Shown here: positions 1 through 56,488 of the stretch, piece by piece | Numbering within the stretch: the first letter of the stretch is position 1 | Layout of the letters: each line of letters opens with the position of its first letter | NCBI GenBank assembly: GCA_020061465.1 | Contig: JAGUYG010000025.1 | Coordinates: 1-56,488, forward strand | Direction: 5' to 3' | Source: Ignavibacteriales bacterium | Lineage (GTDB): Bacteria > Bacteroidota > Ignavibacteria > Ignavibacteriales > Ignavibacteriaceae | DNA length: 56,488 bases | The notes under the pieces: model-generated | What the model saw: the letters and a program-made list of their open reading frames with translations, nothing else | Told to the model about the DNA's origin: nothing | Database searches by the model: none | Made by a program: the position numbers and the translations under genes

Positions 1-843
1 ATTTTTAATAATATGTTTTAATTTTTCAAGTGTTCTGTTATTACCTCAAAGATAGAGCGTTGTCCCCTCTCGGTCCGAATGGACTCCTTTGGAGGAGGGA
101 ATGTCAGTTGATCCTTTGGAAAGGGGTGGGTTAATATGTAATACTGACAAAGTATCTTTTTTAGTAGGCTTTAAACTAAAATATTAATCTTGACCAAATT
201 TGGCAAGATATTTTTGACAATACCATAACGGCGGAGATATTTACCTCCGCCGAAATTATTAACTGTTATTTATCCTGGTGCCATAAAGTTCCATAACCCG
301 TTACCCCGTACTACTTCCCGGTTAAAAGTAATATTCCGGTTTAAGCAAATCTTTTCCTAAGGCTTGTCTTACTATTCAATTACTCGATATATTTGTTCAT
401 GCTTTTTATAGTGTAATTCAATTTGTTATTAATTCGCCTTACGCAAAAGCTGCAATTTTTTTTGGGGGGCGGATAAAGCAAGAAAATTTTAAGCATCACT
501 AAACCAAGATCTAAAGAGTGTGTTGCGTAGGAAAAACTTTACTACATAATATCAAACTTGGTTGCAAATTTCCGTCTGCTTTAGCAGACGGGATTGGTGT
601 AGTAAAATAAAAGTCGGGCTTTAGCCCAACAGATGCGCTCTGAATGTGGCTATCAAAAAGATTCCTTTGGAAAAGTTAAAATGCTCTTGGCTTTTCAAAT
701 TCCGTCGGTTAAAACCGACGGCAATTTTTTTATTATCGGAGTTGTGGCAACTGAACATATGAATTTGCGTAAGGTGAGTTATTATATCGAAAAATGTAAT
801 TTGAGTGTATAGAATTTTTATTAAAACCATTTTGTGAGAAGTT
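1..843. other. Palindrome-rich spacer before the esterase gene
   Basis: No convincing gene is seen on either strand. The stretch holds several short inverted repeats: two units resembling CTCCTTTGGAG and ATCCTTTGGAAAGG near 90-125, a 7-bp stem GGCGGAG/CTCCGCC at 230-251, another TTCCTTTGGAA at 660-672, and the REP-like cluster listed separately at 572-721. The minus-strand reading frame at 621-851 covers these palindromes and has no recognisable protein features, so I do not call it. The promoter of the esterase gene presumably lies in the last 100 bases. Confidence 0.6.
572..721. repeat. Cluster of three REP-like palindromes
   Basis: Three short perfect or near-perfect hairpins of the same design stand within 150 bases: CCGTCTGCT/AGCAGACGG at 572-591, GTCGGGCT/AGCCCAAC at 613-630, and CCGTCGGTT/AACCGACGG at 702-721. 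Each has a two-base TT or AA centre. The size, GC-rich stems in an AT-rich spacer and clustering resemble REP/BIME sequences mobilised by REP-associated (IS200-like) transposases. No such transposase gene is in the window. Confidence 0.6.
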
Positions 844-2574
844 ATGAACAAAATGACTTTACTTGTAATTATTTTTTTTCTGCCGCTTGCTTCTGCTCAA
901 ATTAAAACCATCCTTCCCGGAAAAATTATTTTTCAATATATGCCTGAATATTACGAAGAAGTTAATCGCGTTCAGCTTGCCGGCTCAATGAATGCCTGGA
1001 GCTTGAGTGATTCATCCTTTGACCTGCAAAAACAGCCTGATGGAAGTTTTCTCCTGGAAAAAGAATTGCAGGAAGGCACTTACTTTTTCAAGTTTATAAT
1101 AAACGGCAAGTGGCTGAGATCGATGAAAGAAATAGAAGGAAAGTTTAAACCGTCGTTTGCAGTTATTGAAGAGGAGGGATTAGGTATGGGTAATGCCGTA
1201 CTGAATGTAAACAGAAACCGGGAGGAGGATACCCTAACACTGAAAAGAAATTTATTTGAGGAAGATATTAATCTTCATGAAGTAAGCAATTTGCAAGCTA
1301 ACTCGGAAACAGGAAAAATTATTTTATCATTGGAAAAACCTGAAAATAACACAAATGAAATTTTAGTCTATTCAAGAATTAATTATTTCACACATTACAA
1401 TTTGCAGTATGAGCTTAATGCACGGTTAACCGGAAGAAGCACCGGTATAACACTACAATTCGAGCCATTAGCTGACGTTTCAGTTCGCGTTGTTACCGTT
1501 AATTCGGAGAGAAAGAAAAGCAGAGGAAAAGAAATAAGACTGCGCGTAAAACATAAAAATGTTATTCATGATGAATTTGAAGGCAGACCGATTTTTATTT
1601 ATCTTCCGGATGGATATGCGCAAACTGAAAAGTTGTATCCGGTTGTATATATGCACGACGGACAAAATCTTTTTTCAACTAAGACAGGCAGCAGCGAAGA
1701 ATGGATGATTGACGAAACACTTGATGAACTTATCTCTAATAAAATAATTGATGAAGTAATTGTAGTCGGAGTATTTCATTCTTCACAACGAATGGAAGAT
1801 TATATTCCTTACTCCTTTAATGATGTTGGGGCTTCGGGTTATCCCTTCGTTGGAAAGGGAAAACAATTTGCAGATTGGTACGTGAACAAATTAATTCCCT
1901 ATATTGAAGGAAGGTATAAAGTTTCGCATGAAAGGGAAAACCGTGCGATAATGGGATCATCTTTAGGCGGGGTTATTTCGTTGTATGTGGCAAATCATTA
2001 TCCGGATATTTTTTCAATGGCGGGAATAATTTCTCTTGCGCCTACTCCGGGTGTGCTTGAGGATCTCAAAGGATCAAAAAAAAGCGGTTTGAAATTTTGG
2101 ATAGATGCGGGTGAAAAGGAGATGGCAAGAGATTTTAGTTACGTTGATCATGAGAGAATTATGACAGATATCTTATTAGCTAAGGGATATACATACGGCG
2201 ATGACCTGATCTACTATGAAGTCCCAAAAGCAATTGATCATCGGGAGAGTGTTGTAGCCGAGAGGATCGCTTATCCCCTCATTTATTTTTTCGGTAAGAA
2301 ATCCGAAAAGATAAAAGGATTGAATATAGCCGTTGAAGTAATCCGTTCACCGGCTGGTACAAAAAAGTATATTGTTAATCCAATAGTAGAGCTTTCTAAT
2401 GGATTAAAGCATTCTCTTTACAACACTGCGGATTATAAAATCATCGGCTCTTCATTAGCAACTATTGATGCCAAAGGAGTTATTGAATTCAACGGCGAAA
2501 GAAAAGTCAGAGTACAAGTCACTCACAAAGGTTTGAGACAAGAATTTGTTATCGACTTTAATAAACTTGAATAA
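844..2574 (+). CDS. Secreted alpha/beta-hydrolase esterase with N-terminal CBM48-like domain
   Basis: 576 residues, probably exported: residues 1-19 form a signal peptide ending at SAQ. Residues about 25-115 (VQLAGSMNAWS, then GTYFFKFIINGKW) look like a CBM48/AMPK-type glycan-binding fold. Residues about 240-490 form the catalytic part of the enterochelin esterase/esterase-D family, with YMHDGQNLF and the nucleophile elbow GSSLGG (likely serine 373), and a DHRES segment that may supply the histidine. About 75 further residues form a beta-rich tail. The family hydrolyses ester bonds, often on carbohydrates or siderophores; the substrate here is unknown. The start is supported by GAGAAG just upstream. 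The gene stands alone, 340 bases before a different cluster. Confidence 0.85.
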   Translation: MNKMTLLVIIFFLPLASAQIKTILPGKIIFQYMPEYYEEVNRVQLAGSMNAWSLSDSSFDLQKQPDGSFLLEKELQEGTYFFKFIINGKWLRSMKEIEGKFKPSFAVIEEEGLGMGNAVLNVNRNREEDTLTLKRNLFEEDINLHEVSNLQANSETGKIILSLEKPENNTNEILVYSRINYFTHYNLQYELNARLTGRSTGITLQFEPLADVSVRVVTVNSERKKSRGKEIRLRVKHKNVIHDEFEGRPIFIYLPDGYAQTEKLYPVVYMHDGQNLFSTKTGSSEEWMIDETLDELISNKIIDEVIVVGVFHSSQRMEDYIPYSFNDVGASGYPFVGKGKQFADWYVNKLIPYIEGRYKVSHERENRAIMGSSLGGVISLYVANHYPDIFSMAGIISLAPTPGVLEDLKGSKKSGLKFWIDAGEKEMARDFSYVDHERIMTDILLAKGYTYGDDLIYYEVPKAIDHRESVVAERIAYPLIYFFGKKSEKIKGLNIAVEVIRSPAGTKKYIVNPIVELSNGLKHSLYNTADYKIIGSSLATIDAKGVIEFNGERKVRVQVTHKGLRQEFVIDFNKLE

Positions 2575-2913
2575 ACATAATTGAGCAACACAAAAGAATT
2601 AATCATAACGATACTTAACAAGGGGCTTATTTTTTATTATACTTTCCATTGTTACACAAAAAAGCTATTCATTTACATCTCAAATGAGTTCTAATTCATA
2701 AAAAAATTATGCTCTAAAAATTGCTTTATCGAACCCTCTGCATCCCTCCTCAAGTTGCCGGACATTTTTCATTTCGGGGGTGTCTCATTTTGAAAAGTTG
2801 CGTTTTTAGCGAAATTTTAAAAAAAAACCAGGTAAATGTACTTGGTTTTTTAAATTTATAATTATTTATATTACCTCCCGCTTGAGAGTAAAAATAACTC
2901 TCACTTTTTATGG
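2575..2913. other. Spacer with terminator and IS-end-like repeat
   Basis: No gene is seen. A segment at 2772-2814 ending GTTTTTAGCGAAA resembles a segment at 56347-56381 that ends GCTTTTTAGCGAAA after CACTTTGA. The two look like copies of one degenerate dispersed repeat, perhaps an IS end. A bidirectional terminator at 2823-2850 is listed separately. Confidence 0.4.
2823..2850 (+). terminator. Bidirectional intrinsic terminator
   Basis: A 12-bp stem with one G-T wobble (AAAAACCAGGTA at 2823-2834 with TACTTGGTTTTT at 2839-2850) closes on a four-base loop. It is followed by T on the plus strand and preceded by an A run that serves the minus strand. It lies 250 bases after the esterase gene and 64 bases before the Lon-like gene. 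Confidence 0.6.
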
Positions 2914-5061
2914 TTGGAAGCTTTTCAAAATAAACTAAAAAGAGCAACTAAAAATTTCTCAAGGATCTTATTGTTGAGTATAATGGAAATAGAGGACGCG
3001 AGGAAAACATTGCACGATGTGCTCGATAAGAGTGTGTCTAATCGAAAAAGAGCTATATCAGTTTTTGATTTTTTTCGAATGATGATTAAAAGCGAAAAAG
3101 AATCAATATTAGAACCATACTTATGTGAATTTATTGAGCAATACACCGAATATCTAGGTAAGTTCGATCCAGTAGGTCTACCGCCCAAAGTAACACGTCC
3201 AATTATCGATCAAATTAATGATCTTACAAGGATTGAATTCTTGAAACCATTTATCCCCAGATTGATTGAATTATCATCCACGTTAGATAAATCTGTTTCT
3301 CAAATTGAAAAATTTTTAGAGGGAGATCATACCAGCAGCAATACCAGAGAAAATATCTATATACCTTTGTTGGAATGCGATACATGGAAAGAAACCAATT
3401 TTACGTACGGCGTTTTAGATACGATAACGATAAAAATTGAGAGAAATATTTCCGAAGATAAATTTATTGTTGTGCCAAGCGAAAAAGAAATGGAGACCCG
3501 AATAAGATCTCAAATACCGAGTTCGTGGACTGCAGCAATTAACTATGTAAAAAAAATAAAAAGAAATATATCGCCTTATCATACTATCATAATAAATTTT
3601 GATAAACGCAGCGGTGCCTATCGAGGCGACTCACTCGGAATAGCCCTTGCGGTTTGCTTTATAAAAGAATTATTAAAATTTTATGATTCAATAACACAGC
3701 TTTCTTTTAATTACCCAATAGCGCTTACAGGAGGACTTAACGAAGACGGGCAAATATTCCCGGTTTCAAAAGATACAATTGTAAGAAAGTTAGAATGTGT
3801 TTTTTATTCCGGAGTCACAAAATTCGTCGTACATAAAGATGACGAACCTTTTGCTCAGGTAAAGTTATGCGAGCTTCAAAATGAATTTCCCGCTCGAAAA
3901 TTACAATTAATCGGTGTTGAATCTCTCTACGATATTTTGAACCGAAAAGATCTGATTGAGATTAAAAGAAAAAGAGCTGTTAAAAGAGTAGTCAAGTATT
4001 TGTATTCCCCTGTTACAACTGTTCTTTTAATACTTTTGGTTTTTATAATCATATTCACCTTCAAGGGAAAATCAACGATAAACCCGATATCGCTCGAAAA
4101 CGAACCGCATCTCCTTAAAGTAAAAAATGAAGAGGGCGAGGTGTTATGGACAAAAAAGACCGACTTAATTTCAAATCAAATTGCTAACAAAGAACTCGTC
4201 AACCTGAAGATGCGTATAATAGATATAGATAATGACGGAACAAATGAAGTATTAATCTGTGATGAGGTAATTAATTCTGCTGCTGCCAATGAGGCACAAA
4301 AAATCATCTGCTTCAAGAGCAGCGGAGAAAAAATCTGGGAATACGAATTTACGGATACGGTTTCTACACCGGTTATGAAATTTGACCCCAATTTCAGAAC
4401 TCACTTCATTGATACCATAACATTAAACGGCAACAAATTAATCTATTTCTTTGCAACTCATATACCGCTTTATGCTTCTGCGGTTTTTTGCCTTGATGCA
4501 AAGACCGGTAAAAGAATAAACGATGTTTTGTGGCACGCGGGTCATTTACAGGCGGGCAGGATAAAAGACTTTAATGGAGACGGAGAACCCGAACTTATAA
4601 TGACGGCAATTAATAACGGATTAGAACGGTCTGTTATATTTTCAATCGATTTGAACAAATTATCCGGCTGTGCCCCTTCTACATCAATTTATAAATTCAT
4701 GGCTTCCAAAACAGCACAGTTCAATGCTTATGTACTCCTGCCCAAGACTGATTACAACCAATATCTGAAACAAAGATTCAACGCACCATCAACAGGAACG
4801 CTGAATCTATCAAAAACAGGTGAGTTGTTTTTCCAACTATCGGAAAATCTAAACTTAATGGAAGATGCTTTTACAATTTATACTAAGGGTATATTAAATG
4901 AATTTGAAGTCGATATTTCAGATGAATTGATAGTACGGCGGGATTCATTAGTAAGCAAGGGACATTTACAATTACCTTATACGAACACAAGCGAATACAT
5001 TAAAATTTTGAAGGAGCAGATTAGATATTGGGATGGAGAAAATTTCACAGAAAAGAGATAA
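2914..5061 (+). CDS. Membrane-anchored Lon-like (S16) protease with FG-GAP-like C-terminal half
   Basis: 715 residues. Residues 1-150 are helical. Residues about 200-345 resemble the Lon protease proteolytic domain: YRGDSLGIALA carries the expected catalytic serine (S240), ALTGGLNEDGQIFPV matches the Lon strand before the dyad lysine, and RKLECVFYSGV places lysine 292 at the Lon catalytic lysine position. No AAA+ ATPase domain is present. One transmembrane helix (about 361-384) follows basic residues, so the protease should be cytoplasmic and the last 330 residues outside. That part has two calcium-loop-like motifs, DIDNDGTNE and DFNGDGEPE, as in FG-GAP/VCBS repeats. The listed start is TTG; an in-frame ATG at 2983 is an alternative and neither has a strong ribosome site. 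The two co-oriented genes that follow may be partners. Overall function unknown. Confidence 0.75.
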   Translation: MEAFQNKLKRATKNFSRILLLSIMEIEDARKTLHDVLDKSVSNRKRAISVFDFFRMMIKSEKESILEPYLCEFIEQYTEYLGKFDPVGLPPKVTRPIIDQINDLTRIEFLKPFIPRLIELSSTLDKSVSQIEKFLEGDHTSSNTRENIYIPLLECDTWKETNFTYGVLDTITIKIERNISEDKFIVVPSEKEMETRIRSQIPSSWTAAINYVKKIKRNISPYHTIIINFDKRSGAYRGDSLGIALAVCFIKELLKFYDSITQLSFNYPIALTGGLNEDGQIFPVSKDTIVRKLECVFYSGVTKFVVHKDDEPFAQVKLCELQNEFPARKLQLIGVESLYDILNRKDLIEIKRKRAVKRVVKYLYSPVTTVLLILLVFIIIFTFKGKSTINPISLENEPHLLKVKNEEGEVLWTKKTDLISNQIANKELVNLKMRIIDIDNDGTNEVLICDEVINSAAANEAQKIICFKSSGEKIWEYEFTDTVSTPVMKFDPNFRTHFIDTITLNGNKLIYFFATHIPLYASAVFCLDAKTGKRINDVLWHAGHLQAGRIKDFNGDGEPELIMTAINNGLERSVIFSIDLNKLSGCAPSTSIYKFMASKTAQFNAYVLLPKTDYNQYLKQRFNAPSTGTLNLSKTGELFFQLSENLNLMEDAFTIYTKGILNEFEVDISDELIVRRDSLVSKGHLQLPYTNTSEYIKILKEQIRYWDGENFTEKR

Positions 5062-5068
5062 AATAAAC

Positions 5069-5091
5069 CGAGCCGCCGGGGATGCGGCTCG
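5069..5091 (+). other. GC-rich hairpin after the Lon-like gene
   Basis: An 8-bp perfect stem CGAGCCGC/GCGGCTCG lies 7 bases after the stop codon. No T run follows, so it is a weak terminator or an mRNA-stabilising or processing hairpin. Confidence 0.4.
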
Positions 5092-5190
5092 TAATTACCC
5101 CCCCTTGCGCTCTTTTTATGATCGGTGGGGTGAAAACGTTGAGTGGAACCACCCATGTCTCAGGTTATTAATACGGTAAAAACATAGGAA

Positions 5191-5213
5191 CTCGGAAAAC
5201 TTTTTAAATTTTT
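5191..5213 (+). repeat. Left arm of inverted repeat flanking the sigma-like gene
   Basis: 23 bases starting CTCGGAAAAC and ending in a T run match the reverse complement of 6220-6242 at 21 of 23 positions. The arms bracket the next gene closely: 14 bases before its start, and starting 2 bases after its stop. The preceding GGAAC at 5187-5191 also resembles a generic ECF sigma -35 box, so a promoter role is possible. Confidence 0.5.
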
Positions 5214-5227
5214 CTAAAAAAATTTTT

Positions 5228-6217
5228 ATGGCAAGTCATAATTCCGAAATACTCCCTTTTTTGAAGAAGCTGGGTCACGAGCCTGCCTCACATAAGGAAA
5301 TGAACCATTTTATAGAAATATGCTTCAAAACCGCATCATTTTACTTACGTAACTCGTATAGAAATGTCCGAAGACATTTGCTTAATAACGGTTTGAGTTT
5401 CACCGATCTTTCTATTGATACAGTTTCATCGATATTCGCAGAAAAATCAATAGATGGCTGGAAGTTACTCAAGTCATCGTTTGAAAAGTGGTATCCGCCC
5501 ATTCAAACGGAAACTGAGGCTAAATTCTTTCTGAATTCGGTTTTTGCTAAGGTTGTAAATCAGCAGGTAATAGAACTGCTTCGGACAACCGATCCCCTAT
5601 ACGGAATGATTTTTAATTCAATCAAGCATATTATCCGTAAAAATAAATTGAAGAAAGTGTATCAGTCGGGGGTTCTGTATATAATCGATAACAATAAGGA
5701 AGGTTTTGACCATAATGTAATCAACTCCGAAGACTTTGAGCATCTACCTTCAGAATTATTTAAAGATAGAAATGCTTTATTTCAAAACATATTTGATTAT
5801 TTAGCTTGCGAAACCGACTACTGTCCGGCTGTTCCGTTGACGGCTTTAATATTACGGATTAAGTACTTTTATGCCCATTCAGAGACTTCGAATAACATCA
5901 GTACCTCATTAGCTGAGTTAATAGAAATTAACGAATCGATTGAATTAGCTTTGAAAACGGCTAATAAAAAACTAAACAATTATTATTTAGCAAATAATAA
6001 AATAGCGCCCGAAGAAGTTGATTGGATGCTAAAATCACTAAAAGATATTCTTTTGGATATTAAGCATGGCGGGATGTCACAAAGTTTGTTTCGTTATGTA
6101 AAGTATTACATTCCCTCCCTAACTCAAGACGAATACTCAAGCAAGTATCGCCACATTCTTGAATACCTAATTAAGTTGATGAAACACACACTTCGCAGAG
6201 AACTTTCAAGAAAGTAA
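5228..6217 (+). CDS. Helical protein of unknown function, possibly a divergent sigma-like factor
   Basis: 329 residues, soluble, almost wholly alpha-helical, lysine- and leucine-rich, with no signal peptide or membrane segment. Residues about 30-125 (a long helix with YLRNSYRNVRRHL, then FFLNSVFAKVVNQQVIELLR) loosely resemble sigma-70 region 2 by the arrangement of helices and aromatic/basic residues. I see no clear region 4 helix-turn-helix, so this is only a suggestion. It sits between a membrane Lon-like protease and a protein resembling an anti-sigma N-terminus, which fits a signalling cassette. The ATG start lies in an AT tract without a clear Shine-Dalgarno. The gene is flanked by a near-perfect 23-bp inverted repeat. 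A profile search against sigma-70 region 2 would decide. Confidence 0.6.
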   Translation: MASHNSEILPFLKKLGHEPASHKEMNHFIEICFKTASFYLRNSYRNVRRHLLNNGLSFTDLSIDTVSSIFAEKSIDGWKLLKSSFEKWYPPIQTETEAKFFLNSVFAKVVNQQVIELLRTTDPLYGMIFNSIKHIIRKNKLKKVYQSGVLYIIDNNKEGFDHNVINSEDFEHLPSELFKDRNALFQNIFDYLACETDYCPAVPLTALILRIKYFYAHSETSNNISTSLAELIEINESIELALKTANKKLNNYYLANNKIAPEEVDWMLKSLKDILLDIKHGGMSQSLFRYVKYYIPSLTQDEYSSKYRHILEYLIKLMKHTLRRELSRK

Positions 6218-6219
6218 AA

Positions 6220-6242
6220 AAAAATTTTAAAAATTTTCCGAG
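6220..6242 (-). repeat. Right arm of inverted repeat flanking the sigma-like gene
   Basis: Reverse-complement partner of 5191-5213 (21 of 23 bases identical, core CTCGGAAAA). It begins two bases after the stop codon of the gene at 5228-6217. It could be half of a small mobile unit, a second promoter-like site, or chance AT-richness around a real CTCGG core. Confidence 0.45.
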
Positions 6243-6431
6243 ATCGGTAACTTTTTTACTATTAATGCTTATAAAGAGGGAAATTGAATTAGCTGTTTTA
6301 AAGGCATTTCCTTTACTCATGAGATTTTTGAACTAAAAATCCTCATCTGTTGTTCAAAAATTCATCCAATTTGTAACTGTCGAGATTATTTGTAATTTTT
6401 AACATACAATATTTACATAAGGATTCAGACT

Positions 6432-6959
6432 TTGGAAATAACCGAACAGGATATTTTCGTTTACGTCTTTAATAGGGAAGTTTTATCGCAAGATAAGATT
6501 AGCGCAATCGAAACAAGCGATAAATATCAGGAACAAATAAAATTTTTCAATTCCCTTAAAAAGGAACTTGCCGCTGATATATCTTTTTATGATAAGATTA
6601 GGATTGCAAAAAAAATACCCCTATACAAAGTACCGGAATTCATTGAGCTGTTTCCGCTAAAAAAGACTAAAACAGCAATCAATAACCAGGTGCTTATACT
6701 TGCGGCAGCGTCACCGGAAATCCCTCCGAAGTTCCAAACAAAAACATTTATCGATAATGAAAAACAATTCTTGATAAAACTTGTAACATCCGAAAAGGAA
6801 TCAAAAATATTTGTTTTTTCAACAACCGATGAAGAACTGCATAAACTCAGGTTAATCATTTCCCCCGGCGAAGTTGAATACCGTATGAAAGATAATTCTC
6901 AACCGCTTATACTAAACGGCTCGGTTAATGCCGAATCGATAAAAATTGGCTTTTACTAA
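6432..6959 (+). CDS. Hypothetical protein, possibly anti-sigma-like
   Basis: 175 residues, no membrane helix, no signal peptide. The start is TTG, supported by AAGGA about 8 bases upstream. The first 45 residues (EQDIFVYVFNREVLS, then a helix ending FNSLKKEL) resemble the short N-terminal helical segments of Bacteroidota/Ignavibacteria anti-sigma factors. The last 70 residues are beta-rich. It follows the possible sigma-like gene by 214 bases in the same direction and ends before a terminator at 7104-7130. Function unknown; the anti-sigma idea rests on context and weak pattern likeness. Confidence 0.5.
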   Translation: MEITEQDIFVYVFNREVLSQDKISAIETSDKYQEQIKFFNSLKKELAADISFYDKIRIAKKIPLYKVPEFIELFPLKKTKTAINNQVLILAAASPEIPPKFQTKTFIDNEKQFLIKLVTSEKESKIFVFSTTDEELHKLRLIISPGEVEYRMKDNSQPLILNGSVNAESIKIGFY

Positions 6960-7032
6960 TTTGCTTTTTGAATTCTTATACCTTCCGGAAATTTGTTAGA
7001 TGAACTTAGTAATTCAGCTTACGCAATTGCGT

Positions 7033-7053
7033 ACAAAACCTCCGAGGTTTTGT
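7033..7053. repeat. Short palindrome ACAAAACCT..AGGTTTTGT
   Basis: A 9-bp perfect stem with a 3-base centre (CCG). It is another member of the small-palindrome population seen through the window. It lies between the hypothetical gene and the real terminator at 7104. Confidence 0.5.
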
Positions 7054-7103
7054 TAATTAGCATGTTCTTAACCTTGTTTTTCAGTTTATAATCAAAATTA
7101 TAA

Positions 7104-7130
7104 CTCACGCAATTAACGTGGGTTTTTTTT
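7104..7130 (+). terminator. Intrinsic terminator after the hypothetical gene
   Basis: Stem CTCACG/CGTGGG (7104-7109 with 7117-7122, one T-G pair) is followed directly by eight T residues. It probably ends the transcript of the 2914-6959 cluster and separates it from the DoxX-like gene. Confidence 0.6.
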
Positions 7131-7149
7131 AACAAAGAAGGAAGATATC

Positions 7150-7626
7150 ATGCCCACTTATGAAGATAAATTTGTAATAAAATACCTAAATAATTATGAT
7201 AAAATAATTACCAATTGGATGTCGCGTTATGGTTTACTCGTATTAAGAGTCGGACTTGGTATTGTTTTCTTTTGGTTTGGGTTACTGAAGTTCTTTCCGG
7301 GATTAAGTCCGGCAGAAGGATTAGTAAGAAACACCGTTTATTTCATCAATCCGGATTTATTCTTACCCGTATTAGCAGCTTGGGAAACATTAATCGGAAT
7401 TGGATTAATTTGGGGAAAGTATATCAGGTTAACTCTTCTTTTACTTTTTCTTCAAATGCCGGGCACCGCTTTACCGATTGTTGTTTTACCGGAAGTCGTT
7501 TGGACACATTTCCCATATGGTTTGACACTAGAAGGACAATATATTATAAAAAATTTAGTGTTAATTGGTGCCGGACTTGTATTGGGTGCGACTGTTCGGG
7601 GAGGAGTGATTAAACAAATTAAGTAA
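7150..7626 (+). CDS. DoxX-like integral membrane protein
   Basis: 158 residues with about four transmembrane helices: [50 protein letters not shown] and [16 protein letters not shown] regions. The R-x-x-x-G-x-x-F-x-x-x-G-x-x-K pattern in the first helix is typical of the DoxX/DUF417-like superfamily. These are often linked to quinone or thiol redox homeostasis at the membrane, but the exact role here is unknown. Start supported by AAGGAAG upstream. Single gene between terminator-like sequence and a ferredoxin gene 256 bases on. Confidence 0.7.
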
Positions 7627-7882
7627 GAATAAATTCGATGTATTTAATTTTTCTTGCCCAAATTAAACTCTCAACTGTTTAAGTATCGATAGTTTCTATA
7701 AACTCCCAAATCATGCTGCTATCATTCTGCTGCCGTATTAGCGAGACAAAAAATTCTTACGCAAGCAGCGAATCAAAGATTATTTATTTTTTCATCTATT
7801 TTCATTTAATTTTAACTGTGGGTATGTAAGTATTATTTTAATCATGAAATTGAAACATAGAACAAGTAAATAAGCAATAAAG

Positions 7883-8107
7883 ATGAATTACAGAGCAGCT
7901 AAGACCGGAATTTTAATGATAGAAATTCTTCCGGATAAATGTGACTTCTGCGGCTGCTGTGTCGGAGTCTGTCCCGAAGACGCTATAGAATTGAAGGAAG
8001 CGGAAATATTCATTATTGATGAAAGATGTACTAACTGTTCAAAGTGTGTTTGGTCATGTCCTATTGAAGTGATCCGGTTTAATAGAGAAGGGGTTCTTTC
8101 TAAATAA
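7883..8107 (+). CDS. 2[4Fe-4S] ferredoxin
   Basis: Up to 74 residues; an in-frame ATG at 7916 gives a 63-residue protein that starts MIEILPDKC and fits the family better. Two clusters of cysteines, CDFCGCCVGVCP and CTNCSKCVWSCP, each with C-x2-C-x2-C-x3-C-P spacing, bind two [4Fe-4S] centres. It carries electrons in the cytoplasm. The next gene, 36 bases downstream, is a geranylgeranyl-reductase-family flavoprotein, and archaeal members of that family can take electrons from ferredoxin, so this is the likely donor (inference). Confidence 0.9.
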   Translation: MNYRAAKTGILMIEILPDKCDFCGCCVGVCPEDAIELKEAEIFIIDERCTNCSKCVWSCPIEVIRFNREGVLSK

Positions 8108-8143
8108 ACAATAGGCAAAAAAGTTTAGAAGTAATAATTTTAG

Positions 8144-9309
8144 ATGAAAAGTGAATACGTATAATAGTAGTTGGTGCCGGACCTGCAGGCTCAATGGCGG
8201 CAAGATTTGCTGCAGAACAGGGTCAGTCTGTTTTGATGCTTGAAAAAGACCGCGATGTCGGTTATCCTGTTCGCTGCGGTGAAGCGGTGAGCAGAGCAGG
8301 AGTTCAAGAATTTATACAGCCGGATACAAGATGGATTAGTACTGTTATCGACAAGTTTTCATTCAATGCACCGGATGGAACAGAAGTAATTCTTCCACTC
8401 CCCGATATCGGTTACGTATTAGAAAGAAGAATTTTTGATTATGAACTTGCACGAACTGCTGCTGCTGCCGGTGCACAAATTCTAACACGCGCTTATGTGA
8501 ATGGGTTAATATTAGAAGGCGGTACCGTTGGTGGTGTGAAATACGAATATCAAGGGGTACAGCATCAAACAAACTCTAAAATTGTAATTGCTGCCGATGG
8601 TGTCGAATCACGCGTAGGAAGGTGGGTGGGATTAGAAACGCATATTGACTTCAGAGACATGGAAAGCGCTGTGCAAGTTACCGCATCAAATATTAACGTC
8701 GATCCAAATACACTATACTTTTACTTTGGATCGCAAGTAGCACCAAACGGATATTTTTGGGTCTTCCCTAAGAACGGTAATCTGGCAAACATCGGACTGG
8801 GAATAAGCGGAATTATCGGAAAGAAAAAATCTGCCCTTTCTTATTTAAATGACTTCATGCAAAAAAATTATCCCGCTGCACCTATTCTCACTTCAATTGC
8901 AGGGGGTGTGCCGTGCAGTATTACGCTAAAAAAAATTTCAGCTCTCGGTATCATGCTTGTTGGAGATGCTGCCCGGCAGGTGAATCCTCTAAGCGGCGGA
9001 GGTATAGCAAGCGGAATGATTGGCGGAAGCATTGCAGGACGCATCGCAGCCGATGCGGTAAAAATGAATAAGTTTGAACATATTCTATCCTATGATTCTG
9101 CATGGCATAACTGGCTAGGTAAACGTCATGAAGTTTTTAACCGTATTAAAAACGGTATCTATAACTTTTCGGACGAGAAGTTTAATAGTATTGCTCATGC
9201 ATTTGCGGAAATTCCTTATGACAAAAGAACTCTGAAAAAATTATTTATGAAAGCGTTGTTTAACCAGCCTTCCCTTATTCTTGATATCACAGAAGTATTT
9301 CTTTACTAA
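8144..9309 (+). CDS. Geranylgeranyl reductase family FAD-dependent oxidoreductase, apparent 5' frameshift
   Basis: About 388 residues if intact. The family reduces isoprenoid double bonds in lipids, quinones or chlorophyll side chains. The FAD-binding start VVGAGPAGSMAARF is encoded from about 8167, followed by DRDVGYPVRCGEA, the family-typical PVRCGE segment, and GDAARQVNPLSGGGI near residue 270. There is no normal start codon in this frame: TGA at 8152 closes it and the first ATG (8194) would remove the nucleotide-binding loop. A good start MKSEY at 8144 is in another frame and runs into TAA at 8162. Adding one base near 8159 joins both as MKSEY-x-IIVVGAGPAG. Either a real frameshift or a sequence error. 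Ferredoxin precedes it. Confidence 0.8.
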
Positions 9310-9471
9310 CTGCTAATGGACCACTTTATTGATTGCAATATTTCATCATTACATAATTACAAAATTATTAAAAGTTCCTGCTAATATGCGGATTATATAA
9401 TCGGATAAATTGATCTCTCAGGAAGGTTTACGGATAATCCTATCTTAAAATTCGCAATTCCAGACTAATTA

Positions 9472-11133
9472 TTGAACAAACAACCAGCTAAAGTCGAAAT
9501 TATAATTTTATTCCACTTTTCAAATTATTATATTAACACAGTTAAACTTTCATTCCTTATGCCGCAAAAAAAAGAAAATAGTGGACGAAACTTTCCCCGC
9601 TCCGGTAAAATGGAAGCGTCGAAGCATGATGCTTCATTTAACGGAGATAAATTTTCAAACTCCGGTTTATTAACCGAAATAATTGACTTATTTCCCAATT
9701 TGTTTTATTGGACTCAAACAATTGACGGGGAAAGCGAGAGCGTGTACTACTCTTCAAATATTATTAATGTTACAGGTTATTTAGGTGATGAAATTCAATC
9801 GATGCCCGGCAGAGGCTTGTCACTTGTAGTAGATGAGGATTTGTCCCCGGTAAAAAATCATTTGAATAATTTTACCAACGATGCTTCACGCAATTTTACC
9901 GAATTGGTCTATAGAATCCGTAAACGCGACGATGTTGTGATTTGGTTAAAAGAAAACATAGCCGTAACACGCAGCAAAGAAGGAAAAATCGAATCATATT
10001 TCGGCATAGTTGAAAACATAAGCAGCTTGAAAGAAGCAGATCAATCGCTGCAAAAATCAAGCGAAGAATTAAAACAACTAAATGCATCAAAGGATAAGTT
10101 TATCTCGATTCTATCGCACGATCTGCGTTCACCGTTTACGAGTATTTTAGGCTTTTCTGAGATACTAATGAATGAGCCGGATTTATCCGTTGCCGAACGG
10201 CACGAATACTTAAATTACATTCATGAATCGTCTCAAACCCAGTTGCAATTAATTAATTATCTGCTCGATTGGTCGCGCCTTCAAACCGGAAGAATAAAAA
10301 TTGAACCGCAAAGATTAAATGCCCAAACATTAATTTATAATTGCGTTTCTTCCTTAACCGGAAATGCTATCAGGAAAAATATTGATATAAAAGTTGAAGT
10401 AAGAGAGTCAATCTTTATTCAAGCAGATGAAAGACTTGTAAACCAGGTGTTCACAAATATTCTTAGCAACGCAATAAAGTTTTCCAATGAAGGAGAAAAG
10501 GTCGAAATATTTGCAGATGTTTTTAACGACGATAAAATAGAATTTATATTTAAAGACAAGGGTATTGGCATTTCCGAATCGAATAAAATTAAAATGTTCA
10601 GCGTTGAAAAAATGTTTTCAACGGAAGGAACAAAAGGTGAAAAAGGAACGGGGCTTGGCTTGCCTTTGGTAAAAGAAATTATCAACAAGCACAATTGCGA
10701 AATCTGGTTTTATTCGGAAGCGGGAAAAGGGAGCGAATTTCACTTTACACTTCCCTTATCGCATAACACAATATTGCTGATTGAAGACGATGAAACTCAA
10801 CTGTCGCTTATTGAAAAAGCAATCAAGGACGAATATCCGTCATTCCGATTGGTTACCGCCATAAACGGTTATGAGGCTATGAGCATTATCTTAGATAGAC
10901 TACCCTCCCTAATTATTACCTCGCATGACATGCCGCTGATGACCGGTTTGGAGTTGATTGAATCGTTAAAAAAGGGAGATAAAAATTTTAGAATTCCGGT
11001 TATTGCCTCCGTGCAATTAATAACCGATGAGCTGCGTAAATCTTATCAAGAGCTTGGTGTTAGTGCAATTCTTCAAAAACCGGTAGATATTAATTTATTG
11101 ACTCAGAAATTGCAGCTAATACTTGAATATTAA
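9472..11133 (+). CDS. PAS-domain hybrid histidine kinase with degenerate receiver
   Basis: 553 residues, cytoplasmic, no membrane helices. Order: a PAS domain with PAC (about 65-190), HisKA with SHDLRSPFTSILGF (histidine 216), HATPase with NILSNAIKFS, DKGIGIS and GTGLGLPLV, then a receiver (about 433-553). The receiver keeps the acidic cluster (E438, D439, D440) and the conserved lysine (K536, QKPVD), but the phosphoacceptor position reads serine (S484 in TSHDMP) and the usual threonine is valine. It is therefore probably a pseudo-receiver that cannot be phosphorylated in the normal way. The start used is TTG at 9472; ATG at 9559 or 9610 is equally possible since none has a clear ribosome site. 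No partner regulator is adjacent. Confidence 0.85.
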   Translation: MNKQPAKVEIIILFHFSNYYINTVKLSFLMPQKKENSGRNFPRSGKMEASKHDASFNGDKFSNSGLLTEIIDLFPNLFYWTQTIDGESESVYYSSNIINVTGYLGDEIQSMPGRGLSLVVDEDLSPVKNHLNNFTNDASRNFTELVYRIRKRDDVVIWLKENIAVTRSKEGKIESYFGIVENISSLKEADQSLQKSSEELKQLNASKDKFISILSHDLRSPFTSILGFSEILMNEPDLSVAERHEYLNYIHESSQTQLQLINYLLDWSRLQTGRIKIEPQRLNAQTLIYNCVSSLTGNAIRKNIDIKVEVRESIFIQADERLVNQVFTNILSNAIKFSNEGEKVEIFADVFNDDKIEFIFKDKGIGISESNKIKMFSVEKMFSTEGTKGEKGTGLGLPLVKEIINKHNCEIWFYSEAGKGSEFHFTLPLSHNTILLIEDDETQLSLIEKAIKDEYPSFRLVTAINGYEAMSIILDRLPSLIITSHDMPLMTGLELIESLKKGDKNFRIPVIASVQLITDELRKSYQELGVSAILQKPVDINLLTQKLQLILEY

Positions 11134-11203
11134 TTTTTATTCACATCGCAAGAAATAAGCACTTCATATTATTTGTTAATTTGAGAAAACATTTTCTTCA
11201 ACC

Positions 11204-12520
11204 TCATCGAAGGAGGATTAATTTCTTTATATCAGTAAACTCACCGGCTGTGATTTTGTAGAAATAAACTCCGCTGGTTAATCCGCTTGCATTTCCAAAG
11301 GATCCTACGGAAAAAACTACTTCGTAATTTCCAGCAGGTTTTTCTTCATTAACAAGAGTTGCAACATTTCTTCCAAGAATATCGTATACTTTCATTGTTA
11401 TTAGCCGTTGAGACGGTGCAGGCCCCGTCTCTACAGCCGGAATTGTAAATCGAATTTTTGTTGCTGAATTAAACGGATTGGGGTAGTTTTGGAATAAGAA
11501 AAAATCTTTAGGTATGTCTGTATATTCGCGATCAACTGATGTTGGCAGTGATTTTATGCTGCGAATAATATCCTGTGTGATTTCATAAATATCTGTTGCT
11601 GTTGCTGCATACAATAAATCCGAATTTGGTTTTTTATATATCCCTGCGATGTTGGCATTCAAAGTTTGATAAAGATTAAAGCTCATTCCATAATCCGCTG
11701 ATTCATAAATTTCATTAAATCTTGTTAAATAAATTTTGTTTGGCTGCGAAACAACCGGTGAAAAGTAAAATCTTACGTTATCATCGTAAACATTAACCCA
11801 GGAATCGCCGTTATTGGATGACCGCACTAACTTTTTACCGTTAATTAACGCATAGATATTTTGCTGATCTTCAACATAATAAAATTCTGTTTTATCATAA
11901 TTCCAAGAAAAGGTTGAGTCAATAACTATACTTGTTATTCCGCTGTCCAACGATTTAATAAGATGTCCGTCATGGTTAACTCCAAATAAAAATTTATCGT
12001 CGTACTTGTTTAAGGATACCATAGGGAAGTATGCGATTGTGAACATCTCATTCCAGGTTAATCCACCATCGGTACTTTTCATAAGACGCCCATCAAAAGC
12101 ATAAATTAAGTCATCATTTTGATATGATACTTCAACGCTATATATTGGCGCCATAAATCCTCGCCCGCCTGCATCGGACAAAATTATATATCCGTGACTA
12201 TCCGGATAAATAGTCATGCCGCATACTACATATTTTAACGGTTCGTTCTTCCAAAAATCATAATCGTAAATATACATTGCGTGTTCACCGCCGGGCAATT
12301 GCCAATGATAGGCATGAGCGATTACTGTATCCTTGTCATTATTTACATCATAAAGACAAAGCAGTTGATCGAAACCCGGACCCGCCCAATTTTTTTTGTT
12401 AACAAGCCATGTATTCCCCTCTTTATCTTCCAAACCTTTTAGTTCGGTAAATACATAATTGTATTGGGCAATTAAATAAGAAGTGAGAATTAGACTAAAG
12501 AAGAATATTGCAGTTTTCAC
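11204..12520 (-). CDS. T9SS-exported protein with BNR-like repeats and C-terminal sorting domain
   Basis: 438 residues, GTG start, signal peptide ending SYLIAQ. The middle (about 130-320) has repeats of the sialidase/photosystem-assembly type, such as STDGGLTWNE and SSNNGDSWVN, that form a beta-propeller. The C-terminal 90 residues are a type IX secretion sorting domain: FLFQNYPNPFN, YDILGRNVATL, SGVYFYKI, KKLILLR. The mature protein should be secreted or attached at the surface. Two palindromic units are inserted in frame in the sorting domain (11292-11313 and 11407-11434), adding about 6 and 8 residues compared with the sorting domains encoded at 19562-19951 and 20694-21989. Function unknown. 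Confidence 0.85.
   Translation of the reverse strand: MKTAIFFFSLILTSYLIAQYNYVFTELKGLEDKEGNTWLVNKKNWAGPGFDQLLCLYDVNNDKDTVIAHAYHWQLPGGEHAMYIYDYDFWKNEPLKYVVCGMTIYPDSHGYIILSDAGGRGFMAPIYSVEVSYQNDDLIYAFDGRLMKSTDGGLTWNEMFTIAYFPMVSLNKYDDKFLFGVNHDGHLIKSLDSGITSIVIDSTFSWNYDKTEFYYVEDQQNIYALINGKKLVRSSNNGDSWVNVYDDNVRFYFSPVVSQPNKIYLTRFNEIYESADYGMSFNLYQTLNANIAGIYKKPNSDLLYAATATDIYEITQDIIRSIKSLPTSVDREYTDIPKDFFLFQNYPNPFNSATKIRFTIPAVETGPAPSQRLITMKVYDILGRNVATLVNEEKPAGNYEVVFSVGSFGNASGLTSGVYFYKITAGEFTDIKKLILLR
11292..11313. repeat. Palindromic unit inside the T9SS gene (GGATCC type)
   Basis: TTTCCAAAGGATCCTACGGAAA is a near-perfect inverted repeat. On the coding strand it contributes the residues VGSFGN between the conserved strand ending VVF and the ASGLTSGVY strand, where two other sorting domains in this window have no such residues. 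Related units occur at 24195-24208, 27513-27530, 55619-55636 and 56065-56082. Confidence 0.65.
11407..11434. repeat. Palindromic unit inside the T9SS gene (GAGACGGGG type)
   Basis: Arms GTTGAGACGG and CCCCGTCTCTAC pair over at least 7 bp. The coding strand reads VETGPAPSQR between IP and LITMKVY, a stretch missing from the other two sorting domains in the window. A second copy of the same palindrome stands free in a spacer at 27497-27542. Confidence 0.65.
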
Positions 12521-12681
12521 TTTGTGGGCCCCCGCCTTTGTTAATATCTATCTAAATTAATTCTTGAAATAACTTATTGCTTTGGGCAATGAATCGAATA
12601 TTTTCTACTTATAACTTAATAGTTTATGATGCTAATATCAATCAAAATTTTGCTTCAGCAATATCACCTTATGTAGGGTTT

Positions 12682-12718
12682 AAAGATGACATCTTTTTAG
12701 ATTAACGATGTCATCTTT
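12682..12718. repeat. Inverted repeat AAAGATGACATC..GATGTCATCTTT
   Basis: A 12-bp perfect stem with a 13-base loop lies in the 256-base spacer between msrA and the T9SS gene. A second member with a 15-bp stem is at 24920-24960. Both lie downstream of minus-strand or convergent genes, so they may act as transcription ends, but no proper T run follows here. Confidence 0.6.
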
Positions 12719-12776
12719 TCGTAGCGTACTTCACTGTGTGAAGTGAGCAGTTATTCCCGAATTTATTTTTTAATTA

Positions 12777-13469
12777 CTACTTCAATTTATCCTTAAAGAT
12801 TTTTTCAAATTTTTCCACTTTCGGTGCAATTACAAATGCGCAGTATCCTTGATAAGGATTTTTTTCGAAGTAGTCCTGGTGGTATTCTTCAGCCGGATAA
12901 AAATTGTCTGCCGGCGAAATTTCGGTAACTATGGGATTTTCCCACGCACCGGATTTGTCTAATTCCTGCTTATAAAATTCTGCCAATTTTTTCTGTTGAT
13001 CATTATGATAAAAAATAACCGAGCGGTATTGCGTTCCTACATCATTTCCCTGGCGATTTAATGTTGTCGGATCGTGCGTCTTCCAAAAAATTTCTAATAA
13101 TTCTTTATAGCTGATTATGCCTGGATCAAATATTATTTCGCATACCTCGGCATGACCGGTTTTTCCCGAACAAACTTCTTCATAAGTCGGATTTTTTGTT
13201 TCTCCGCCGGCATAGCCTGCAACAACCGACTTAATGCCGTTAAGTCTTTCGAATATTGCTTCGGTACACCAAAAGCATCCCGCGCCAAATGTTGCCTTTT
13301 CCATGTTTGAATTTACTGTCGAATTCATAACCTTTTCTTTAATGTTATTTTGTGATTTGTTTTCTTGACAACCGAATGCTAATAGAATAAATAAAAATGT
13401 AAAAATGCAAAGATTAAAAAATGAAATAAACTTCACAAACATTTTATTGCGACTATTTTTTCTTAGCAT
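12777..13469 (-). CDS. msrA: Peptide methionine sulfoxide reductase MsrA, lipoprotein form
   Basis: 230 residues. Reduces methionine-S-sulfoxide in proteins with thioredoxin-type electron supply. The catalytic motif GCFWC (cysteine 65) is followed by the usual family sequence, including GHAEVCEI, FWKTHDPTT, QGNDVGTQYRS and EYHQDYF. The front has a lipoprotein signal peptide with lipobox LAFGC (cysteine 34), so the enzyme should be membrane-anchored on the outside of the inner membrane or in the outer membrane. The first ATG is favoured because GGAAG stands 10 bases upstream. Single gene, with msrB absent from the window. Confidence 0.95.
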   Translation of the reverse strand: MLRKNSRNKMFVKFISFFNLCIFTFLFILLAFGCQENKSQNNIKEKVMNSTVNSNMEKATFGAGCFWCTEAIFERLNGIKSVVAGYAGGETKNPTYEEVCSGKTGHAEVCEIIFDPGIISYKELLEIFWKTHDPTTLNRQGNDVGTQYRSVIFYHNDQQKKLAEFYKQELDKSGAWENPIVTEISPADNFYPAEEYHQDYFEKNPYQGYCAFVIAPKVEKFEKIFKDKLK

Positions 13470-13565
13470 ATATAATTCTTCCGATTGTCAACAGCGAATA
13501 TAAAATAAATTCACACCTCTACAGGTGCTGAGGATTACGAATTGAGGACTATGTTATTTATGGGC

Positions 13566-13746
13566 ACCTCTAAAATCCCAAATGACAAGCACCAAAAGAC
13601 AAATAAATTCCTCCAAAGGAGACTTGGGACAAATTCAAAAAACGAAATTTCAAACAAATACAGTTTTTGCTTTGTTTTGGTCATTTGTATTTTGATTATT
13701 GACTCTTATTTGAGATTTGTTTTTTGTGATTTGAGGTTTTAGAGGT
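13566..13746. repeat. Inverted-repeat element with ACCTCTAAAA ends
   Basis: The 181-base stretch begins ACCTCTAAAA and ends TTTTAGAGGT, and the similarity of the arms continues inward (18 of 21 positions). It contains runs such as CAAATGACAAGCACCAAAA on one side and their imperfect complements on the other, plus a CTCCAAAGGAG unit. A partial relative (GCACCAAAATACAAAT) lies at the window end (56437 on). The open frame 13542-13742 on the plus strand is a product of this repeat, not a gene. Probably a dispersed non-coding repeat. Confidence 0.55.
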
Positions 13747-13808
13747 TCTCTTATGTCAACCGAAGGAGAGAATAAATTTAATGCAAGTATAAAAGAAAGG
13801 ATAAGGAG

Positions 13809-13843
13809 GAAGGCAGCTAAATCGTAAGTTAATAGCTGCCTTC
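13809..13843. terminator. Hairpin after the DUF2807 gene
   Basis: An 11-bp perfect stem GAAGGCAGCTA/TAGCTGCCTTC with a 13-base loop lies 32 bases beyond the minus-strand stop at 13875. The following minus-strand bases are CCTCC then T-rich, so it is a weak intrinsic terminator candidate. Confidence 0.4.
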
Positions 13844-13874
13844 ATTTATTGACAAATAAATTGAAACTGAGAAT

Positions 13875-14576
13875 TTAATCTCCTCTTGAGATAGATGAGC
13901 TCCCGCTGAATTTTGTTTTACCCAATTTTGCATCGCCGTAGTATACAACTTTTGAAGCGCCGCTTAAGTAGGCATCTAAAACTCCGTTCATGTTAACAGA
14001 CGCCGAAGACGAACCTGAGAGTGAACAACTAACATTTAAAACGGAGAAGTTTTTCATTTTTATGCTGCTGCTTCCGGAGCTTTTTACGTCCAAATTATTT
14101 CCGCTTCCTTCTAAAATAACTTTGCTTGCACCGGAAAGAGAAAGATTTAGGTCAGCGCATTTTAATGTTCCTTCAAGATAAGAAGAACCGGATAATTCGG
14201 CTTTGAAAGACTTATCAGAAACATCCATAGAAATTTTACTTCTCGAAGCTCCGCTTAAAGCCAGACCCGTAAGGGCAGGTATTTTAATCATAACCATTAT
14301 ATCGCCGAGCGCACGAAAACCGGATTTGTCAATGTATATTTTTAATCTCTCACCTTCCTGTTTAACTCTCAAATATTCAAAGTCGTCCTCATCGGCTTTG
14401 ATTTCAATACTATATGTTTCCGATTGAGTAATATTCAGCTTAATTGAATAGCCGGCTTCAACTACTGTGAAGTCCTTGTAATCGTAAGTCTTAACAATTG
14501 AATCTGCAAAGGCAAGGGCAGAAAATATTGTGGCTGCAAAAAGTGACAAAATCCAAATAAAAAATTTGTTTTTCAT
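13875..14576 (-). CDS. DUF2807 (head GIN domain) secreted protein
   Basis: About 233 residues from the start at 14576, chosen because GAGGGAT stands just upstream and it begins a proper signal peptide (MKNKFFIWILSLF, cleavage after ALAFA). The rest is a right-handed beta-helix-like ladder: LSGASRS, LSGSSYLEG, LSGASKVI, SGSSSIKM, LSGSSSAS, LSGASKVV and FSGSSS recur about every 20 residues, the mark of the DUF2807 putative auto-transporter adhesin family common in Bacteroidota. It is probably periplasmic or outer-surface; function unknown. Confidence 0.85.
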   Translation of the reverse strand: MKNKFFIWILSLFAATIFSALAFADSIVKTYDYKDFTVVEAGYSIKLNITQSETYSIEIKADEDDFEYLRVKQEGERLKIYIDKSGFRALGDIMVMIKIPALTGLALSGASRSKISMDVSDKSFKAELSGSSYLEGTLKCADLNLSLSGASKVILEGSGNNLDVKSSGSSSIKMKNFSVLNVSCSLSGSSSASVNMNGVLDAYLSGASKVVYYGDAKLGKTKFSGSSSISRGD

Positions 14577-14678
14577 TTTAATCCCTCGTTTACAATTTGT
14601 TGTAATGTTATTGGCTTTCACCGGATTAGACTTTTGTAACGCTCAAATAGTTACCTTTAAGAAGATTTTTTTTTCTTC

Positions 14679-17159
14679 CTAAGTAATATCAACTTTAACC
14701 GGTTTTACGTGCCAAATATTTTCAGCATATTCTTTTACTGAACGGTCGCTTGAGAATTTGCCAATTCTTGCTACATTTATAATAGATTTTTTTGACCACG
14801 TTTCTTGATCCAAGTACAAAGCACTAACTTTCTCTTGAGTTTTTATGTACGATTCATAATCGGCAAAGATGCAGTAATAATCCACATTCAATAAAGAATC
14901 TATTATAGAATCAAAGATACCCGGTTCATGCTTGTTAAAATAATTGGATGAAATCATGTCAATAACTCTTTTTAGCCCGGAATTATTTTCATAATACTCG
15001 CGCGGGTTGTAGCCGTTTTGTTTTAGCTTTATCACCTCATCGGCAGTCAGTCCGAAGATAAAAATGTTTTCATCGCCAACTTCTTCCCGGATTTCAATAT
15101 TAGCACCGTCCATTGTTCCTATAGTTAAAGCTCCATTTAAAGCAAACTTCATATTGCCGGTACCGGAAGCTTCAAAGCCTGCTGTAGATATTTGTTCCGA
15201 AAGATCTGAAGCAGGAATAATTTTTTCTGCAAGTGTAACGGAATAGTTTTTTAGAAATGCAACTTTTAATTTATCCCCAACATCGCTGTCGTTGTTAACT
15301 ACATCGGCAACACAATTAATCAGCTTGATAATCAGTTTAGCAGTTGTGTATGCCGGTGCGGCTTTCCCGCCGAATAAAATTGTTCGAGGCACCATATCAA
15401 TTTTCGGATTATCCTTTATTCGATTATATAATGTTATAACGTGCAGAACATTCAGAAGCTGTCGTTTATATTCGTGCAGCCTTTTAACCTGTACGTCAAA
15501 CATTGATTCCGGATTTACTTTTATCGGATGTTCTTTCTCAATATATTCTATCAACAATTTTTTATTTAGCCATTTTGAAGTGCGCCAATTTTCTCTGAAT
15601 TCGGTGTCATCTATAAGCTTCTCGAGCTTGCGAATATGGTCTAATTCTTTCACCCAGCTTTTGCCAATTTTATCGGTGATTAAGCCCGATAAAAGAGGGT
15701 TTGCAGTTTTAAGCCAGCGCCTTGGTGTAATTCCGTTAGTAACATTTTTAAATTTTTCGGGGAATAATTTATAGAAATGGGGGAAGATTCTTGATTTCAA
15801 AATCTCCGTGTGCAGCCTTGCAACACCATTAATAGAATTTGAACCTACAATAGCAAGGTTGGACATTTTAACTTTTTTGTCAGAACCTTCACGGATGATC
15901 GAGAGTTCTTGAATTATTTTTTCATCTGTTGTGTAATGCTCTCTAACATAATCTAAAAAGCGTCTATTAATTTCATAAATAATTTGAAGATGACGCGGAA
16001 GCAATTGATTAACTATCGTTACCGACCATTCTTCCAGTGCTTCGGGAACAACAGTGTGATTAGTATATGAGAAGGTTGCGGTGGTTATTTTCCATGCATC
16101 CTCCCAGCCCATGCCTTCCTCATCAATTAATATTCTCATTAATTCGGGAATTGCAATTACAGGATGCGTATCGTTTAGTTGAATTGCTGTCTTCTCTGCA
16201 AATTGATCGTACCTGGTATGATTTATTTTATATTTTCGAATTATATCCTGCAAAGTAGCCGACACAAAGAAATACTGCTGCCTGAGTCTTAAATATTTTC
16301 CTTCGGTGATCGTATCGTTGGGATACAAAACTTTCGAAATGTTTTCCGAATTATTTTTGTTTTCAACTGCCGCAACATAATTGCCGATGTTAAAATCTCT
16401 AAAGTTAAATTCTTCGGTAGCCCGCGCTTCCCATAGACGCAGATTATTTACAGTATTCGTTCTATACCCGGGAACGGGAACGTCGTATCCAACAGCAAGC
16501 ACATCCTCTGTATCAATCCAATCGAACTTAAGTCTTCCGAAAGGATCCTTGCCCATTACAACTCGACCATAAAATTTTACCCGGTAAACCAACTTTCTTC
16601 TAAGAATTTCCCATGGATTCCCAAACCGTACCCAGTTATCGGCTTTTTCTACCTGGTATCCGTTTTCTATCTCTTGCTCAAAAATTCCGTAATGATACCG
16701 GATGCCGTAACCAAAAGCAGGCAGCTCCAGGGTTGCCATTGAATCAAGATAACATGCAGCCAGCCTTCCTAAGCCGCCGTTTCCTAATGCCATATCTTTT
16801 TCTTGATCGCGTATGTCTTCCAGGCTGTAACCGTCGTTCTTTAAAATGTTGTAACACTCATCGTAATAGTTCATATTGATTAATGCATTACCTAAAAGCC
16901 TGCCCATTAAAAATTCCATCGAGAGATAATAAACTCTTTTCACATCTTCTTCTTTATACTTTTGTTGTGTGCGTAACCACTTCCTTACCAATCTATCTCT
17001 AACGGATAAAGACAATGAATAATAAGCATCATCATCCGTTGCTGTAAATTTATCCTTAACAAGAATGAATTCTAAATGTTCGGCAAACTGATTGGATAAT
17101 GAAAAGCTCGAAACATCATGCTTATCGGTAAAGAATACAGAATCGTTTTTTAAGCCCAT
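14679..17159 (-). CDS. glgP: Glycogen/starch phosphorylase
   Basis: 826 residues, the normal length for GT35 phosphorylases. Releases glucose-1-phosphate from alpha-1,4-glucan with pyridoxal phosphate. Family sequence is seen throughout: YYLSMEFLMGRLLGNAL, ALGNGGLGRLAACYLDS, QLNDTHP, NGITPRRWL, VKRLHEYKRQLLN, and EASGTGNMKFALNG, where lysine 671 should bind the cofactor. Cytoplasmic. It stands alone; no branching enzyme or glycogen synthase is in the window. The segment GKDPFGR near residue 205 is encoded by an AAGGATCCTTTCGG string that looks like the palindromic units elsewhere, but this could be chance. Confidence 0.97.
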   Translation of the reverse strand: MGLKNDSVFFTDKHDVSSFSLSNQFAEHLEFILVKDKFTATDDDAYYSLSLSVRDRLVRKWLRTQQKYKEEDVKRVYYLSMEFLMGRLLGNALINMNYYDECYNILKNDGYSLEDIRDQEKDMALGNGGLGRLAACYLDSMATLELPAFGYGIRYHYGIFEQEIENGYQVEKADNWVRFGNPWEILRRKLVYRVKFYGRVVMGKDPFGRLKFDWIDTEDVLAVGYDVPVPGYRTNTVNNLRLWEARATEEFNFRDFNIGNYVAAVENKNNSENISKVLYPNDTITEGKYLRLRQQYFFVSATLQDIIRKYKINHTRYDQFAEKTAIQLNDTHPVIAIPELMRILIDEEGMGWEDAWKITTATFSYTNHTVVPEALEEWSVTIVNQLLPRHLQIIYEINRRFLDYVREHYTTDEKIIQELSIIREGSDKKVKMSNLAIVGSNSINGVARLHTEILKSRIFPHFYKLFPEKFKNVTNGITPRRWLKTANPLLSGLITDKIGKSWVKELDHIRKLEKLIDDTEFRENWRTSKWLNKKLLIEYIEKEHPIKVNPESMFDVQVKRLHEYKRQLLNVLHVITLYNRIKDNPKIDMVPRTILFGGKAAPAYTTAKLIIKLINCVADVVNNDSDVGDKLKVAFLKNYSVTLAEKIIPASDLSEQISTAGFEASGTGNMKFALNGALTIGTMDGANIEIREEVGDENIFIFGLTADEVIKLKQNGYNPREYYENNSGLKRVIDMISSNYFNKHEPGIFDSIIDSLLNVDYYCIFADYESYIKTQEKVSALYLDQETWSKKSIINVARIGKFSSDRSVKEYAENIWHVKPVKVDIT

Positions 17160-17450
17160 AGATTTACCTGCGTTTAAATATTTAACTTTCTTTGAATTTA
17201 TCTGCTAAAAAAATAATTATAAAAAGAATGAATAGAAAATTATTAGAGCAGTATTCGTATTCCGGCGGGGCTGATTGGCTTACATTAATTAGGGGCAGTT
17301 ATTAGTAACATCCTAAAAATTACAAATCCATCATGATTCTGCCGCAGCCGTATTTCATTTTTTTATCCGCAGCTATTTTGTGTTGAGATTTTGAAAAAAA
17401 ATTGCGGTCTGAATTTTTTTAATGAAGCCTTCATTAAAGCAGAAATAAAT

Positions 17451-17951
17451 TTACTCTTCCTCTTCATCGTCTAATTCGGAAAGTAACCCAAGAAGATCGA
17501 GATGTTTTGTCGTCATCTGAAGATGCCCTTCCGAATCGATTGGCCATTTGTCTTCGGGTTTATCTGCATAAAGTTCTACACCATTTTGGTCAGGGTCTAA
17601 AAGATAAATCGACTCCGAAACGCCATGATCCGAAGCGCCTTCAATCGGATGATTAAGCGCTAATAATCTTCTTACGACACGAGCCAATTCTTTTCGATCA
17701 GGATAAAGAATTGCAAAGTGGTACATACCGGTATGCCCGGGCGGAGGAGAGGAAGCGCCTTCACCAGCCCACGTATTTAAACCGATATGATGATGATAAC
17801 CGCCGGCGGATAGAAAAACGGCTGCATCTCCATAGAAAGAAGTGATTTCAAAACCAAGCAGATCGCGGTAAAACTTTAACGATCTCTCGAGATTTGAAAC
17901 TGTAAGATGTATATGTCCAATTTTTGTTTCCGGATGTGTTTTAAATTCCAC
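17451..17951 (-). CDS. VOC-family (glyoxalase/extradiol dioxygenase-like) protein
   Basis: 166 residues, GTG start. One pair of beta-alpha-beta-beta-beta modules: IGHIHLTVSNLERSLKFYRD with a metal-ligand-type histidine (GHIH), HHHIGLNTW, GMYHFAILYPDR with a second histidine, and DPDQNGVELY with the final glutamate. This layout matches metal-dependent members such as catechol-2,3-dioxygenase-like proteins. The C-terminus is a run of acidic residues. Same strand as its neighbours but separated by 70 and 291 bases, so co-transcription is uncertain. Substrate unknown. Confidence 0.8.
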   Translation of the reverse strand: MEFKTHPETKIGHIHLTVSNLERSLKFYRDLLGFEITSFYGDAAVFLSAGGYHHHIGLNTWAGEGASSPPPGHTGMYHFAILYPDRKELARVVRRLLALNHPIEGASDHGVSESIYLLDPDQNGVELYADKPEDKWPIDSEGHLQMTTKHLDLLGLLSELDDEEEE

Positions 17952-18021
17952 GGTTAAGATCCTTGATTACATTAATTAAGTGAAACAAAGTTATAAATTT
18001 TTTTTCGAAAAGTATCCGAGT

Positions 18022-18681
18022 TTAAATACTCCTAACTTTCTCAAAGAATAATGAGAGTTTAGTTTCATCTAAAAATCCGTTAGTTCTAACACCATTGCAT
18101 ATATCCACGCCGAAAGGTTCTACGATTCTAATCGCTTCGGTAACATTATCTGCATTTAAACCACCGGCTAAGAATAGCGGAACATCGACAGCCTTTCTAA
18201 TCATCCGGCTAATTGACCAGTCATGTGCTCTTCCTGTTCCTCCTAACACTTTTACTTTAAGAGATTGGTTACCCGAATCTAACAAAATGCCGTCAACATG
18301 TTCAGCGCATTCGAATGCTTCATTTATCGACTCTTCGCCTGTTACATGAATCACCTGAACAATTGAGATGCCGGGCATTGCTTGTCTTAAGTCTTCATAA
18401 GTTCCATCAATGAGCCGGTCGCAAATTTGAATAGTATTGACTCCGGTTCGTTTTTGCTGTGCAATTATTGATTTCGCATCGTTTTTGCTTGTAAGAAGAA
18501 AAGATGAAACACCGGGTGGAACCATCTTTGCGATTTCTGTGATCAGCTCTTCGTGAATAACACCGGGACCACTTGGCATTTCAGAAACCAAACCCAAAGC
18601 CGATGCACCGTACTTAATTGCTAATCGTGCTTCTTCCTTTGAACTAATGCAGCAAATTTTTACTCGGATTGTTTTATTCAC
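18022..18681 (-). CDS. Phosphoribosylanthranilate isomerase-like (TrpF family) protein
   Basis: 219 residues, GTG start. TIM-barrel protein of the TrpF family: VKICCIS at the front carries the catalytic-cysteine position (C10; the usual motif is KICGI), LLDS holds the likely general acid aspartate (D135), and LAGGLNADNV with GVDICNGV form the phosphate-binding end. True TrpF converts phosphoribosylanthranilate in tryptophan synthesis. This copy is outside any trp operon, the last motif lacks the usual SSGVE, and it lies 19 bases after a Rid-family gene. A stand-alone paralogue with another substrate is possible. Confidence 0.75.
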   Translation of the reverse strand: MNKTIRVKICCISSKEEARLAIKYGASALGLVSEMPSGPGVIHEELITEIAKMVPPGVSSFLLTSKNDAKSIIAQQKRTGVNTIQICDRLIDGTYEDLRQAMPGISIVQVIHVTGEESINEAFECAEHVDGILLDSGNQSLKVKVLGGTGRAHDWSISRMIRKAVDVPLFLAGGLNADNVTEAIRIVEPFGVDICNGVRTNGFLDETKLSLFFEKVRSI

Positions 18682-18700
18682 AATTAATTAAATCCTCTAT

Positions 18701-19102
18701 CTAATCATTAATGATTGCAGTTGCTTCTATTTCAATTAATAATTCTGGCCTAATGAGTGCCTTAACTTCAATCAGTGTAGAGGCAGGTCTAATATCTTTG
18801 AATATTTCTCCGTGTGCTTTGCTAATCGATTCCCACTTAGAAATATCCGTAGTATACATTCTTGTTCTTACCACATCATTCAAACTTCCGCCGGCTTGCA
18901 TTAGAGCTTGTTCTATCTTTCGAAAAATATATTTGGTCTGTGCGTATATATCTCCTTCACCTACAATTTTATCATCTTGCACGGCTGTGGTTCCTGCAAC
19001 CTCAATTATATTTCCTGCTCGCACTGCCCGTGAATAGCCGAATTTCTCTTCCCATTCGGTACCGGAAGAAATTAAGATTTTGTTTTTTATGTTTATATCC
19101 AT
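18701..19102 (-). CDS. Rid-family (YjgF/RidA-like) protein lacking the catalytic arginine
   Basis: 133 residues, full family length. RidA enzymes hydrolyse reactive enamines and imines. The fold signature is present (VEVAGTTAV-like strand, DVVRTRMYTTDI, TLIEVKALIRPELLIEIEA). At the position of the RidA arginine that binds the carboxylate, the sequence reads PASTLIEV, so the arginine is replaced by serine. It therefore belongs to one of the other Rid subgroups and probably lacks the classical imine deaminase activity. Likely co-transcribed with the TrpF-like gene 19 bases downstream. Confidence 0.85.
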   Translation of the reverse strand: MDINIKNKILISSGTEWEEKFGYSRAVRAGNIIEVAGTTAVQDDKIVGEGDIYAQTKYIFRKIEQALMQAGGSLNDVVRTRMYTTDISKWESISKAHGEIFKDIRPASTLIEVKALIRPELLIEIEATAIIND

Positions 19103-19561
19103 GGGATAAGTAAATGCGAGTTATGAACTATTAATCTGCTTAAAAGACAGAACAAAGATAATATTTTAACGGTGAAAAAATCATGCAGGGGATGTTATTA
19201 AGCTCATACCGTTCAAAATATTTTTTATTTAGCCCCATTTACTTGGCAAGAAGGCGGGCGGGGCTTTGAATCCAGGAGAGAATAATTTTATAAATATTCA
19301 GTCGCTGAAGAGTGGCTGATATTTAAAATTATTTCGGGAGCAAATGGCTGCAGGCAGTTAAAAACATCAATTCAAAAAAAGTTGTGGCATAAATAAAAAA
19401 AATAAGTTAAGTTACAAGCGCTCTTCTATTGGCGGTTGGGGAAAAACATTGTAAAGTTGGTAAGAGGGATATTTATGAGGTATTCTATTATTTACATAAA
19501 AACTTAATATTGCCGTGAATACGAACAAGCCAAAATTATTAGATCAGGTTAGAATTGAGTT
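19103..19561. other. Gene-free spacer
   Basis: 459 bases between the Rid gene and a T9SS remnant. I see no reading frame with protein character. A bulged hairpin, AAATATTCAG with CTGATATTT, is at about 19294-19327. The stretch may be what is left of the 5' part of the truncated T9SS gene that follows, but no recognisable passenger sequence remains. Confidence 0.4.
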
Positions 19562-19951
19562 ATGCGCAAGGCAATGCCATTATTCGATATAAACGGAAAT
19601 GTATCCGATGAGAGTCAGCATTATAGTGGAGATGGCTATGGTCCCGCCTGGAAGCTGGCGCATAATAATAACGATGAGGAAATACCAGGTGTATATAAGT
19701 TGAATCAAAACTTTCCCAACCCTTTTAATCCAAGTACAGAAATATCTTATAAATTATTGGAAGATGGTTTCGTAAATATTACTGTATATAGTACGATTGG
19801 GCAAGAAGTAGCAGTACTTATGAATCAATATCAGGCAGCGGGCAAACATGTAATTCAATTTAAAGCAGAAAATCTACCAAGCGGAATTTATATCTATAAA
19901 TTGCAATCAGGTAGATTTAGTGATGTTAAAAAAATGTTATTAACAAAATAA
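19562..19951 (+). pseudogene. Orphan T9SS sorting domain, probable remnant of a secreted protein
   Basis: 129 residues without a signal peptide. Residues about 45-129 are a complete sorting domain (LNQNFPNPFNPSTEI, YSTIGQEVAVL, SGIYIYKL, KKMLLTK) and only 45 residues precede it. A sorting domain is useful only on a protein carrying a Sec signal and a passenger, so this is most likely the tail of a deleted or decayed gene. There is no convincing ribosome site. A terminator follows directly. Confidence 0.65.
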
Positions 19952-19960
19952 AACATCATA

Positions 19961-19982
19961 AGGGCAAGGTTAAACTTGCCCT
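19961..19982 (+). terminator. Intrinsic terminator after the T9SS remnant
   Basis: Stem AGGGCAAG/CTTGCCCT with loop GTTAAA, then GTTTTAAAGTTTTTT. It starts 10 bases after the stop codon. Confidence 0.65.
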
Positions 19983-20034
19983 GTTTTAAAGTTTTTTAAA
20001 ACATAAAATGTTAGAATAATTATAAGGTTAAATA

Positions 20035-20682
20035 ATGAAAAAAATATTATTCGTTCTATCGTTTATTTCAATTAACGTTTTAAACGCACAGGAAAACAGA
20101 CCTTTTTCCAATTTTGATATTGGTTTTTATGGCGGTATTAATTTTTATAACACAGACAACATTAGAGGCGATTTTCTTGTAGAACTTAAAACGAATTTAA
20201 TATCTTCACTTAAGCTGAAAGCATCTACAGGTTATTTTAGGACAATTCAACCATACTCTTACACTGTAAGAAAATACTCTGAAAATCCTATTGATACTTT
20301 TCCAAGATTTTTTGCAGCTAAATATAATTTAGTAAGTAAAAATTATGATATTTTTCCGCTTACCTTAGGCATTCAATATAATTTCAATCAAAGTATTTTC
20401 TCGCCGTATCTTTCAATAGATGTAGTTTATAACTTTATCAATTCGTCCATAGATACCTCGCCGCCCGAAGTTTGGTCTTATAATTCAATAGATGAGATAC
20501 CTGCCGAATTTAAGGAAAACCAAAAAAATGAAAAGCTCCCGAACAATTCAAATGGAATAATATTAGGAGCCGGTACATCATATCATATTTCTTCAAAATT
20601 AAATCTTGATATTAGATACTTGTTCAAATACGATAGTAAGATTGTCAACACGCACCATTTCATTGCAGGAATTTATTTTTAA
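20035..20682 (+). CDS. Probable outer-membrane beta-barrel protein
   Basis: 215 residues with a signal peptide (MKKILFVLSFISINVLNAQ). Alternating strands with aromatic ends, such as FDIGFYGGINFY, NYDIFPLTLGIQYNF, SPYLSIDVVYNF, LGAGTSYHI and FIAGIYF at the very C-terminus, fit an eight-strand type outer-membrane barrel (OmpA/outer membrane protein beta-barrel class). AAGG precedes the ATG. The next gene starts 12 bases later, so the two are co-transcribed and may form one surface unit. Specific role unknown. Confidence 0.65.
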   Translation: MKKILFVLSFISINVLNAQENRPFSNFDIGFYGGINFYNTDNIRGDFLVELKTNLISSLKLKASTGYFRTIQPYSYTVRKYSENPIDTFPRFFAAKYNLVSKNYDIFPLTLGIQYNFNQSIFSPYLSIDVVYNFINSSIDTSPPEVWSYNSIDEIPAEFKENQKNEKLPNNSNGIILGAGTSYHISSKLNLDIRYLFKYDSKIVNTHHFIAGIYF

Positions 20683-20693
20683 AGGAGAAGGAA

Positions 20694-21989
20694 ATGAATT
20701 TATTTAATAAAACTCTTTGTCTTTTGCTTCTTGGTTTTTTAGTGATTGAAATTTTTCCTCAGGAACAATATTACATCTCAACAAATGGAAATATTAACGA
20801 CTCGTTTCCCAAAAGAAGTATTTACAATGTACCAACCATTACTCCTTTGAAAAATAATAATTCTGCCGAAGTTTTAGATAGTCTTATTTACATAAGTACA
20901 TACGGTGATAGAAATAGGATTGCATATAATTATAACGATGATTTATCATTAAATTATTTCACAAGAGCGGTTTGGTATAATAACGAATGGATTACTCTCG
21001 ATAAACATACAAACACATACAATTCTGATGGAAATCTTGAATCAGTTCTTTGGGAATGGTTTAATAATTCATCGGGAGAATGGTTCAAAGATGCGAAGGA
21101 TGTTTATAATTATGATTCATTGGAGAATAGGATCTTTCATTTGCATCAGTTTTTCAATGGACAGGACTTTGTGAATAATTTCAAATATGAAAACTATTTT
21201 GATGGAAGAAATTTATTATTGTCTGTGAGCCAAAAATGGATTGATAACGAATGGATAAACAGGTCTAAATCTATTTATAAATATACTCCAGAGAAAGTAA
21301 ATGATACGATTTTATTTCAGATTTGGACAAATGATCAATGGTTAAATTATTATTTAGGTAATTATGAATATGATGAAAAGTTAAACATAAATACTTCTCA
21401 AACAAAAATTTGGCAAGAACAACAATGGATTGATTATGCTTTGGGAAAATTTGATTATGATGAAAATAACAATTTAGTTCTTGAAAACTTTCAAAAGATA
21501 GTATATGGTAATTGGGAAAATTGGTTTCGTATATTTTATGAATATGATGATAACAATAATTTAATTCATCTATTTGGTGAAGAATGGAAAAATGACCAGT
21601 GGGTTCCGGAAAATGAACCTCTAAAAGTTACAAATCCAGATGGTATTTTATACGGGTATTTAGCTAAAGAAATATTTTTGTACTATAGCAAACCCACAAG
21701 TGTGGAAAGTGAAAAAAATATTGTTAGTGAATTTAATCTTCTTCAAAACTATCCCAATCCATTTAATCCTAATACAGTAATTTCCTACAATATTCCAGAG
21801 CATTCCTTAGTTACATTAAATATATATAACCTCCTGGGAGAAAAAATAAAAACTTTAATACAACAAGAACAAGTTCCAGGAAAATATCAAATTAATTTTG
21901 ATGGAAATAATTTACCAAGCGGGATTTATTTTTATCAATTAAAGACGGATAAATTCCAACAAACAAAAAAAATGTTAATATTGCGGTAA
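20694..21989 (+). CDS. T9SS-exported protein with tandem tryptophan-rich repeats
   Basis: 431 residues. Signal peptide (LLLLGFLVIEIFPQ), then about eight tandem repeats of roughly 29-30 residues (about 95-325) built around W-x-N-x-x-W and Y-x-Y-D, for example IWTNDQWLNYYLGNYEYD and IWQEQQWIDYALGKFDYD. The C-terminal 85 residues form a sorting domain (LLQNYPNPFNPNTVI, YNLLGEKIKTL, SGIYFYQL, KKMLILR). The repeats resemble surface or adhesion modules seen in Bacteroidota, but I cannot name the family. Strong ribosome site AAAGGAG. Co-transcribed with the barrel protein before it. Confidence 0.8.
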   Translation: MNLFNKTLCLLLLGFLVIEIFPQEQYYISTNGNINDSFPKRSIYNVPTITPLKNNNSAEVLDSLIYISTYGDRNRIAYNYNDDLSLNYFTRAVWYNNEWITLDKHTNTYNSDGNLESVLWEWFNNSSGEWFKDAKDVYNYDSLENRIFHLHQFFNGQDFVNNFKYENYFDGRNLLLSVSQKWIDNEWINRSKSIYKYTPEKVNDTILFQIWTNDQWLNYYLGNYEYDEKLNINTSQTKIWQEQQWIDYALGKFDYDENNNLVLENFQKIVYGNWENWFRIFYEYDDNNNLIHLFGEEWKNDQWVPENEPLKVTNPDGILYGYLAKEIFLYYSKPTSVESEKNIVSEFNLLQNYPNPFNPNTVISYNIPEHSLVTLNIYNLLGEKIKTLIQQEQVPGKYQINFDGNNLPSGIYFYQLKTDKFQQTKKMLILR

Positions 21990-22011
21990 AAATGCCTAAC
22001 GTTTAAGGGAT

Positions 22012-22212
22012 TCATTCCGAAGCCCTCCTTGGCATTAAACTGTTCATGATGAAATCTTCCGGGGTGTAATTACTTCTATTAGGAAAAAAGTTGTCTATTT
22101 TTAGTGTTTTTTCAGTTACAGCATTGTAAAAATGCTCTTTGACAGAATAGTTGCGGTAAGCACTATCTACATTAACTTTTAAAATTTTTGTTGCCTTTTC
22201 AATAATTGATAG
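22012..22212 (-). pseudogene. Fragment of an unidentified protein gene
   Basis: A 66-codon open stretch on the minus strand with protein-like composition (includes VNVDSAYRNYSVKEHF and FPNRSNYTPEDFIMNSL) ends at TGA. It has no start codon: TAA stands immediately upstream at 22213. It lies between a plus-strand T9SS gene and a plus-strand membrane gene. Probably the 3' end of a decayed gene; the parent is not recognised. Confidence 0.35.
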
Positions 22213-22285
22213 TTAAGTTTAATCATCAATTCCCGTATTGCGCTGTTCAAATTAAATAATTGTTTAATAACTCTTGGAGGTTAAA

Positions 22286-22720
22286 ATGATCGGAAAAAAA
22301 TTCATTTTGGCGTTCATTCTTGTTTTTATTGTACTTGAGATTACAGGTTACATAGTGCATGGTGTTCTCCTTGCCGATACCTATACGAGTGAAGGGGTAA
22401 AGGGTATCTTTAGAGCAGAAGAAGAAATGTGGGGTAATATGTGGTTAATATGGTTAATGGACCTGGTATGGTCCTATTTCTTCGTTTTCTTCTTTGCCAA
22501 AGGTTACGAGAACAAAGGTCTAATGGAGGGTGTTAGGTTTGGAATTTATATCGGATTATTTTACATGCTGGTGTTTGCTTATCAAGCCTACGCTGTTCAT
22601 CCGATACCATATTCGCTTGCGCTACAGTGGTTTATTTATGGGCTGATACAGTGCGTTTTGGTGGGAATTGTGGCAGCTTTAGTTTACAAGCCATCCGCAC
22701 CGGCGCAAGAAACCGCATAA
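22286..22720 (+). CDS. Small integral membrane protein of unknown function
   Basis: 144 residues from ATG at 22286, chosen because GGAGG stands five bases upstream (a TTG at 22274 lies within that ribosome site). Four hydrophobic helices: FILAFILVFIVLEITGYIVHG, MWLIWLMDLVWSYFFVFFF, GIYIGLFYMLVFAYQAYAV and WFIYGLIQCVLVGIVAALVY. The VHG segment and four-helix plan recall DUF1761-like proteins of marine and Bacteroidota genomes. No domain of known role. Stands alone, convergent with the YbjQ gene. Confidence 0.7.
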   Translation: MIGKKFILAFILVFIVLEITGYIVHGVLLADTYTSEGVKGIFRAEEEMWGNMWLIWLMDLVWSYFFVFFFAKGYENKGLMEGVRFGIYIGLFYMLVFAYQAYAVHPIPYSLALQWFIYGLIQCVLVGIVAALVYKPSAPAQETA

Positions 22721-22787
22721 ACTTTACATTTAATTATCGGGGCTAATAATACAGCCCCTCTATTTTCAATACTTTTTTCATTTCCCA

Positions 22788-23102
22788 TCATTCCGCATAA
22801 ACAGCCGTACCGTAAACAAGTATCTCGGCGGCGTTTGCCATTATGTAACTTGTCGAAAAGCGGCAGTCAACTATTGCATTAGCACCCAATGCCTTAGCTT
22901 CTTCAATCATCCGGTCGATAGCCTGCTCGCGCGATTCGGCAAGCAGCTTTGTGTATTCTTCAATTTCTCCTCCTGTTATATTTTTGATAAATGCAATTAT
23001 ATCCTTTCCGATGTGCCTTGCACGTACCGTATTGCCTCTAACTATGCCGAATGTTTTTTTTATCTCTTTCCCCGGAATAGTTGATGATGTCAGTATTATC
23101 AT
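22788..23102 (-). CDS. YbjQ/UPF0145 (DUF74) family protein
   Basis: 104 residues, the full family length. Sequence signature: TSSTIPGKEI, GIVRGNTVRARHIGKDI, ESREQAIDRMIEEAKALGANAIVDCRFSTS, then EILVYGTAV. The family forms beta-rich pentamers and has been called heavy-metal-binding, but the role is not settled. The start codon overlaps the stop of the anti-sigma-like gene (ATGA), so it is the third gene of a sigma operon. Confidence 0.9.
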   Translation of the reverse strand: MIILTSSTIPGKEIKKTFGIVRGNTVRARHIGKDIIAFIKNITGGEIEEYTKLLAESREQAIDRMIEEAKALGANAIVDCRFSTSYIMANAAEILVYGTAVYAE

Positions 23103-23545
23103 CTTTGAATCTCCTTATAATTATCTCTTTTTACTGTAAAGATTTTTTCTCGCACAATTGAAAACAAAAGGATCAGGATACCAAATACAAATGCACCTAT
23201 ACCGAACTTTACTAACGGTGGAGTCTCTGTATCGCTAATAAATGCCTGCACCGATTCATAGGCAACATATCCAAAAAAGATTAATGCGCCTATTGAAACG
23301 GCAACCCAGGCAATCCCGCGCTCAATTTTATTATAGATGCCCATCCAATAACTGTCCCATACTTCCTTAGAGGGATTTTTTAATTTCATTTTTTTTAACA
23401 CCTCCTTTATTCTTTTTTGTTCAATAAATTCTTCTTTTAACCTGCTGTTATTTTCAAGCAAATTTTCGAACTCCGTTTTTTCTTCGGTACTAAGCTCGTC
23501 ATCAAAATACTTTTCCATCAGAAATAAGAATCTTTCATTAATCAT
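23099..23545 (-). CDS. Anti-sigma-factor-like membrane protein
   Basis: 148 residues. The N-terminal 60 residues (FLMEKYFDDELSTEEKTEFENLLENNSRLKEEF) have the D-x-E-L-S-x-E-E pattern of anti-sigma factor leaders in Bacteroidota. Residues about 78-98 (WVAVSIGALIFFGYVAYESV) and 110-132 are transmembrane helices. It should hold the sigma factor encoded just upstream at the membrane. No zinc-binding HxxxCxxC is present. Its start overlaps the sigma stop codon by ATGA, and its stop overlaps the YbjQ start in the same way. Confidence 0.75.
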   Translation of the reverse strand: MINERFLFLMEKYFDDELSTEEKTEFENLLENNSRLKEEFIEQKRIKEVLKKMKLKNPSKEVWDSYWMGIYNKIERGIAWVAVSIGALIFFGYVAYESVQAFISDTETPPLVKFGIGAFVFGILILLFSIVREKIFTVKRDNYKEIQR

Positions 23546-24078
23546 ATCTTCCCCGCCAATTTTTGTGTTAATTTCTTACGTACATAAAATAATTTTGACA
23601 TAACGGTTCCTATCGGGATGTTCATCAATTCTGAAATTTCTTTATAGCTGTAATTTTCAAATTCTCTTAAAGTAATAATTTCCTTTTCCTCTATCGTTAA
23701 CTCAGCGATAGCCTGTTGAAGCGAATTAATCAATTCATCCTGTTCAATCTTATTTTGAATATCCTCCGAAGCAGGTTGTTCGCATGTAAATTCAAGGAAT
23801 CTTTCTTCCTTTAGATTTTTATTATCTCGAATAAGATTCAAACATAAATTTTTCAAAATCTTATAGAACCACGTAAAAAACTTTTTAGAAGGATCGAATT
23901 TGTTAAAATTCTTATATGCTCTTAAAAAAGCTTCCTGCGATGCATCCATGGCTAAGTCGTGCGAGCCTAATAAACCGAGTGCAGTAAAGTAAGCCCGTTT
24001 CATATTTGCCTTAACATGAATTTCAAACTCTTTTAGTTGCTTCGGCGATAAACCGGTTTCCAAACCAACAACCTTCAT
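23542..24078 (-). CDS. ECF-type RNA polymerase sigma factor
   Basis: 178 residues. Region 2: AMDASQEAFLRAYKNFNKFDPSKKFFTWFYKILKNLCLNLIRD, which carries the core-binding and -10-binding helices. Region 4: LTIEEKEIITLREFENYSYKEISELMNIPIGTVMSKLFYVRKKL, a standard helix-turn-helix with the GTVMSKL recognition helix. Directs RNA polymerase to a stress or envelope regulon. Transcribed first in a three-gene overlapping operon with the anti-sigma-like and YbjQ genes. A MITE lies 73 bases upstream of its start and may have displaced or brought promoter sequence. Confidence 0.93.
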   Translation of the reverse strand: MKVVGLETGLSPKQLKEFEIHVKANMKRAYFTALGLLGSHDLAMDASQEAFLRAYKNFNKFDPSKKFFTWFYKILKNLCLNLIRDNKNLKEERFLEFTCEQPASEDIQNKIEQDELINSLQQAIAELTIEEKEIITLREFENYSYKEISELMNIPIGTVMSKLFYVRKKLTQKLAGKI

Positions 24079-24150
24079 TTATTTCATTAATGATACACTC
24101 TAAATTAACTTTTATTCAAAAATAATTTAATTTAACGGCAAAAAATTAAA

Positions 24151-24347
24151 TACTTTTACTCAAGTTGACCGTTTATAATTGGAAACCGTTCCATAGGATC
24201 CTTCGGATAAAACGGTTTATTATTTGAGCTTTTCTTAAGCAACCCACGACTTAAGTCGTGGGCTGCTGAAAACAAAACCTTGAGATGGAACCGTTTTAAC
24301 GGTTTTTGATTCTCAAAAAACTCAAAGGGTCAACTTGAGTACTTTTA
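24151..24347. mobile_element. MITE with 12-bp TIRs and 8-bp target duplication
   Basis: Perfect 12-bp inverted ends CTCAAGTTGACC (24159-24170) and GGTCAACTTGAG (24328-24339) enclose 181 bases without coding capacity. They are flanked by the exact direct repeat TACTTTTA (24151-24158 and 24340-24347). Inside are a perfect 20-base palindrome centred on CGACTTAAGTCG (24243-24262), a TAGGATCCTTCGGA unit, and AACCGTT/AACGGTT arms near both ends. It lies between the divergent sigma factor and DinB genes, 27 bases from the DinB start. No related transposase is visible in the window. Confidence 0.75.
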
Positions 24348-24374
24348 ATTTATCCTCATTAATAGTGAAGTACA

Positions 24375-24863
24375 ATGAACCGGCAAGAAATGCTAAAATC
24401 TTATTTGGAGGGTTATGAGTCTGTAAAGAAAACTCTATTAGAGCTTCCGGCAAAAATGTGGGATTACAAACCGGCGGAAGATAAATGGAGCGTTAAGGAA
24501 ATAGTTATTCATTTAGCCGATAGCGAGGCTAACGCATACGTACGATGCCGCAAGATAATAGCCGAAAGCGGTTCGGATATTACTGCTTATAATCAAAACC
24601 AATGGGCTTCAAATCTTAATTATAAACAGCAAAATATTGAACAAGCTCTTGAATTGTTCAAGTATCTAAGACTAACAACTTATCAGCTCCTTCGTTCTTT
24701 ACCCGATAATAAATGGCAAAGTTTTATTATGCATCCCGAAACGGGAAAAGTGACACTTTCCGATTGGCTTACAACTTATACGGAACATGTAACAAAACAC
24801 ATCGACCAAATGAAAAAAAATTATGAGGATTGGCTAAAAAAGCATGAGAAGAAAGAGGAATGA
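24375..24863 (+). CDS. DinB-superfamily protein
   Basis: 162 residues, four-helix bundle of the DinB/DUF664/YfiT type. Typical features: LLELPAKMWDYKPAEDKWSVKEIVIHLADSE with the first metal histidine (IHLAD), a middle SDWL segment, and TEHVTKHIDQM with the other two histidines. Members bind a divalent metal and often act as thiol-S-transferases or hydrolases with low-molecular-weight thiols; the substrate here is unknown. The short spacer to the MITE means its promoter may be inside or next to the element. Confidence 0.85.
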   Translation: MNRQEMLKSYLEGYESVKKTLLELPAKMWDYKPAEDKWSVKEIVIHLADSEANAYVRCRKIIAESGSDITAYNQNQWASNLNYKQQNIEQALELFKYLRLTTYQLLRSLPDNKWQSFIMHPETGKVTLSDWLTTYTEHVTKHIDQMKKNYEDWLKKHEKKEE

Positions 24864-24919
24864 ATTCGGATGGCAGGCGCTGTTTTATCTAATCGAAGAA
24901 AGTTTCATTTAACAAACAA

Positions 24920-24960
24920 AGAGATGACATCTTTTAACAGAAATTAAAGATGTCATCTCT
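24920..24960. repeat. Inverted repeat AGAGATGACATCTTT..AAAGATGTCATCTCT
   Basis: A 15-bp perfect stem with an 11-base loop between convergent dinB-like and thioredoxin genes. Same family as 12682-12718 (shared GATGACATC/GATGTCATC core). The placement suggests it can end transcription from both sides, but its recurrence shows it is a dispersed repeat. Confidence 0.6.
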
Positions 24961-24995
24961 TCAAGCAGAACCATGCTGAGTAATCAAAAGAAAAT

Positions 24996-25358
24996 TTATG
25001 CGGTTACAGTCAGCAATTCTTTGTCGATGGCTTCTTTTAATGCCTCCTTAGGCAAAGCTCCCACTGCCATCTTCGGCTGCCCTTCCATAGGTACAAAAAG
25101 AAGCGATGGTATGCTTCTAATACCGAATGCACCGGCAAGTTCTTGTTCTTCATCGGTATTTACTTTGTAGAAATTTACTTTACCCTTGTATTCCTCGGAA
25201 AGCTCGTCGATTACAGGACCAACTACACGGCAGGGTCCGCACCATGGCGCCCAAAAATCAATTACACAGGGTAATTCGCCTTCGAATTTCCATTCTTTAT
25301 TCTTTTCCCAGTTGAAAACCTTTTCGAAGAATTTTTCTTTGTTTAAATGTTCAGTCAT
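24996..25358 (-). CDS. trxA: Thioredoxin
   Basis: 120 residues. Active site WAPWCGPCRV in the classic position after the second strand, then NFYKVNTDEEQELAGAFGIRSIPSLLFVP with the cis-proline. A 20-residue N-terminal extension (KEKFFEKVFNWEKNKEWKF) precedes the fold. Cytoplasmic disulfide reductase, and a possible electron source for MsrA-type enzymes. Lies 27 bases after the rhodanese-like gene on the same strand, so a redox/sulfur pair is likely. The trxA symbol is by family only. Confidence 0.93.
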   Translation of the reverse strand: MTEHLNKEKFFEKVFNWEKNKEWKFEGELPCVIDFWAPWCGPCRVVGPVIDELSEEYKGKVNFYKVNTDEEQELAGAFGIRSIPSLLFVPMEGQPKMAVGALPKEALKEAIDKELLTVTA

Positions 25359-25385
25359 GTTGTTCCTTATTTAATTAGTATGATA

Positions 25386-25760
25386 TTAATTGTTCCATTC
25401 TATTATTCCGCCTTTTAAGTTAGCTGAGAGGAATCCGTTTTTATTAAGTATTGCAGCGGCAGTTAGACTTCTGCTTCCGCTGTGGCAATAACAAATTATT
25501 TCTTTACCCTTGAATTTTTCAAGGTCATTCAATTTCTCTTTCAATTCATGCAGCGGGATATGAATAGAACCGCTGATTTGGTAAGCGGCTCTTTCCCTTG
25601 CGGTTCTAACATCGAGAAAGATAACACTTTTAGATTTTGAATGTTTTTTTGCTTCATTGGCATCATAATTTTTAACAGATTTTTGCATGAAAAATCTTCT
25701 TCCATAAAACCAAAAAACAAATATCAAAAGAATAAGAAGTAAAATTTGTCCGGATGTCAT
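25386..25760 (-). CDS. Membrane-anchored rhodanese-domain protein
   Basis: 124 residues. One N-terminal transmembrane helix (ILLLILLIFVFWFYGRRFF) is followed by a single rhodanese domain: VIFLDVRTARERAAYQISGSIHIP, then the catalytic loop CHSGSRS with the persulfide cysteine, and LKGGIIEW at the end. The domain can carry sulfur as a persulfide, or act as a sulfurtransferase or redox sensor. Upstream of the thioredoxin gene with 27 bases between them. Confidence 0.9.
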   Translation of the reverse strand: MTSGQILLLILLIFVFWFYGRRFFMQKSVKNYDANEAKKHSKSKSVIFLDVRTARERAAYQISGSIHIPLHELKEKLNDLEKFKGKEIICYCHSGSRSLTAAAILNKNGFLSANLKGGIIEWNN

Positions 25761-26073
25761 CTGCTTTTATCTAAATAGATTGTGATTACTGACAGTGAGA
25801 TTCATGAAAAAGAATTTGGTTTCAGAGGATTCTAAAAGAAATTTTACATGTCTAACGTATTTTTTTCTATGGAAATTTAATTCCACTCGGATTTATGAAT
25901 CTGCTGTATTAAAATTTATCATTTTGAAGAAACCTTTGATTAAAAATCTTTTCGATTTGAGCTTGCGAGATTTTTCCTCCGAAAGCATTTCGATGGAAAT
26001 CCACGATCGAAGACGAAGTGACAACAAAAATTTTTTTGTAGCGGAGCTATTTGGCAGATAAAATATTATCGGT
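25761..26073. other. Gene-free spacer
   Basis: 313 bases. The plus-strand open frame at 25795-26061 has no family resemblance, poor codon character and no ribosome site, so it is not called. No terminator or repeat of note is seen. Confidence 0.4.
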
Positions 26074-27384
26074 TTATTTCATTACCTCCTTAACATATCC
26101 GCCTGCTATTCTTTCCATCACGTCTGCAAATAAATCAATATCAGACAGAAGAGTATAAACGTTTGGGGTGATGCGCATTCCTTCAAACTCTTCATGCTTA
26201 ATCGGAGTGACGAATATTCTGTGCTTGTCAAGCAAATACGTTACGACTTTATCCACATCGGTCCCTTCAATATGGACGTTTATTATTCCGCACCACTGTG
26301 AGTCGTCATTTATGTTCGTCATGAATTTTACATTGTTAAAATTTTTCAGGCGATTTATCCATCTTTTATTCAAATATCTTAAGCGTTCGGCTTTTCTTTC
26401 AAGTCCGATTGTCTCATTGAAAGTAAGAGCTTCGGCAATTGCATTATGGTTTGCGGCGGGATGCGTACCGATCTCCTCGAACTTACGAATGTTGCTATCC
26501 ATTTCAGCAGGTGCCGCCATAAGCGGCCAAATCTTTGAGATAAGATTTTTTCTTACGTAAAGGAAACCCGTTCCAACAGGTGCAAACGTCCATTTGTGAA
26601 GACTTGTTCCGAAGTAATCACAATCAAGGTCTTTAAGCGTAAAGGGAAAGTGGTAGAACGAATGTGCACCGTCGCAAATTACTTGAATACCTTTAGCATG
26701 AGCAATTTCACTCACTTCTTTTAAGGGCAATATTTGACCGGTTAAAAAAACAACATGGCACAGAAGAATTAGTTTAGTGCGTGGAGTGATTGCTTCTTCG
26801 ATTCTTTCGATAAAATCATGCTTGCTCATCAGCGGTACCGGATAAGAAATTTTTTTAATTATCACACCCTCACGTCTTGCGCGCTGTTCCCACGTTGTTA
26901 ACATTCGCGGATAATCCTGAGTTGTTGTGATAATTTCATCGCCTGCTTTTAATTCGAATCCAAGCTGAATATTTTCAAGCGCCTCACTTGCATTTCTGGT
27001 GATGGCAATTTCTTCGACTTGGCAGCCGAATCTTAATGCAATTTGCTCTCTTACACTTTCGATGTTTGGCTCGAGGTGGCGCCACATAAAATAAGAAGGT
27101 GCCTGATTGGAATAATCCAGATGTCTTTTGAGTGCATCATGAACCAGCCTGGGACTGGGGGATACGCCTCCATTATTCAAATTCACGATAGTCCTATCCA
27201 CATCAAAAGAAGATTGGATGCGTCCCCAAAAAGATTCATTGCCGGCTGTTTTATTTGGCAAATCAGTCGCGTTTAAATTTGCTACAGCTTCAGTTACACG
27301 CGCAAGCGAATCGCTTTTTAACAGTATGAAAACGGCGCCGCCGGCAGCGGCAATCTTCGAGATAAATTTTCTTCTGGAGCTCAT
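26074..27384 (-). CDS. Tat-exported class V aminotransferase-family PLP enzyme
   Basis: About 436 residues from the ATG at 27384, which is preceded by AAGAGA and begins a twin-arginine signal (SSRRKFISKIAAAGGAVFIL). A class V aminotransferase fold follows: ITRNASEALENIQLG, the aspartate of VICDGAHS, and the PLP lysine in SLHKWTFAPVGTGFL. It resembles isopenicillin-N-epimerase/cysteine-desulfurase-like enzymes found next to Tat signals in Bacteroidota. Exported, folded with cofactor, to the periplasm. The substrate is unknown. Neighbours are also on the minus strand but not close enough to be a clear operon. Confidence 0.88.
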   Translation of the reverse strand: MSSRRKFISKIAAAGGAVFILLKSDSLARVTEAVANLNATDLPNKTAGNESFWGRIQSSFDVDRTIVNLNNGGVSPSPRLVHDALKRHLDYSNQAPSYFMWRHLEPNIESVREQIALRFGCQVEEIAITRNASEALENIQLGFELKAGDEIITTTQDYPRMLTTWEQRARREGVIIKKISYPVPLMSKHDFIERIEEAITPRTKLILLCHVVFLTGQILPLKEVSEIAHAKGIQVICDGAHSFYHFPFTLKDLDCDYFGTSLHKWTFAPVGTGFLYVRKNLISKIWPLMAAPAEMDSNIRKFEEIGTHPAANHNAIAEALTFNETIGLERKAERLRYLNKRWINRLKNFNNVKFMTNINDDSQWCGIINVHIEGTDVDKVVTYLLDKHRIFVTPIKHEEFEGMRITPNVYTLLSDIDLFADVMERIAGGYVKEVMK

Positions 27385-27496
27385 ATAAATTCTCTTGATC
27401 ATTTAAATTTTAATAAGTAAGTCAATTTATTCAAAATTTAGAAAAAATTAGTTTGAATTTGTTTCCTAGCTATGGGAGATGTCATGTTATACGGTT

Positions 27497-27542
27497 GTAG
27501 AGACGGGGCATGTCCGAAGGATCATTTCGACCCCGTCTCTAC
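27497..27542. repeat. Nested palindrome: GTAGAGACGGGG..CCCCGTCTCTAC
   Basis: Twelve-base perfect arms (27497-27508, 27531-27542) enclose 22 bases that contain TCCGAAGGATCATTTCGA, itself a member of the second palindrome family. It looks like one unit inserted in another. The same outer palindrome lies inside the T9SS gene at 11407-11434. The rest of the 338-base spacer (27385-27722) shows no gene. Confidence 0.7.
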
Positions 27543-27722
27543 ATTCGTAATTCCAATAAATCCATTTGAATCGAATTAATTAAATCAGTTTACTTTATTA
27601 CAATACAAAATCATCAACTGGTTGTGCAGTTTATTTTTTGTGTAAAGTGACTACGTGAGTAGAGACTTTTCTAAGAAAGTTACCACCTTGCTAATATTCA
27701 ATTAATCTTAATCTAAATAGCT

Positions 27723-28193
27723 CTAACGTCTTTTAACCGCAACAGCACTTATCTCGATTAATGCACTGCGCGGAATTTTACTTACTTCAACTACTACCCG
27801 CGAAGGATAATTATCATAAAAATATGAGGCGTAGATATTGTTCATTATTTGATAATCTTCAAGATTTGCCAGGTATATCTGACATTGAACTAAATCTCTA
27901 ATTGAAAATTCTGCCGCTTCGAGAATAGCAATAATGTTTTTCATTACACGGTGAGTTTGAACTTCGATTCCTCCATCCACCAAAACGCCTGTTTCCGGGT
28001 TTAATGGAATTTGCCCTGAAATGTAAAGCACGTTGTTAGCAAGAACTGCCTGCGAATAAGGTCCAATTGCCGCAGGAGCTTTTTCCGTTGAAATAAATTT
28101 TGTATCGAAAGCTGAAAAACATCCTGCTAAACTGATGAGTATAAATGCCGCTATGGTTATTAAAACAGAAAACCGGTTAAATTGAAAGCGCAT
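27723..28193 (-). CDS. Lipoprotein RidA (reactive imine deaminase family)
   Basis: 156 residues. Residues 12-27 form a lipoprotein signal with lipobox LAGC, so the protein is exported, unlike the normal cytoplasmic RidA. The mature part is a complete RidA domain: APAAIGPYSQAV, LYISGQIPLNPETG, DLVQCQIYLANLEDY, and PSRVVVEVSKIPRSALIEISAVAV, which keeps the catalytic arginine and the glutamate. Classical activity removes enamine/imine intermediates made by PLP enzymes. The gene upstream (M16) and the gene downstream (an exported PLP aminotransferase) are also for exported proteins, so a periplasmic partnership with the PLP enzyme is possible (inference). Confidence 0.88.
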   Translation of the reverse strand: MRFQFNRFSVLITIAAFILISLAGCFSAFDTKFISTEKAPAAIGPYSQAVLANNVLYISGQIPLNPETGVLVDGGIEVQTHRVMKNIIAILEAAEFSIRDLVQCQIYLANLEDYQIMNNIYASYFYDNYPSRVVVEVSKIPRSALIEISAVAVKRR

Positions 28194-28448
28194 TTCAGAA
28201 TGCTTTTTCTTATTGTGAAATAAATTAAACTTTCACCGGTGGTCAACTAAGCTAATTATTTATTTAGAATCAATAGTTCCTCTTACAAAAAGTTAAAAAA
28301 TTCGAAAGGATATAATCACAAAATAATCTCTGTTTTTAAATGCTAACCCAATTCGGCTTGCTTGCGCAAAACTTTGGCATAGAAGGTAAAATATTTTAGA
28401 GGATATTATTTCAATTTAATAGGAAAATGAACACCTATATATTTAAAT

Positions 28449-28491
28449 AAAAAAAACCTCCGCAAAAAAGGTATAATCATATTTGCGGAGG
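28449..28491 (-). terminator. Intrinsic terminator of the M16 peptidase gene
   Basis: 10-bp perfect stem (CCTCCGCAAA 28457-28466 with TTTGCGGAGG 28482-28491), followed on the minus strand by eight T residues. It starts 22 bases after the stop. The rest of the spacer to 28193 shows nothing further. Confidence 0.85.
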
Positions 28492-28512
28492 CTAAGCACT
28501 GAAATCGAATTT

Positions 28513-31248
28513 TTAATCTATCGGGTTGCCGTCGCCGTCTAAATATTTGATTTCATAACCAAGCTCGGTTAAACCGGCTTCAATTTTTGATTTATCGCCA
28601 ACAACTACCCAAACTATATTTTCGGGATGAATTGTTTTCTTTGCTGCTCTTGAGAGATCTGCAAGTGTAAGATTTCTAACACGACCGGAGTACTTTTCAA
28701 AGTGATCATCAGGCAGACCATACATAACCATTTCCGCAAGTGAAGAACCTACCGCTCCCATTGTTTCCCATGAACCCGGCAGCCTTAATGTTTGTGATAA
28801 TTTAATTTTTGTTAATTCATCGTCGATTACAGGGCGATCACCGATTATTCCGGTTAACTCCTTATATACTTCCTGCATTGACTCTTTAGTTTTATCGGTT
28901 TGTACTAAAGCATAAGCAAGGAATGGTCTTTGAGTTTTTGTATTGATTATAAAACTTCTCGAACCATAAGACCAATGTTTATCTTCCCGCAAATTCATAT
29001 TTATTCTCGATGTAAATGTTCCGCCAAGAATATTGTTCATTGATTCGATTGCTATATCGTCTTCATCGGCTTTGGGAGGAGCAACATGTCCAGCAAAAAT
29101 TATTGACTGCAATGCCTGCGGTTTATCTAACAGGTATACAACCGGTTTTTTAGCATGCTCAACCCTGCTAATATTCTTCTTAGGAACATCGCCCGATTTC
29201 CAATTCTTGAATAACTCTTCAAGTTTAGGTTTTAATTCTTGCATGGACGTATTTCCGACGACAATAAGCGTTGCATTATTCGGTTTAAACCATGCCTGAT
29301 GAAAATCCACAACATCTTTTCGCGTAATTTGCTTAACCGTATTTTCAAATCCGCTTCCGCTGAACGGCAGAGCGTAAGCATGACCTTTTCCGAAAATTAA
29401 TTGCGGAAAAACTCTTAAGCCCATTTGAACCGGATTAGCCTTTTCTTGTTGAATTTGAGCTAACCTCTGCTGTCTTATTCTTTCTAATTCCTCTTCAGGA
29501 AAAGAAGGATTAAGAATTACATCGGCATAGAGTTCTAAGGATTTGTCAAGATTTGCTTTCAGCGCCGATAGAAAAACCGAAGACATATCAAGACCGGAAG
29601 AAGAGCTTAACCGCGCTCCCAGCATTGAAAGTTCTTCGCTGATTTGTAAAGCATTGCGCTTTGCTGTTCCATCATCCATTAAATCCGAAGTAAGACTTGC
29701 GGTTCCCGGTTTAGCAAATTGATCTGCAGAATAACCGGCATCTACAAGTAAATTGAAGTTAACAACCGGAATGGAAGTTCGTTGAGCTAAAACGATCTTT
29801 AATCCGTTAGATAAAACGTCTTTTTGAATATCAGGAAACTTTGCATCGGGTGGAGTGCTTGTTTCAGGCAGCTTGGAACGATCAACGTCGGAAGCGATTG
29901 TTTTATAATCCGGATAAGGATGAATTTCAAGAATATACACTCCGTCGCTCAACCATTTATTTGCCGCATCTTTTAAATCTTTTGTAGTTGCTTCATCTAC
30001 AAATTTCAAAATTGTTTTGTAGTAATCGGGACTGACGCCGTACACTTCATTCTGTGCAAGAATATCTGACTTACCTCCAAAGCCGCCTATTCTTTCAATT
30101 CCCCGAATGAAATTGGAGAAGTATTCCGTTTTAACCCGTTTTAATTCTTTTTCGGTTGGACCTTCTTTCAGAAATTTAGCAACCTCTTCATCAATTGCAT
30201 TCTCAACTACTTTCAAGTCAACACCCGGTTTAGCCGTAGCAACTATCTGGAATTGGCTGCCAATTTCGCCGGGGCTGTAATAAGCATTAACGCTTGTTGC
30301 AATTTGATCGTCGTAAACTAATCTCTTATAAAGGCGGGAGGTTTTTCCGGCTGAAAGAACATCGCTTATAAGATCAAGATCTGATAATTCTTTGTTTCCC
30401 CACTCTGGTATATTCCATACCTTATAAATTCTTGCTTGAGGAACTCTATCCTGTGCAACTTGTCTTTTTGTGCCGGTCATTTTTGCAATCCAAACTTCAT
30501 GCTTTGCAATAGGAGGACCGGGGGGAATATCGCCAAAGTATTTTTCAACTTTAGCTTTAACTTCATCGGGATTAACATCTCCTGCTATAACTAAAATAGC
30601 GTTCGCGGCACCATAATAAGTTTTAAACCACTCGTGAACATCTTCTAAGCTTGCAGCATCCAGGTCTTCCATGGAGCCGATTACAGTCCATGAATATGGG
30701 TGCTCATTAGGATGAGTATTAGTTGTAATTAGCTCATAAGCTTTTGCATAAGGCTGATTTTCACCCTGTCGTTTTTCATTTTGAACAACTCCTCTTTGTT
30801 CATCTAATTTTGCCTGACTTATTGCGCCTAATAAATGTCCCATTCTGTCCGATTCCATCCACAGTGCAAGATCCAATGCAGAGGTTGGAACATTCTGAAA
30901 ATAGTTTGTGCGGTCATTGTTTGTAGTTCCGTTTAAATCTGTTGCGCCTACTCTTTCAAGCGCTTGAAAGTAATCGTCATCAAAATTTTCACTTCCGTTA
31001 AACATCAAATGTTCAAACAAGTGGGCAAAGCCGGTTTTCCCGGGCTTTTCATTTTTCGAACCGACATGATACCACACATTCACCGCAACAATGGGTGCTT
31101 TATGATCTTCATGAACGATTAAGGTTAATCCGTTATCAAGCACGTATTTTTGATACGGTATATCTATATCGCTTACCTTCTGCGCCAATAGATTTAGCGA
31201 TATGAAAGAAAACATCAAAACAAATAGAAAAAAGAATTTAGATTTCAT
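28513..31248 (-). CDS. M16 family zinc peptidase, two-domain (pitrilysin/PqqL type)
   Basis: 911 residues with signal peptide (LMFSFISLNLLAQ). The N-terminal half carries the inverted zinc motif HLFEH (H76, E79, H80) and the downstream glutamate in VVQNEKRQGENQPY, so it is catalytic. The second half (about 490-900) is a related domain without the motif (NFNLLVDAGYSAD, SGSGFENTV), as usual for the substrate-cradling half. Periplasmic oligopeptide degradation is the common role. Good ribosome site AGGAG. Ends at the terminator above. Single gene. Confidence 0.93.
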   Translation of the reverse strand: MKSKFFFLFVLMFSFISLNLLAQKVSDIDIPYQKYVLDNGLTLIVHEDHKAPIVAVNVWYHVGSKNEKPGKTGFAHLFEHLMFNGSENFDDDYFQALERVGATDLNGTTNNDRTNYFQNVPTSALDLALWMESDRMGHLLGAISQAKLDEQRGVVQNEKRQGENQPYAKAYELITTNTHPNEHPYSWTVIGSMEDLDAASLEDVHEWFKTYYGAANAILVIAGDVNPDEVKAKVEKYFGDIPPGPPIAKHEVWIAKMTGTKRQVAQDRVPQARIYKVWNIPEWGNKELSDLDLISDVLSAGKTSRLYKRLVYDDQIATSVNAYYSPGEIGSQFQIVATAKPGVDLKVVENAIDEEVAKFLKEGPTEKELKRVKTEYFSNFIRGIERIGGFGGKSDILAQNEVYGVSPDYYKTILKFVDEATTKDLKDAANKWLSDGVYILEIHPYPDYKTIASDVDRSKLPETSTPPDAKFPDIQKDVLSNGLKIVLAQRTSIPVVNFNLLVDAGYSADQFAKPGTASLTSDLMDDGTAKRNALQISEELSMLGARLSSSSGLDMSSVFLSALKANLDKSLELYADVILNPSFPEEELERIRQQRLAQIQQEKANPVQMGLRVFPQLIFGKGHAYALPFSGSGFENTVKQITRKDVVDFHQAWFKPNNATLIVVGNTSMQELKPKLEELFKNWKSGDVPKKNISRVEHAKKPVVYLLDKPQALQSIIFAGHVAPPKADEDDIAIESMNNILGGTFTSRINMNLREDKHWSYGSRSFIINTKTQRPFLAYALVQTDKTKESMQEVYKELTGIIGDRPVIDDELTKIKLSQTLRLPGSWETMGAVGSSLAEMVMYGLPDDHFEKYSGRVRNLTLADLSRAAKKTIHPENIVWVVVGDKSKIEAGLTELGYEIKYLDGDGNPID

Positions 31249-31422
31249 ATAATACTCCTATTATTTTATGGATTGATTCAAAAATAGGAAAGAATTAGGA
31301 ATGAATGGTAAATTTTTATGATATTCGGGTATATAGTAATTTAAATGGCAATAAAAGGTAGTGTCCTAATTTGGAAGAAAAAAAAACAAAAAAATATAAT
31401 TAAACAAATAATAAATCTTCTT

Positions 31423-31509
31423 ATGGGTTTAACATAACAGCAAGCTTATGATTTATTACAAGAAGTAAAAGATAAAATATATTCAGAACAAAAAATAAAC
31501 AAAGTATAG
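31423..31509 (+). pseudogene. Small decayed reading frame inside the element
   Basis: ATG GGT TTA ACA is followed by an in-frame TAA, then 23 codons reading QQAYDLLQEVKDKIYSEQ and ending at TAG (31507-31509). It has protein-like amphipathic helix character and looks like a short gene broken by one stop codon. It converges with a second decayed frame. Confidence 0.35.
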
Positions 31510-31512
31510 TTT

Positions 31513-31695
31513 TTATTTATTTCGCTGTTCTGAAATTTTTTTTAATTCTGTTGCAATAAAAGATAAATTTTTATCAATACTTTCTAAAGAATTTACCAAT
31601 TGTTGAACAAAATTAACATTATCGTTTTTAGGTTTTAATTATAAAAATTTTTTGGTAAGAGCAGATTCTATTCGTACAGCTTCATTTTGTATGGT
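31513..31695 (-). pseudogene. Second decayed reading frame inside the element
   Basis: A minus-strand frame of 61 codons with one internal TAA at 31639-31641. The segments before and after it (NEAVRIESALTKKFL and NFVQQLVNSLESIDKNL) have helical protein character. There is no normal start codon. Probably a remnant of the element's original small gene. Confidence 0.35.
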
Positions 31696-31766
31696 TTAGA
31701 CCTTTATTTGTCATTTGACATACTGTTTGACGTGTTTAAATGCACACGGATAGTGCCAATTTTATT

Positions 31767-32158
31767 AAATAATGGGTGAGCCATTTTAATGCTCACCCAT
31801 TATTTACCGGAATACAGTCTCAATTTTAAGGTTGAGAATTAACCTGCTATGAACTAATTTTAGGTGCTTGTTTAGTCTGTTCAAGCAGGCTTAACAATTA
31901 AGGGCTTATAGGTGTTCACGCACTTATAAGCCTGATTATATAGGTAGCCCTGTTATTAGTAGGGAAATGTTATTATTTTGAGTAACATTTTTCACCTGTA
32001 TCTTTCTCTAAGTGCTCGTAACACTTAGTTAGTGATAAAAAATGAACTGGTTACGGGAGATATGATTCCCGCCCAAACTGAATTGAGGCAATGTTCAGCA
32101 ATGTCAGTTCAGTAAGCCAGTCCACTGGTTTAAGGGTAACTAACAATTAGTTACCCTT
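31767..32158 (-). ncRNA. Structured RNA candidate in the element
   Basis: About 390 bases with little coding potential but many strong stems. 15-bp perfect AAATAATGGGTGAGC at 31767-31781 with 31791-31805. TCTCAA/TTGAGA at 31818-31837. 12-bp GGCTTATAGGTG/CACTTATAAGCC at 31903-31932. An 8-bp stem ATATAGGT/ACCTGTAT (31937-32001) encloses two hairpins (31948-31964 and 31965-31990), that is, a three-way junction. CTAAGTG/CACTTAG is at 32008-32028. A multibranch ACTGG/CCAGT at 32046-32121 contains CGGGA/TCCCG and AACTGA/TCAGTT. A 12-bp hairpin at 32132-32158 overlaps the gene's stop codon. The strand is unknown; minus would make it a 3' UTR or downstream RNA of the cargo gene. No match to RNase P, tmRNA, SRP or a group II domain V is seen. 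Confidence 0.55.
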
Positions 32159-32824
32159 TCCTAAACGCTTCTTTTTCAAATCAAAGAAATCAGTTATAAA
32201 ATCTAAATCGTCAAGCGTCAATCCATCTTCCAAAGAGAATGTAAATTTTTTCCCACTTGGGAGTTCAAAGTTCTGAAAACCTTTTGGGATAAGAACTTGC
32301 TCTGATATTTTACTCACCGTTGATTTATATTGTTCATCATTTAAACTAATATTATCATTCACAACAATGTTACGTTTAAGACTTAATTCTCTAAAAGAAT
32401 CAATTACAAATTGATACCATCTATCAACTGTTTTTCTATCAATGCCAAATAATTTTATAAGAGTTTGTTTTGTTTGTTCAGGCGAAGGAAGCGTATAATT
32501 AGGATATTTTTCAAGAAAAGAGGATAATACTTCATCTTTTCTAACCGCAATGTGTTTAGCCTCAATATCTTCGTCACCAATAGGGTTTATAATTTGGATA
32601 GCTAAATCAGTTAATTCTAAAATGCCTTTAGGTTTTTTAGTAACAAGCCCAAACTTTTGCAAGGCGGTTATTGTTGCAGGGAAGTAACTACTTTTTTGTC
32701 TAACCTTAAAAATTTCAGGCAACAAATCTTCTGATACTTCTCTGTCTTTATAAGTTTTATAAATGTCTTTAATGATTCTAACAGCTTCGCTGAAAGATAC
32801 TTGGGGTGGATATTTTGTTAGCAT
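32147..32824 (-). CDS. Cargo protein of the element, winged-helix-like (DUF5343-like)
   Basis: 225 residues, cytoplasmic. Residues about 1-150 (FSEAVRIIKDIYKTYKDREV, then KSSYFPATITALQKFGLV and GILELTDLAIQI, then LFGIDRKTVDRWYQFV) have the layout of winged-helix domains of the DUF5343 kind, with a helix-turn-helix-like pair before a hairpin. The last 50 residues are basic at the end (DLKKKRLGKG). No catalytic motif is seen. It is the only intact gene of a transposase-less mobile element, so it may be a regulator or an accessory (including defence) function, but nothing in the sequence settles this. Confidence 0.6.
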   Translation of the reverse strand: MLTKYPPQVSFSEAVRIIKDIYKTYKDREVSEDLLPEIFKVRQKSSYFPATITALQKFGLVTKKPKGILELTDLAIQIINPIGDEDIEAKHIAVRKDEVLSSFLEKYPNYTLPSPEQTKQTLIKLFGIDRKTVDRWYQFVIDSFRELSLKRNIVVNDNISLNDEQYKSTVSKISEQVLIPKGFQNFELPSGKKFTFSLEDGLTLDDLDFITDFFDLKKKRLGKGN

Positions 32825-33077
32825 TTTAACCTCTTCTTAAAATGTTGATAAAAACGTTCACCCCTAATATAACACAAATTAACTAAAATACAATGGGCGG
32901 ACATAAATAATTATGTTTGTTTATTTATTTTGGTTTTATTGGGTTTGGGCACTATCTAAAAGTCAAACAGTTAAATAGTTTAGAGGTGAGATAAAAATAA
33001 TTAATTAAATGTGTCTAAGATGAAATTAGGACACTACCCAATAAAAGAATAAAAGTTTTTGTTGAAAGGAATATCTG

Positions 33078-33782
33078 ATGAGTCTCGTTCAACTAAAAAA
33101 TGAATTGAAACAAATATCGAATAAAGAGCATGCAAAAATACTTGCAAGATTTTTTAAGACGGGACCCGGCGAATATGGCGATGGAGATGTTTTCATCGGA
33201 ATTAAAGTACCGCCTTTACGAGCCATTGCAAAAAAATTTTTATCTCTCGGTTTTGAAGATATTCAAACGCTGCTTAATTCAGAGATTCACGAGGAACGTT
33301 TAGCAGCCCTAATGATCTTGACTCTCCGCTTTCCTAAAGCTAACGAAACAGAAAAACAAGAGATTGTAAATATCTATCTGAAAAACACAAAAAGAATTAA
33401 TAATTGGGATTTGGTTGATTTGTCAGCCGATCGGATTTTGGGTGCATACTTGTTTGATAAAGATAAAACAATTCTTGAGCAGCTTGCCAAATCTGAAAAC
33501 CTCTGGGAAAGAAGACTAGCGGTGATGTCAACTTTTCATTTCATAAAAAATAATCGGTTTAGTTATGCGCTTAAAATTTATCGACTTGTGATAAATGATG
33601 AACACGATTTAATTCACAAAGCCGTTGGCTGGATGCTTCGTGAAATAGGCAAACGGGATTTAGAAACGGAAGAAAAATTTCTTCGGAAACATTATAAAAA
33701 AATGCCGCGAACCATGCTTCGCTATGCAATAGAAAGATTTGATGAAGAGAAAAGATTGGCGTATTTAAAGGGAAATGTTTGA
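33078..33782 (+). CDS. DNA alkylation repair protein, AlkD family
   Basis: 234 residues of HEAT-like helical repeats. Family features: FKTGPGEYGDGDVFIGIKVP at the front, EERLAALMILTLRF, NNWDLVDLSADRILG-like segment (WDLVDLSA), ENLWERRLAVMSTFHFI and HKAVGWMLREIGKRD. AlkD-type enzymes excise alkylated purines (3-methyladenine, 7-methylguanine). Good ribosome site AAAGGA. Starts 31 bases after the right target duplication of the mobile element, so its promoter may have been changed by the insertion. Confidence 0.93.
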   Translation: MSLVQLKNELKQISNKEHAKILARFFKTGPGEYGDGDVFIGIKVPPLRAIAKKFLSLGFEDIQTLLNSEIHEERLAALMILTLRFPKANETEKQEIVNIYLKNTKRINNWDLVDLSADRILGAYLFDKDKTILEQLAKSENLWERRLAVMSTFHFIKNNRFSYALKIYRLVINDEHDLIHKAVGWMLREIGKRDLETEEKFLRKHYKKMPRTMLRYAIERFDEEKRLAYLKGNV

Positions 33783-33984
33783 CTTCAAAACAAAATTTTT
33801 TCTTTTTAGCTCTATTGACTAACAACAGATGAATATCTAATTTTCAGCCGCAATTGAAACTAAACAGCAATTAAAAATAAATACCGCATTTGAAATACCC
33901 TTCACATAATCTGGTATATCTATTTATTAAATACATCTCTATTAAGTCATTCACTCATTCTTTCAAGAACATTAAGGAGCCGTT

Positions 33985-35586
33985 ATGGTAACATTCGAAT
34001 TCTTAGATTGGATGTGGGTTGTTTTTTTTATTCTAATAATGACGGGTGCTGGAATTTTATTTTACCGCCTTGGAAAACGTTCCGAGTCCGATTTCTTTTT
34101 AGCCGGTCGTGGTTTACCCTGGTGGCTGCCGGCAACTTCAGTTTATGCTACTCATACTGCAACCGATACGCCGATGTGGGTAACCGGCGTAATTTATCGT
34201 TACGGTTTTGCAGGAATATGGTATACTTTCTTTTCAGCCTGGTGTGCAATCAGTGCATTCGTTTCTACAAGAATTTTTAGGCGATCTTTAGCTTATACCC
34301 AAGCCGAATGGAATACGTTACGATTTGGAGGAGTTGGAGCCGAAATGCTTCGCGGTTGGATTTCCGGCTGGCAGGTTTTCATGAATATGTTCATACTCGG
34401 ATGGGTTGGTATGGCAATGGGCAAGCTTTGTAATTATCTTTTTGGATGGGAACTCTGGGTAGGACTCATTATCTTCTCTTCAATCTGCGCCATTTATGTA
34501 CTTGCCGCAGGTTATTGGGGTGTAATAATGGCTGACTTTCAACAAGGCGTTATTGCTTTTGCAATAATAATTATCGTCTCTGTTTGGGGCATAATGGCAG
34601 CCGGCGGTCCTGCTGAAATTATTTCGAAGCTCGATGCCATGGGGGAATCATGGAGATTGAATCCGTTTGCTTTTACAGGTTGGTTCACAGGTGATTTCCC
34701 TATCGCCTGGTTTGTTACGATGCTTGTTATTGCCGTACTCGGAGGGTTCGGTATGGGAACAAGCATCGATTGGTATGCGGAAGCACAAAGAATTCAAAGC
34801 GCCAAAACGGTACGCGATGCAAGCTATAGTATTTGGTGGGGTACCGCTTTAGTTCTTATGCGAAATTCTGTTTGGGCGGTTGCAGGGCTTGCATTCTTTG
34901 TTATGTTCCCCTACATAGAAAATGCATCGGAGTACGAGCTTGGCTGGTTTAGGCTCGGCTTTGATTACATGCCTGCCGGAATGTTAGGCTTTTTCTTTGC
35001 CGCAATTATAGCAATCCATATTTCAACAATTGCTACACATCTTAACTTAGGGGCGATGTATTTTACCCGCGATCTTTATCTGCATTATTTCAAACCAAAA
35101 GCAGATGAGAAAGAGTTGGTCTGGATCGGTAGAATTGCAACATTGGTACTTCTGCTTGGTTCGTTCTTTTACGGATTGATGATGGAAGAAATCACATCCT
35201 GGTTAATTTTTGCATTATGGCTAATGGCTGCGGGTATCTGGCTTCCCAATATTTTGCAAGTTGTTTGGTGGAGATTTAATGCATGGGGTTATCTTTCATC
35301 CTGGATGGCTAATTTAGGGTTAGCATGGCTGGTGGTTTGGATATTACCTCACTTCGAAATTATTCCTGCTCTGCCGGATTATCAGCAGTTCTGGCTGCTG
35401 ATGCTTCTTGGTGCACTTATTTATATGCCGGTAACGCTGCTTACAAAACCGGAAAACATAGACCACCTCGTGAAATATTATGTTATGTCCAGACCCATTG
35501 GCTGGTGGGCGCCTGTGCGTAAAGAAGCCGAAAAGCGGGGGCTGCTGCAGGAATTAGAAAAAGTATTAGCGGAAGGAGTTAAGTAA
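33985..35586 (+). CDS. Sodium:solute symporter family transporter
   Basis: 533 residues, about 13 transmembrane helices. SSF signature positions are seen at SESDFFLAGRGLPWWLPATSVYAT, AGYWGVIMADFQQGVIAF and the large GGFGMGTSIDWYAEAQRIQS segment. Imports a solute with sodium; the substrate is not evident (sugars, amino acids or carboxylates are all possible in the family). Strong ribosome site AAGGAG. Its stop overlaps the start of the next gene (TAATG), and three small membrane proteins follow with overlapping ends, suggesting a multi-subunit transporter. Confidence 0.92.
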   Translation: MVTFEFLDWMWVVFFILIMTGAGILFYRLGKRSESDFFLAGRGLPWWLPATSVYATHTATDTPMWVTGVIYRYGFAGIWYTFFSAWCAISAFVSTRIFRRSLAYTQAEWNTLRFGGVGAEMLRGWISGWQVFMNMFILGWVGMAMGKLCNYLFGWELWVGLIIFSSICAIYVLAAGYWGVIMADFQQGVIAFAIIIIVSVWGIMAAGGPAEIISKLDAMGESWRLNPFAFTGWFTGDFPIAWFVTMLVIAVLGGFGMGTSIDWYAEAQRIQSAKTVRDASYSIWWGTALVLMRNSVWAVAGLAFFVMFPYIENASEYELGWFRLGFDYMPAGMLGFFFAAIIAIHISTIATHLNLGAMYFTRDLYLHYFKPKADEKELVWIGRIATLVLLLGSFFYGLMMEEITSWLIFALWLMAAGIWLPNILQVVWWRFNAWGYLSSWMANLGLAWLVVWILPHFEIIPALPDYQQFWLLMLLGALIYMPVTLLTKPENIDHLVKYYVMSRPIGWWAPVRKEAEKRGLLQELEKVLAEGVK

Positions 35587-35885
35587 TGGCACTGATTAAC
35601 AGAAAATGGACCCCCGCTCATGCAGATGAGTGGACTAAAGAAGATTGGTATACAATAATTCTTTCACCAATTGCATACGTACTTTTAAGCATCGGAGTCG
35701 GATTAAGTTTTCTCCTTTTACCGATCGGCTTTATTATTCTTGGAATCGGAATACTTGTAACAATCTTTATGCACTGGATTATTGACCCCAAATTGAAAAT
35801 GATTTCAAACGAATATGAAAAACGTCAACACGAATACCTTGAACAATTAGAGCGAAAAGCCCGCTGGGAGGAACATCATGGATAA
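35586..35885 (+). CDS. Small membrane protein of the symporter operon
   Basis: 99 residues. Two hydrophobic helices (IILSPIAYVLLSIGVGLSFLL and IGFIILGIGILVTIFMHWII), a soluble front with WTPAHADEWTKEDWYT, and a charged C-terminal helix (YEKRQHEYLEQLERKARWEEH). The start codon overlaps the symporter stop; GGAAGGAG is the ribosome site. Small accessory subunits are known for some SSF transporters (the DUF485 and DUF4212 types), but this sequence does not obviously match either. Role in assembly or transport is inferred from coupling. Confidence 0.75.
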   Translation: MALINRKWTPAHADEWTKEDWYTIILSPIAYVLLSIGVGLSFLLLPIGFIILGIGILVTIFMHWIIDPKLKMISNEYEKRQHEYLEQLERKARWEEHHG

Positions 35886-35994
35886 AGGATTTGCCATGGT
35901 AATCGGCATGTCGATTGCCTATATAGCATCGTTTATTGGTTTGTTTTTAGCATGGCATTATTACCGCAAGCATCATAAGGGGGATAAAAAATGA
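35878..35994 (+). CDS. 38-residue single-helix membrane protein
   Basis: M-D-K-G-F then one transmembrane helix (VIGMSIAYIASFIGLFLAW) and a basic tail HYYRKHHKGDKK. Starts 8 bases before the end of the previous gene and ends with ATGA overlapping the next. GGGAGG (35864-35870) is the ribosome site. The positive-inside rule puts the tail in the cytoplasm. The tight overlap with genes on both sides argues that this short frame is real. Confidence 0.7.
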   Translation: MDKGFAMVIGMSIAYIASFIGLFLAWHYYRKHHKGDKK

Positions 35995-36125
35995 TATATT
36001 TATTAGGCTTTTTGGAGCAGTCGCAACGTATAGGTGACCCTTCGCTCGGAATTATTATTCCAGCAATTATTCTGATTATTTCATTTATCGTTACCTGGGC
36101 ATTGTTTAAGCATTTCGACAAGTGA
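35991..36125 (+). CDS. 44-residue single-helix membrane protein
   Basis: Starts in the ATGA overlap with the previous stop; AAGGGGG is at 35977-35983. A polar front (FLEQSQRIGDPS) leads to a helix (LGIIIPAIILIISFIVTWALF) and a KHFDK end. It resembles other tiny subunits of membrane complexes in shape only. It is the last gene of the four-gene symporter operon; about 117 bases to the next convergent gene hold no clear terminator. Confidence 0.7.
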   Translation: MIYLLGFLEQSQRIGDPSLGIIIPAIILIISFIVTWALFKHFDK

Positions 36126-36242
36126 AGTATACTTTTTCACAGAGGTTGGCTGATATGAATTACAAGACCAGCGACATTACTATTATTAGTATTTTCTCAA
36201 GCTAATAAAATAAGTGTGTATTTGCATCGCAAATAGATTTGT

Positions 36243-36794
36243 CTATTTAATTGCTCTGAGCTTAAAAGAAACTTCTTCAGGGGAAAAGATGCCGGCAAAA
36301 AATCTCTCATAAATAACCGGTTCGATGTTTACTACAAAATCCATCCATTTCAGAATATTGAAATGAGAGGTAATGAATTTCTTTTCTATTATCTCGAATT
36401 GAGCTTTACCTTTGTAATTGGTTCGATGGTTTAACTTCCATTTTTCGTAAAATTTAAGTTTCCTATTCCCCAAATATTCATAATTGTCAAATGTTCGAAT
36501 GGAAAAAGGAATCTTATGGTCAGGTTCTCCAAAATATTTTGTGTTAAGAAAAAAGGGCGCGTATACTATTAGAATACCGTTGGGTTTTAACAGACGGTAC
36601 AATTCGGAAATTGTCTTATGAAAATTTTCCAAATGCTCAAGTATGTGCGAAGCAAAAATCTCATTAAACGAATTTTCTTCAAAAGGATAAGGAAATGAAT
36701 TCAGGTCGTGGATTTGATTTCCCCCGTAATCAACTATATCTAAATTGATATATCCTTCTTTCAAATCGTATCCACAGCCAAGATTAAGTTTCAT
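36243..36794 (-). CDS. SAM-dependent methyltransferase (type 11-like)
   Basis: 183 residues. Class I fold: LNLGCGYDLKEGYINLDI is the AdoMet-binding motif I, HDLNSFPYPFEENSFNEIFASHILEHL contains motifs II/III, and LYRLLKPNGILIVYAPFF the post-motif. Short for the family and lacking a substrate-recognition domain; it resembles the methyltransferases found in polysaccharide and lipid clusters. Substrate unknown. AGAGGAA precedes the ATG. Convergent with the symporter operon. Confidence 0.88.
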   Translation of the reverse strand: MKLNLGCGYDLKEGYINLDIVDYGGNQIHDLNSFPYPFEENSFNEIFASHILEHLENFHKTISELYRLLKPNGILIVYAPFFLNTKYFGEPDHKIPFSIRTFDNYEYLGNRKLKFYEKWKLNHRTNYKGKAQFEIIEKKFITSHFNILKWMDFVVNIEPVIYERFFAGIFSPEEVSFKLRAIK

Positions 36795-36868
36795 AATATT
36801 TTCCTCTTGATAAAATTTTTGCTGTAAATTTAATCATTTACTGCGGAAATTGTTTGGTGGTACACAAA

Positions 36869-36892
36869 AAAGCCCGGGATTAACCGGGCTTT
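36869..36892 (-). terminator. Intrinsic terminator of the rlpA-like gene
   Basis: 9-bp stem AAAGCCCGG/CCGGGCTTT with a 6-base loop, followed on the minus strand by a T run. Lies 20 bases after the stop at 36913. Confidence 0.85.
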
Positions 36893-36912
36893 GTAATTCA
36901 TAGGCGAAATTC

Positions 36913-37407
36913 TTAATTCAACGTTATCACAGGGAAATTAACTCCCTTAAGACTAATTTGCTCAACCTTTACCTTAGCTACGCCTCTTTGAATTAAATCT
37001 AATTCCATGGCAGCAGCTTTTGATAAATCCAATTGCCTGCCTCTGATATAAGGTCCTCTATCATTGATTCGGATTATAACGGACTTATTATTTCTTGAAT
37101 TTGTAACCTTTAGCAAGGTGCCAAATCTAAGCTTTTTATGAGCCGCCGTAAAAGCCATTTGGTCATAAATTTCTCCGTTTGCAGTTAATCTTCCATGAAA
37201 TCGGGGACCATACCATGAGGCAACCATTTCGCCTTCATCTATATAACTGATTATTGATGTGTTTACTTTATTTAGTTCATCATTAACAGCTATTGTTTCC
37301 AATAAGTTCACCGGTTCATTTTCGCTTGAATTCTCACCCATAACTATGGTAAAACCAACCAGTGACAGCATGACTATAATTAGAATAGCCTTAGTTAACG
37401 ATCTCAA
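36913..37407 (-). CDS. rlpA: RlpA-like septal ring / lytic transglycosylase protein
   Basis: About 164 residues from a TTG start at 37407, chosen because AGAGG lies 5 bases upstream and it begins a signal-anchor (RSLTKAILIIVMLSLVGF). The longer frame to 37476 has no ribosome site. The double-psi beta-barrel is complete: MVASWYGPRFHGRLTANGE, AAHKKLRFGTLLKV, then INDRGPYIRGRQLDLSKAAA, the typical RlpA core with its aspartate. RlpA-type proteins cleave naked glycan strands of peptidoglycan in the periplasm. No SPOR domain is attached. Confidence 0.9.
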   Translation of the reverse strand: MRSLTKAILIIVMLSLVGFTIVMGENSSENEPVNLLETIAVNDELNKVNTSIISYIDEGEMVASWYGPRFHGRLTANGEIYDQMAFTAAHKKLRFGTLLKVTNSRNNKSVIIRINDRGPYIRGRQLDLSKAAAMELDLIQRGVAKVKVEQISLKGVNFPVITLN

Positions 37408-37834
37408 TACTACCTCTCTAATTGTGAATAAATGAATTGACAGCCCAAAGTTATTGCAGGGTGTAGGTAATATCAAGAAAACTGTTAGATCGATTAGTCT
37501 GATAGGGAATTGGTAAAGATTCGACTAATTGTGTGTTAAAGTCGAATTTGGGGTGTAGATATCACAACTTTTATCATTTAATCAAGACTGCTATAAGCCG
37601 GTGCTTTCACTACAATAATAATATCAAACCATTTGATTGCAAAGATGTCACTTCTTAACTGCGGAAGATTATATGGAATGCTTAATTCTCTGATATTGCC
37701 GGCATAATTATCATAAGTTTCAGTCTAATTATTTAATTTTTAGGCGTCAGGCTGGTACTCAATTTTTTTTAATCACCGTATCATTTGGCACTTTTTAGGT
37801 TCGAATATGTATAAGCTCAAAATCGGAGGAATAA
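37408..37834. other. Divergent promoter region
   Basis: About 430 bases between the divergent rlpA-like and alpha-2-macroglobulin genes. No gene. One inverted repeat, ATTCGACT/AGTCGAAT, is at 37519-37547. No recognised operator. Confidence 0.4.
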
Positions 37835-40800
37835 ATGAAAGGTAAATCTGTGCTGCGGAAAATAATTTTCAATACGCTTCTTTTAGTCTTCCCCCTTTTT
37901 TTGGGGAGTTCGAATATATCGGATAAGTCCAACGAACGATTTTTCCTTTCAAATTACACTACATTCTCGCCCGGCACAAAAGTAACCGTAAACCTTTACT
38001 CAAGCAGCCGTTATAGCAAAACTTTTAATTTCCGATTGCTAAAGGTTGAAGATCCCATCAAGTTTTTTACAGAAATTGATAAATCGGCTCTACGGAATGC
38101 CTTTGATATTTGGGGCAAAGACAAGGAATTTTTGCTTAAATATAGTTCTCTTCAGAAGGAGTGGAATGAAACTGTCTCCTTCCAATCAGGCTTTTATAGA
38201 CAAACAAATGTTGATGTTGGTGTCATCTCTTCCCCCGGTATCTATATACTTCAAGCTTTAAGAGGCGATTTAGTTGCTTACTGCGGAATTGTGGTATCAG
38301 ACCTTGGAATGGTTTATAAGAATTCGGGCAAAGAAGTAATAGCTTTTGTGGCAAATACAAAAACCGGTAAATTCATTACGGGCAGCATGTTCTTTTTCGT
38401 CGACTCAAGTAAAATTATCGAAACAAAAAAATCTGATAAGGAAGGAATCGTATTATTCGAAACAAAAAAAAGAAGTAATGATTCCGGTGAATCCATGCTT
38501 TTATTAGCCCAAGCCGATGGTGAAATAGTACTAAGCGATCCGTATTTCTACTTTAGGGGCGGCGAAGAAAGAAAATTGCTGGCGTACATCTATACAAATC
38601 AGCCGGTTTATCGTCCCGGACAGGAAGTAAATTTTAAAGCAATCATAAGAGAAAAGATAAACGGGGAACTGAAGACTATCGGGCGAGAAAATTTCTCAAT
38701 TTCAATTAAATCACCCCGTAATGCAGAAGTTTATTCCTCCGAACTATCTACTAACGAAATCGGAACTCTATCGGGCAGCTTCATGCTTGATGGTGAAGCA
38801 GACCTGGGAAATTATACCATTCAGATTTCTAAAAAACAGTTTAATTTTTATGGTTCTTTCAGTGTAGAGGAATATAAAAAGCCGGAGTTTTATGTTATGG
38901 TCGAACCGGCAAAATCTCATTATTCACGTGGAGACATGCTTGAAGCCGGGATTTCGGCAAGCTATTATTTTGGCTCGGTGTTACAAAATGGAAAAGTAAC
39001 TATCAATATATATAAGCAATCTATCTGGCGTCCATGGTGGTACTGGTCCGATTATGCCTGGTTTTACCGAGGCTTCCATCACGGCAAAGGAATTTATAGC
39101 GGCTCAAGGCAGCTCATTCATCAGCAGTACGGTGAATTAAGTGATTCGGGAACTTTTAATTTTTCTTACAAAGTTGAGGACGAGCATGATGCCGACTTCA
39201 TTTATATAATCTCGGCTGAAGTAACGGATAACTCACGAAGAGTGGTAACCGGCAGCAGCCAGGTTTTTGTCACGCGCGGCAGCTTCACCATTTCAACCTC
39301 TCCCGAAAAATATTTTTATGAACCGGGGCAGACAGTTCGGTTAAGAGTAAATGCATCCGATTTTTCAGATAAGCCGGTTGAAACTAAATTCAAAATAATA
39401 ATTGAACCCACGGTAAAAAGAAATTTCCCCGATTCTCCTCTTCAAAAAGATACTTTAACGGGTCGAACGGATAAATTTGGCAGAGCCATGATTACCTATT
39501 TACCCGATTCTTCAATCCACGGTCACTTTAATTATTCTGTTTTTGCTTTTGATGAGAAAGGAAGAGAAGTCTCTGCAAAAAGCTCATTCTTTGTTGGAGA
39601 TATAAAGTATTATTACTCCACCAGAGCACGAGGAATTGAAATCATTACAGATAAAGATTCTTATGAAAAAGATGACAGCCTCATAGCATATATTTTCCTT
39701 CAGGTTGAGAATACCGATCTGTTATTAACTTATGAATCCGAAAACATTATTGGATATAGAAAATACAGAGTAAAAGGAAATAATTTCATTATCCGCGAGA
39801 AATTGACGAATAAATTTTCACCGAGCTTTAATCTTTCAATTTCATTTTTAAAAGATAGACAGTTTTACACAAGTTCAAAGTTAATAGGTGTTCTTGCCAA
39901 AGATAAATTTTTGAATATTTCAGTAAAACCGGATAAAAGCAATTATAAGCCGGGTGAAAAAGCTGCATATCAATTTATAGTTACCGATTCAAAAGGCAAA
40001 CCTGCGGCTAATGCTGAATTATCTGTCGGAATTGTGGACGAAAGCATTTATGCAATTAAAGAAGATCAAACTCCTTCGATTCAAAATTATTTTTATGCGC
40101 CCGCATATTCTTACATACCTACTTACTCATCGCTTCAATACAGCAACTTAAGCGGAAGCAGCAGGCAAGCAACCTTTTTGGATAAATACTATTTCAGCAA
40201 GAAGGAACGAGAAGGGAGAACTGGCAGCGGTTTGTTTTACGGAACAATCAAACCTAAGGGCACAATGTATTTAGAGGGCACTTTTCTTTTTCTTAGCAAC
40301 GACTATGATTTCTACAAAACCCGCCTTGACCATGAAGGAAAATTTGAATTCAAAAACATAGTTAAAGGAACTTACGACGTTTTCATAACCCTGAGAGAAG
40401 GTTTTATTAAATTAGATGAAGATGTTCGAATAGACGGGAGAGTTTATAGAGAATTTGAACTTGACGAGGAAGAAATCATTATTGATGAATCTGGTGGTGA
40501 ACTGCAGCGAGCGCTCGGTTTAGACCTGCCCTCTCAAAAAAGCGGTATCTTCTATCAGGCAGAGTCAACCGATTTTGATCAGCGAATTGCCAAAAAAGAA
40601 TCTGTTGAATATGTTCAGGCTGAAACTCGTACAAATTTTGTAGACGCACCCTATTGGCAGGCTCATTTGCTTACTGATAATGAAGGCAAAGCAAAAATTG
40701 AATTTCAAATGCCTGACAATCTTACTACCTGGAGAACCACGGTTAGAGGAGTAACCCAAGCAACCGACGTTGGAGAGCAAATTGACAAAGTTATTACACG

Positions 40801-42829
40801 AAAAGAATTATTAGTTAGAATGGAGACTCCCAGATTCTTCAGAGAGGGTGACAGGCTGACAATATCTACTATCGTTCACAATTATCTTGATGAAAAAAAG
40901 AAGACGAAGATTTCTTTTAGAGCTAAAAATTTAAAGCTTGTTAGTTCAATAATTGATTCACATAAATTCGCCGTCCTGACAAAGCAAGATAATTTTTATG
41001 AAATTTTTATTGAAAAAAATTCGGAAGCAAAAATTGATTGGATAGTGGAAATTATCGAACCTGTTGGAGAAGCTGTTCTTTACGCAGAAGCATTAACGAA
41101 TCAAGAATCGGATGCAATGGAATTAAAGATACCCATTTATCCCAAAGGAATAAGAATTACAAATCCCATTACTATAAATCTGAATAACGAACCAGTTTCA
41201 GATCAGATGAGCTTTAATATTCCGGCTGATGCCGATTTGAGAGCTGTGGGCTTCACATTTTCTCTAACTCCGTCATTTGCCGGAACAGTGCTAAAAGCAA
41301 TTGATGATTTAGTAGCATATCCTTACGGCTGCGTTGAACAAACTATGAGCAGATTTTTGCCGGCGGTAATTGTCTCTAATGCTTTCGAAGAAATAGGTGT
41401 CCCATTAAAAACTTCAACAATAGAAAAACTGCCTGATATAATTGAAACCGGTTTGAAACGACTATATAATTTTCAGCATGACGACGGAGGATGGGGCTGG
41501 TGGAAAAATGACGGTTCAAATCCTTTTATGACTGCCTATGTAATTTACGGTCTTAGCCTTACTAAAGAATCAAAGATTAAGGTTGACGAAAATATTTTGA
41601 ACAAAGGAATCGAATTCCTTAAGAAAAAAATCGATACGGCATCTGATGAAGACCACGTTTCTTTGGCTTTCATGCTTTACTCGCTCTCTTCGGCTTTAGC
41701 TGGAAATACTTCAAAATCGTCCTCATACATAGATATGATTGAAGTGCTTACCAGGAAGGATCTGAATTCTTATGCCACTTCACTGCTTGCATTAGCAGCC
41801 CTGAATTTTAATGCTAATAAAACTGCAGTGAACTTAGTCGATTTGCTCAAAGAAAAAGTAAACGAAAGTAACCGCTTCGCTTTTTGGGGTACAGACGAAA
41901 AACATTACTATAGATGGCAGAACGATAAAGTTCAATCAACAGCTTTCGCTTTAAAAGCGTTAATTCAGGTCGAACCAAACTCGCCGCTAGTTACAAAAGC
42001 AGCCAATTGGCTGATAACACAAAAGCAGGGATATTCATGGAGGTCTACACAAGAAACAGCAACTGTAATTTTTGCACTGACTGATTATTTGAAATCAACC
42101 GATGAATTAAATCCGGATTATAAAGCAGAAGTTTATCTTAACAACAAAAAAATCTTTGAAAAGAATTTTTCTCGTGAGGATATCTACACTAATATTCAAA
42201 CTATAAAGCTTCGGGATATTAATCCCTCTCTATTGAAGAGAGGAGAAAATCAAGTCAGAATTGTTAAAGCAGGTGAAGGACGGCTGTACTTTTCCGGATT
42301 AAATACTTTTTATACATTAGATAAAAAGATTGCCGATCAGTATCGTTCATTCAATATAAAGCGTGAATATTATATCCTTCAGGCGGCGGAAAGCAGCGGA
42401 AGATTTTTATACTTGAAAAAGAAGTTCAACGGCGAAGTGATCTCCGGTCAGGATATCCTTGTAAAAACTTTTGTAGAAGTGCCTGATGGCGGCATGCAAT
42501 ATTTTATTCTTGAAGATATGCTTCCTTCAGGATTTGAAGTGGTTAAAGACGAACAGAATTACGAGATAGAAGGCGAACACAATTATCAACCGTTCGAATA
42601 TCGGTATTATCCTTCGTGGAGATGGTTTTATGCCGACAAAGAATACCGCGATGAAAAGGTAGCATTCTTTGTTACTAATACGAGTTCTAGCATGGAATTT
42701 TCTTACATAATGAAAGCTCAAATACCGGGTAATTACACCGTGATGCCATCACAAGGTTCATTGATGTATTATCCGGAAATAGCAGGCTACAGCGATATGA
42801 TGGAAATATCGGTTAAGGATTTAGAATAA
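37835..42829 (+). CDS. Bacterial alpha-2-macroglobulin family protein
   Basis: 1664 residues, exported (hydrophobic front ending FLGSSN, no lipobox). Order: macroglobulin domains with NQPVYRPGQEVNFKAI (MG-type) at about 255, SPEKYFYEPGQTVRLRV at about 490, the bait-like middle, PYWQAHLLTDNEGKAKIEFQMPDNLTTWR at about 935-965, the thioester motif CVEQ (C1166-Q1169) in YPYGCVEQTMSRF, and the alpha-alpha toroid with HDDGGWGWWK. The thioester should trap attacking proteases covalently in the periplasm or on the surface. The usual neighbour PBP1C is absent. GGAGG ribosome site. Ends at a strong terminator. Confidence 0.93.
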   Translation: MKGKSVLRKIIFNTLLLVFPLFLGSSNISDKSNERFFLSNYTTFSPGTKVTVNLYSSSRYSKTFNFRLLKVEDPIKFFTEIDKSALRNAFDIWGKDKEFLLKYSSLQKEWNETVSFQSGFYRQTNVDVGVISSPGIYILQALRGDLVAYCGIVVSDLGMVYKNSGKEVIAFVANTKTGKFITGSMFFFVDSSKIIETKKSDKEGIVLFETKKRSNDSGESMLLLAQADGEIVLSDPYFYFRGGEERKLLAYIYTNQPVYRPGQEVNFKAIIREKINGELKTIGRENFSISIKSPRNAEVYSSELSTNEIGTLSGSFMLDGEADLGNYTIQISKKQFNFYGSFSVEEYKKPEFYVMVEPAKSHYSRGDMLEAGISASYYFGSVLQNGKVTINIYKQSIWRPWWYWSDYAWFYRGFHHGKGIYSGSRQLIHQQYGELSDSGTFNFSYKVEDEHDADFIYIISAEVTDNSRRVVTGSSQVFVTRGSFTISTSPEKYFYEPGQTVRLRVNASDFSDKPVETKFKIIIEPTVKRNFPDSPLQKDTLTGRTDKFGRAMITYLPDSSIHGHFNYSVFAFDEKGREVSAKSSFFVGDIKYYYSTRARGIEIITDKDSYEKDDSLIAYIFLQVENTDLLLTYESENIIGYRKYRVKGNNFIIREKLTNKFSPSFNLSISFLKDRQFYTSSKLIGVLAKDKFLNISVKPDKSNYKPGEKAAYQFIVTDSKGKPAANAELSVGIVDESIYAIKEDQTPSIQNYFYAPAYSYIPTYSSLQYSNLSGSSRQATFLDKYYFSKKEREGRTGSGLFYGTIKPKGTMYLEGTFLFLSNDYDFYKTRLDHEGKFEFKNIVKGTYDVFITLREGFIKLDEDVRIDGRVYREFELDEEEIIIDESGGELQRALGLDLPSQKSGIFYQAESTDFDQRIAKKESVEYVQAETRTNFVDAPYWQAHLLTDNEGKAKIEFQMPDNLTTWRTTVRGVTQATDVGEQIDKVITRKELLVRMETPRFFREGDRLTISTIVHNYLDEKKKTKISFRAKNLKLVSSIIDSHKFAVLTKQDNFYEIFIEKNSEAKIDWIVEIIEPVGEAVLYAEALTNQESDAMELKIPIYPKGIRITNPITINLNNEPVSDQMSFNIPADADLRAVGFTFSLTPSFAGTVLKAIDDLVAYPYGCVEQTMSRFLPAVIVSNAFEEIGVPLKTSTIEKLPDIIETGLKRLYNFQHDDGGWGWWKNDGSNPFMTAYVIYGLSLTKESKIKVDENILNKGIEFLKKKIDTASDEDHVSLAFMLYSLSSALAGNTSKSSSYIDMIEVLTRKDLNSYATSLLALAALNFNANKTAVNLVDLLKEKVNESNRFAFWGTDEKHYYRWQNDKVQSTAFALKALIQVEPNSPLVTKAANWLITQKQGYSWRSTQETATVIFALTDYLKSTDELNPDYKAEVYLNNKKIFEKNFSREDIYTNIQTIKLRDINPSLLKRGENQVRIVKAGEGRLYFSGLNTFYTLDKKIADQYRSFNIKREYYILQAAESSGRFLYLKKKFNGEVISGQDILVKTFVEVPDGGMQYFILEDMLPSGFEVVKDEQNYEIEGEHNYQPFEYRYYPSWRWFYADKEYRDEKVAFFVTNTSSSMEFSYIMKAQIPGNYTVMPSQGSLMYYPEIAGYSDMMEISVKDLE

Positions 42830-42840
42830 AATTAAAAATA

Positions 42841-42894
42841 AAACCACCCCTTATTCCTTTCCTGTACGAAAAAGGAATTTAAAGGGGTGGTTTT
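42841..42894 (+). terminator. Terminator of the macroglobulin gene
   Basis: Long stem AAACCACCCC with GGGGTGGTTT, continued inside by ATTCCTTT/AAAGGAAT, then TTTT. It lies 12 bases after the stop and can also serve the convergent TonB gene. Confidence 0.85.
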
Positions 42895-42960
42895 ATATCA
42901 AATACGAAAAACTACTCTTGTAGGGCGTTTATATCACTAAGTGTAATCTATCTACAAAAG

Positions 42961-45900
42961 TCAGTTGAACATATACCTCAAGCCAACCTGCACCTGCCAG
43001 CGCGACTTCAATCCTGGATCATCAATAAAAGTCTCCTTAGTTGCTGTATTGAACTTAAAGACAGGCGCACCGCTGTCATTAAATTTTACTAATTCTAATG
43101 GAGATGTTGCGGCAGAATTTGCAACTTGACGAACGCCCCAATCAGAATTTAACAGATTAGCAAAGTTCAATATGTCCACGCTTAGTTGGAAAGTGTTTTT
43201 CCTTCCGCCTAAGAAGAATGAAAAATCTTGAAGCAGCCGCAAATCGATATTACCAAACCATTTATTTATTGCACCGAATCTTTCGGCAATTTGACCACGG
43301 CGGGAATTCAGATATTCATCCTGCTCGATAAAGCTGTTAAAGGCAGCCCACTGTTCTGCGACTGTTACAACTTTACCGCCTGCATCGGAATACTGCTCAA
43401 AATTAATTTCATTCTGATTTCTCGGAATATAAATTAAATCATTAGTGGTTTTTCCATCGCCATTTACATCACCGGCATATAAATAAGAATATCTGTTTCC
43501 GCCGGCACCTTCAAATTTATTTCCTTCGGCTGCCTCAAAGAAAAGCCCGATGCTTGTAGCAAATTGATCCGACCATGTATGGCGATAAGTAAAACCACCT
43601 ACTATCCTATGGCGGTTTCCAAATTCCGAATAGCTTAGCTGGGGCTTATTGGGATCGCCTTGTACAGGATTTTCTGCCCACAATACGCTTGCAATCTCTG
43701 TCGACTTCAGCAAGCTTTTCGCTTCGAGAAATGTATATGATAGAAATGTGAACAAGCCTGAATCAAATGTCTTTCGTAACTGTGCAGTTATACTAAAATT
43801 ATATCCTTCGTTTGAATTATCGATAATGTATGCTCCTGCGTCACCATCAGGATTTAATTCATATAAAGGATTACCGTTAGCATCTACTCCGCCAAAAAAT
43901 GGTCTTCCGTCAGGCAAATATCTTACCGGAGTTCTCAAATCTGCATTCCTTACATAGATGGAATTTATATCTTTTCCATAGATAAACTCTAAAGTGCCTA
44001 ATAAATCCCAGGGCAATTTATGATCGACTGCTAAATTAGTCGTCCAAATCTGGGGCCATTTGAAATCTTCAACCATACCGTTTAGATCGAAAGAGGTTTG
44101 AAGAATTGCATCATCGGAGGTTGCAATTTGAGTTTGGACATTCGGATAAAGATTAGGATTATTTCCGGGATTGGAAATAACATTGCCAACCCACACAAAA
44201 GGCAGTCTTCCGGTAAAGATTCCTGTTCCGCCGCGAACTTGTGCAGACCGATCGCCCATTATATCCCAATTAAATCCGACACGCGGTGAATATAATGGTT
44301 GAACACCTGGCAGCTTACTTTGGTCGATGACTTCCGGCTGATCGTTTTCATCGAGCAGAGTTAACCCTCGTGAGAAAGGATTATCTACCGGCTCGGTAAA
44401 ATACATCGGAAAATCTACTCGTAAACCAAAAGTTAAGCTAAGAGTAGAGGAAGCTAAATATTCATCCTGAGCATAGACAGATAATTGTCCGACTTCAATC
44501 TTTTCGCCTTTATATGGTCCTGTTCCGATAACAGATCTAAAATCATAAAAATTACTTGAAGATGGGTCCGTTCTGGCAAAGAAATCGGCAAGAGACGAAA
44601 ACCTAGCACCGCCTATGAAGTCTAAAAAATCCGGAAGGAAGAATACACCATGCCGGAATATGTTAAAGGAGTTAAAAAATTTAAAGTATTCAAAATTGGC
44701 TCCGACAGTTATCACATGGTTTCCCATGAAATAACTGAAATTATTTGTAATCTGTAAGACATCTTGATCCAAGATATTGTGAATCGAAAACGGTTCATGT
44801 CCTATCGTTGTATAATTGATACCGTTCTCTAAAATTTCAATAGTTGGGAATGGTTCGCTAAATGGATCTCTGTAATCTCTGAACCTGTTATAGCTTGCGA
44901 AGAAACGATTTGCGAAACTATTGCCTCTCGAATTTAATTCTGCTGCAAAAGAATTTAATCTGTTGTTAATTCTATAGCCCGAATTTCTGAATGGTATGCT
45001 GTTCTCGTTTGGACCACGACCACCCTGACTCAATACAAAAGGATGAGGAGGCAGTTCTCTGCGGGCGTCCAATCTGTTATAACGGAAGCTGAGATTATTA
45101 TTCTCATTTATGTTGAAGTCGAGCTTAATGATTAATTTTTCGTTATCTGTTTTGTTAATATAGTTTTCGTAAGGTCCCGCATCATAACCATAGACATCGC
45201 GCATTCGTTTTTTGATTGAATCCATAACTGCTGCACTGACCCGTGAGATACCAAAACCGGAACTCCCTTTATATGCTGCAAAGTTAGTTCCAGGGTCTTC
45301 GCGCCGCTCCAGTTCAGCATTTATAAAGAAAAATAATTTATCGCGAATCAATGGTCCGCTTACGCTAACTCCCGATTGATTGAAGAATAAACTAGGATCC
45401 GCAACAACTTTTTCCCCTGAGACTTTATTACCTAAGAAAGATTCATTACGCATAAAACTATATAACGAACCTTTAATTTCATTGGTGCCGCTTTTAGTTA
45501 CAGTGTTTATTCCGGCTCCGGTAAAACCACCTTCGCGTACATCGAAAGGAGCTACAGAAACTTGAACCTGGGCAACAGCATCATAAGGTACAGGTTCTGC
45601 GTTGGTCTGTCCTCCAGGTGCCGGGTCATCTAAACCAAAAGGATTGTTAAAATAAGAACCGTCTAATGAGATATTATTATAAAGCCAATTCCGTCCGCCA
45701 AAGCTGAAGTTACCGTCGCTGCGAGGATCTAATCTTGTTATGTCGCGTGTACTTCGCTTTATAGTTGGAAGCATTACAATATCCCTTGGATTAACATACG
45801 TTTGTGCACCCGTTCTGTTGCTGTTAAAAATATCGTCAACATCTGCGGTAACAACAACCTCCTCACCGGCTATTGCTTCCAATGCCAGCTCGAAATCTAA

Positions 45901-46224
45901 GCGTAATTTTTGACCTAAAATCAGGTAAACATCTTCTACGCTTTCTTTTTTATAACCGATATAAGAAACTGTTACCGTGTAAGGTCCGCCAATTCGCATA
46001 TTAAGAATATTGAATTGACCATTATCTCTAGTGGAAACACCATACTGCGTTCCGCTAGGCAAATGAATCGCAATAACATTGGCTCCCTTCAGCAATGTTC
46101 CCTCTTTATCCTGAATAATACCTTCGAGTGAAGCAGTGGTAACACCCTGGGGATAAATTTGAACGAAGCAGAAAAGAGATAAGATCACGAACGGCAGGAA
46201 GAAAGTAAGTAGTTTGTTTTTCAT
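42961..46224 (-). CDS. TonB-dependent receptor, Oar-like, with carboxypeptidase-regulatory-like N-domain
   Basis: 1087 residues, signal peptide ending IYPQG. A carboxypeptidase regulatory-like beta-sandwich (ASLEGIIQDKEGTLLKGANV ... YTVTVSYIGYKKE, about 28-110) is followed by a plug (about 130-240, GGTNAEPVPYDAVAQVQVSVAPFDVREGGFTGAG-type segment, NTVTKSGTNEIKGSLY) and an outer-membrane barrel to the last strand QVGLRYMFN. This is the Oar family, common in Bacteroidota. The gate is presumably opened by TonB; the substrate is unknown. Single gene. Confidence 0.93.
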   Translation of the reverse strand: MKNKLLTFFLPFVILSLFCFVQIYPQGVTTASLEGIIQDKEGTLLKGANVIAIHLPSGTQYGVSTRDNGQFNILNMRIGGPYTVTVSYIGYKKESVEDVYLILGQKLRLDFELALEAIAGEEVVVTADVDDIFNSNRTGAQTYVNPRDIVMLPTIKRSTRDITRLDPRSDGNFSFGGRNWLYNNISLDGSYFNNPFGLDDPAPGGQTNAEPVPYDAVAQVQVSVAPFDVREGGFTGAGINTVTKSGTNEIKGSLYSFMRNESFLGNKVSGEKVVADPSLFFNQSGVSVSGPLIRDKLFFFINAELERREDPGTNFAAYKGSSGFGISRVSAAVMDSIKKRMRDVYGYDAGPYENYINKTDNEKLIIKLDFNINENNNLSFRYNRLDARRELPPHPFVLSQGGRGPNENSIPFRNSGYRINNRLNSFAAELNSRGNSFANRFFASYNRFRDYRDPFSEPFPTIEILENGINYTTIGHEPFSIHNILDQDVLQITNNFSYFMGNHVITVGANFEYFKFFNSFNIFRHGVFFLPDFLDFIGGARFSSLADFFARTDPSSSNFYDFRSVIGTGPYKGEKIEVGQLSVYAQDEYLASSTLSLTFGLRVDFPMYFTEPVDNPFSRGLTLLDENDQPEVIDQSKLPGVQPLYSPRVGFNWDIMGDRSAQVRGGTGIFTGRLPFVWVGNVISNPGNNPNLYPNVQTQIATSDDAILQTSFDLNGMVEDFKWPQIWTTNLAVDHKLPWDLLGTLEFIYGKDINSIYVRNADLRTPVRYLPDGRPFFGGVDANGNPLYELNPDGDAGAYIIDNSNEGYNFSITAQLRKTFDSGLFTFLSYTFLEAKSLLKSTEIASVLWAENPVQGDPNKPQLSYSEFGNRHRIVGGFTYRHTWSDQFATSIGLFFEAAEGNKFEGAGGNRYSYLYAGDVNGDGKTTNDLIYIPRNQNEINFEQYSDAGGKVVTVAEQWAAFNSFIEQDEYLNSRRGQIAERFGAINKWFGNIDLRLLQDFSFFLGGRKNTFQLSVDILNFANLLNSDWGVRQVANSAATSPLELVKFNDSGAPVFKFNTATKETFIDDPGLKSRWQVQVGLRYMFN

Positions 46225-46797
46225 AAATAACTCCTCTTAATTTTATAATGAATTAAATAAAAGAGCCGTTTAGTACGAAGAATTTTTAATTGAAGTCTAT
46301 TATTATCAGCCCCCACTAAAAGTGAAACTATTTTAACGATCGCATTAAAACTTTTATAGATAATTTTATGCCCTACCATCTGAACATAATTCAATTAATC
46401 GAATTGTTCAATCTTTTTTTAAATAAATTGTTCGTCAAACCGGGTGTTCAATTAGCCGATTTCTTATACATGATAAATGATTGGGAAAAAGCCTTCAAAA
46501 TTGGAAAAATAGACTGCCTTCAAATGTCCATTCTATTTTAACCGAATGATTTAGTTTATACCGAAACGATTGATTCAAAAATCATGAATTAAAGCGGAAA
46601 TAAATGTTAAAAGTCGTTTCTTGATTTCGAGAATAATTGGTTTTCTTTCTCATTCGCTTCTTAATTCTAAAAAAGTAATTTGCTTAAATATTTAACACTG
46701 CCTTTAATTATTCGATAAAATCGCAAAATAACGCTTCTGGCATATATCTTGTCTTCAAGAAGGCAAAGAAATATTAATTCATTTAATAAAAATTCTT
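46225..46797. other. Divergent promoter region
   Basis: 573 bases between the TonB receptor and the oxidoreductase operon. No gene or convincing repeat is seen; AT-rich. It presumably holds both promoters. Confidence 0.4.
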
Positions 46798-47034
46798 ATG
46801 ATAAGAGGAACAGTAATAATAGATAAAGACCTCTGCAAGGGATGCAAACTATGCATAATTGCCTGTCCGCAAGAGAGCTTAGGTCTTTCAACGAAAATTA
46901 ACGCGCAGGGTTACCGATATGCAGAATTGATACAGGATAATTGTACCGGCTGCATCAATTGTGCATTGGTCTGCCCTGATGTTGCAATCACTGTTTATCG
47001 GGAACCAAAAGCTGCGAAAAAAAAAGTAGCTTAA
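46798..47034 (+). CDS. korD: 2-oxoacid:ferredoxin oxidoreductase, delta (ferredoxin) subunit
   Basis: 78 residues with two [4Fe-4S] motifs, CKGCKLCIIACP and CTGCINCALVCP. Passes electrons between the catalytic subunits and soluble ferredoxin. First gene of a D-A-B-C operon (44 bases to the next), the order of VOR/KOR-type enzymes. The C-terminal tail KAAKKKVA is basic. The symbol is by family; KOR and VOR cannot be separated by eye. Confidence 0.92.
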   Translation: MIRGTVIIDKDLCKGCKLCIIACPQESLGLSTKINAQGYRYAELIQDNCTGCINCALVCPDVAITVYREPKAAKKKVA

Positions 47035-47078
47035 AGAATCCCGGTAAATAATTTCGTTCTTAAAAAAAGGTTTTTAAA

Positions 47079-48182
47079 ATGGAATCTAAAGCAATAGAAA
47101 AAGAAGCACGCTTAATGAAGGGGAATGAAGCGCTTGCCGAAGCCGCAATACGTGCTAAAATAGACGCTTACTTCGGCTATCCTATAACTCCCCAATCGGA
47201 AATATTAGAATATTTTTCCAGAGAAATGCCTAACAGAGGCGGTATTGTATTGCAAGCAGAAAGCGAAGTCGCTTCAATTAATATGATTTACGGCGCAGCA
47301 GGCGCCGGTGCACGGGTTATGACTTCTTCTTCCGGTCCGGGTATTAGCTTAATGCAGGAAGGACTATCATACATAGCAAGTGCTCAATTGCCTTGTCTTG
47401 TTGTAAACGTATCCCGCGGTGGTCCCGGCTTGGGTACTATTCAACCTTCTCAAGGAGATTATTTACAGGCAACCAAAGGCGGTGGTCATGGTGATTATCA
47501 CGTAATTGTATTAGCCCCGGCTTCAGTTCAAGAAATGGCTGATTTTGTATTTGATGCATTTCGTTTAGCTGAGAAATATAGAAATCCCGCAATGATCCTA
47601 ACCGATGGCGCATTAGGACAAATGATGGAAAAGGTTATCTTACCTGAAGAAGGTTCTCTTCCAAAAAAAACTCCTGAGTGGGCTACTACCGGCAAACCTA
47701 AATGGAGAGAAAGAAATATTATAACTTCTCTATTTATTCAACCTGAAGAGATGGAAAAAATTAATCTTGCCCTTCAAAAGAAATATGAGCTGTTGAAGCA
47801 GGAGGTAAGATATGAAGAATTTCAAACCTCTGATGCAGAAGTAGTGTTGGTTGCATTCGGATTATCGGCTAGGATTTGCCAAAAAGTTGTGGAGCTTGGA
47901 AGAGAAAAAGGAATCCGCATCGGTTTAACAAGACCAATTACTTTATATCCCTTCCCGGAAAAAATAATCAATAGGCTTGCTAAGAAGATCGATTTCTTTT
48001 TAGTAGTTGAAATGAATGCGGGTCAAATGTTAGAAGATGTTAAGCTTAGCGTAAACGGAATATGTCCCGTTCACTTTAAAGGAAGAATGGGCGGTATGAT
48101 TCCGTCTCCCGAAGAGGTTCTTGAAGAAGTGGAAATGCTGCTTGAAAAGCATAGCATCAGCCATGATATGGAGGTAAAGTGA
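47079..48182 (+). CDS. korA: 2-oxoacid:ferredoxin oxidoreductase, alpha subunit (VorB/KorA type)
   Basis: 367 residues. Full-length domain: GNEALAEAAIRAKIDAYFGYPITPQSEILEYFS, then SSSGPGISLMQEGLSYIA, and DYLQATKGGGHGDYH-like segments shared with VorB/PorA. In complex with KorB it oxidises a 2-oxoacid (2-oxoglutarate or branched-chain 2-oxoacid) to acyl-CoA with reduction of ferredoxin; the reaction can run in reverse for CO2 fixation. Overlaps the next gene by one base (TGATG). Confidence 0.93.
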   Translation: MESKAIEKEARLMKGNEALAEAAIRAKIDAYFGYPITPQSEILEYFSREMPNRGGIVLQAESEVASINMIYGAAGAGARVMTSSSGPGISLMQEGLSYIASAQLPCLVVNVSRGGPGLGTIQPSQGDYLQATKGGGHGDYHVIVLAPASVQEMADFVFDAFRLAEKYRNPAMILTDGALGQMMEKVILPEEGSLPKKTPEWATTGKPKWRERNIITSLFIQPEEMEKINLALQKKYELLKQEVRYEEFQTSDAEVVLVAFGLSARICQKVVELGREKGIRIGLTRPITLYPFPEKIINRLAKKIDFFLVVEMNAGQMLEDVKLSVNGICPVHFKGRMGGMIPSPEEVLEEVEMLLEKHSISHDMEVK

Positions 48183-48967
48183 TGAATGATATAACAATTA
48201 CAAACGGATTGGAAGTTGTATATAAAAGACCCAAAACATTAACCGATACACCTTTTCATTATTGTCCGGGCTGCGGGCATAGTGTTGTGCACCGTGTTTT
48301 AATGGAAGTAGTTGAAGAGTTAGGGATCCAAGAAAAAACAATCGGTGTTGCACCTGTTGGCTGTTCGGTATTTGCATATAATTATATGAATATCGATATG
48401 CAGGAAGCCGCTCACGGCAGAGCAAGTGCTGCCGCTACAGGAATTAAAAGAGTGTTACCCGATCGTTTTGTTTTTTCTTACCAGGGTGACGGTGATTTAG
48501 CTGCAATCGGTACTGCTGAAACTATTCATACAGTAAATCGCGGAGAAAATATTCTGATGGTATTCATTAATAATGCTATTTACGGAATGACAGGCGGGCA
48601 GATGGCTCCTACTTCGTTAAGCGGACAGATTACTTCTACATCCCCGTACGGAAGGGATACACAAAAGACAGGTTACCCAATAAAGATTACTGAATTAATT
48701 GCACAGCTTCCCGGTGCTTTTTATGTTACAAGGCAATCGGTTCATACAGCCGGCGCGGTTCGTAAACTGAAAAAAGCATTCACTGCAGCTTTTGAATACC
48801 AAAAATTAAATAAAGGTACTTCATTCGTTGAAGTAGTTTCAAATTGTCCTGCGGGTTGGAAGATGACTCCCAAGGAATCAATTACCTGGATGGAAGAGAA
48901 TATGTTTCCGTTTTATCCGTTGGGAGATATAAAACTACCGCCGAAGGAAAGCCCAAGTAAAAACTAA
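48182..48967 (+). CDS. korB: 2-oxoacid:ferredoxin oxidoreductase, beta subunit (TPP-binding)
   Basis: 261 residues from ATG at 48182, preceded by GGAGG (a GTG at 48179 is less likely). TPP motif GDGDLAAIG ... NNAIYGMTGGQMAPTS and the first-cluster cysteines in HYCPGCGHSVVHR. Binds thiamine diphosphate and a [4Fe-4S] centre. Translationally coupled to korA. A hairpin lies 6 bases after the stop. Confidence 0.93.
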   Translation: MNDITITNGLEVVYKRPKTLTDTPFHYCPGCGHSVVHRVLMEVVEELGIQEKTIGVAPVGCSVFAYNYMNIDMQEAAHGRASAAATGIKRVLPDRFVFSYQGDGDLAAIGTAETIHTVNRGENILMVFINNAIYGMTGGQMAPTSLSGQITSTSPYGRDTQKTGYPIKITELIAQLPGAFYVTRQSVHTAGAVRKLKKAFTAAFEYQKLNKGTSFVEVVSNCPAGWKMTPKESITWMEENMFPFYPLGDIKLPPKESPSKN

Positions 48968-48973
48968 ATGAGT

Positions 48974-49002
48974 CCACTCTAAAAAGTAACTATTTAGAGT
49001 GG
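48974..49002 (+). promoter_or_regulatory. Intercistronic hairpin between korB and korC
   Basis: 10-bp perfect stem CCACTCTAAA/TTTAGAGTGG with a 9-base loop, no T run after it. In the middle of the operon it may stabilise or process the mRNA and set subunit ratios, or partly attenuate. Confidence 0.5.
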
Positions 49003-49048
49003 CTTCATAAATTGATTCTCTTAATAATGAACAAATAGGATTTAAATA

Positions 49049-49609
49049 ATGCAGCAGCCACATGAAATAATTTTTGCAGGATTTGGCGGACAGGGAATTT
49101 TATCGATGGGTCAGATCATCGCTTATGCAGCAATGATTGAAGGCAAAGAAGTTAGCTGGATGCCTTCTTACGGACCCGAAATGCGCGGCGGAACGGCTAA
49201 TTGTATTGTAATTGTTTCGCCTGTCAGAATTAGTTCTCCGATTATTACGCGGTTTGATTCTGCCATAGTTCTTAATCAGCCCTCATTAGACAAGTTTGAA
49301 CCGGCAGTTAAACCGGGTGGATTAATTCTTTATGAAAAATCCAGCATCATTAAAGAACCTTCACGAAACGACGTTGAAGTGCTTGCAATTCCGGCACTTG
49401 AAGAAGCACAAAAACTAAATAAGAAACAGGTTGCTAATATGATTTTGTTAGGAGCTTTCCTCGAAAAGCGTCCGTTAGTAAACTATGACAACATTCTTAA
49501 AGCCTTAAAAAAAGTTTTGCCGGAGAGACACCACCATTTAATTCCGCTGAACGAACAGGCTCTATTGTTAGGCAAGCAAATAGCAACTGCAGAAAATATG
49601 ACTGTATAA
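49049..49609 (+). CDS. korC: 2-oxoacid:ferredoxin oxidoreductase, gamma subunit
   Basis: 186 residues. Domain III of the superfamily: GFGGQGILSMGQIIAYAAM, then SYGPEMRGGTANCIVIVS and VANMILLGAFLEKRP. Completes the alpha-beta-gamma-delta complex. AGGA ribosome site. 81 bases after korB, the gap containing the hairpin. Same direction and clearly the same operon. Confidence 0.92.
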   Translation: MQQPHEIIFAGFGGQGILSMGQIIAYAAMIEGKEVSWMPSYGPEMRGGTANCIVIVSPVRISSPIITRFDSAIVLNQPSLDKFEPAVKPGGLILYEKSSIIKEPSRNDVEVLAIPALEEAQKLNKKQVANMILLGAFLEKRPLVNYDNILKALKKVLPERHHHLIPLNEQALLLGKQIATAENMTV

Positions 49610-49658
49610 AAATTTGAATTGTAGATCAAAAGAAAATTAAACCTAACTGAGGTTAATT

Positions 49659-49925
49659 ATGAAAGAAAATGAAGTAAATTGCCTGCACAATTGTAAGAAT
49701 ACATGTGCAATGCTAAATGAAGCGCTCCGCAAGGAAGCTGCCACGGTACGCTTTTACGAAGCAGTTCTTGAAGAATGTAACTTCCCGGAGGTGCGTAGTT
49801 TTCTGCTTGAGTTAGTTGAAGAAAGAAGACAAGGGATATTGCGCATAATTCAAAAGTTGAATGAATTGCATGCACGTTCACAAGTTAACGATGGAGTAAT
49901 ATCGAGTTTCAACCGGATGGCTTAA
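49659..49925 (+). CDS. Small helical protein with cysteine-rich front, end of the KOR operon
   Basis: 88 residues. Residues 1-17 contain three cysteines (NCLHNCKNTC). Residues about 20-72 are two long helices (EALRKEAATVRFYEAV and LLELVEERRQGILRII) with the spacing of one half of a rubrerythrin/ferritin-like bundle, but EExxH is changed to EERRQ. It lies 49 bases after korC with GAGG before the ATG, so it is likely co-transcribed. It may bind metal or protect the oxygen-sensitive complex (inference). Confidence 0.6.
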   Translation: MKENEVNCLHNCKNTCAMLNEALRKEAATVRFYEAVLEECNFPEVRSFLLELVEERRQGILRIIQKLNELHARSQVNDGVISSFNRMA

Positions 49926-50040
49926 TTAATATAATGGGGAGCCTTACAGAAGTTTTTCAATCTTAATCAAGATCAGTTGGAATTGACATACCGTACCAAT
50001 ATACCTATATTTGTGCCGCAAATTTAATATAGATTTTACA

Positions 50041-50140
50041 TCGCGGGATGGAGTCCCGATTATATCGGGAGTAGCTCGTCCACCTAAAGTTGGATAAATC
50101 GGGCTCATAACCCGACAACAGTCGGGATGTAGGTTCAAGT
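50041..50140 (+). pseudogene. Degenerate tRNA-fMet copy broken by palindromic inserts
   Basis: Pieces of the intact tRNA at 50182-50254 appear in order: TCGCGGGATGGAG (50041-50053), GTAGCTCGTC (50071-50080), CGGGCTCATAACCCGA with the anticodon arm (50100-50115), and GTAGGTTCAAGT (50129-50140). Between them lie the palindrome TCCCGATTATATCGGGA (50054-50070), 19 bases related to CCACCTAAAGTTGG, and CAACAGTCGGGAT. The acceptor 3' end is lost. Not functional. Confidence 0.75.
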
Positions 50141-50181
50141 AGAAAACAAAAATCGTTCAGAATAAGTAATGTTTATTATAT

Positions 50182-50254
<73 letters not shown>

Positions 50255-50264
50255 CTAAGAAAAG

Positions 50265-50292
50265 AAAGCCGAGAATTTTTTTCGGCTTTTTT
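50265..50292 (+). terminator. Terminator of tRNA-fMet
   Basis: Stem AAAGCCGA/TCGGCTTT with a T run, 10 bases after the tRNA. A decayed copy of this region follows the third tRNA copy (50453-50480). Confidence 0.8.
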
Positions 50293-50304
50293 ATTTTTAA
50301 AGAT

Positions 50305-50480
50305 TTAGCTCGTCGGATTTATCTCGTCGAAATAAAATGAAGACGGGCTCATATCCCGACACCTGTCGGGATGTAGGTTCTCCCGAAGGGATTCTTTGAA
50401 AAGTCCTGTTTATCTGGAAATGTTCCTCATTGACAGACCCTCGCTACTAAGATAAGCCTGAGTTGATACTCGAGCTTTTT
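50305..50480 (+). pseudogene. Second degenerate tRNA-fMet copy, including its terminator
   Basis: Ordered fragments of the tRNA: TAGCTCGTCG (50306-50315), GACGGGCTCATATCCCGA (50342-50359), GTAGGTTC (50373-50380), AAGTCCTG (50401-50408), CCTCGCTACTAAG (about 50439-50451). They are followed by a degraded terminator AAGCCTGAGT..ACTC..GCTTTTT. Inserts include CACCTGTCGGGAT and, exactly in the T loop between TTC and AAG, a 20-base unit TCCCGAAGGGATTC.. that belongs to the GGATC palindrome group. The acceptor 5' end is gone. Confidence 0.75.
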
Positions 50481-50614
50481 AATTTTAAATCTTATTTTAC
50501 TCGTCGCGTTCATAGAGGGGGACAGAATAGAATCTGTCTCTACTCTACCTCATAAAACGGGTGGTTCAGTCATAGTTCATAACTTAGACACCGTACCGTC
50601 TAACGAAATATGAA

Positions 50615-51067
50615 TTATTTCTTATACTCTTTTAAGAAACCTTTGAATTCGATAAGATGCGATTCTTCCATACCTAATAAGCGAATGCAAATGTCCTGTG
50701 TTACATAATCTTCGTCGTCGCACATTTTGATGATTTTATTGTACTGTTTAATGGCACCGTCTTCCGCAGTAATAACGCCTTCAATCACCGATACCACATC
50801 GGTAGTATCTTCTAATGTTTGCAGCTTTTCCTGCGACGGTTTAAAGTTCATCGAACCGGGTACGGTACCGCCCAATTCTTTTATTCTTTTAGCCAAAGAC
50901 TGGGCGTGCCCGATTTCTTCGGTAATATCAACAGCTAAAGATTTTTTTATCTCCTCGGCTCTTACTCCGTCAAGATTTACGGAATTTGAAATGTAATTCA
51001 TTACCGTTTCCATCTCCATCCAATAGCTTTTGGTTAATTCTTCTATAATAGATTTTCTGTCAGCCAT
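50615..51067 (-). CDS. Ferritin-like (bacterioferritin/DUF-type) diiron protein
   Basis: 150 residues, four-helix bundle. Likely ligands: E-x6-Y pattern replaced by YWMEMETVMNYI in helix 1, EEIGHAQSLA in helix 2 (E-x-x-H), EGVITAEDGAIKQY in helix 3, and GMEESHLIEF in helix 4 (E-E-x-H). This is the bacterioferritin/demethoxyubiquinone-hydroxylase-like superfamily. It probably stores or oxidises iron, or protects against peroxide. Only 9 bases before it in transcription order is deoA-like (51077-52381), so they may share a transcript. Confidence 0.85.
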   Translation of the reverse strand: MADRKSIIEELTKSYWMEMETVMNYISNSVNLDGVRAEEIKKSLAVDITEEIGHAQSLAKRIKELGGTVPGSMNFKPSQEKLQTLEDTTDVVSVIEGVITAEDGAIKQYNKIIKMCDDEDYVTQDICIRLLGMEESHLIEFKGFLKEYKK

Positions 51068-51076
51068 ATTTCCTCC

Positions 51077-52381
51077 TTATTGAATAACTTTTTTGATTAG
51101 TTTGTGTTTGTGCAAGTTATGCTTCGATATTTTAAGTGAAGCAAGTATTAATTCTTTTGCCGGTTGAATGTTTAATTCGTTTGAAGTATGAAGCTCGGCA
51201 ATCACATCGCCGCGTTTAATTTTATCTCCAAGTTTGGGTTTAAATATTATCCCTGCAAGGGGATCAATTTTATCTTCCTTAGTTTTTCTTCCCGCCCCCA
51301 ATTCTACTGCAGCCATACCAATATTGTAAGTATTAATATTAGTTAAGTATCCTGTTGCATCGGATTGGATGCGCTCCACGATTTTGGGTTTTGTGTATTT
51401 ATCGGGATTTTTTATCAGTGTAGTTTTTCCACCCTGAGCTGCAACTATTTGTAAAAACTTGTCGAATGCCTTTCCATTCTCTATAAGAGAGTGTGCTATC
51501 TCAATTCCTTCGGTTATATCAGAAGCTTTATTTCCGAGATAAATCATAGCACCCGCAAGGTTTAATGAAACAGTAAGCAAATCTTCAATCTTTTCTCCCT
51601 GCAAAATTTTTATCGACTCATAAACTTCAAGCCAGTTTCCGATATAATGCCCCAGAGGCTGATTCATATCCGTAATAAATGTAATTACTTTTTTATCAAA
51701 CATCCTTGCTGTTTTCATTAGCGAGTGTGATAAAAGCTCCGCATCTTTCTGTTTCTTCATAAATGCACCGCTGCCGGTTTTCACATCAAGTACAAGTCCA
51801 TCAATTCCTTCTGCTAATTTTTTACTCATAATGCTTGCGGTAATTAAAGGAATTGATTCAACGGTTGCGGTAACATCTCTCAGTGCATAGAACAACTTAT
51901 CTGCAGGAGTAATCTCTTTTGTTTGTCCGATTAAAACAGCACCGCATTTCTTTAAGACATTCTTATAGTCAATTAGTGAAAGATTTATTCTAAAACCCGG
52001 AATGGATTCAAGCTTATCCAACGTACCACCTGAATGACCCAAACCTCTTCCTGAAATCATGGGTACATTTACGCCAGCTGCTGCTGCGATGGGGGCAATA
52101 ATTAGGGATGTTTTATCTCCCACACCGCCGGTTGAATGCTTATCGACTTTTAATCCGGGGATTCTATTTAAATCAATCACCTTTCCGCTGTAAAGCATCG
52201 ATTTCGTAAGTGAAGTAGTTTCTCTTCCGTTCATTCCATTCAGGTATATAGCCATCAGTAATGCAGAAAGCTGATAATCGGGGATTTTCTTTTCTGTATA
52301 ATTAGATACTATAAATTCTATTTCTTCGGAAGTGAGAGTGTGTCCGTCTCTTTTTTTCTTGATTATTTCTACAGTATTCAT
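51077..52381 (-). CDS. deoA: Thymidine / pyrimidine-nucleoside phosphorylase
   Basis: 434 residues, the normal length. Cleaves thymidine or uridine with phosphate to base and (deoxy)ribose-1-phosphate. Characteristic sequences: VDKHSTGGVGDKTSLIIAP (phosphate and substrate binding), ISGRGLGHSGGTLDKLESIPGF (the family signature) and VLDVKTGSGAFMK. Cytoplasmic dimer. Bacterial PdpA-like rather than the longer archaeal type. The front overlaps no other real gene; aspS diverges 296 bases away. Confidence 0.95.
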   Translation of the reverse strand: MNTVEIIKKKRDGHTLTSEEIEFIVSNYTEKKIPDYQLSALLMAIYLNGMNGRETTSLTKSMLYSGKVIDLNRIPGLKVDKHSTGGVGDKTSLIIAPIAAAAGVNVPMISGRGLGHSGGTLDKLESIPGFRINLSLIDYKNVLKKCGAVLIGQTKEITPADKLFYALRDVTATVESIPLITASIMSKKLAEGIDGLVLDVKTGSGAFMKKQKDAELLSHSLMKTARMFDKKVITFITDMNQPLGHYIGNWLEVYESIKILQGEKIEDLLTVSLNLAGAMIYLGNKASDITEGIEIAHSLIENGKAFDKFLQIVAAQGGKTTLIKNPDKYTKPKIVERIQSDATGYLTNINTYNIGMAAVELGAGRKTKEDKIDPLAGIIFKPKLGDKIKRGDVIAELHTSNELNIQPAKELILASLKISKHNLHKHKLIKKVIQ

Positions 52382-52677
52382 GATGCAAATTTACGCATAA
52401 ATTAAATCTATTTATAGAATTCCGTTGTTCTTTTCCAACCTGAACAAGCCAGAAACAAAAAGACTGATGATTATTTGTAGCACAAATTAAGCGCGCCGTT
52501 TGCATTTCGGAATATGTGCGAGATAGATAATGTAGTTTGGGTTTTAATAATGCCGCACAGATTTCTGCACGTAAAACAATGTGACTAATCTGTGCTTCCA
52601 ATATTATTTGTGAAGCCCTATTTAATTGATTATTTTTACGCCTTCCAAATGCAAAAAAAGGAGAATAATCTAGAAAG

Positions 52678-54447
52678 ATGATATTTAAAACGAGAACTCA
52701 TACTTGCGGTGAGTTAAGAGAAACAAACATAGGTGAATCTGTTGTACTGAACGGGTGGGTTGATACTCGCCGCGATTTAGGGGGTGTAATTTTTATTGAA
52801 CTGCGTGACAGGTACGGCATAACTCAAATAGTTTTTGAACCGGGCTTTAATGAAGAAACTCATAACGCAGCAAAAGAGCTTAGAAATGAGTTTGTTATTT
52901 CTGTAGAAGGAATAGTTAGAAAACGACCGCCCGAAACCGACAATCCCTCTCTTGCAACCGGTCATGTTGATGTAATGGCTAATAAACTTAGCATTCTAAA
53001 TGAAGCGAAAACACCTCCTTTCCCGGTAAAAGAAAATATCGATACCAGTGAAGATATTAGGCTAAAGTATCGGTATTTAGATTTGAGAAGACCATCGTTG
53101 CAAAAAAATTTATTAATGCGTCACCGCATGTATCAAATTGTTAGAAAATATTTTGATAAAAATAATTTTGTCGAAGTTGAAACTCCCGTTTTAATGAAAA
53201 GTACGCCAGAAGGTGCGAGGGATTATCTTGTACCAAGCAGACTTCATAAAGGAAAGTTTTATGCACTGCCGCAGTCGCCGCAAACATATAAACAATTGTT
53301 AATGGTAGCCGGATTCGATCGTTACTTTCAAATTGTTAAATGTTTCAGAGATGAAGACCTTCGTGCAGATAGGCAGCCAGAGTTTACCCAGATAGACGTT
53401 GAGATGTCTTTTATAGATCAGGAAAATATTTTTGAAACTGTTGAAGGGCTGATGAAAATTCTATTCAAAGAAATCTGGAACAAAGAATTAAAGCTGCCCA
53501 TTACACGATTGACTTTCGAAGAAGCAATGGAAAGATATGGAAGCGATAAACCCGACCTTCGTTTCGATCTCCCTATGGTTGCGCTGAACGAAGTGTTTCA
53601 TAATACTTCCTTTAAAGTATTCAAGGAACAAATTGAAAACGGTGGTATAATAACCGGTTTGACTGCGCCGGGCTGCGGCGATTATACGCGCAACCAGCTT
53701 GATGTGCTTACCGATTTTGTTAAAAAACTCGGTGCCGGCGGTTTAATATGGATGAGAGTTAAAGATAATGAGCTTGAGGCTCCAATAGCTAAATTTCTTA
53801 CGGATGCTGAAAAGAAAAATCTCACTGTTAAGCTTGATTCAAAACCGGGCGATTTAATTTTCATCCTATCCGGTCCTCGCTTAAAAGCGCTTTCGATCAT
53901 GGGTGCACTACGGCTTGAAATGGCAAAGAGACTTGAACTCATTAAACCTGACTCCGACCCGCAGCTTTTATGGGTTACCGATTTTCCCCTGTTCGAGTGG
54001 GATGAACAAACAAAACGCTTCTATGCGATGCACCATCCTTTTACTTCGCCGCGCATTGAAGATATCCCTTTGATGGACAGCGACCCCCGTAAAGTAAAAG
54101 CACGCGCTTATGATTTAGTATTGAACGGAAATGAAATTGCCGGCGGCAGCATTAGAATTCATAACTCAGATTTGCAGGCAAAAATGTTTAAGGTGCTTGG
54201 CATTTCTGAAGAAGAAGCGGAATTCAAATTTGGTTTTTTGATGAATGCATTTAAATACGGCGCTCCTCCTCACGGCGGTATTGCATTCGGATTTGATAGA
54301 ATGACAATGATATTTACAGGCGAAAATTCAATACGCGAAGTAATTGCTTTCCCCAAAACTGCCAGTGCAATGTCGTTAATGGATGATTCTCCCTCTGCAG
54401 TTGATGAAGCACAGCTTACGGAGCTGCATATAAGAATTAGGAAGTAA
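52678..54447 (+). CDS. aspS: Aspartyl-tRNA synthetase
   Basis: 589 residues, bacterial type. N-terminal OB-fold anticodon domain (VVLNGWVDTRRDLGGVIFIELRDR), class II catalytic core with motif 2 FRDEDLRADRQPEFTQID, the bacterial GAD insertion (about 280-420), and motif 3 GIAFGFDRMTMIF near the C-terminus. Charges tRNA-Asp with aspartate. AAAAGGAG precedes the start at some distance (12 bases). Monocistronic. Confidence 0.98.
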   Translation: MIFKTRTHTCGELRETNIGESVVLNGWVDTRRDLGGVIFIELRDRYGITQIVFEPGFNEETHNAAKELRNEFVISVEGIVRKRPPETDNPSLATGHVDVMANKLSILNEAKTPPFPVKENIDTSEDIRLKYRYLDLRRPSLQKNLLMRHRMYQIVRKYFDKNNFVEVETPVLMKSTPEGARDYLVPSRLHKGKFYALPQSPQTYKQLLMVAGFDRYFQIVKCFRDEDLRADRQPEFTQIDVEMSFIDQENIFETVEGLMKILFKEIWNKELKLPITRLTFEEAMERYGSDKPDLRFDLPMVALNEVFHNTSFKVFKEQIENGGIITGLTAPGCGDYTRNQLDVLTDFVKKLGAGGLIWMRVKDNELEAPIAKFLTDAEKKNLTVKLDSKPGDLIFILSGPRLKALSIMGALRLEMAKRLELIKPDSDPQLLWVTDFPLFEWDEQTKRFYAMHHPFTSPRIEDIPLMDSDPRKVKARAYDLVLNGNEIAGGSIRIHNSDLQAKMFKVLGISEEEAEFKFGFLMNAFKYGAPPHGGIAFGFDRMTMIFTGENSIREVIAFPKTASAMSLMDDSPSAVDEAQLTELHIRIRK

Positions 54448-54471
54448 GTATATTATCGAGCGAGAAGCTAT

Positions 54472-54660
54472 TTAACTTGATGTTCGTTTAGTAATTGTAT
54501 AAACTCTTTGAAGTCTTTGCTGAACATTTTTATTTAATTGAAAATATTGAGATCGTAAAATTTCAATGGCATTGATTCGTTCCTGGGGGGATACACTTTT
54601 CCAGAATGAATAATCACTCTCTGATTCTTTTCTGTTTTGAATTCTAATAATTTTTTTCAT
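54472..54660 (-). CDS. Small orphan protein, possibly toxin-antitoxin related
   Basis: 62 residues, basic, no membrane segment. The pattern KKIIRIQNRKESESDYSFWKSVSPQERINAIEILR then QQRLQRVYTI recalls short bacterial proteins that usually precede a nucleotidyltransferase-type toxin or HEPN gene, where W-x-S-x-x-P-x-E-R-x-x-A-x-E-x-L-R is common. No partner is adjacent here: its neighbours are AspS (convergent) and the lipoprotein pair. It may be an orphan antitoxin or a relic. The assignment is a weak recollection. Confidence 0.5.
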   Translation of the reverse strand: MKKIIRIQNRKESESDYSFWKSVSPQERINAIEILRSQYFQLNKNVQQRLQRVYTITKRTSS

Positions 54661-54736
54661 TTTACATTAAGACAAATGATGGCATTACAAATTACATTTT
54701 AAAGGATTATATAAAATGTTAATAGCTATAAAACTG

Positions 54737-54765
54737 AAAAGCCGTGAAAATTCATCACGGCTTTT
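54737..54765 (-). terminator. Terminator of the lipoprotein gene
   Basis: 11-bp perfect stem AAAAGCCGTGA/TCACGGCTTTT with loop AAATTCA lies 12 bases after the stop at 54777. The T tract is in the stem end on both strands. Confidence 0.8.
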
Positions 54766-54776
54766 CCTATTATTAA

Positions 54777-55523
54777 TTAAAACCTCTGGTCGTTGGGCTT
54801 ATTATTATATAACCATTGAACATCAACCCAAGCCGGGTCACCCGGTCCAGAACCGCCGCCCCATGTTACTATTCTAAGTTTGGAGTAATGTAAATCATTA
54901 TCGAATAAGAAAACATAGTTAGCTTCCCGGTCGCTCATGCTGGCAGCCCATGCGTTTGTAGCTAAAGGAGAATTAACGCCGTCATTCAGGTTTGTTCCGC
55001 TGCCTATGAAGAATGAAGTTACTCGCGTTAATCCCGAGCTTGCGTTAGCGCTTCTGATCAAGTAACCGGTGCTGGAATAATAAATATCTACTTTATCCTT
55101 ATCGGTGCCCGAAATTCCATAAGCATTACCGGAAGAAAGATCGAGCCCGCTTGGCTGAGCGACAGTTGTTCCGGCAGTTTCATAAATTCTTACCGGTCCG
55201 TATGCCGTAACGCTCAGGTCGGATACAAGCGTAACGGCTTTTGATCTTTGAAAATTAGCAAGTATGCTTTCGGTAAAAGTTGTATCGTTATAACCTGTGA
55301 GCTTAAGTGTAAACGTATGTGTGCCTACCGAAAGGTTTGTAATACTATCCGGAGTAGTTTTGTTGGAGTTTACACCGTTAACCCAAATTTGCGCACCGGA
55401 TGGGGAGGACTGTATAAATATGCTTCCCTTAGGTTCAATCGGTTCGGGTTCGGTAGTGGTTTCACAGGAGGTAATTAGAATACCTAAGAACAATAAAATC
55501 GGCAGAACTAAATATCTTTTCAT
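54777..55523 (-). CDS. PEGA-domain lipoprotein
   Basis: 248 residues. Lipobox at the front (ILITSC, cysteine about 20), a proline-rich linker (EPEPIEP), then one PEGA domain (GSIFIQSSPSGAQIWVNGVN ... LSVGTHTFTLKLTGY, about 35-85), then a beta-rich 150-residue module ending DVQWLYNNKPNDQRF. PEGA domains are surface or cell-envelope modules. Outer-membrane or surface lipoprotein; function unknown. Followed by the terminator. Same strand as the lipoprotein before it, 24 bases apart. Confidence 0.8.
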   Translation of the reverse strand: MKRYLVLPILLFLGILITSCETTTEPEPIEPKGSIFIQSSPSGAQIWVNGVNSNKTTPDSITNLSVGTHTFTLKLTGYNDTTFTESILANFQRSKAVTLVSDLSVTAYGPVRIYETAGTTVAQPSGLDLSSGNAYGISGTDKDKVDIYYSSTGYLIRSANASSGLTRVTSFFIGSGTNLNDGVNSPLATNAWAASMSDREANYVFLFDNDLHYSKLRIVTWGGGSGPGDPAWVDVQWLYNNKPNDQRF

Positions 55524-55547
55524 GTTATTTCCTTTCTTTTCAACTAA

Positions 55548-56117
55548 TTATTTCTTCGAAAAATTAAAACTGTACTTTTTACCGTCAAGTTTCATGGTAA
55601 AAGTACCGGTAAGTTTTTTCCAAAGGATCGTTCCGATATTCTCATCCGAAAGTGTGGCAGAGTAAGTTCCGTGAAATCTTCCTTGACCCATATCCGACAT
55701 GGTTACGACCAAAGTGTTCTCATCAACTTTGCCGGTAACCTGCTTGTTCAACGGATTTCGATAAGCGATATAAATGCTGCCCGAGAAATCATTTCCGCTT
55801 TGTTCAGTTACATTTAATGTAGCCGACCTGGCATCAAAGGTTCCGGACCATTTACCGGATAAATCCGGTATAACTACCGGTGGGATTGTTTCTTGAACAG
55901 GCTGCTGTTCAGGTGTTGTTTGTGTCGTTTCTTCGGTTGTCTGCGGTTGGGCATCGGTTTTTTCATTCGCCTTTTTTTCGCATCCGATAAATAATGCCAG
56001 CGATATAATCAGGACAAAATGAACAAACAACTTGAAACGAATAGGGGAGGATAATAGATTAATTTCGGAACGATCCTTCGGAGAAGAATTCTTCCCCAAA
56101 ATATATTTGATAGGCAT
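55548..56117 (-). CDS. Lipoprotein with proline/threonine linker and beta-barrel-like C-domain
   Basis: 189 residues. The ATG has a strong AAGGAG site, so translation starts here. But the first 25 residues (KNSSPKDRSEIN) are hydrophilic and precede the real signal segment VHFVLIISLALFIGC (lipobox cysteine about 46). The extra leader is encoded partly by the palindrome at 56065-56082. The mature part has a Q/T/P-rich linker (TTEETTQTTPEQQ) and a beta-rich domain (LSGKWSGTFDARSATLNVTEQSGNDFSGSI). Function unknown. It lies just upstream of the PEGA lipoprotein and is probably co-transcribed with it. Confidence 0.7.
   Translation of the reverse strand: MPIKYILGKNSSPKDRSEINLLSSPIRFKLFVHFVLIISLALFIGCEKKANEKTDAQPQTTEETTQTTPEQQPVQETIPPVVIPDLSGKWSGTFDARSATLNVTEQSGNDFSGSIYIAYRNPLNKQVTGKVDENTLVVTMSDMGQGRFHGTYSATLSDENIGTILWKKLTGTFTMKLDGKKYSFNFSKK
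55619..55636. repeat. GGATC-type palindromic unit at the 3' end of the lipoprotein gene
   Basis: TCCAAAGGATCGTTCCGA differs by one base from the reverse complement of the copy at 56065-56082 in the same gene. Read on the coding strand it gives GTILW, so it may be natural coding sequence converted or inserted by the element. Confidence 0.5.
56065..56082. repeat. GGATC-type palindromic unit in the lipoprotein leader
   Basis: TCGGAACGATCCTTCGGA, next to a GAAGAATTCTTC palindrome. On the coding strand it is translated as part of SPKDRSE, in a leader that precedes the signal segment. Compare 11292-11313 and 27513-27530. Confidence 0.6.
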
Positions 56118-56488
56118 AACTTCTCCTTTATTAAAAATGATAATGATTTAACAGTGAAAAGTTAGTAAAAAAAAATAAAATTTACTTGCCTGTAATACAA
56201 CTTTGTTAAAGCTGGGTTAACTATTTTAATTTATAAAGGCAGGATATAATGTGAGGTAAAAAAAAAGCTTTTAAAAAACCTTGAAGGTCGGAATTCATCG
56301 ACCCTCAAGGTGGGCTGTAAAATATACTGTGTCCGGAAAAAATTATTTCGTCCCACTTTGACAGATGCTTTTTAGCGAAACTTAGTGCCTTAGGCTCTTA
56401 AAAAACCAAACTTACCAACATGTTGTCGATAATAAAGCACCAAAATACAAATCCCAAAAATCAAATAAACTTCAAATTCTAAATTTCA
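56118..56488. other. Spacer at window end with terminator and repeats
   Basis: No gene is seen. It has a hairpin at 56279-56310 (below), the repeat segment 56347-56381 that matches 2772-2814, and at 56437-56488 part of the ACCTCTAAAA-type repeat seen at 13566-13746 (shared GCACCAAAA-ACAAAT). The neighbouring gene beyond the window is unknown. Confidence 0.45.
56279..56310 (-). terminator. Intrinsic terminator for a gene beyond the window
   Basis: 12-base arms CCTTGAAGGTCG/CGACCCTCAAGG with one mismatch and an 8-base loop, followed on the minus strand by a T run. No gene in the window ends here, so it probably ends a transcript entering from the right. Confidence 0.7.

What the first reader, a model, noticed from the sequence alone, without database searches (positions are those of the whole stretch)
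31349..33046. Transposase-less 1.68-kb element with perfect ends and target duplication
Seen: 16-bp perfect inverted ends, exact 8-bp CAATAAAA duplication, one intact gene, a large folded non-coding stretch, two decayed small frames, no transposase. Known: mobile insertion cassettes move by a transposase in trans and carry passenger genes. Inference: this is such a cassette whose payload is a winged-helix-like protein plus a structured RNA, an unusual and possibly undescribed cargo pair.
Basis: partly seen in the sequence, partly recalled or inferred. Interest (0 to 1): 0.8.

Follow-up and report, generated by a model that had tools for sequence, protein, structure and literature searches.

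The report
Stripped IS1-type transposon keeping RNA switch
A small jumping-DNA element has lost its own jumping enzyme but kept its perfect ends, a DNA-binding cargo gene and the RNA leader that in complete relatives seems to switch production of that enzyme on and off.

Summary
In detail: 16-bp perfect inverted ends, exact 8-bp CAATAAAA duplication, one intact gene, strongly folded non-coding DNA and no transposase. Complete relatives show what it was. L013 (same class) has the same ends, its own 8-bp duplication, a 49%-identical cargo protein, and an IS1-type transposase. The clade is widespread: 66 of 141 transposase places are bounded by such ends with perfect 8-bp duplications, and 64 of those 66 exceed 1.5 kb. 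The "structured RNA cargo" is mainly the leader of the lost transposase gene. In relatives its 3' arm can pair either with an upstream arm or with the transposase start region, and both helices covary. Rfam gave no match. In the window that start region is gone with the transposase. The protein is a predicted winged-helix DNA binder that recurs in these elements. So this is a transposase-less derivative (MIC-like) of a cargo-bearing IS1-type clade with a probable bistable transposase leader. Switching is inferred from sequence. No cognate transposase or second copy was found in its own assembly, so movement in trans is unproven.

The parts
31349..31356 (.). left target-site duplication CAATAAAA
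   Evidence: sequence
31357..31372 (+). terminal inverted repeat, GGTAGTGTCCTAATTT
   Evidence: identical 16-mer bounds the element in L013
31373..31766 (.). arm on the far side of the lost transposase; two short interrupted frames, no recognisable homologue
31767..31805 (-). perfect 15-bp hairpin (terminator-like or bidirectional), at the scar where the transposase gene would start
   Evidence: z -6.1
31796..31936 (-). transposase leader RNA, whole-model match to covariance model R1 (92.7 bits)
   Evidence: the window is one of the 14 sequences in the model
31813..31821 (-). remnant of the transposase start region (GAGACTGTA); homology ends where the ATG would be
   Evidence: alignment A3; coordinates
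31843..31855 (-). 3' arm B (AGTTCATAGCAGG) of the leader
31872..31894 (-). weak local hairpin H2 that contains arm A and has one C-A mismatch
31879..31890 (-). 5' arm A (GCCTGCTTGAAC), complementary to arm B with one bulge
31903..31934 (-). hairpin H1 of the leader
31956..31988 (-). possible 10-codon upstream ORF MLLKIITFPY*, resembling MSKVLKLIQ*, MSNVLKILV*, MRKILKLLT* in relatives
32008..32028 (-). short hairpin upstream of the small ORF, inside the stretch aligned to L052
   Evidence: L052, 218 bp, 67%, E 8e-16
32037..32130 (-). three-way junction closed by 10 bp and followed by a T run; function unknown
   Evidence: z -3.6
32132..32158 (-). hairpin across the stop codon of the cargo gene, terminator-like
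   Evidence: sequence, fold
32147..32824 (-). 225-aa cargo protein, predicted winged-helix N-terminal domain
33023..33038 (-). terminal inverted repeat, other end
33039..33046 (.). right target-site duplication CAATAAAA
   Evidence: sequence

Best explanation
Identity: 31357-33038 is a transposase-deleted derivative of a widespread clade of cargo-carrying IS1-type elements. It still has both ends, the 8-bp target duplication, one recurrent cargo gene for a winged-helix protein, and the RNA leader that stood in front of the transposase gene. How the leader most likely works in complete relatives: the mRNA has a hairpin (H1), a 5' arm (A) and a 3' arm (B). B can pair with A, leaving the transposase start region free, or with the start codon region itself (C), closing it. 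A can also fold into a weak local hairpin (H2), which would release B to close the start. Something that favours H2 or H1 (a protein, a ribosome leaving the small upstream ORF, or the timing of transcription) would set transposase output. Shown by sequence: ends, duplication, conserved leader in front of the transposase, covariation of H1, A:B and B:C, and loss of C in the window. Inferred: that the switch operates in cells, what triggers it, that a foreign transposase can move the window element, and that the protein binds DNA.
For: Same 16-bp ends, own 8-bp duplication, homologous cargo (49%) and IS1-type transposase in L013. 66 of 141 transposase places bounded with perfect 8-bp duplications; a 338-bp derivative, too short for a transposase, with duplication CCCGCTTT in G271. 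The leader aligns in the window: 70% over 121 bp with L013, 67% over 218 bp with L052, E 8e-16. H1: each of 11 predicted pairs has double-sided changes in at least one of 22 sequences. H1 + A:B on 14 sequences: 13 of 23 pairs with double-sided change (1/500 shuffles as high), 33 such cells against 13.2 shuffled (0/500). B:C: 91.3% paired, 13 double-change cells against 4.4 shuffled, both 0/500. Own leader pairs better with its own start region than with those of others: -19.2 against -12.8 kcal/mol over 26 hand-picked leaders, 0/20000 permutations, and -17.9 against -13.0 over 13 further model-found leaders, 0/20000. Among 141 unselected places, 18 have z below -3 for start-region complementarity, 15 of them leader loci.
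Against: No cognate transposase and no second copy in the own assembly, so mobility in trans is not shown. The transposase could have been lost after insertion. Folding energies do not show the start region to be more closed in leaders than in other loci: median cost of freeing it 7.05 kcal/mol in 36 leaders, 8.35 in 115 others, a difference the wrong way (p 0.009). On B:C two of the five measures are not outstanding: double-change pairs 42/500, further pair types 315/500. In one search single H1 pairs are broken or gapped in up to 7 of 22 sequences. The 26 leaders were chosen by eye; R1, which found the 13, holds the start region as sequence though not the B:C pairs. 4 of 29 CM matches (weak, E 8e-4 to 9e-3) do not abut a transposase. 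A small upstream ORF was found in 11 of 26 leaders, in 8 with a common spacing.
Confidence: 0.72

Rival explanations
1. The folded region is a genuine non-coding RNA cargo acting with the 225-aa protein (for example an RNA-protein regulatory or defence pair) and only happens to sit in an IS-ended cassette.
For: Protein and leader co-occur in the window, L013, L014, L059, L270, L076 and L080 (leader by model R1) and, with the leader judged by eye only, in L140 and L062. A remote homologue in L011 is fused to a TIR-like domain (PADLOC 1.3e-8). The window leader is still well formed at 92.7 bits.
Against: The leader stands in front of transposases whose neighbourhoods carry other genes and no homologue of this protein (L048, L049, L051, L052), and 24 of 29 CM matches abut a transposase. 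The protein also occurs in elements in which R1 finds no leader (L099, L107).
Confidence: 0.12
2. The repeated arms are DNA operator sites for a regulator (transposase or cargo protein) rather than an RNA switch.
For: Arm A and the start region are imperfect direct repeats and B is inverted, as operators can be. The cargo protein looks like a DNA binder.
Against: G-U pairs are used and pairs change on both sides between elements. H1 has a conserved stem and loop layout with changing sequence. Loci without the cargo protein keep the leader.
Confidence: 0.12
3. It is a dead remnant: a full element inserted here, then lost its transposase by deletion and has never moved in its present form. (This concerns history only and is compatible with the identity given above.)
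For: Single copy, no cognate transposase in the assembly. Homology to the leader stops where the transposase ATG would be.
Against: Perfect ends, perfect duplication, intact cargo frame and well-kept leader argue for recent arrival. A short derivative without room for a transposase exists elsewhere with its own duplication (338-bp L248).
Confidence: 0.45

Closest known systems
IS1 family insertion sequences (ISfinder family; recalled, transposase tested here)
   Same: L013's transposase hits Pfam DDE_Tnp_IS1 above cut-off (25.4 vs 24.1) and NCBIfam IS1 as best family; 8-bp duplications; ends beginning GGT
   Different: NCBIfam IS1 score 71.8 is under its cut-off of 100, and Pfam DDE_Tnp_IS240 scores slightly higher (29.2 vs cut-off 27); a single 279-aa frame; elements of about 3 kb with cargo instead of about 0.8 kb (recalled); the window itself has no transposase
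Mobile insertion cassettes (MICs) and transporter IS (tIS)
   Same: IS ends and target duplication around passenger genes; no transposase in the window element, cargo plus transposase in relatives. PMC7986276 (passages read) states that a number of IS families have tIS members
   Different: No cognate transposase found in the same genome; the kept piece includes the transposase leader
ISPpu9 tnp 5'-UTR of Pseudomonas putida (PMC8450116, passages read)
   Same: A transposase mRNA whose 5'-UTR fold is reported to bury the ribosome binding site and limit translation
   Different: ISPpu9 uses two small RNAs; here alternative helices within one leader, seen in several phyla; the two leaders were not aligned
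Winged-helix DNA-binding proteins (MarR/DtxR-type wing; FokI recognition domain; 3bhw)
   Same: Model residues 6-81 align at Z about 6 with MarR-type chains; 1fok and 3bhw align over about 140 residues at Z 6.7-6.8
   Different: No significant sequence match in PDB (best 0.023); Z under 8 may be only a common arrangement

Membership tests
IS1 family (relatives that carry the transposase) | IS1-type DDE transposase | tested here: met
   L013 transposase: Pfam PF03400 25.4 bits vs cut-off 24.1, PF13610 (IS240) 29.2 vs 27; NCBIfam IS1 is the best family, 71.8 bits but under its cut-off of 100
IS1 family (relatives that carry the transposase) | short target duplication (8-9 bp, recalled) | tested here: met
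   66 of 141 places with perfect 8-bp duplications; one 9-bp case, L178
IS1 family (window element) | own transposase | tested here: not met
   no such frame in 31357-33038; filed as a derivative, not as an IS1 element
Mobile insertion cassette | IS-type terminal repeats and target duplication around non-transposase DNA | tested here: met
Mobile insertion cassette | movement in trans by a cognate transposase | tested here: inconclusive
   none found in the own 122-contig assembly; cognate ends with transposase exist in other genomes; movement itself not testable here
IS1595 family (first thought from 8-bp duplications and MICs) | IS1595-type transposase in the elements with the same ends | tested here: not met
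   not among Pfam or NCBIfam hits of L013's transposase to E 0.1; IS1 is
Known RNA family (Rfam 15) | match to any of 4227 models | tested here: not met
   window 31300-33100 to E 1 (only a snoRNA match under its cut-off), the L048 leader to E 5 (none), 13 loci at gathering score (only tRNAs at other places in L050, L064, L139)
DUF5343 (PF17278) | Pfam score above 27 bits | tested here: not met
   no hit for the window protein; 21.9 bits for the remote homologue in L080
Winged-helix fold | fold match | tested here: inconclusive
   mean pLDDT 79; best Z 6.8, no Foldseek match at E 0.001 or better

The most novel reading that the evidence does not exclude
A whole clade of IS1-type transposons, spread over many bacterial phyla, normally carries cargo, and many of its members control the transposase with an undescribed bistable leader RNA in which one arm chooses between an upstream partner and the transposase start codon, possibly read out by a tiny upstream ORF. 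Other members carry a tRNA gene at about the same place. The window is a stripped member that kept the RNA.
Probability: 0.55. Interest if true: 0.75.

Novelty: new variant of a known kind. Interest (0 to 1): 0.6.

Why it matters
How bacterial transposons keep their transposase low yet inducible is an old question, known in detail for few elements. A leader with two mutually exclusive, covarying helices in front of an IS1-type transposase gives a directly testable switch in many elements. It also shows that a "structured RNA cargo" can be the regulatory relic of a deleted transposase, a trap for annotation of cassettes. The clade also shows that cargo, at times including tRNA genes, is usual for some IS1-type elements.

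Tried and rejected
IS1595 as parent family: suggested by the 8-bp duplication and MICs, dropped because the transposase of the relative L013 is IS1-type.

Known RNA families: none.

Second copy or partner IS in the own genome: none.

Counting bare ends in 296 phylum genomes at up to 1 mismatch: 20 places in 12 genomes, but the backward control is at least as frequent, so only paired ends with target duplications were used as evidence.

Empty site: the AlkD-like neighbour was found in 57 of 80 family genomes. I printed the upstream DNA of 9 of the 29 fetched loci of other genomes and saw no syntenic site, so not decided.

Close relatives of the 225-aa protein in viral contigs, plasmids and phages: none at the limits used.

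Small frames at 31373-31766 as decayed genes: no homologue. An apparent 128-bp similarity to L249/L250 is AT-rich. Those two related genomes share a lone end at an orthologous site without a partner end.

Inner inverted repeats (GATAGTGCC at 31749-31757 and 32948-32956; ACTGTTTGAC at 31722-31731 and 32962-32971): short, no target duplication seen, left as possible chance.

Thermodynamic proof of a closed start region: not obtained.

Literature: ten searches gave listings only, some of them the top 10-12 rows of longer lists, apart from passages read in PMC8450116 and PMC7986276. In the rows shown there was no paper on this leader or on an IS1-type cargo clade; DUF5343 has no paper in that library. 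Subscription papers are not covered.

Full report
1. The observation. The window holds a 1682-bp element at 31357-33038 with 16-bp perfect inverted ends (GGTAGTGTCCTAATTT) and an exact 8-bp duplication, CAATAAAA. It has one intact ORF, 225 aa, at 32147-32824 on the minus strand. The stretch 31690-32170 folds with z -10.2 (minus strand) and -8.9 (plus strand) against shuffles. There is no transposase. In the own genome (4,207,972 bases, 122 contigs) the ends occur only here at up to 2 mismatches and no transposase like that of the relatives is found.

2. Complete relatives. A protein search in 395 genomes of the phylum matched 5 genomes, the own one included, and found a 49%-identical full-length homologue in G398. 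It lies in an element with the same 16-bp ends and an 8-bp duplication, GAATTTCA. The element also carries a peptidase of the IrrE/ImmA kind, a helix-turn-helix gene and a 279-aa transposase. That transposase hits Pfam IS1 above cut-off (25.4 vs 24.1 bits; IS240-type DDE 29.2 vs 27) and NCBIfam IS1 below cut-off (71.8 vs 100).

3. A cargo-bearing clade. Of 141 transposase places with a located N-terminus, 66 have ends of this type and a perfect 8-bp duplication; 64 of the 66 are longer than 1500 bp, median about 2.95 kb. There are 65 distinct duplications among the 66, so at least one entry is a duplicate (L053 and L126 look the same). Cargo inside bounded elements differs: IrrE-like peptidase (L013), DUF1828 (L052), a Clp protease-like gene (L051). 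Beside transposases whose ends were not found lie a SocA/Panacea-like gene (L014) and a DUF3800 gene (L048). A short derivative without room for a transposase exists besides the window: 338 bp, in G271.

4. The folded RNA is a transposase leader. DNA comparison of the window with L013 gave a non-coding match just upstream of the transposase start; with L052 it extends over 218 bp, E 8e-16. An alignment of 14 leaders (A3), window included, shows hairpin H1, arm A, a local hairpin H2 around A, arm B and the transposase start region C. H1 plus A:B: 85.4% of cells paired, 13 of 23 pairs with changes on both sides (1/500 shuffles), 33 such cells against 13.2 in shuffles (0/500); further pair types 20/500. 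B:C: 91.3% paired (0/500), 13 double-change cells against 4.4 (0/500); but the number of pairs with double change (42/500) and of further pair types (315/500) is not outstanding. In a wider set of 22 sequences each of 11 predicted H1 pairs has at least one sequence with both sides changed, while single pairs are broken or gapped in up to 7. In A3, 13 of 14 H2 hairpins have a C-A mismatch at one of two neighbouring positions; L067 does not.

5. Start-region complementarity tested by swapping. For 26 leaders picked by eye, own leader with own start region gave -19.2 kcal/mol on average, swapped -12.8; 0 of 20000 permutations reached it. With 14 divergent representatives: -20.0 against -13.5, 0 of 20000. 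For 13 further leaders found by the covariance model R1 (which holds the start region as sequence but not the B:C pairs): -17.9 against -13.0, 0 of 20000. Without any choice, 18 of 141 places have z under -3 for complementarity to the start region, 15 of them leader loci. Against a simple reading: the modelled cost of freeing the start region is lower, not higher, in 36 leaders (median 7.05) than in 115 other loci (8.35; p 0.009). The evidence is therefore for two conserved alternative helices, not for a start that is unusually closed.

6. Distribution of the leader. R1 matched 21 of 294 genomes of the class (29 matches, E up to 0.01). 24 of the 29 abut an IS1-type transposase, the window itself is the one strong match without, and four weak matches have none. 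Among the fetched loci, leaders are also matched in other phyla, more weakly (for example L076, L065, L080, L085, L136); others that I judged leaders by eye are not found by R1 (for example L062, L078, L140). Rfam has no such family at the thresholds used.

7. Small upstream ORF. In L014, L059, L262, L274 and L052 a ribosome-site-like sequence precedes a 9-12 codon frame (MRKILKLLT, MSNVLKILV, MSKVLKLIQ, MSKILKTIP, VKTLLKIISLPV, this last from a GTG start); the window has MLLKIITFPY at 31956-31988. L013 and L048 have a longer pair (MRSTWGEVVDFFAGFTTCARAII, MKIYWGRLINPFEGFINCARDIS). These eight stop 12-19 nt before the R1 match. Three more of the 26 examined leaders have a frame with other spacing and 15 have none. 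A role as a sensor is a guess.

8. The window derivative. H1, A, H2 and B are kept. Homology ends at the place of the transposase ATG (GAGACTGTA then unrelated sequence), followed by a 15-bp hairpin and about 400 bp of unrecognised DNA to the end. Whether the gene was lost before or after insertion cannot be told from one copy.

9. The protein. A profile search of the fetched loci found homologues near transposases of the clade in L013, L014, L059, L270, L076, L099, L107, L140, L062, L135 and L080, the last weak (E 9e-4). Eight of these eleven (L013, L059, L076, L099, L107, L062, L135, L080) lie in elements with ends and perfect 8-bp duplications; L140 lies between ends without a duplication; for L014 and L270 no pair of ends was found. 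A remote homologue in L011 carries a TIR-like or deoxyribosyltransferase-like domain. The AlphaFold2 model has mean pLDDT 79, and 85 or more in every block of ten from residue 11 to 150. It resembles winged-helix proteins at Z 5-7, with FokI and 3bhw over about 140 residues, while Foldseek has nothing at E 0.001. DNA binding is an inference.

10. Comparison. It works like a MIC or tIS derivative; membership as an IS1 element fails for the window (no transposase), and movement in trans is undecided. The closest regulated transposase leader found in print is ISPpu9 (passages read), with a different layout.

11. By-catch. tRNA genes recur just upstream of these transposases: ARAGORN calls one on the transposase strand within 450 nt in 14 of 134 distinct upstream regions, 8 of them in elements bounded by target duplications. 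A tRNA-arm pattern is found in 20 of 134 against 0.0027 per 450 nt in control DNA of the same loci, that is about 0.4 expected. Some have odd anticodons. A search for six phrases found no paper.

Noticed in passing
L080 3920-3996, L087 2246-2320, L088 4846-4920, L111 3262-3335, L120 4863-4938, L124 4822-4915, L136 3310-3399, L168 4776-4859 (inside bounded elements); also L068, L089, L101, L102, L130, L169, and L139 somewhat further upstream: tRNA genes, some with odd or four-base anticodons and one reading a stop codon (tta, L168), lie just upstream of IS1-type transposases: 14 of 134 within 450 nt by ARAGORN, 20 of 134 by an arm pattern against about 0.4 expected.
   Followed up: partly
L066, L071, L074, L184 about 40-110 nt upstream of the transposase: tRNA-like 3' halves with acceptor-like stems that ARAGORN does not call (L066, L074, L184 by arm pattern, L071 by eye). 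The stretches of L066, L071 and L074 that I folded are not clearly more stable than shuffles (z 2.0, -0.4, -1.9).
   Followed up: partly
many loci without the leader, e.g. L087, L096, L103, L124: A consensus-like promoter abuts the transposase ATG, suggesting leaderless mRNA as the alternative to the structured leader (by eye).
   Followed up: no
window 32037-32130 (-): Three-way junction with a 10-bp closing helix and a T run, upstream of the leader where some relatives carry a tRNA; no tRNA by ARAGORN or Rfam.
   Followed up: partly
window 31722-31757 and 32948-32971: Two short inner inverted repeats (ACTGTTTGAC and GATAGTGCC) nested on both sides; the second resembles the IS1-type end. No target duplication seen.
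   Followed up: partly
L249 1981-1996 and L250 2043-2058: A lone element end at an orthologous site in two related genomes without a partner end, perhaps a scar.
   Followed up: partly
L011 985-2130 (-): Homologue of the cargo protein fused to a TIR-like or deoxyribosyltransferase-like domain, hinting at defence roles.
   Followed up: no
L051 3388-9666: Two related IS1-type elements side by side in opposite transposase orientation sharing the target duplication AAATATTC.
   Followed up: no
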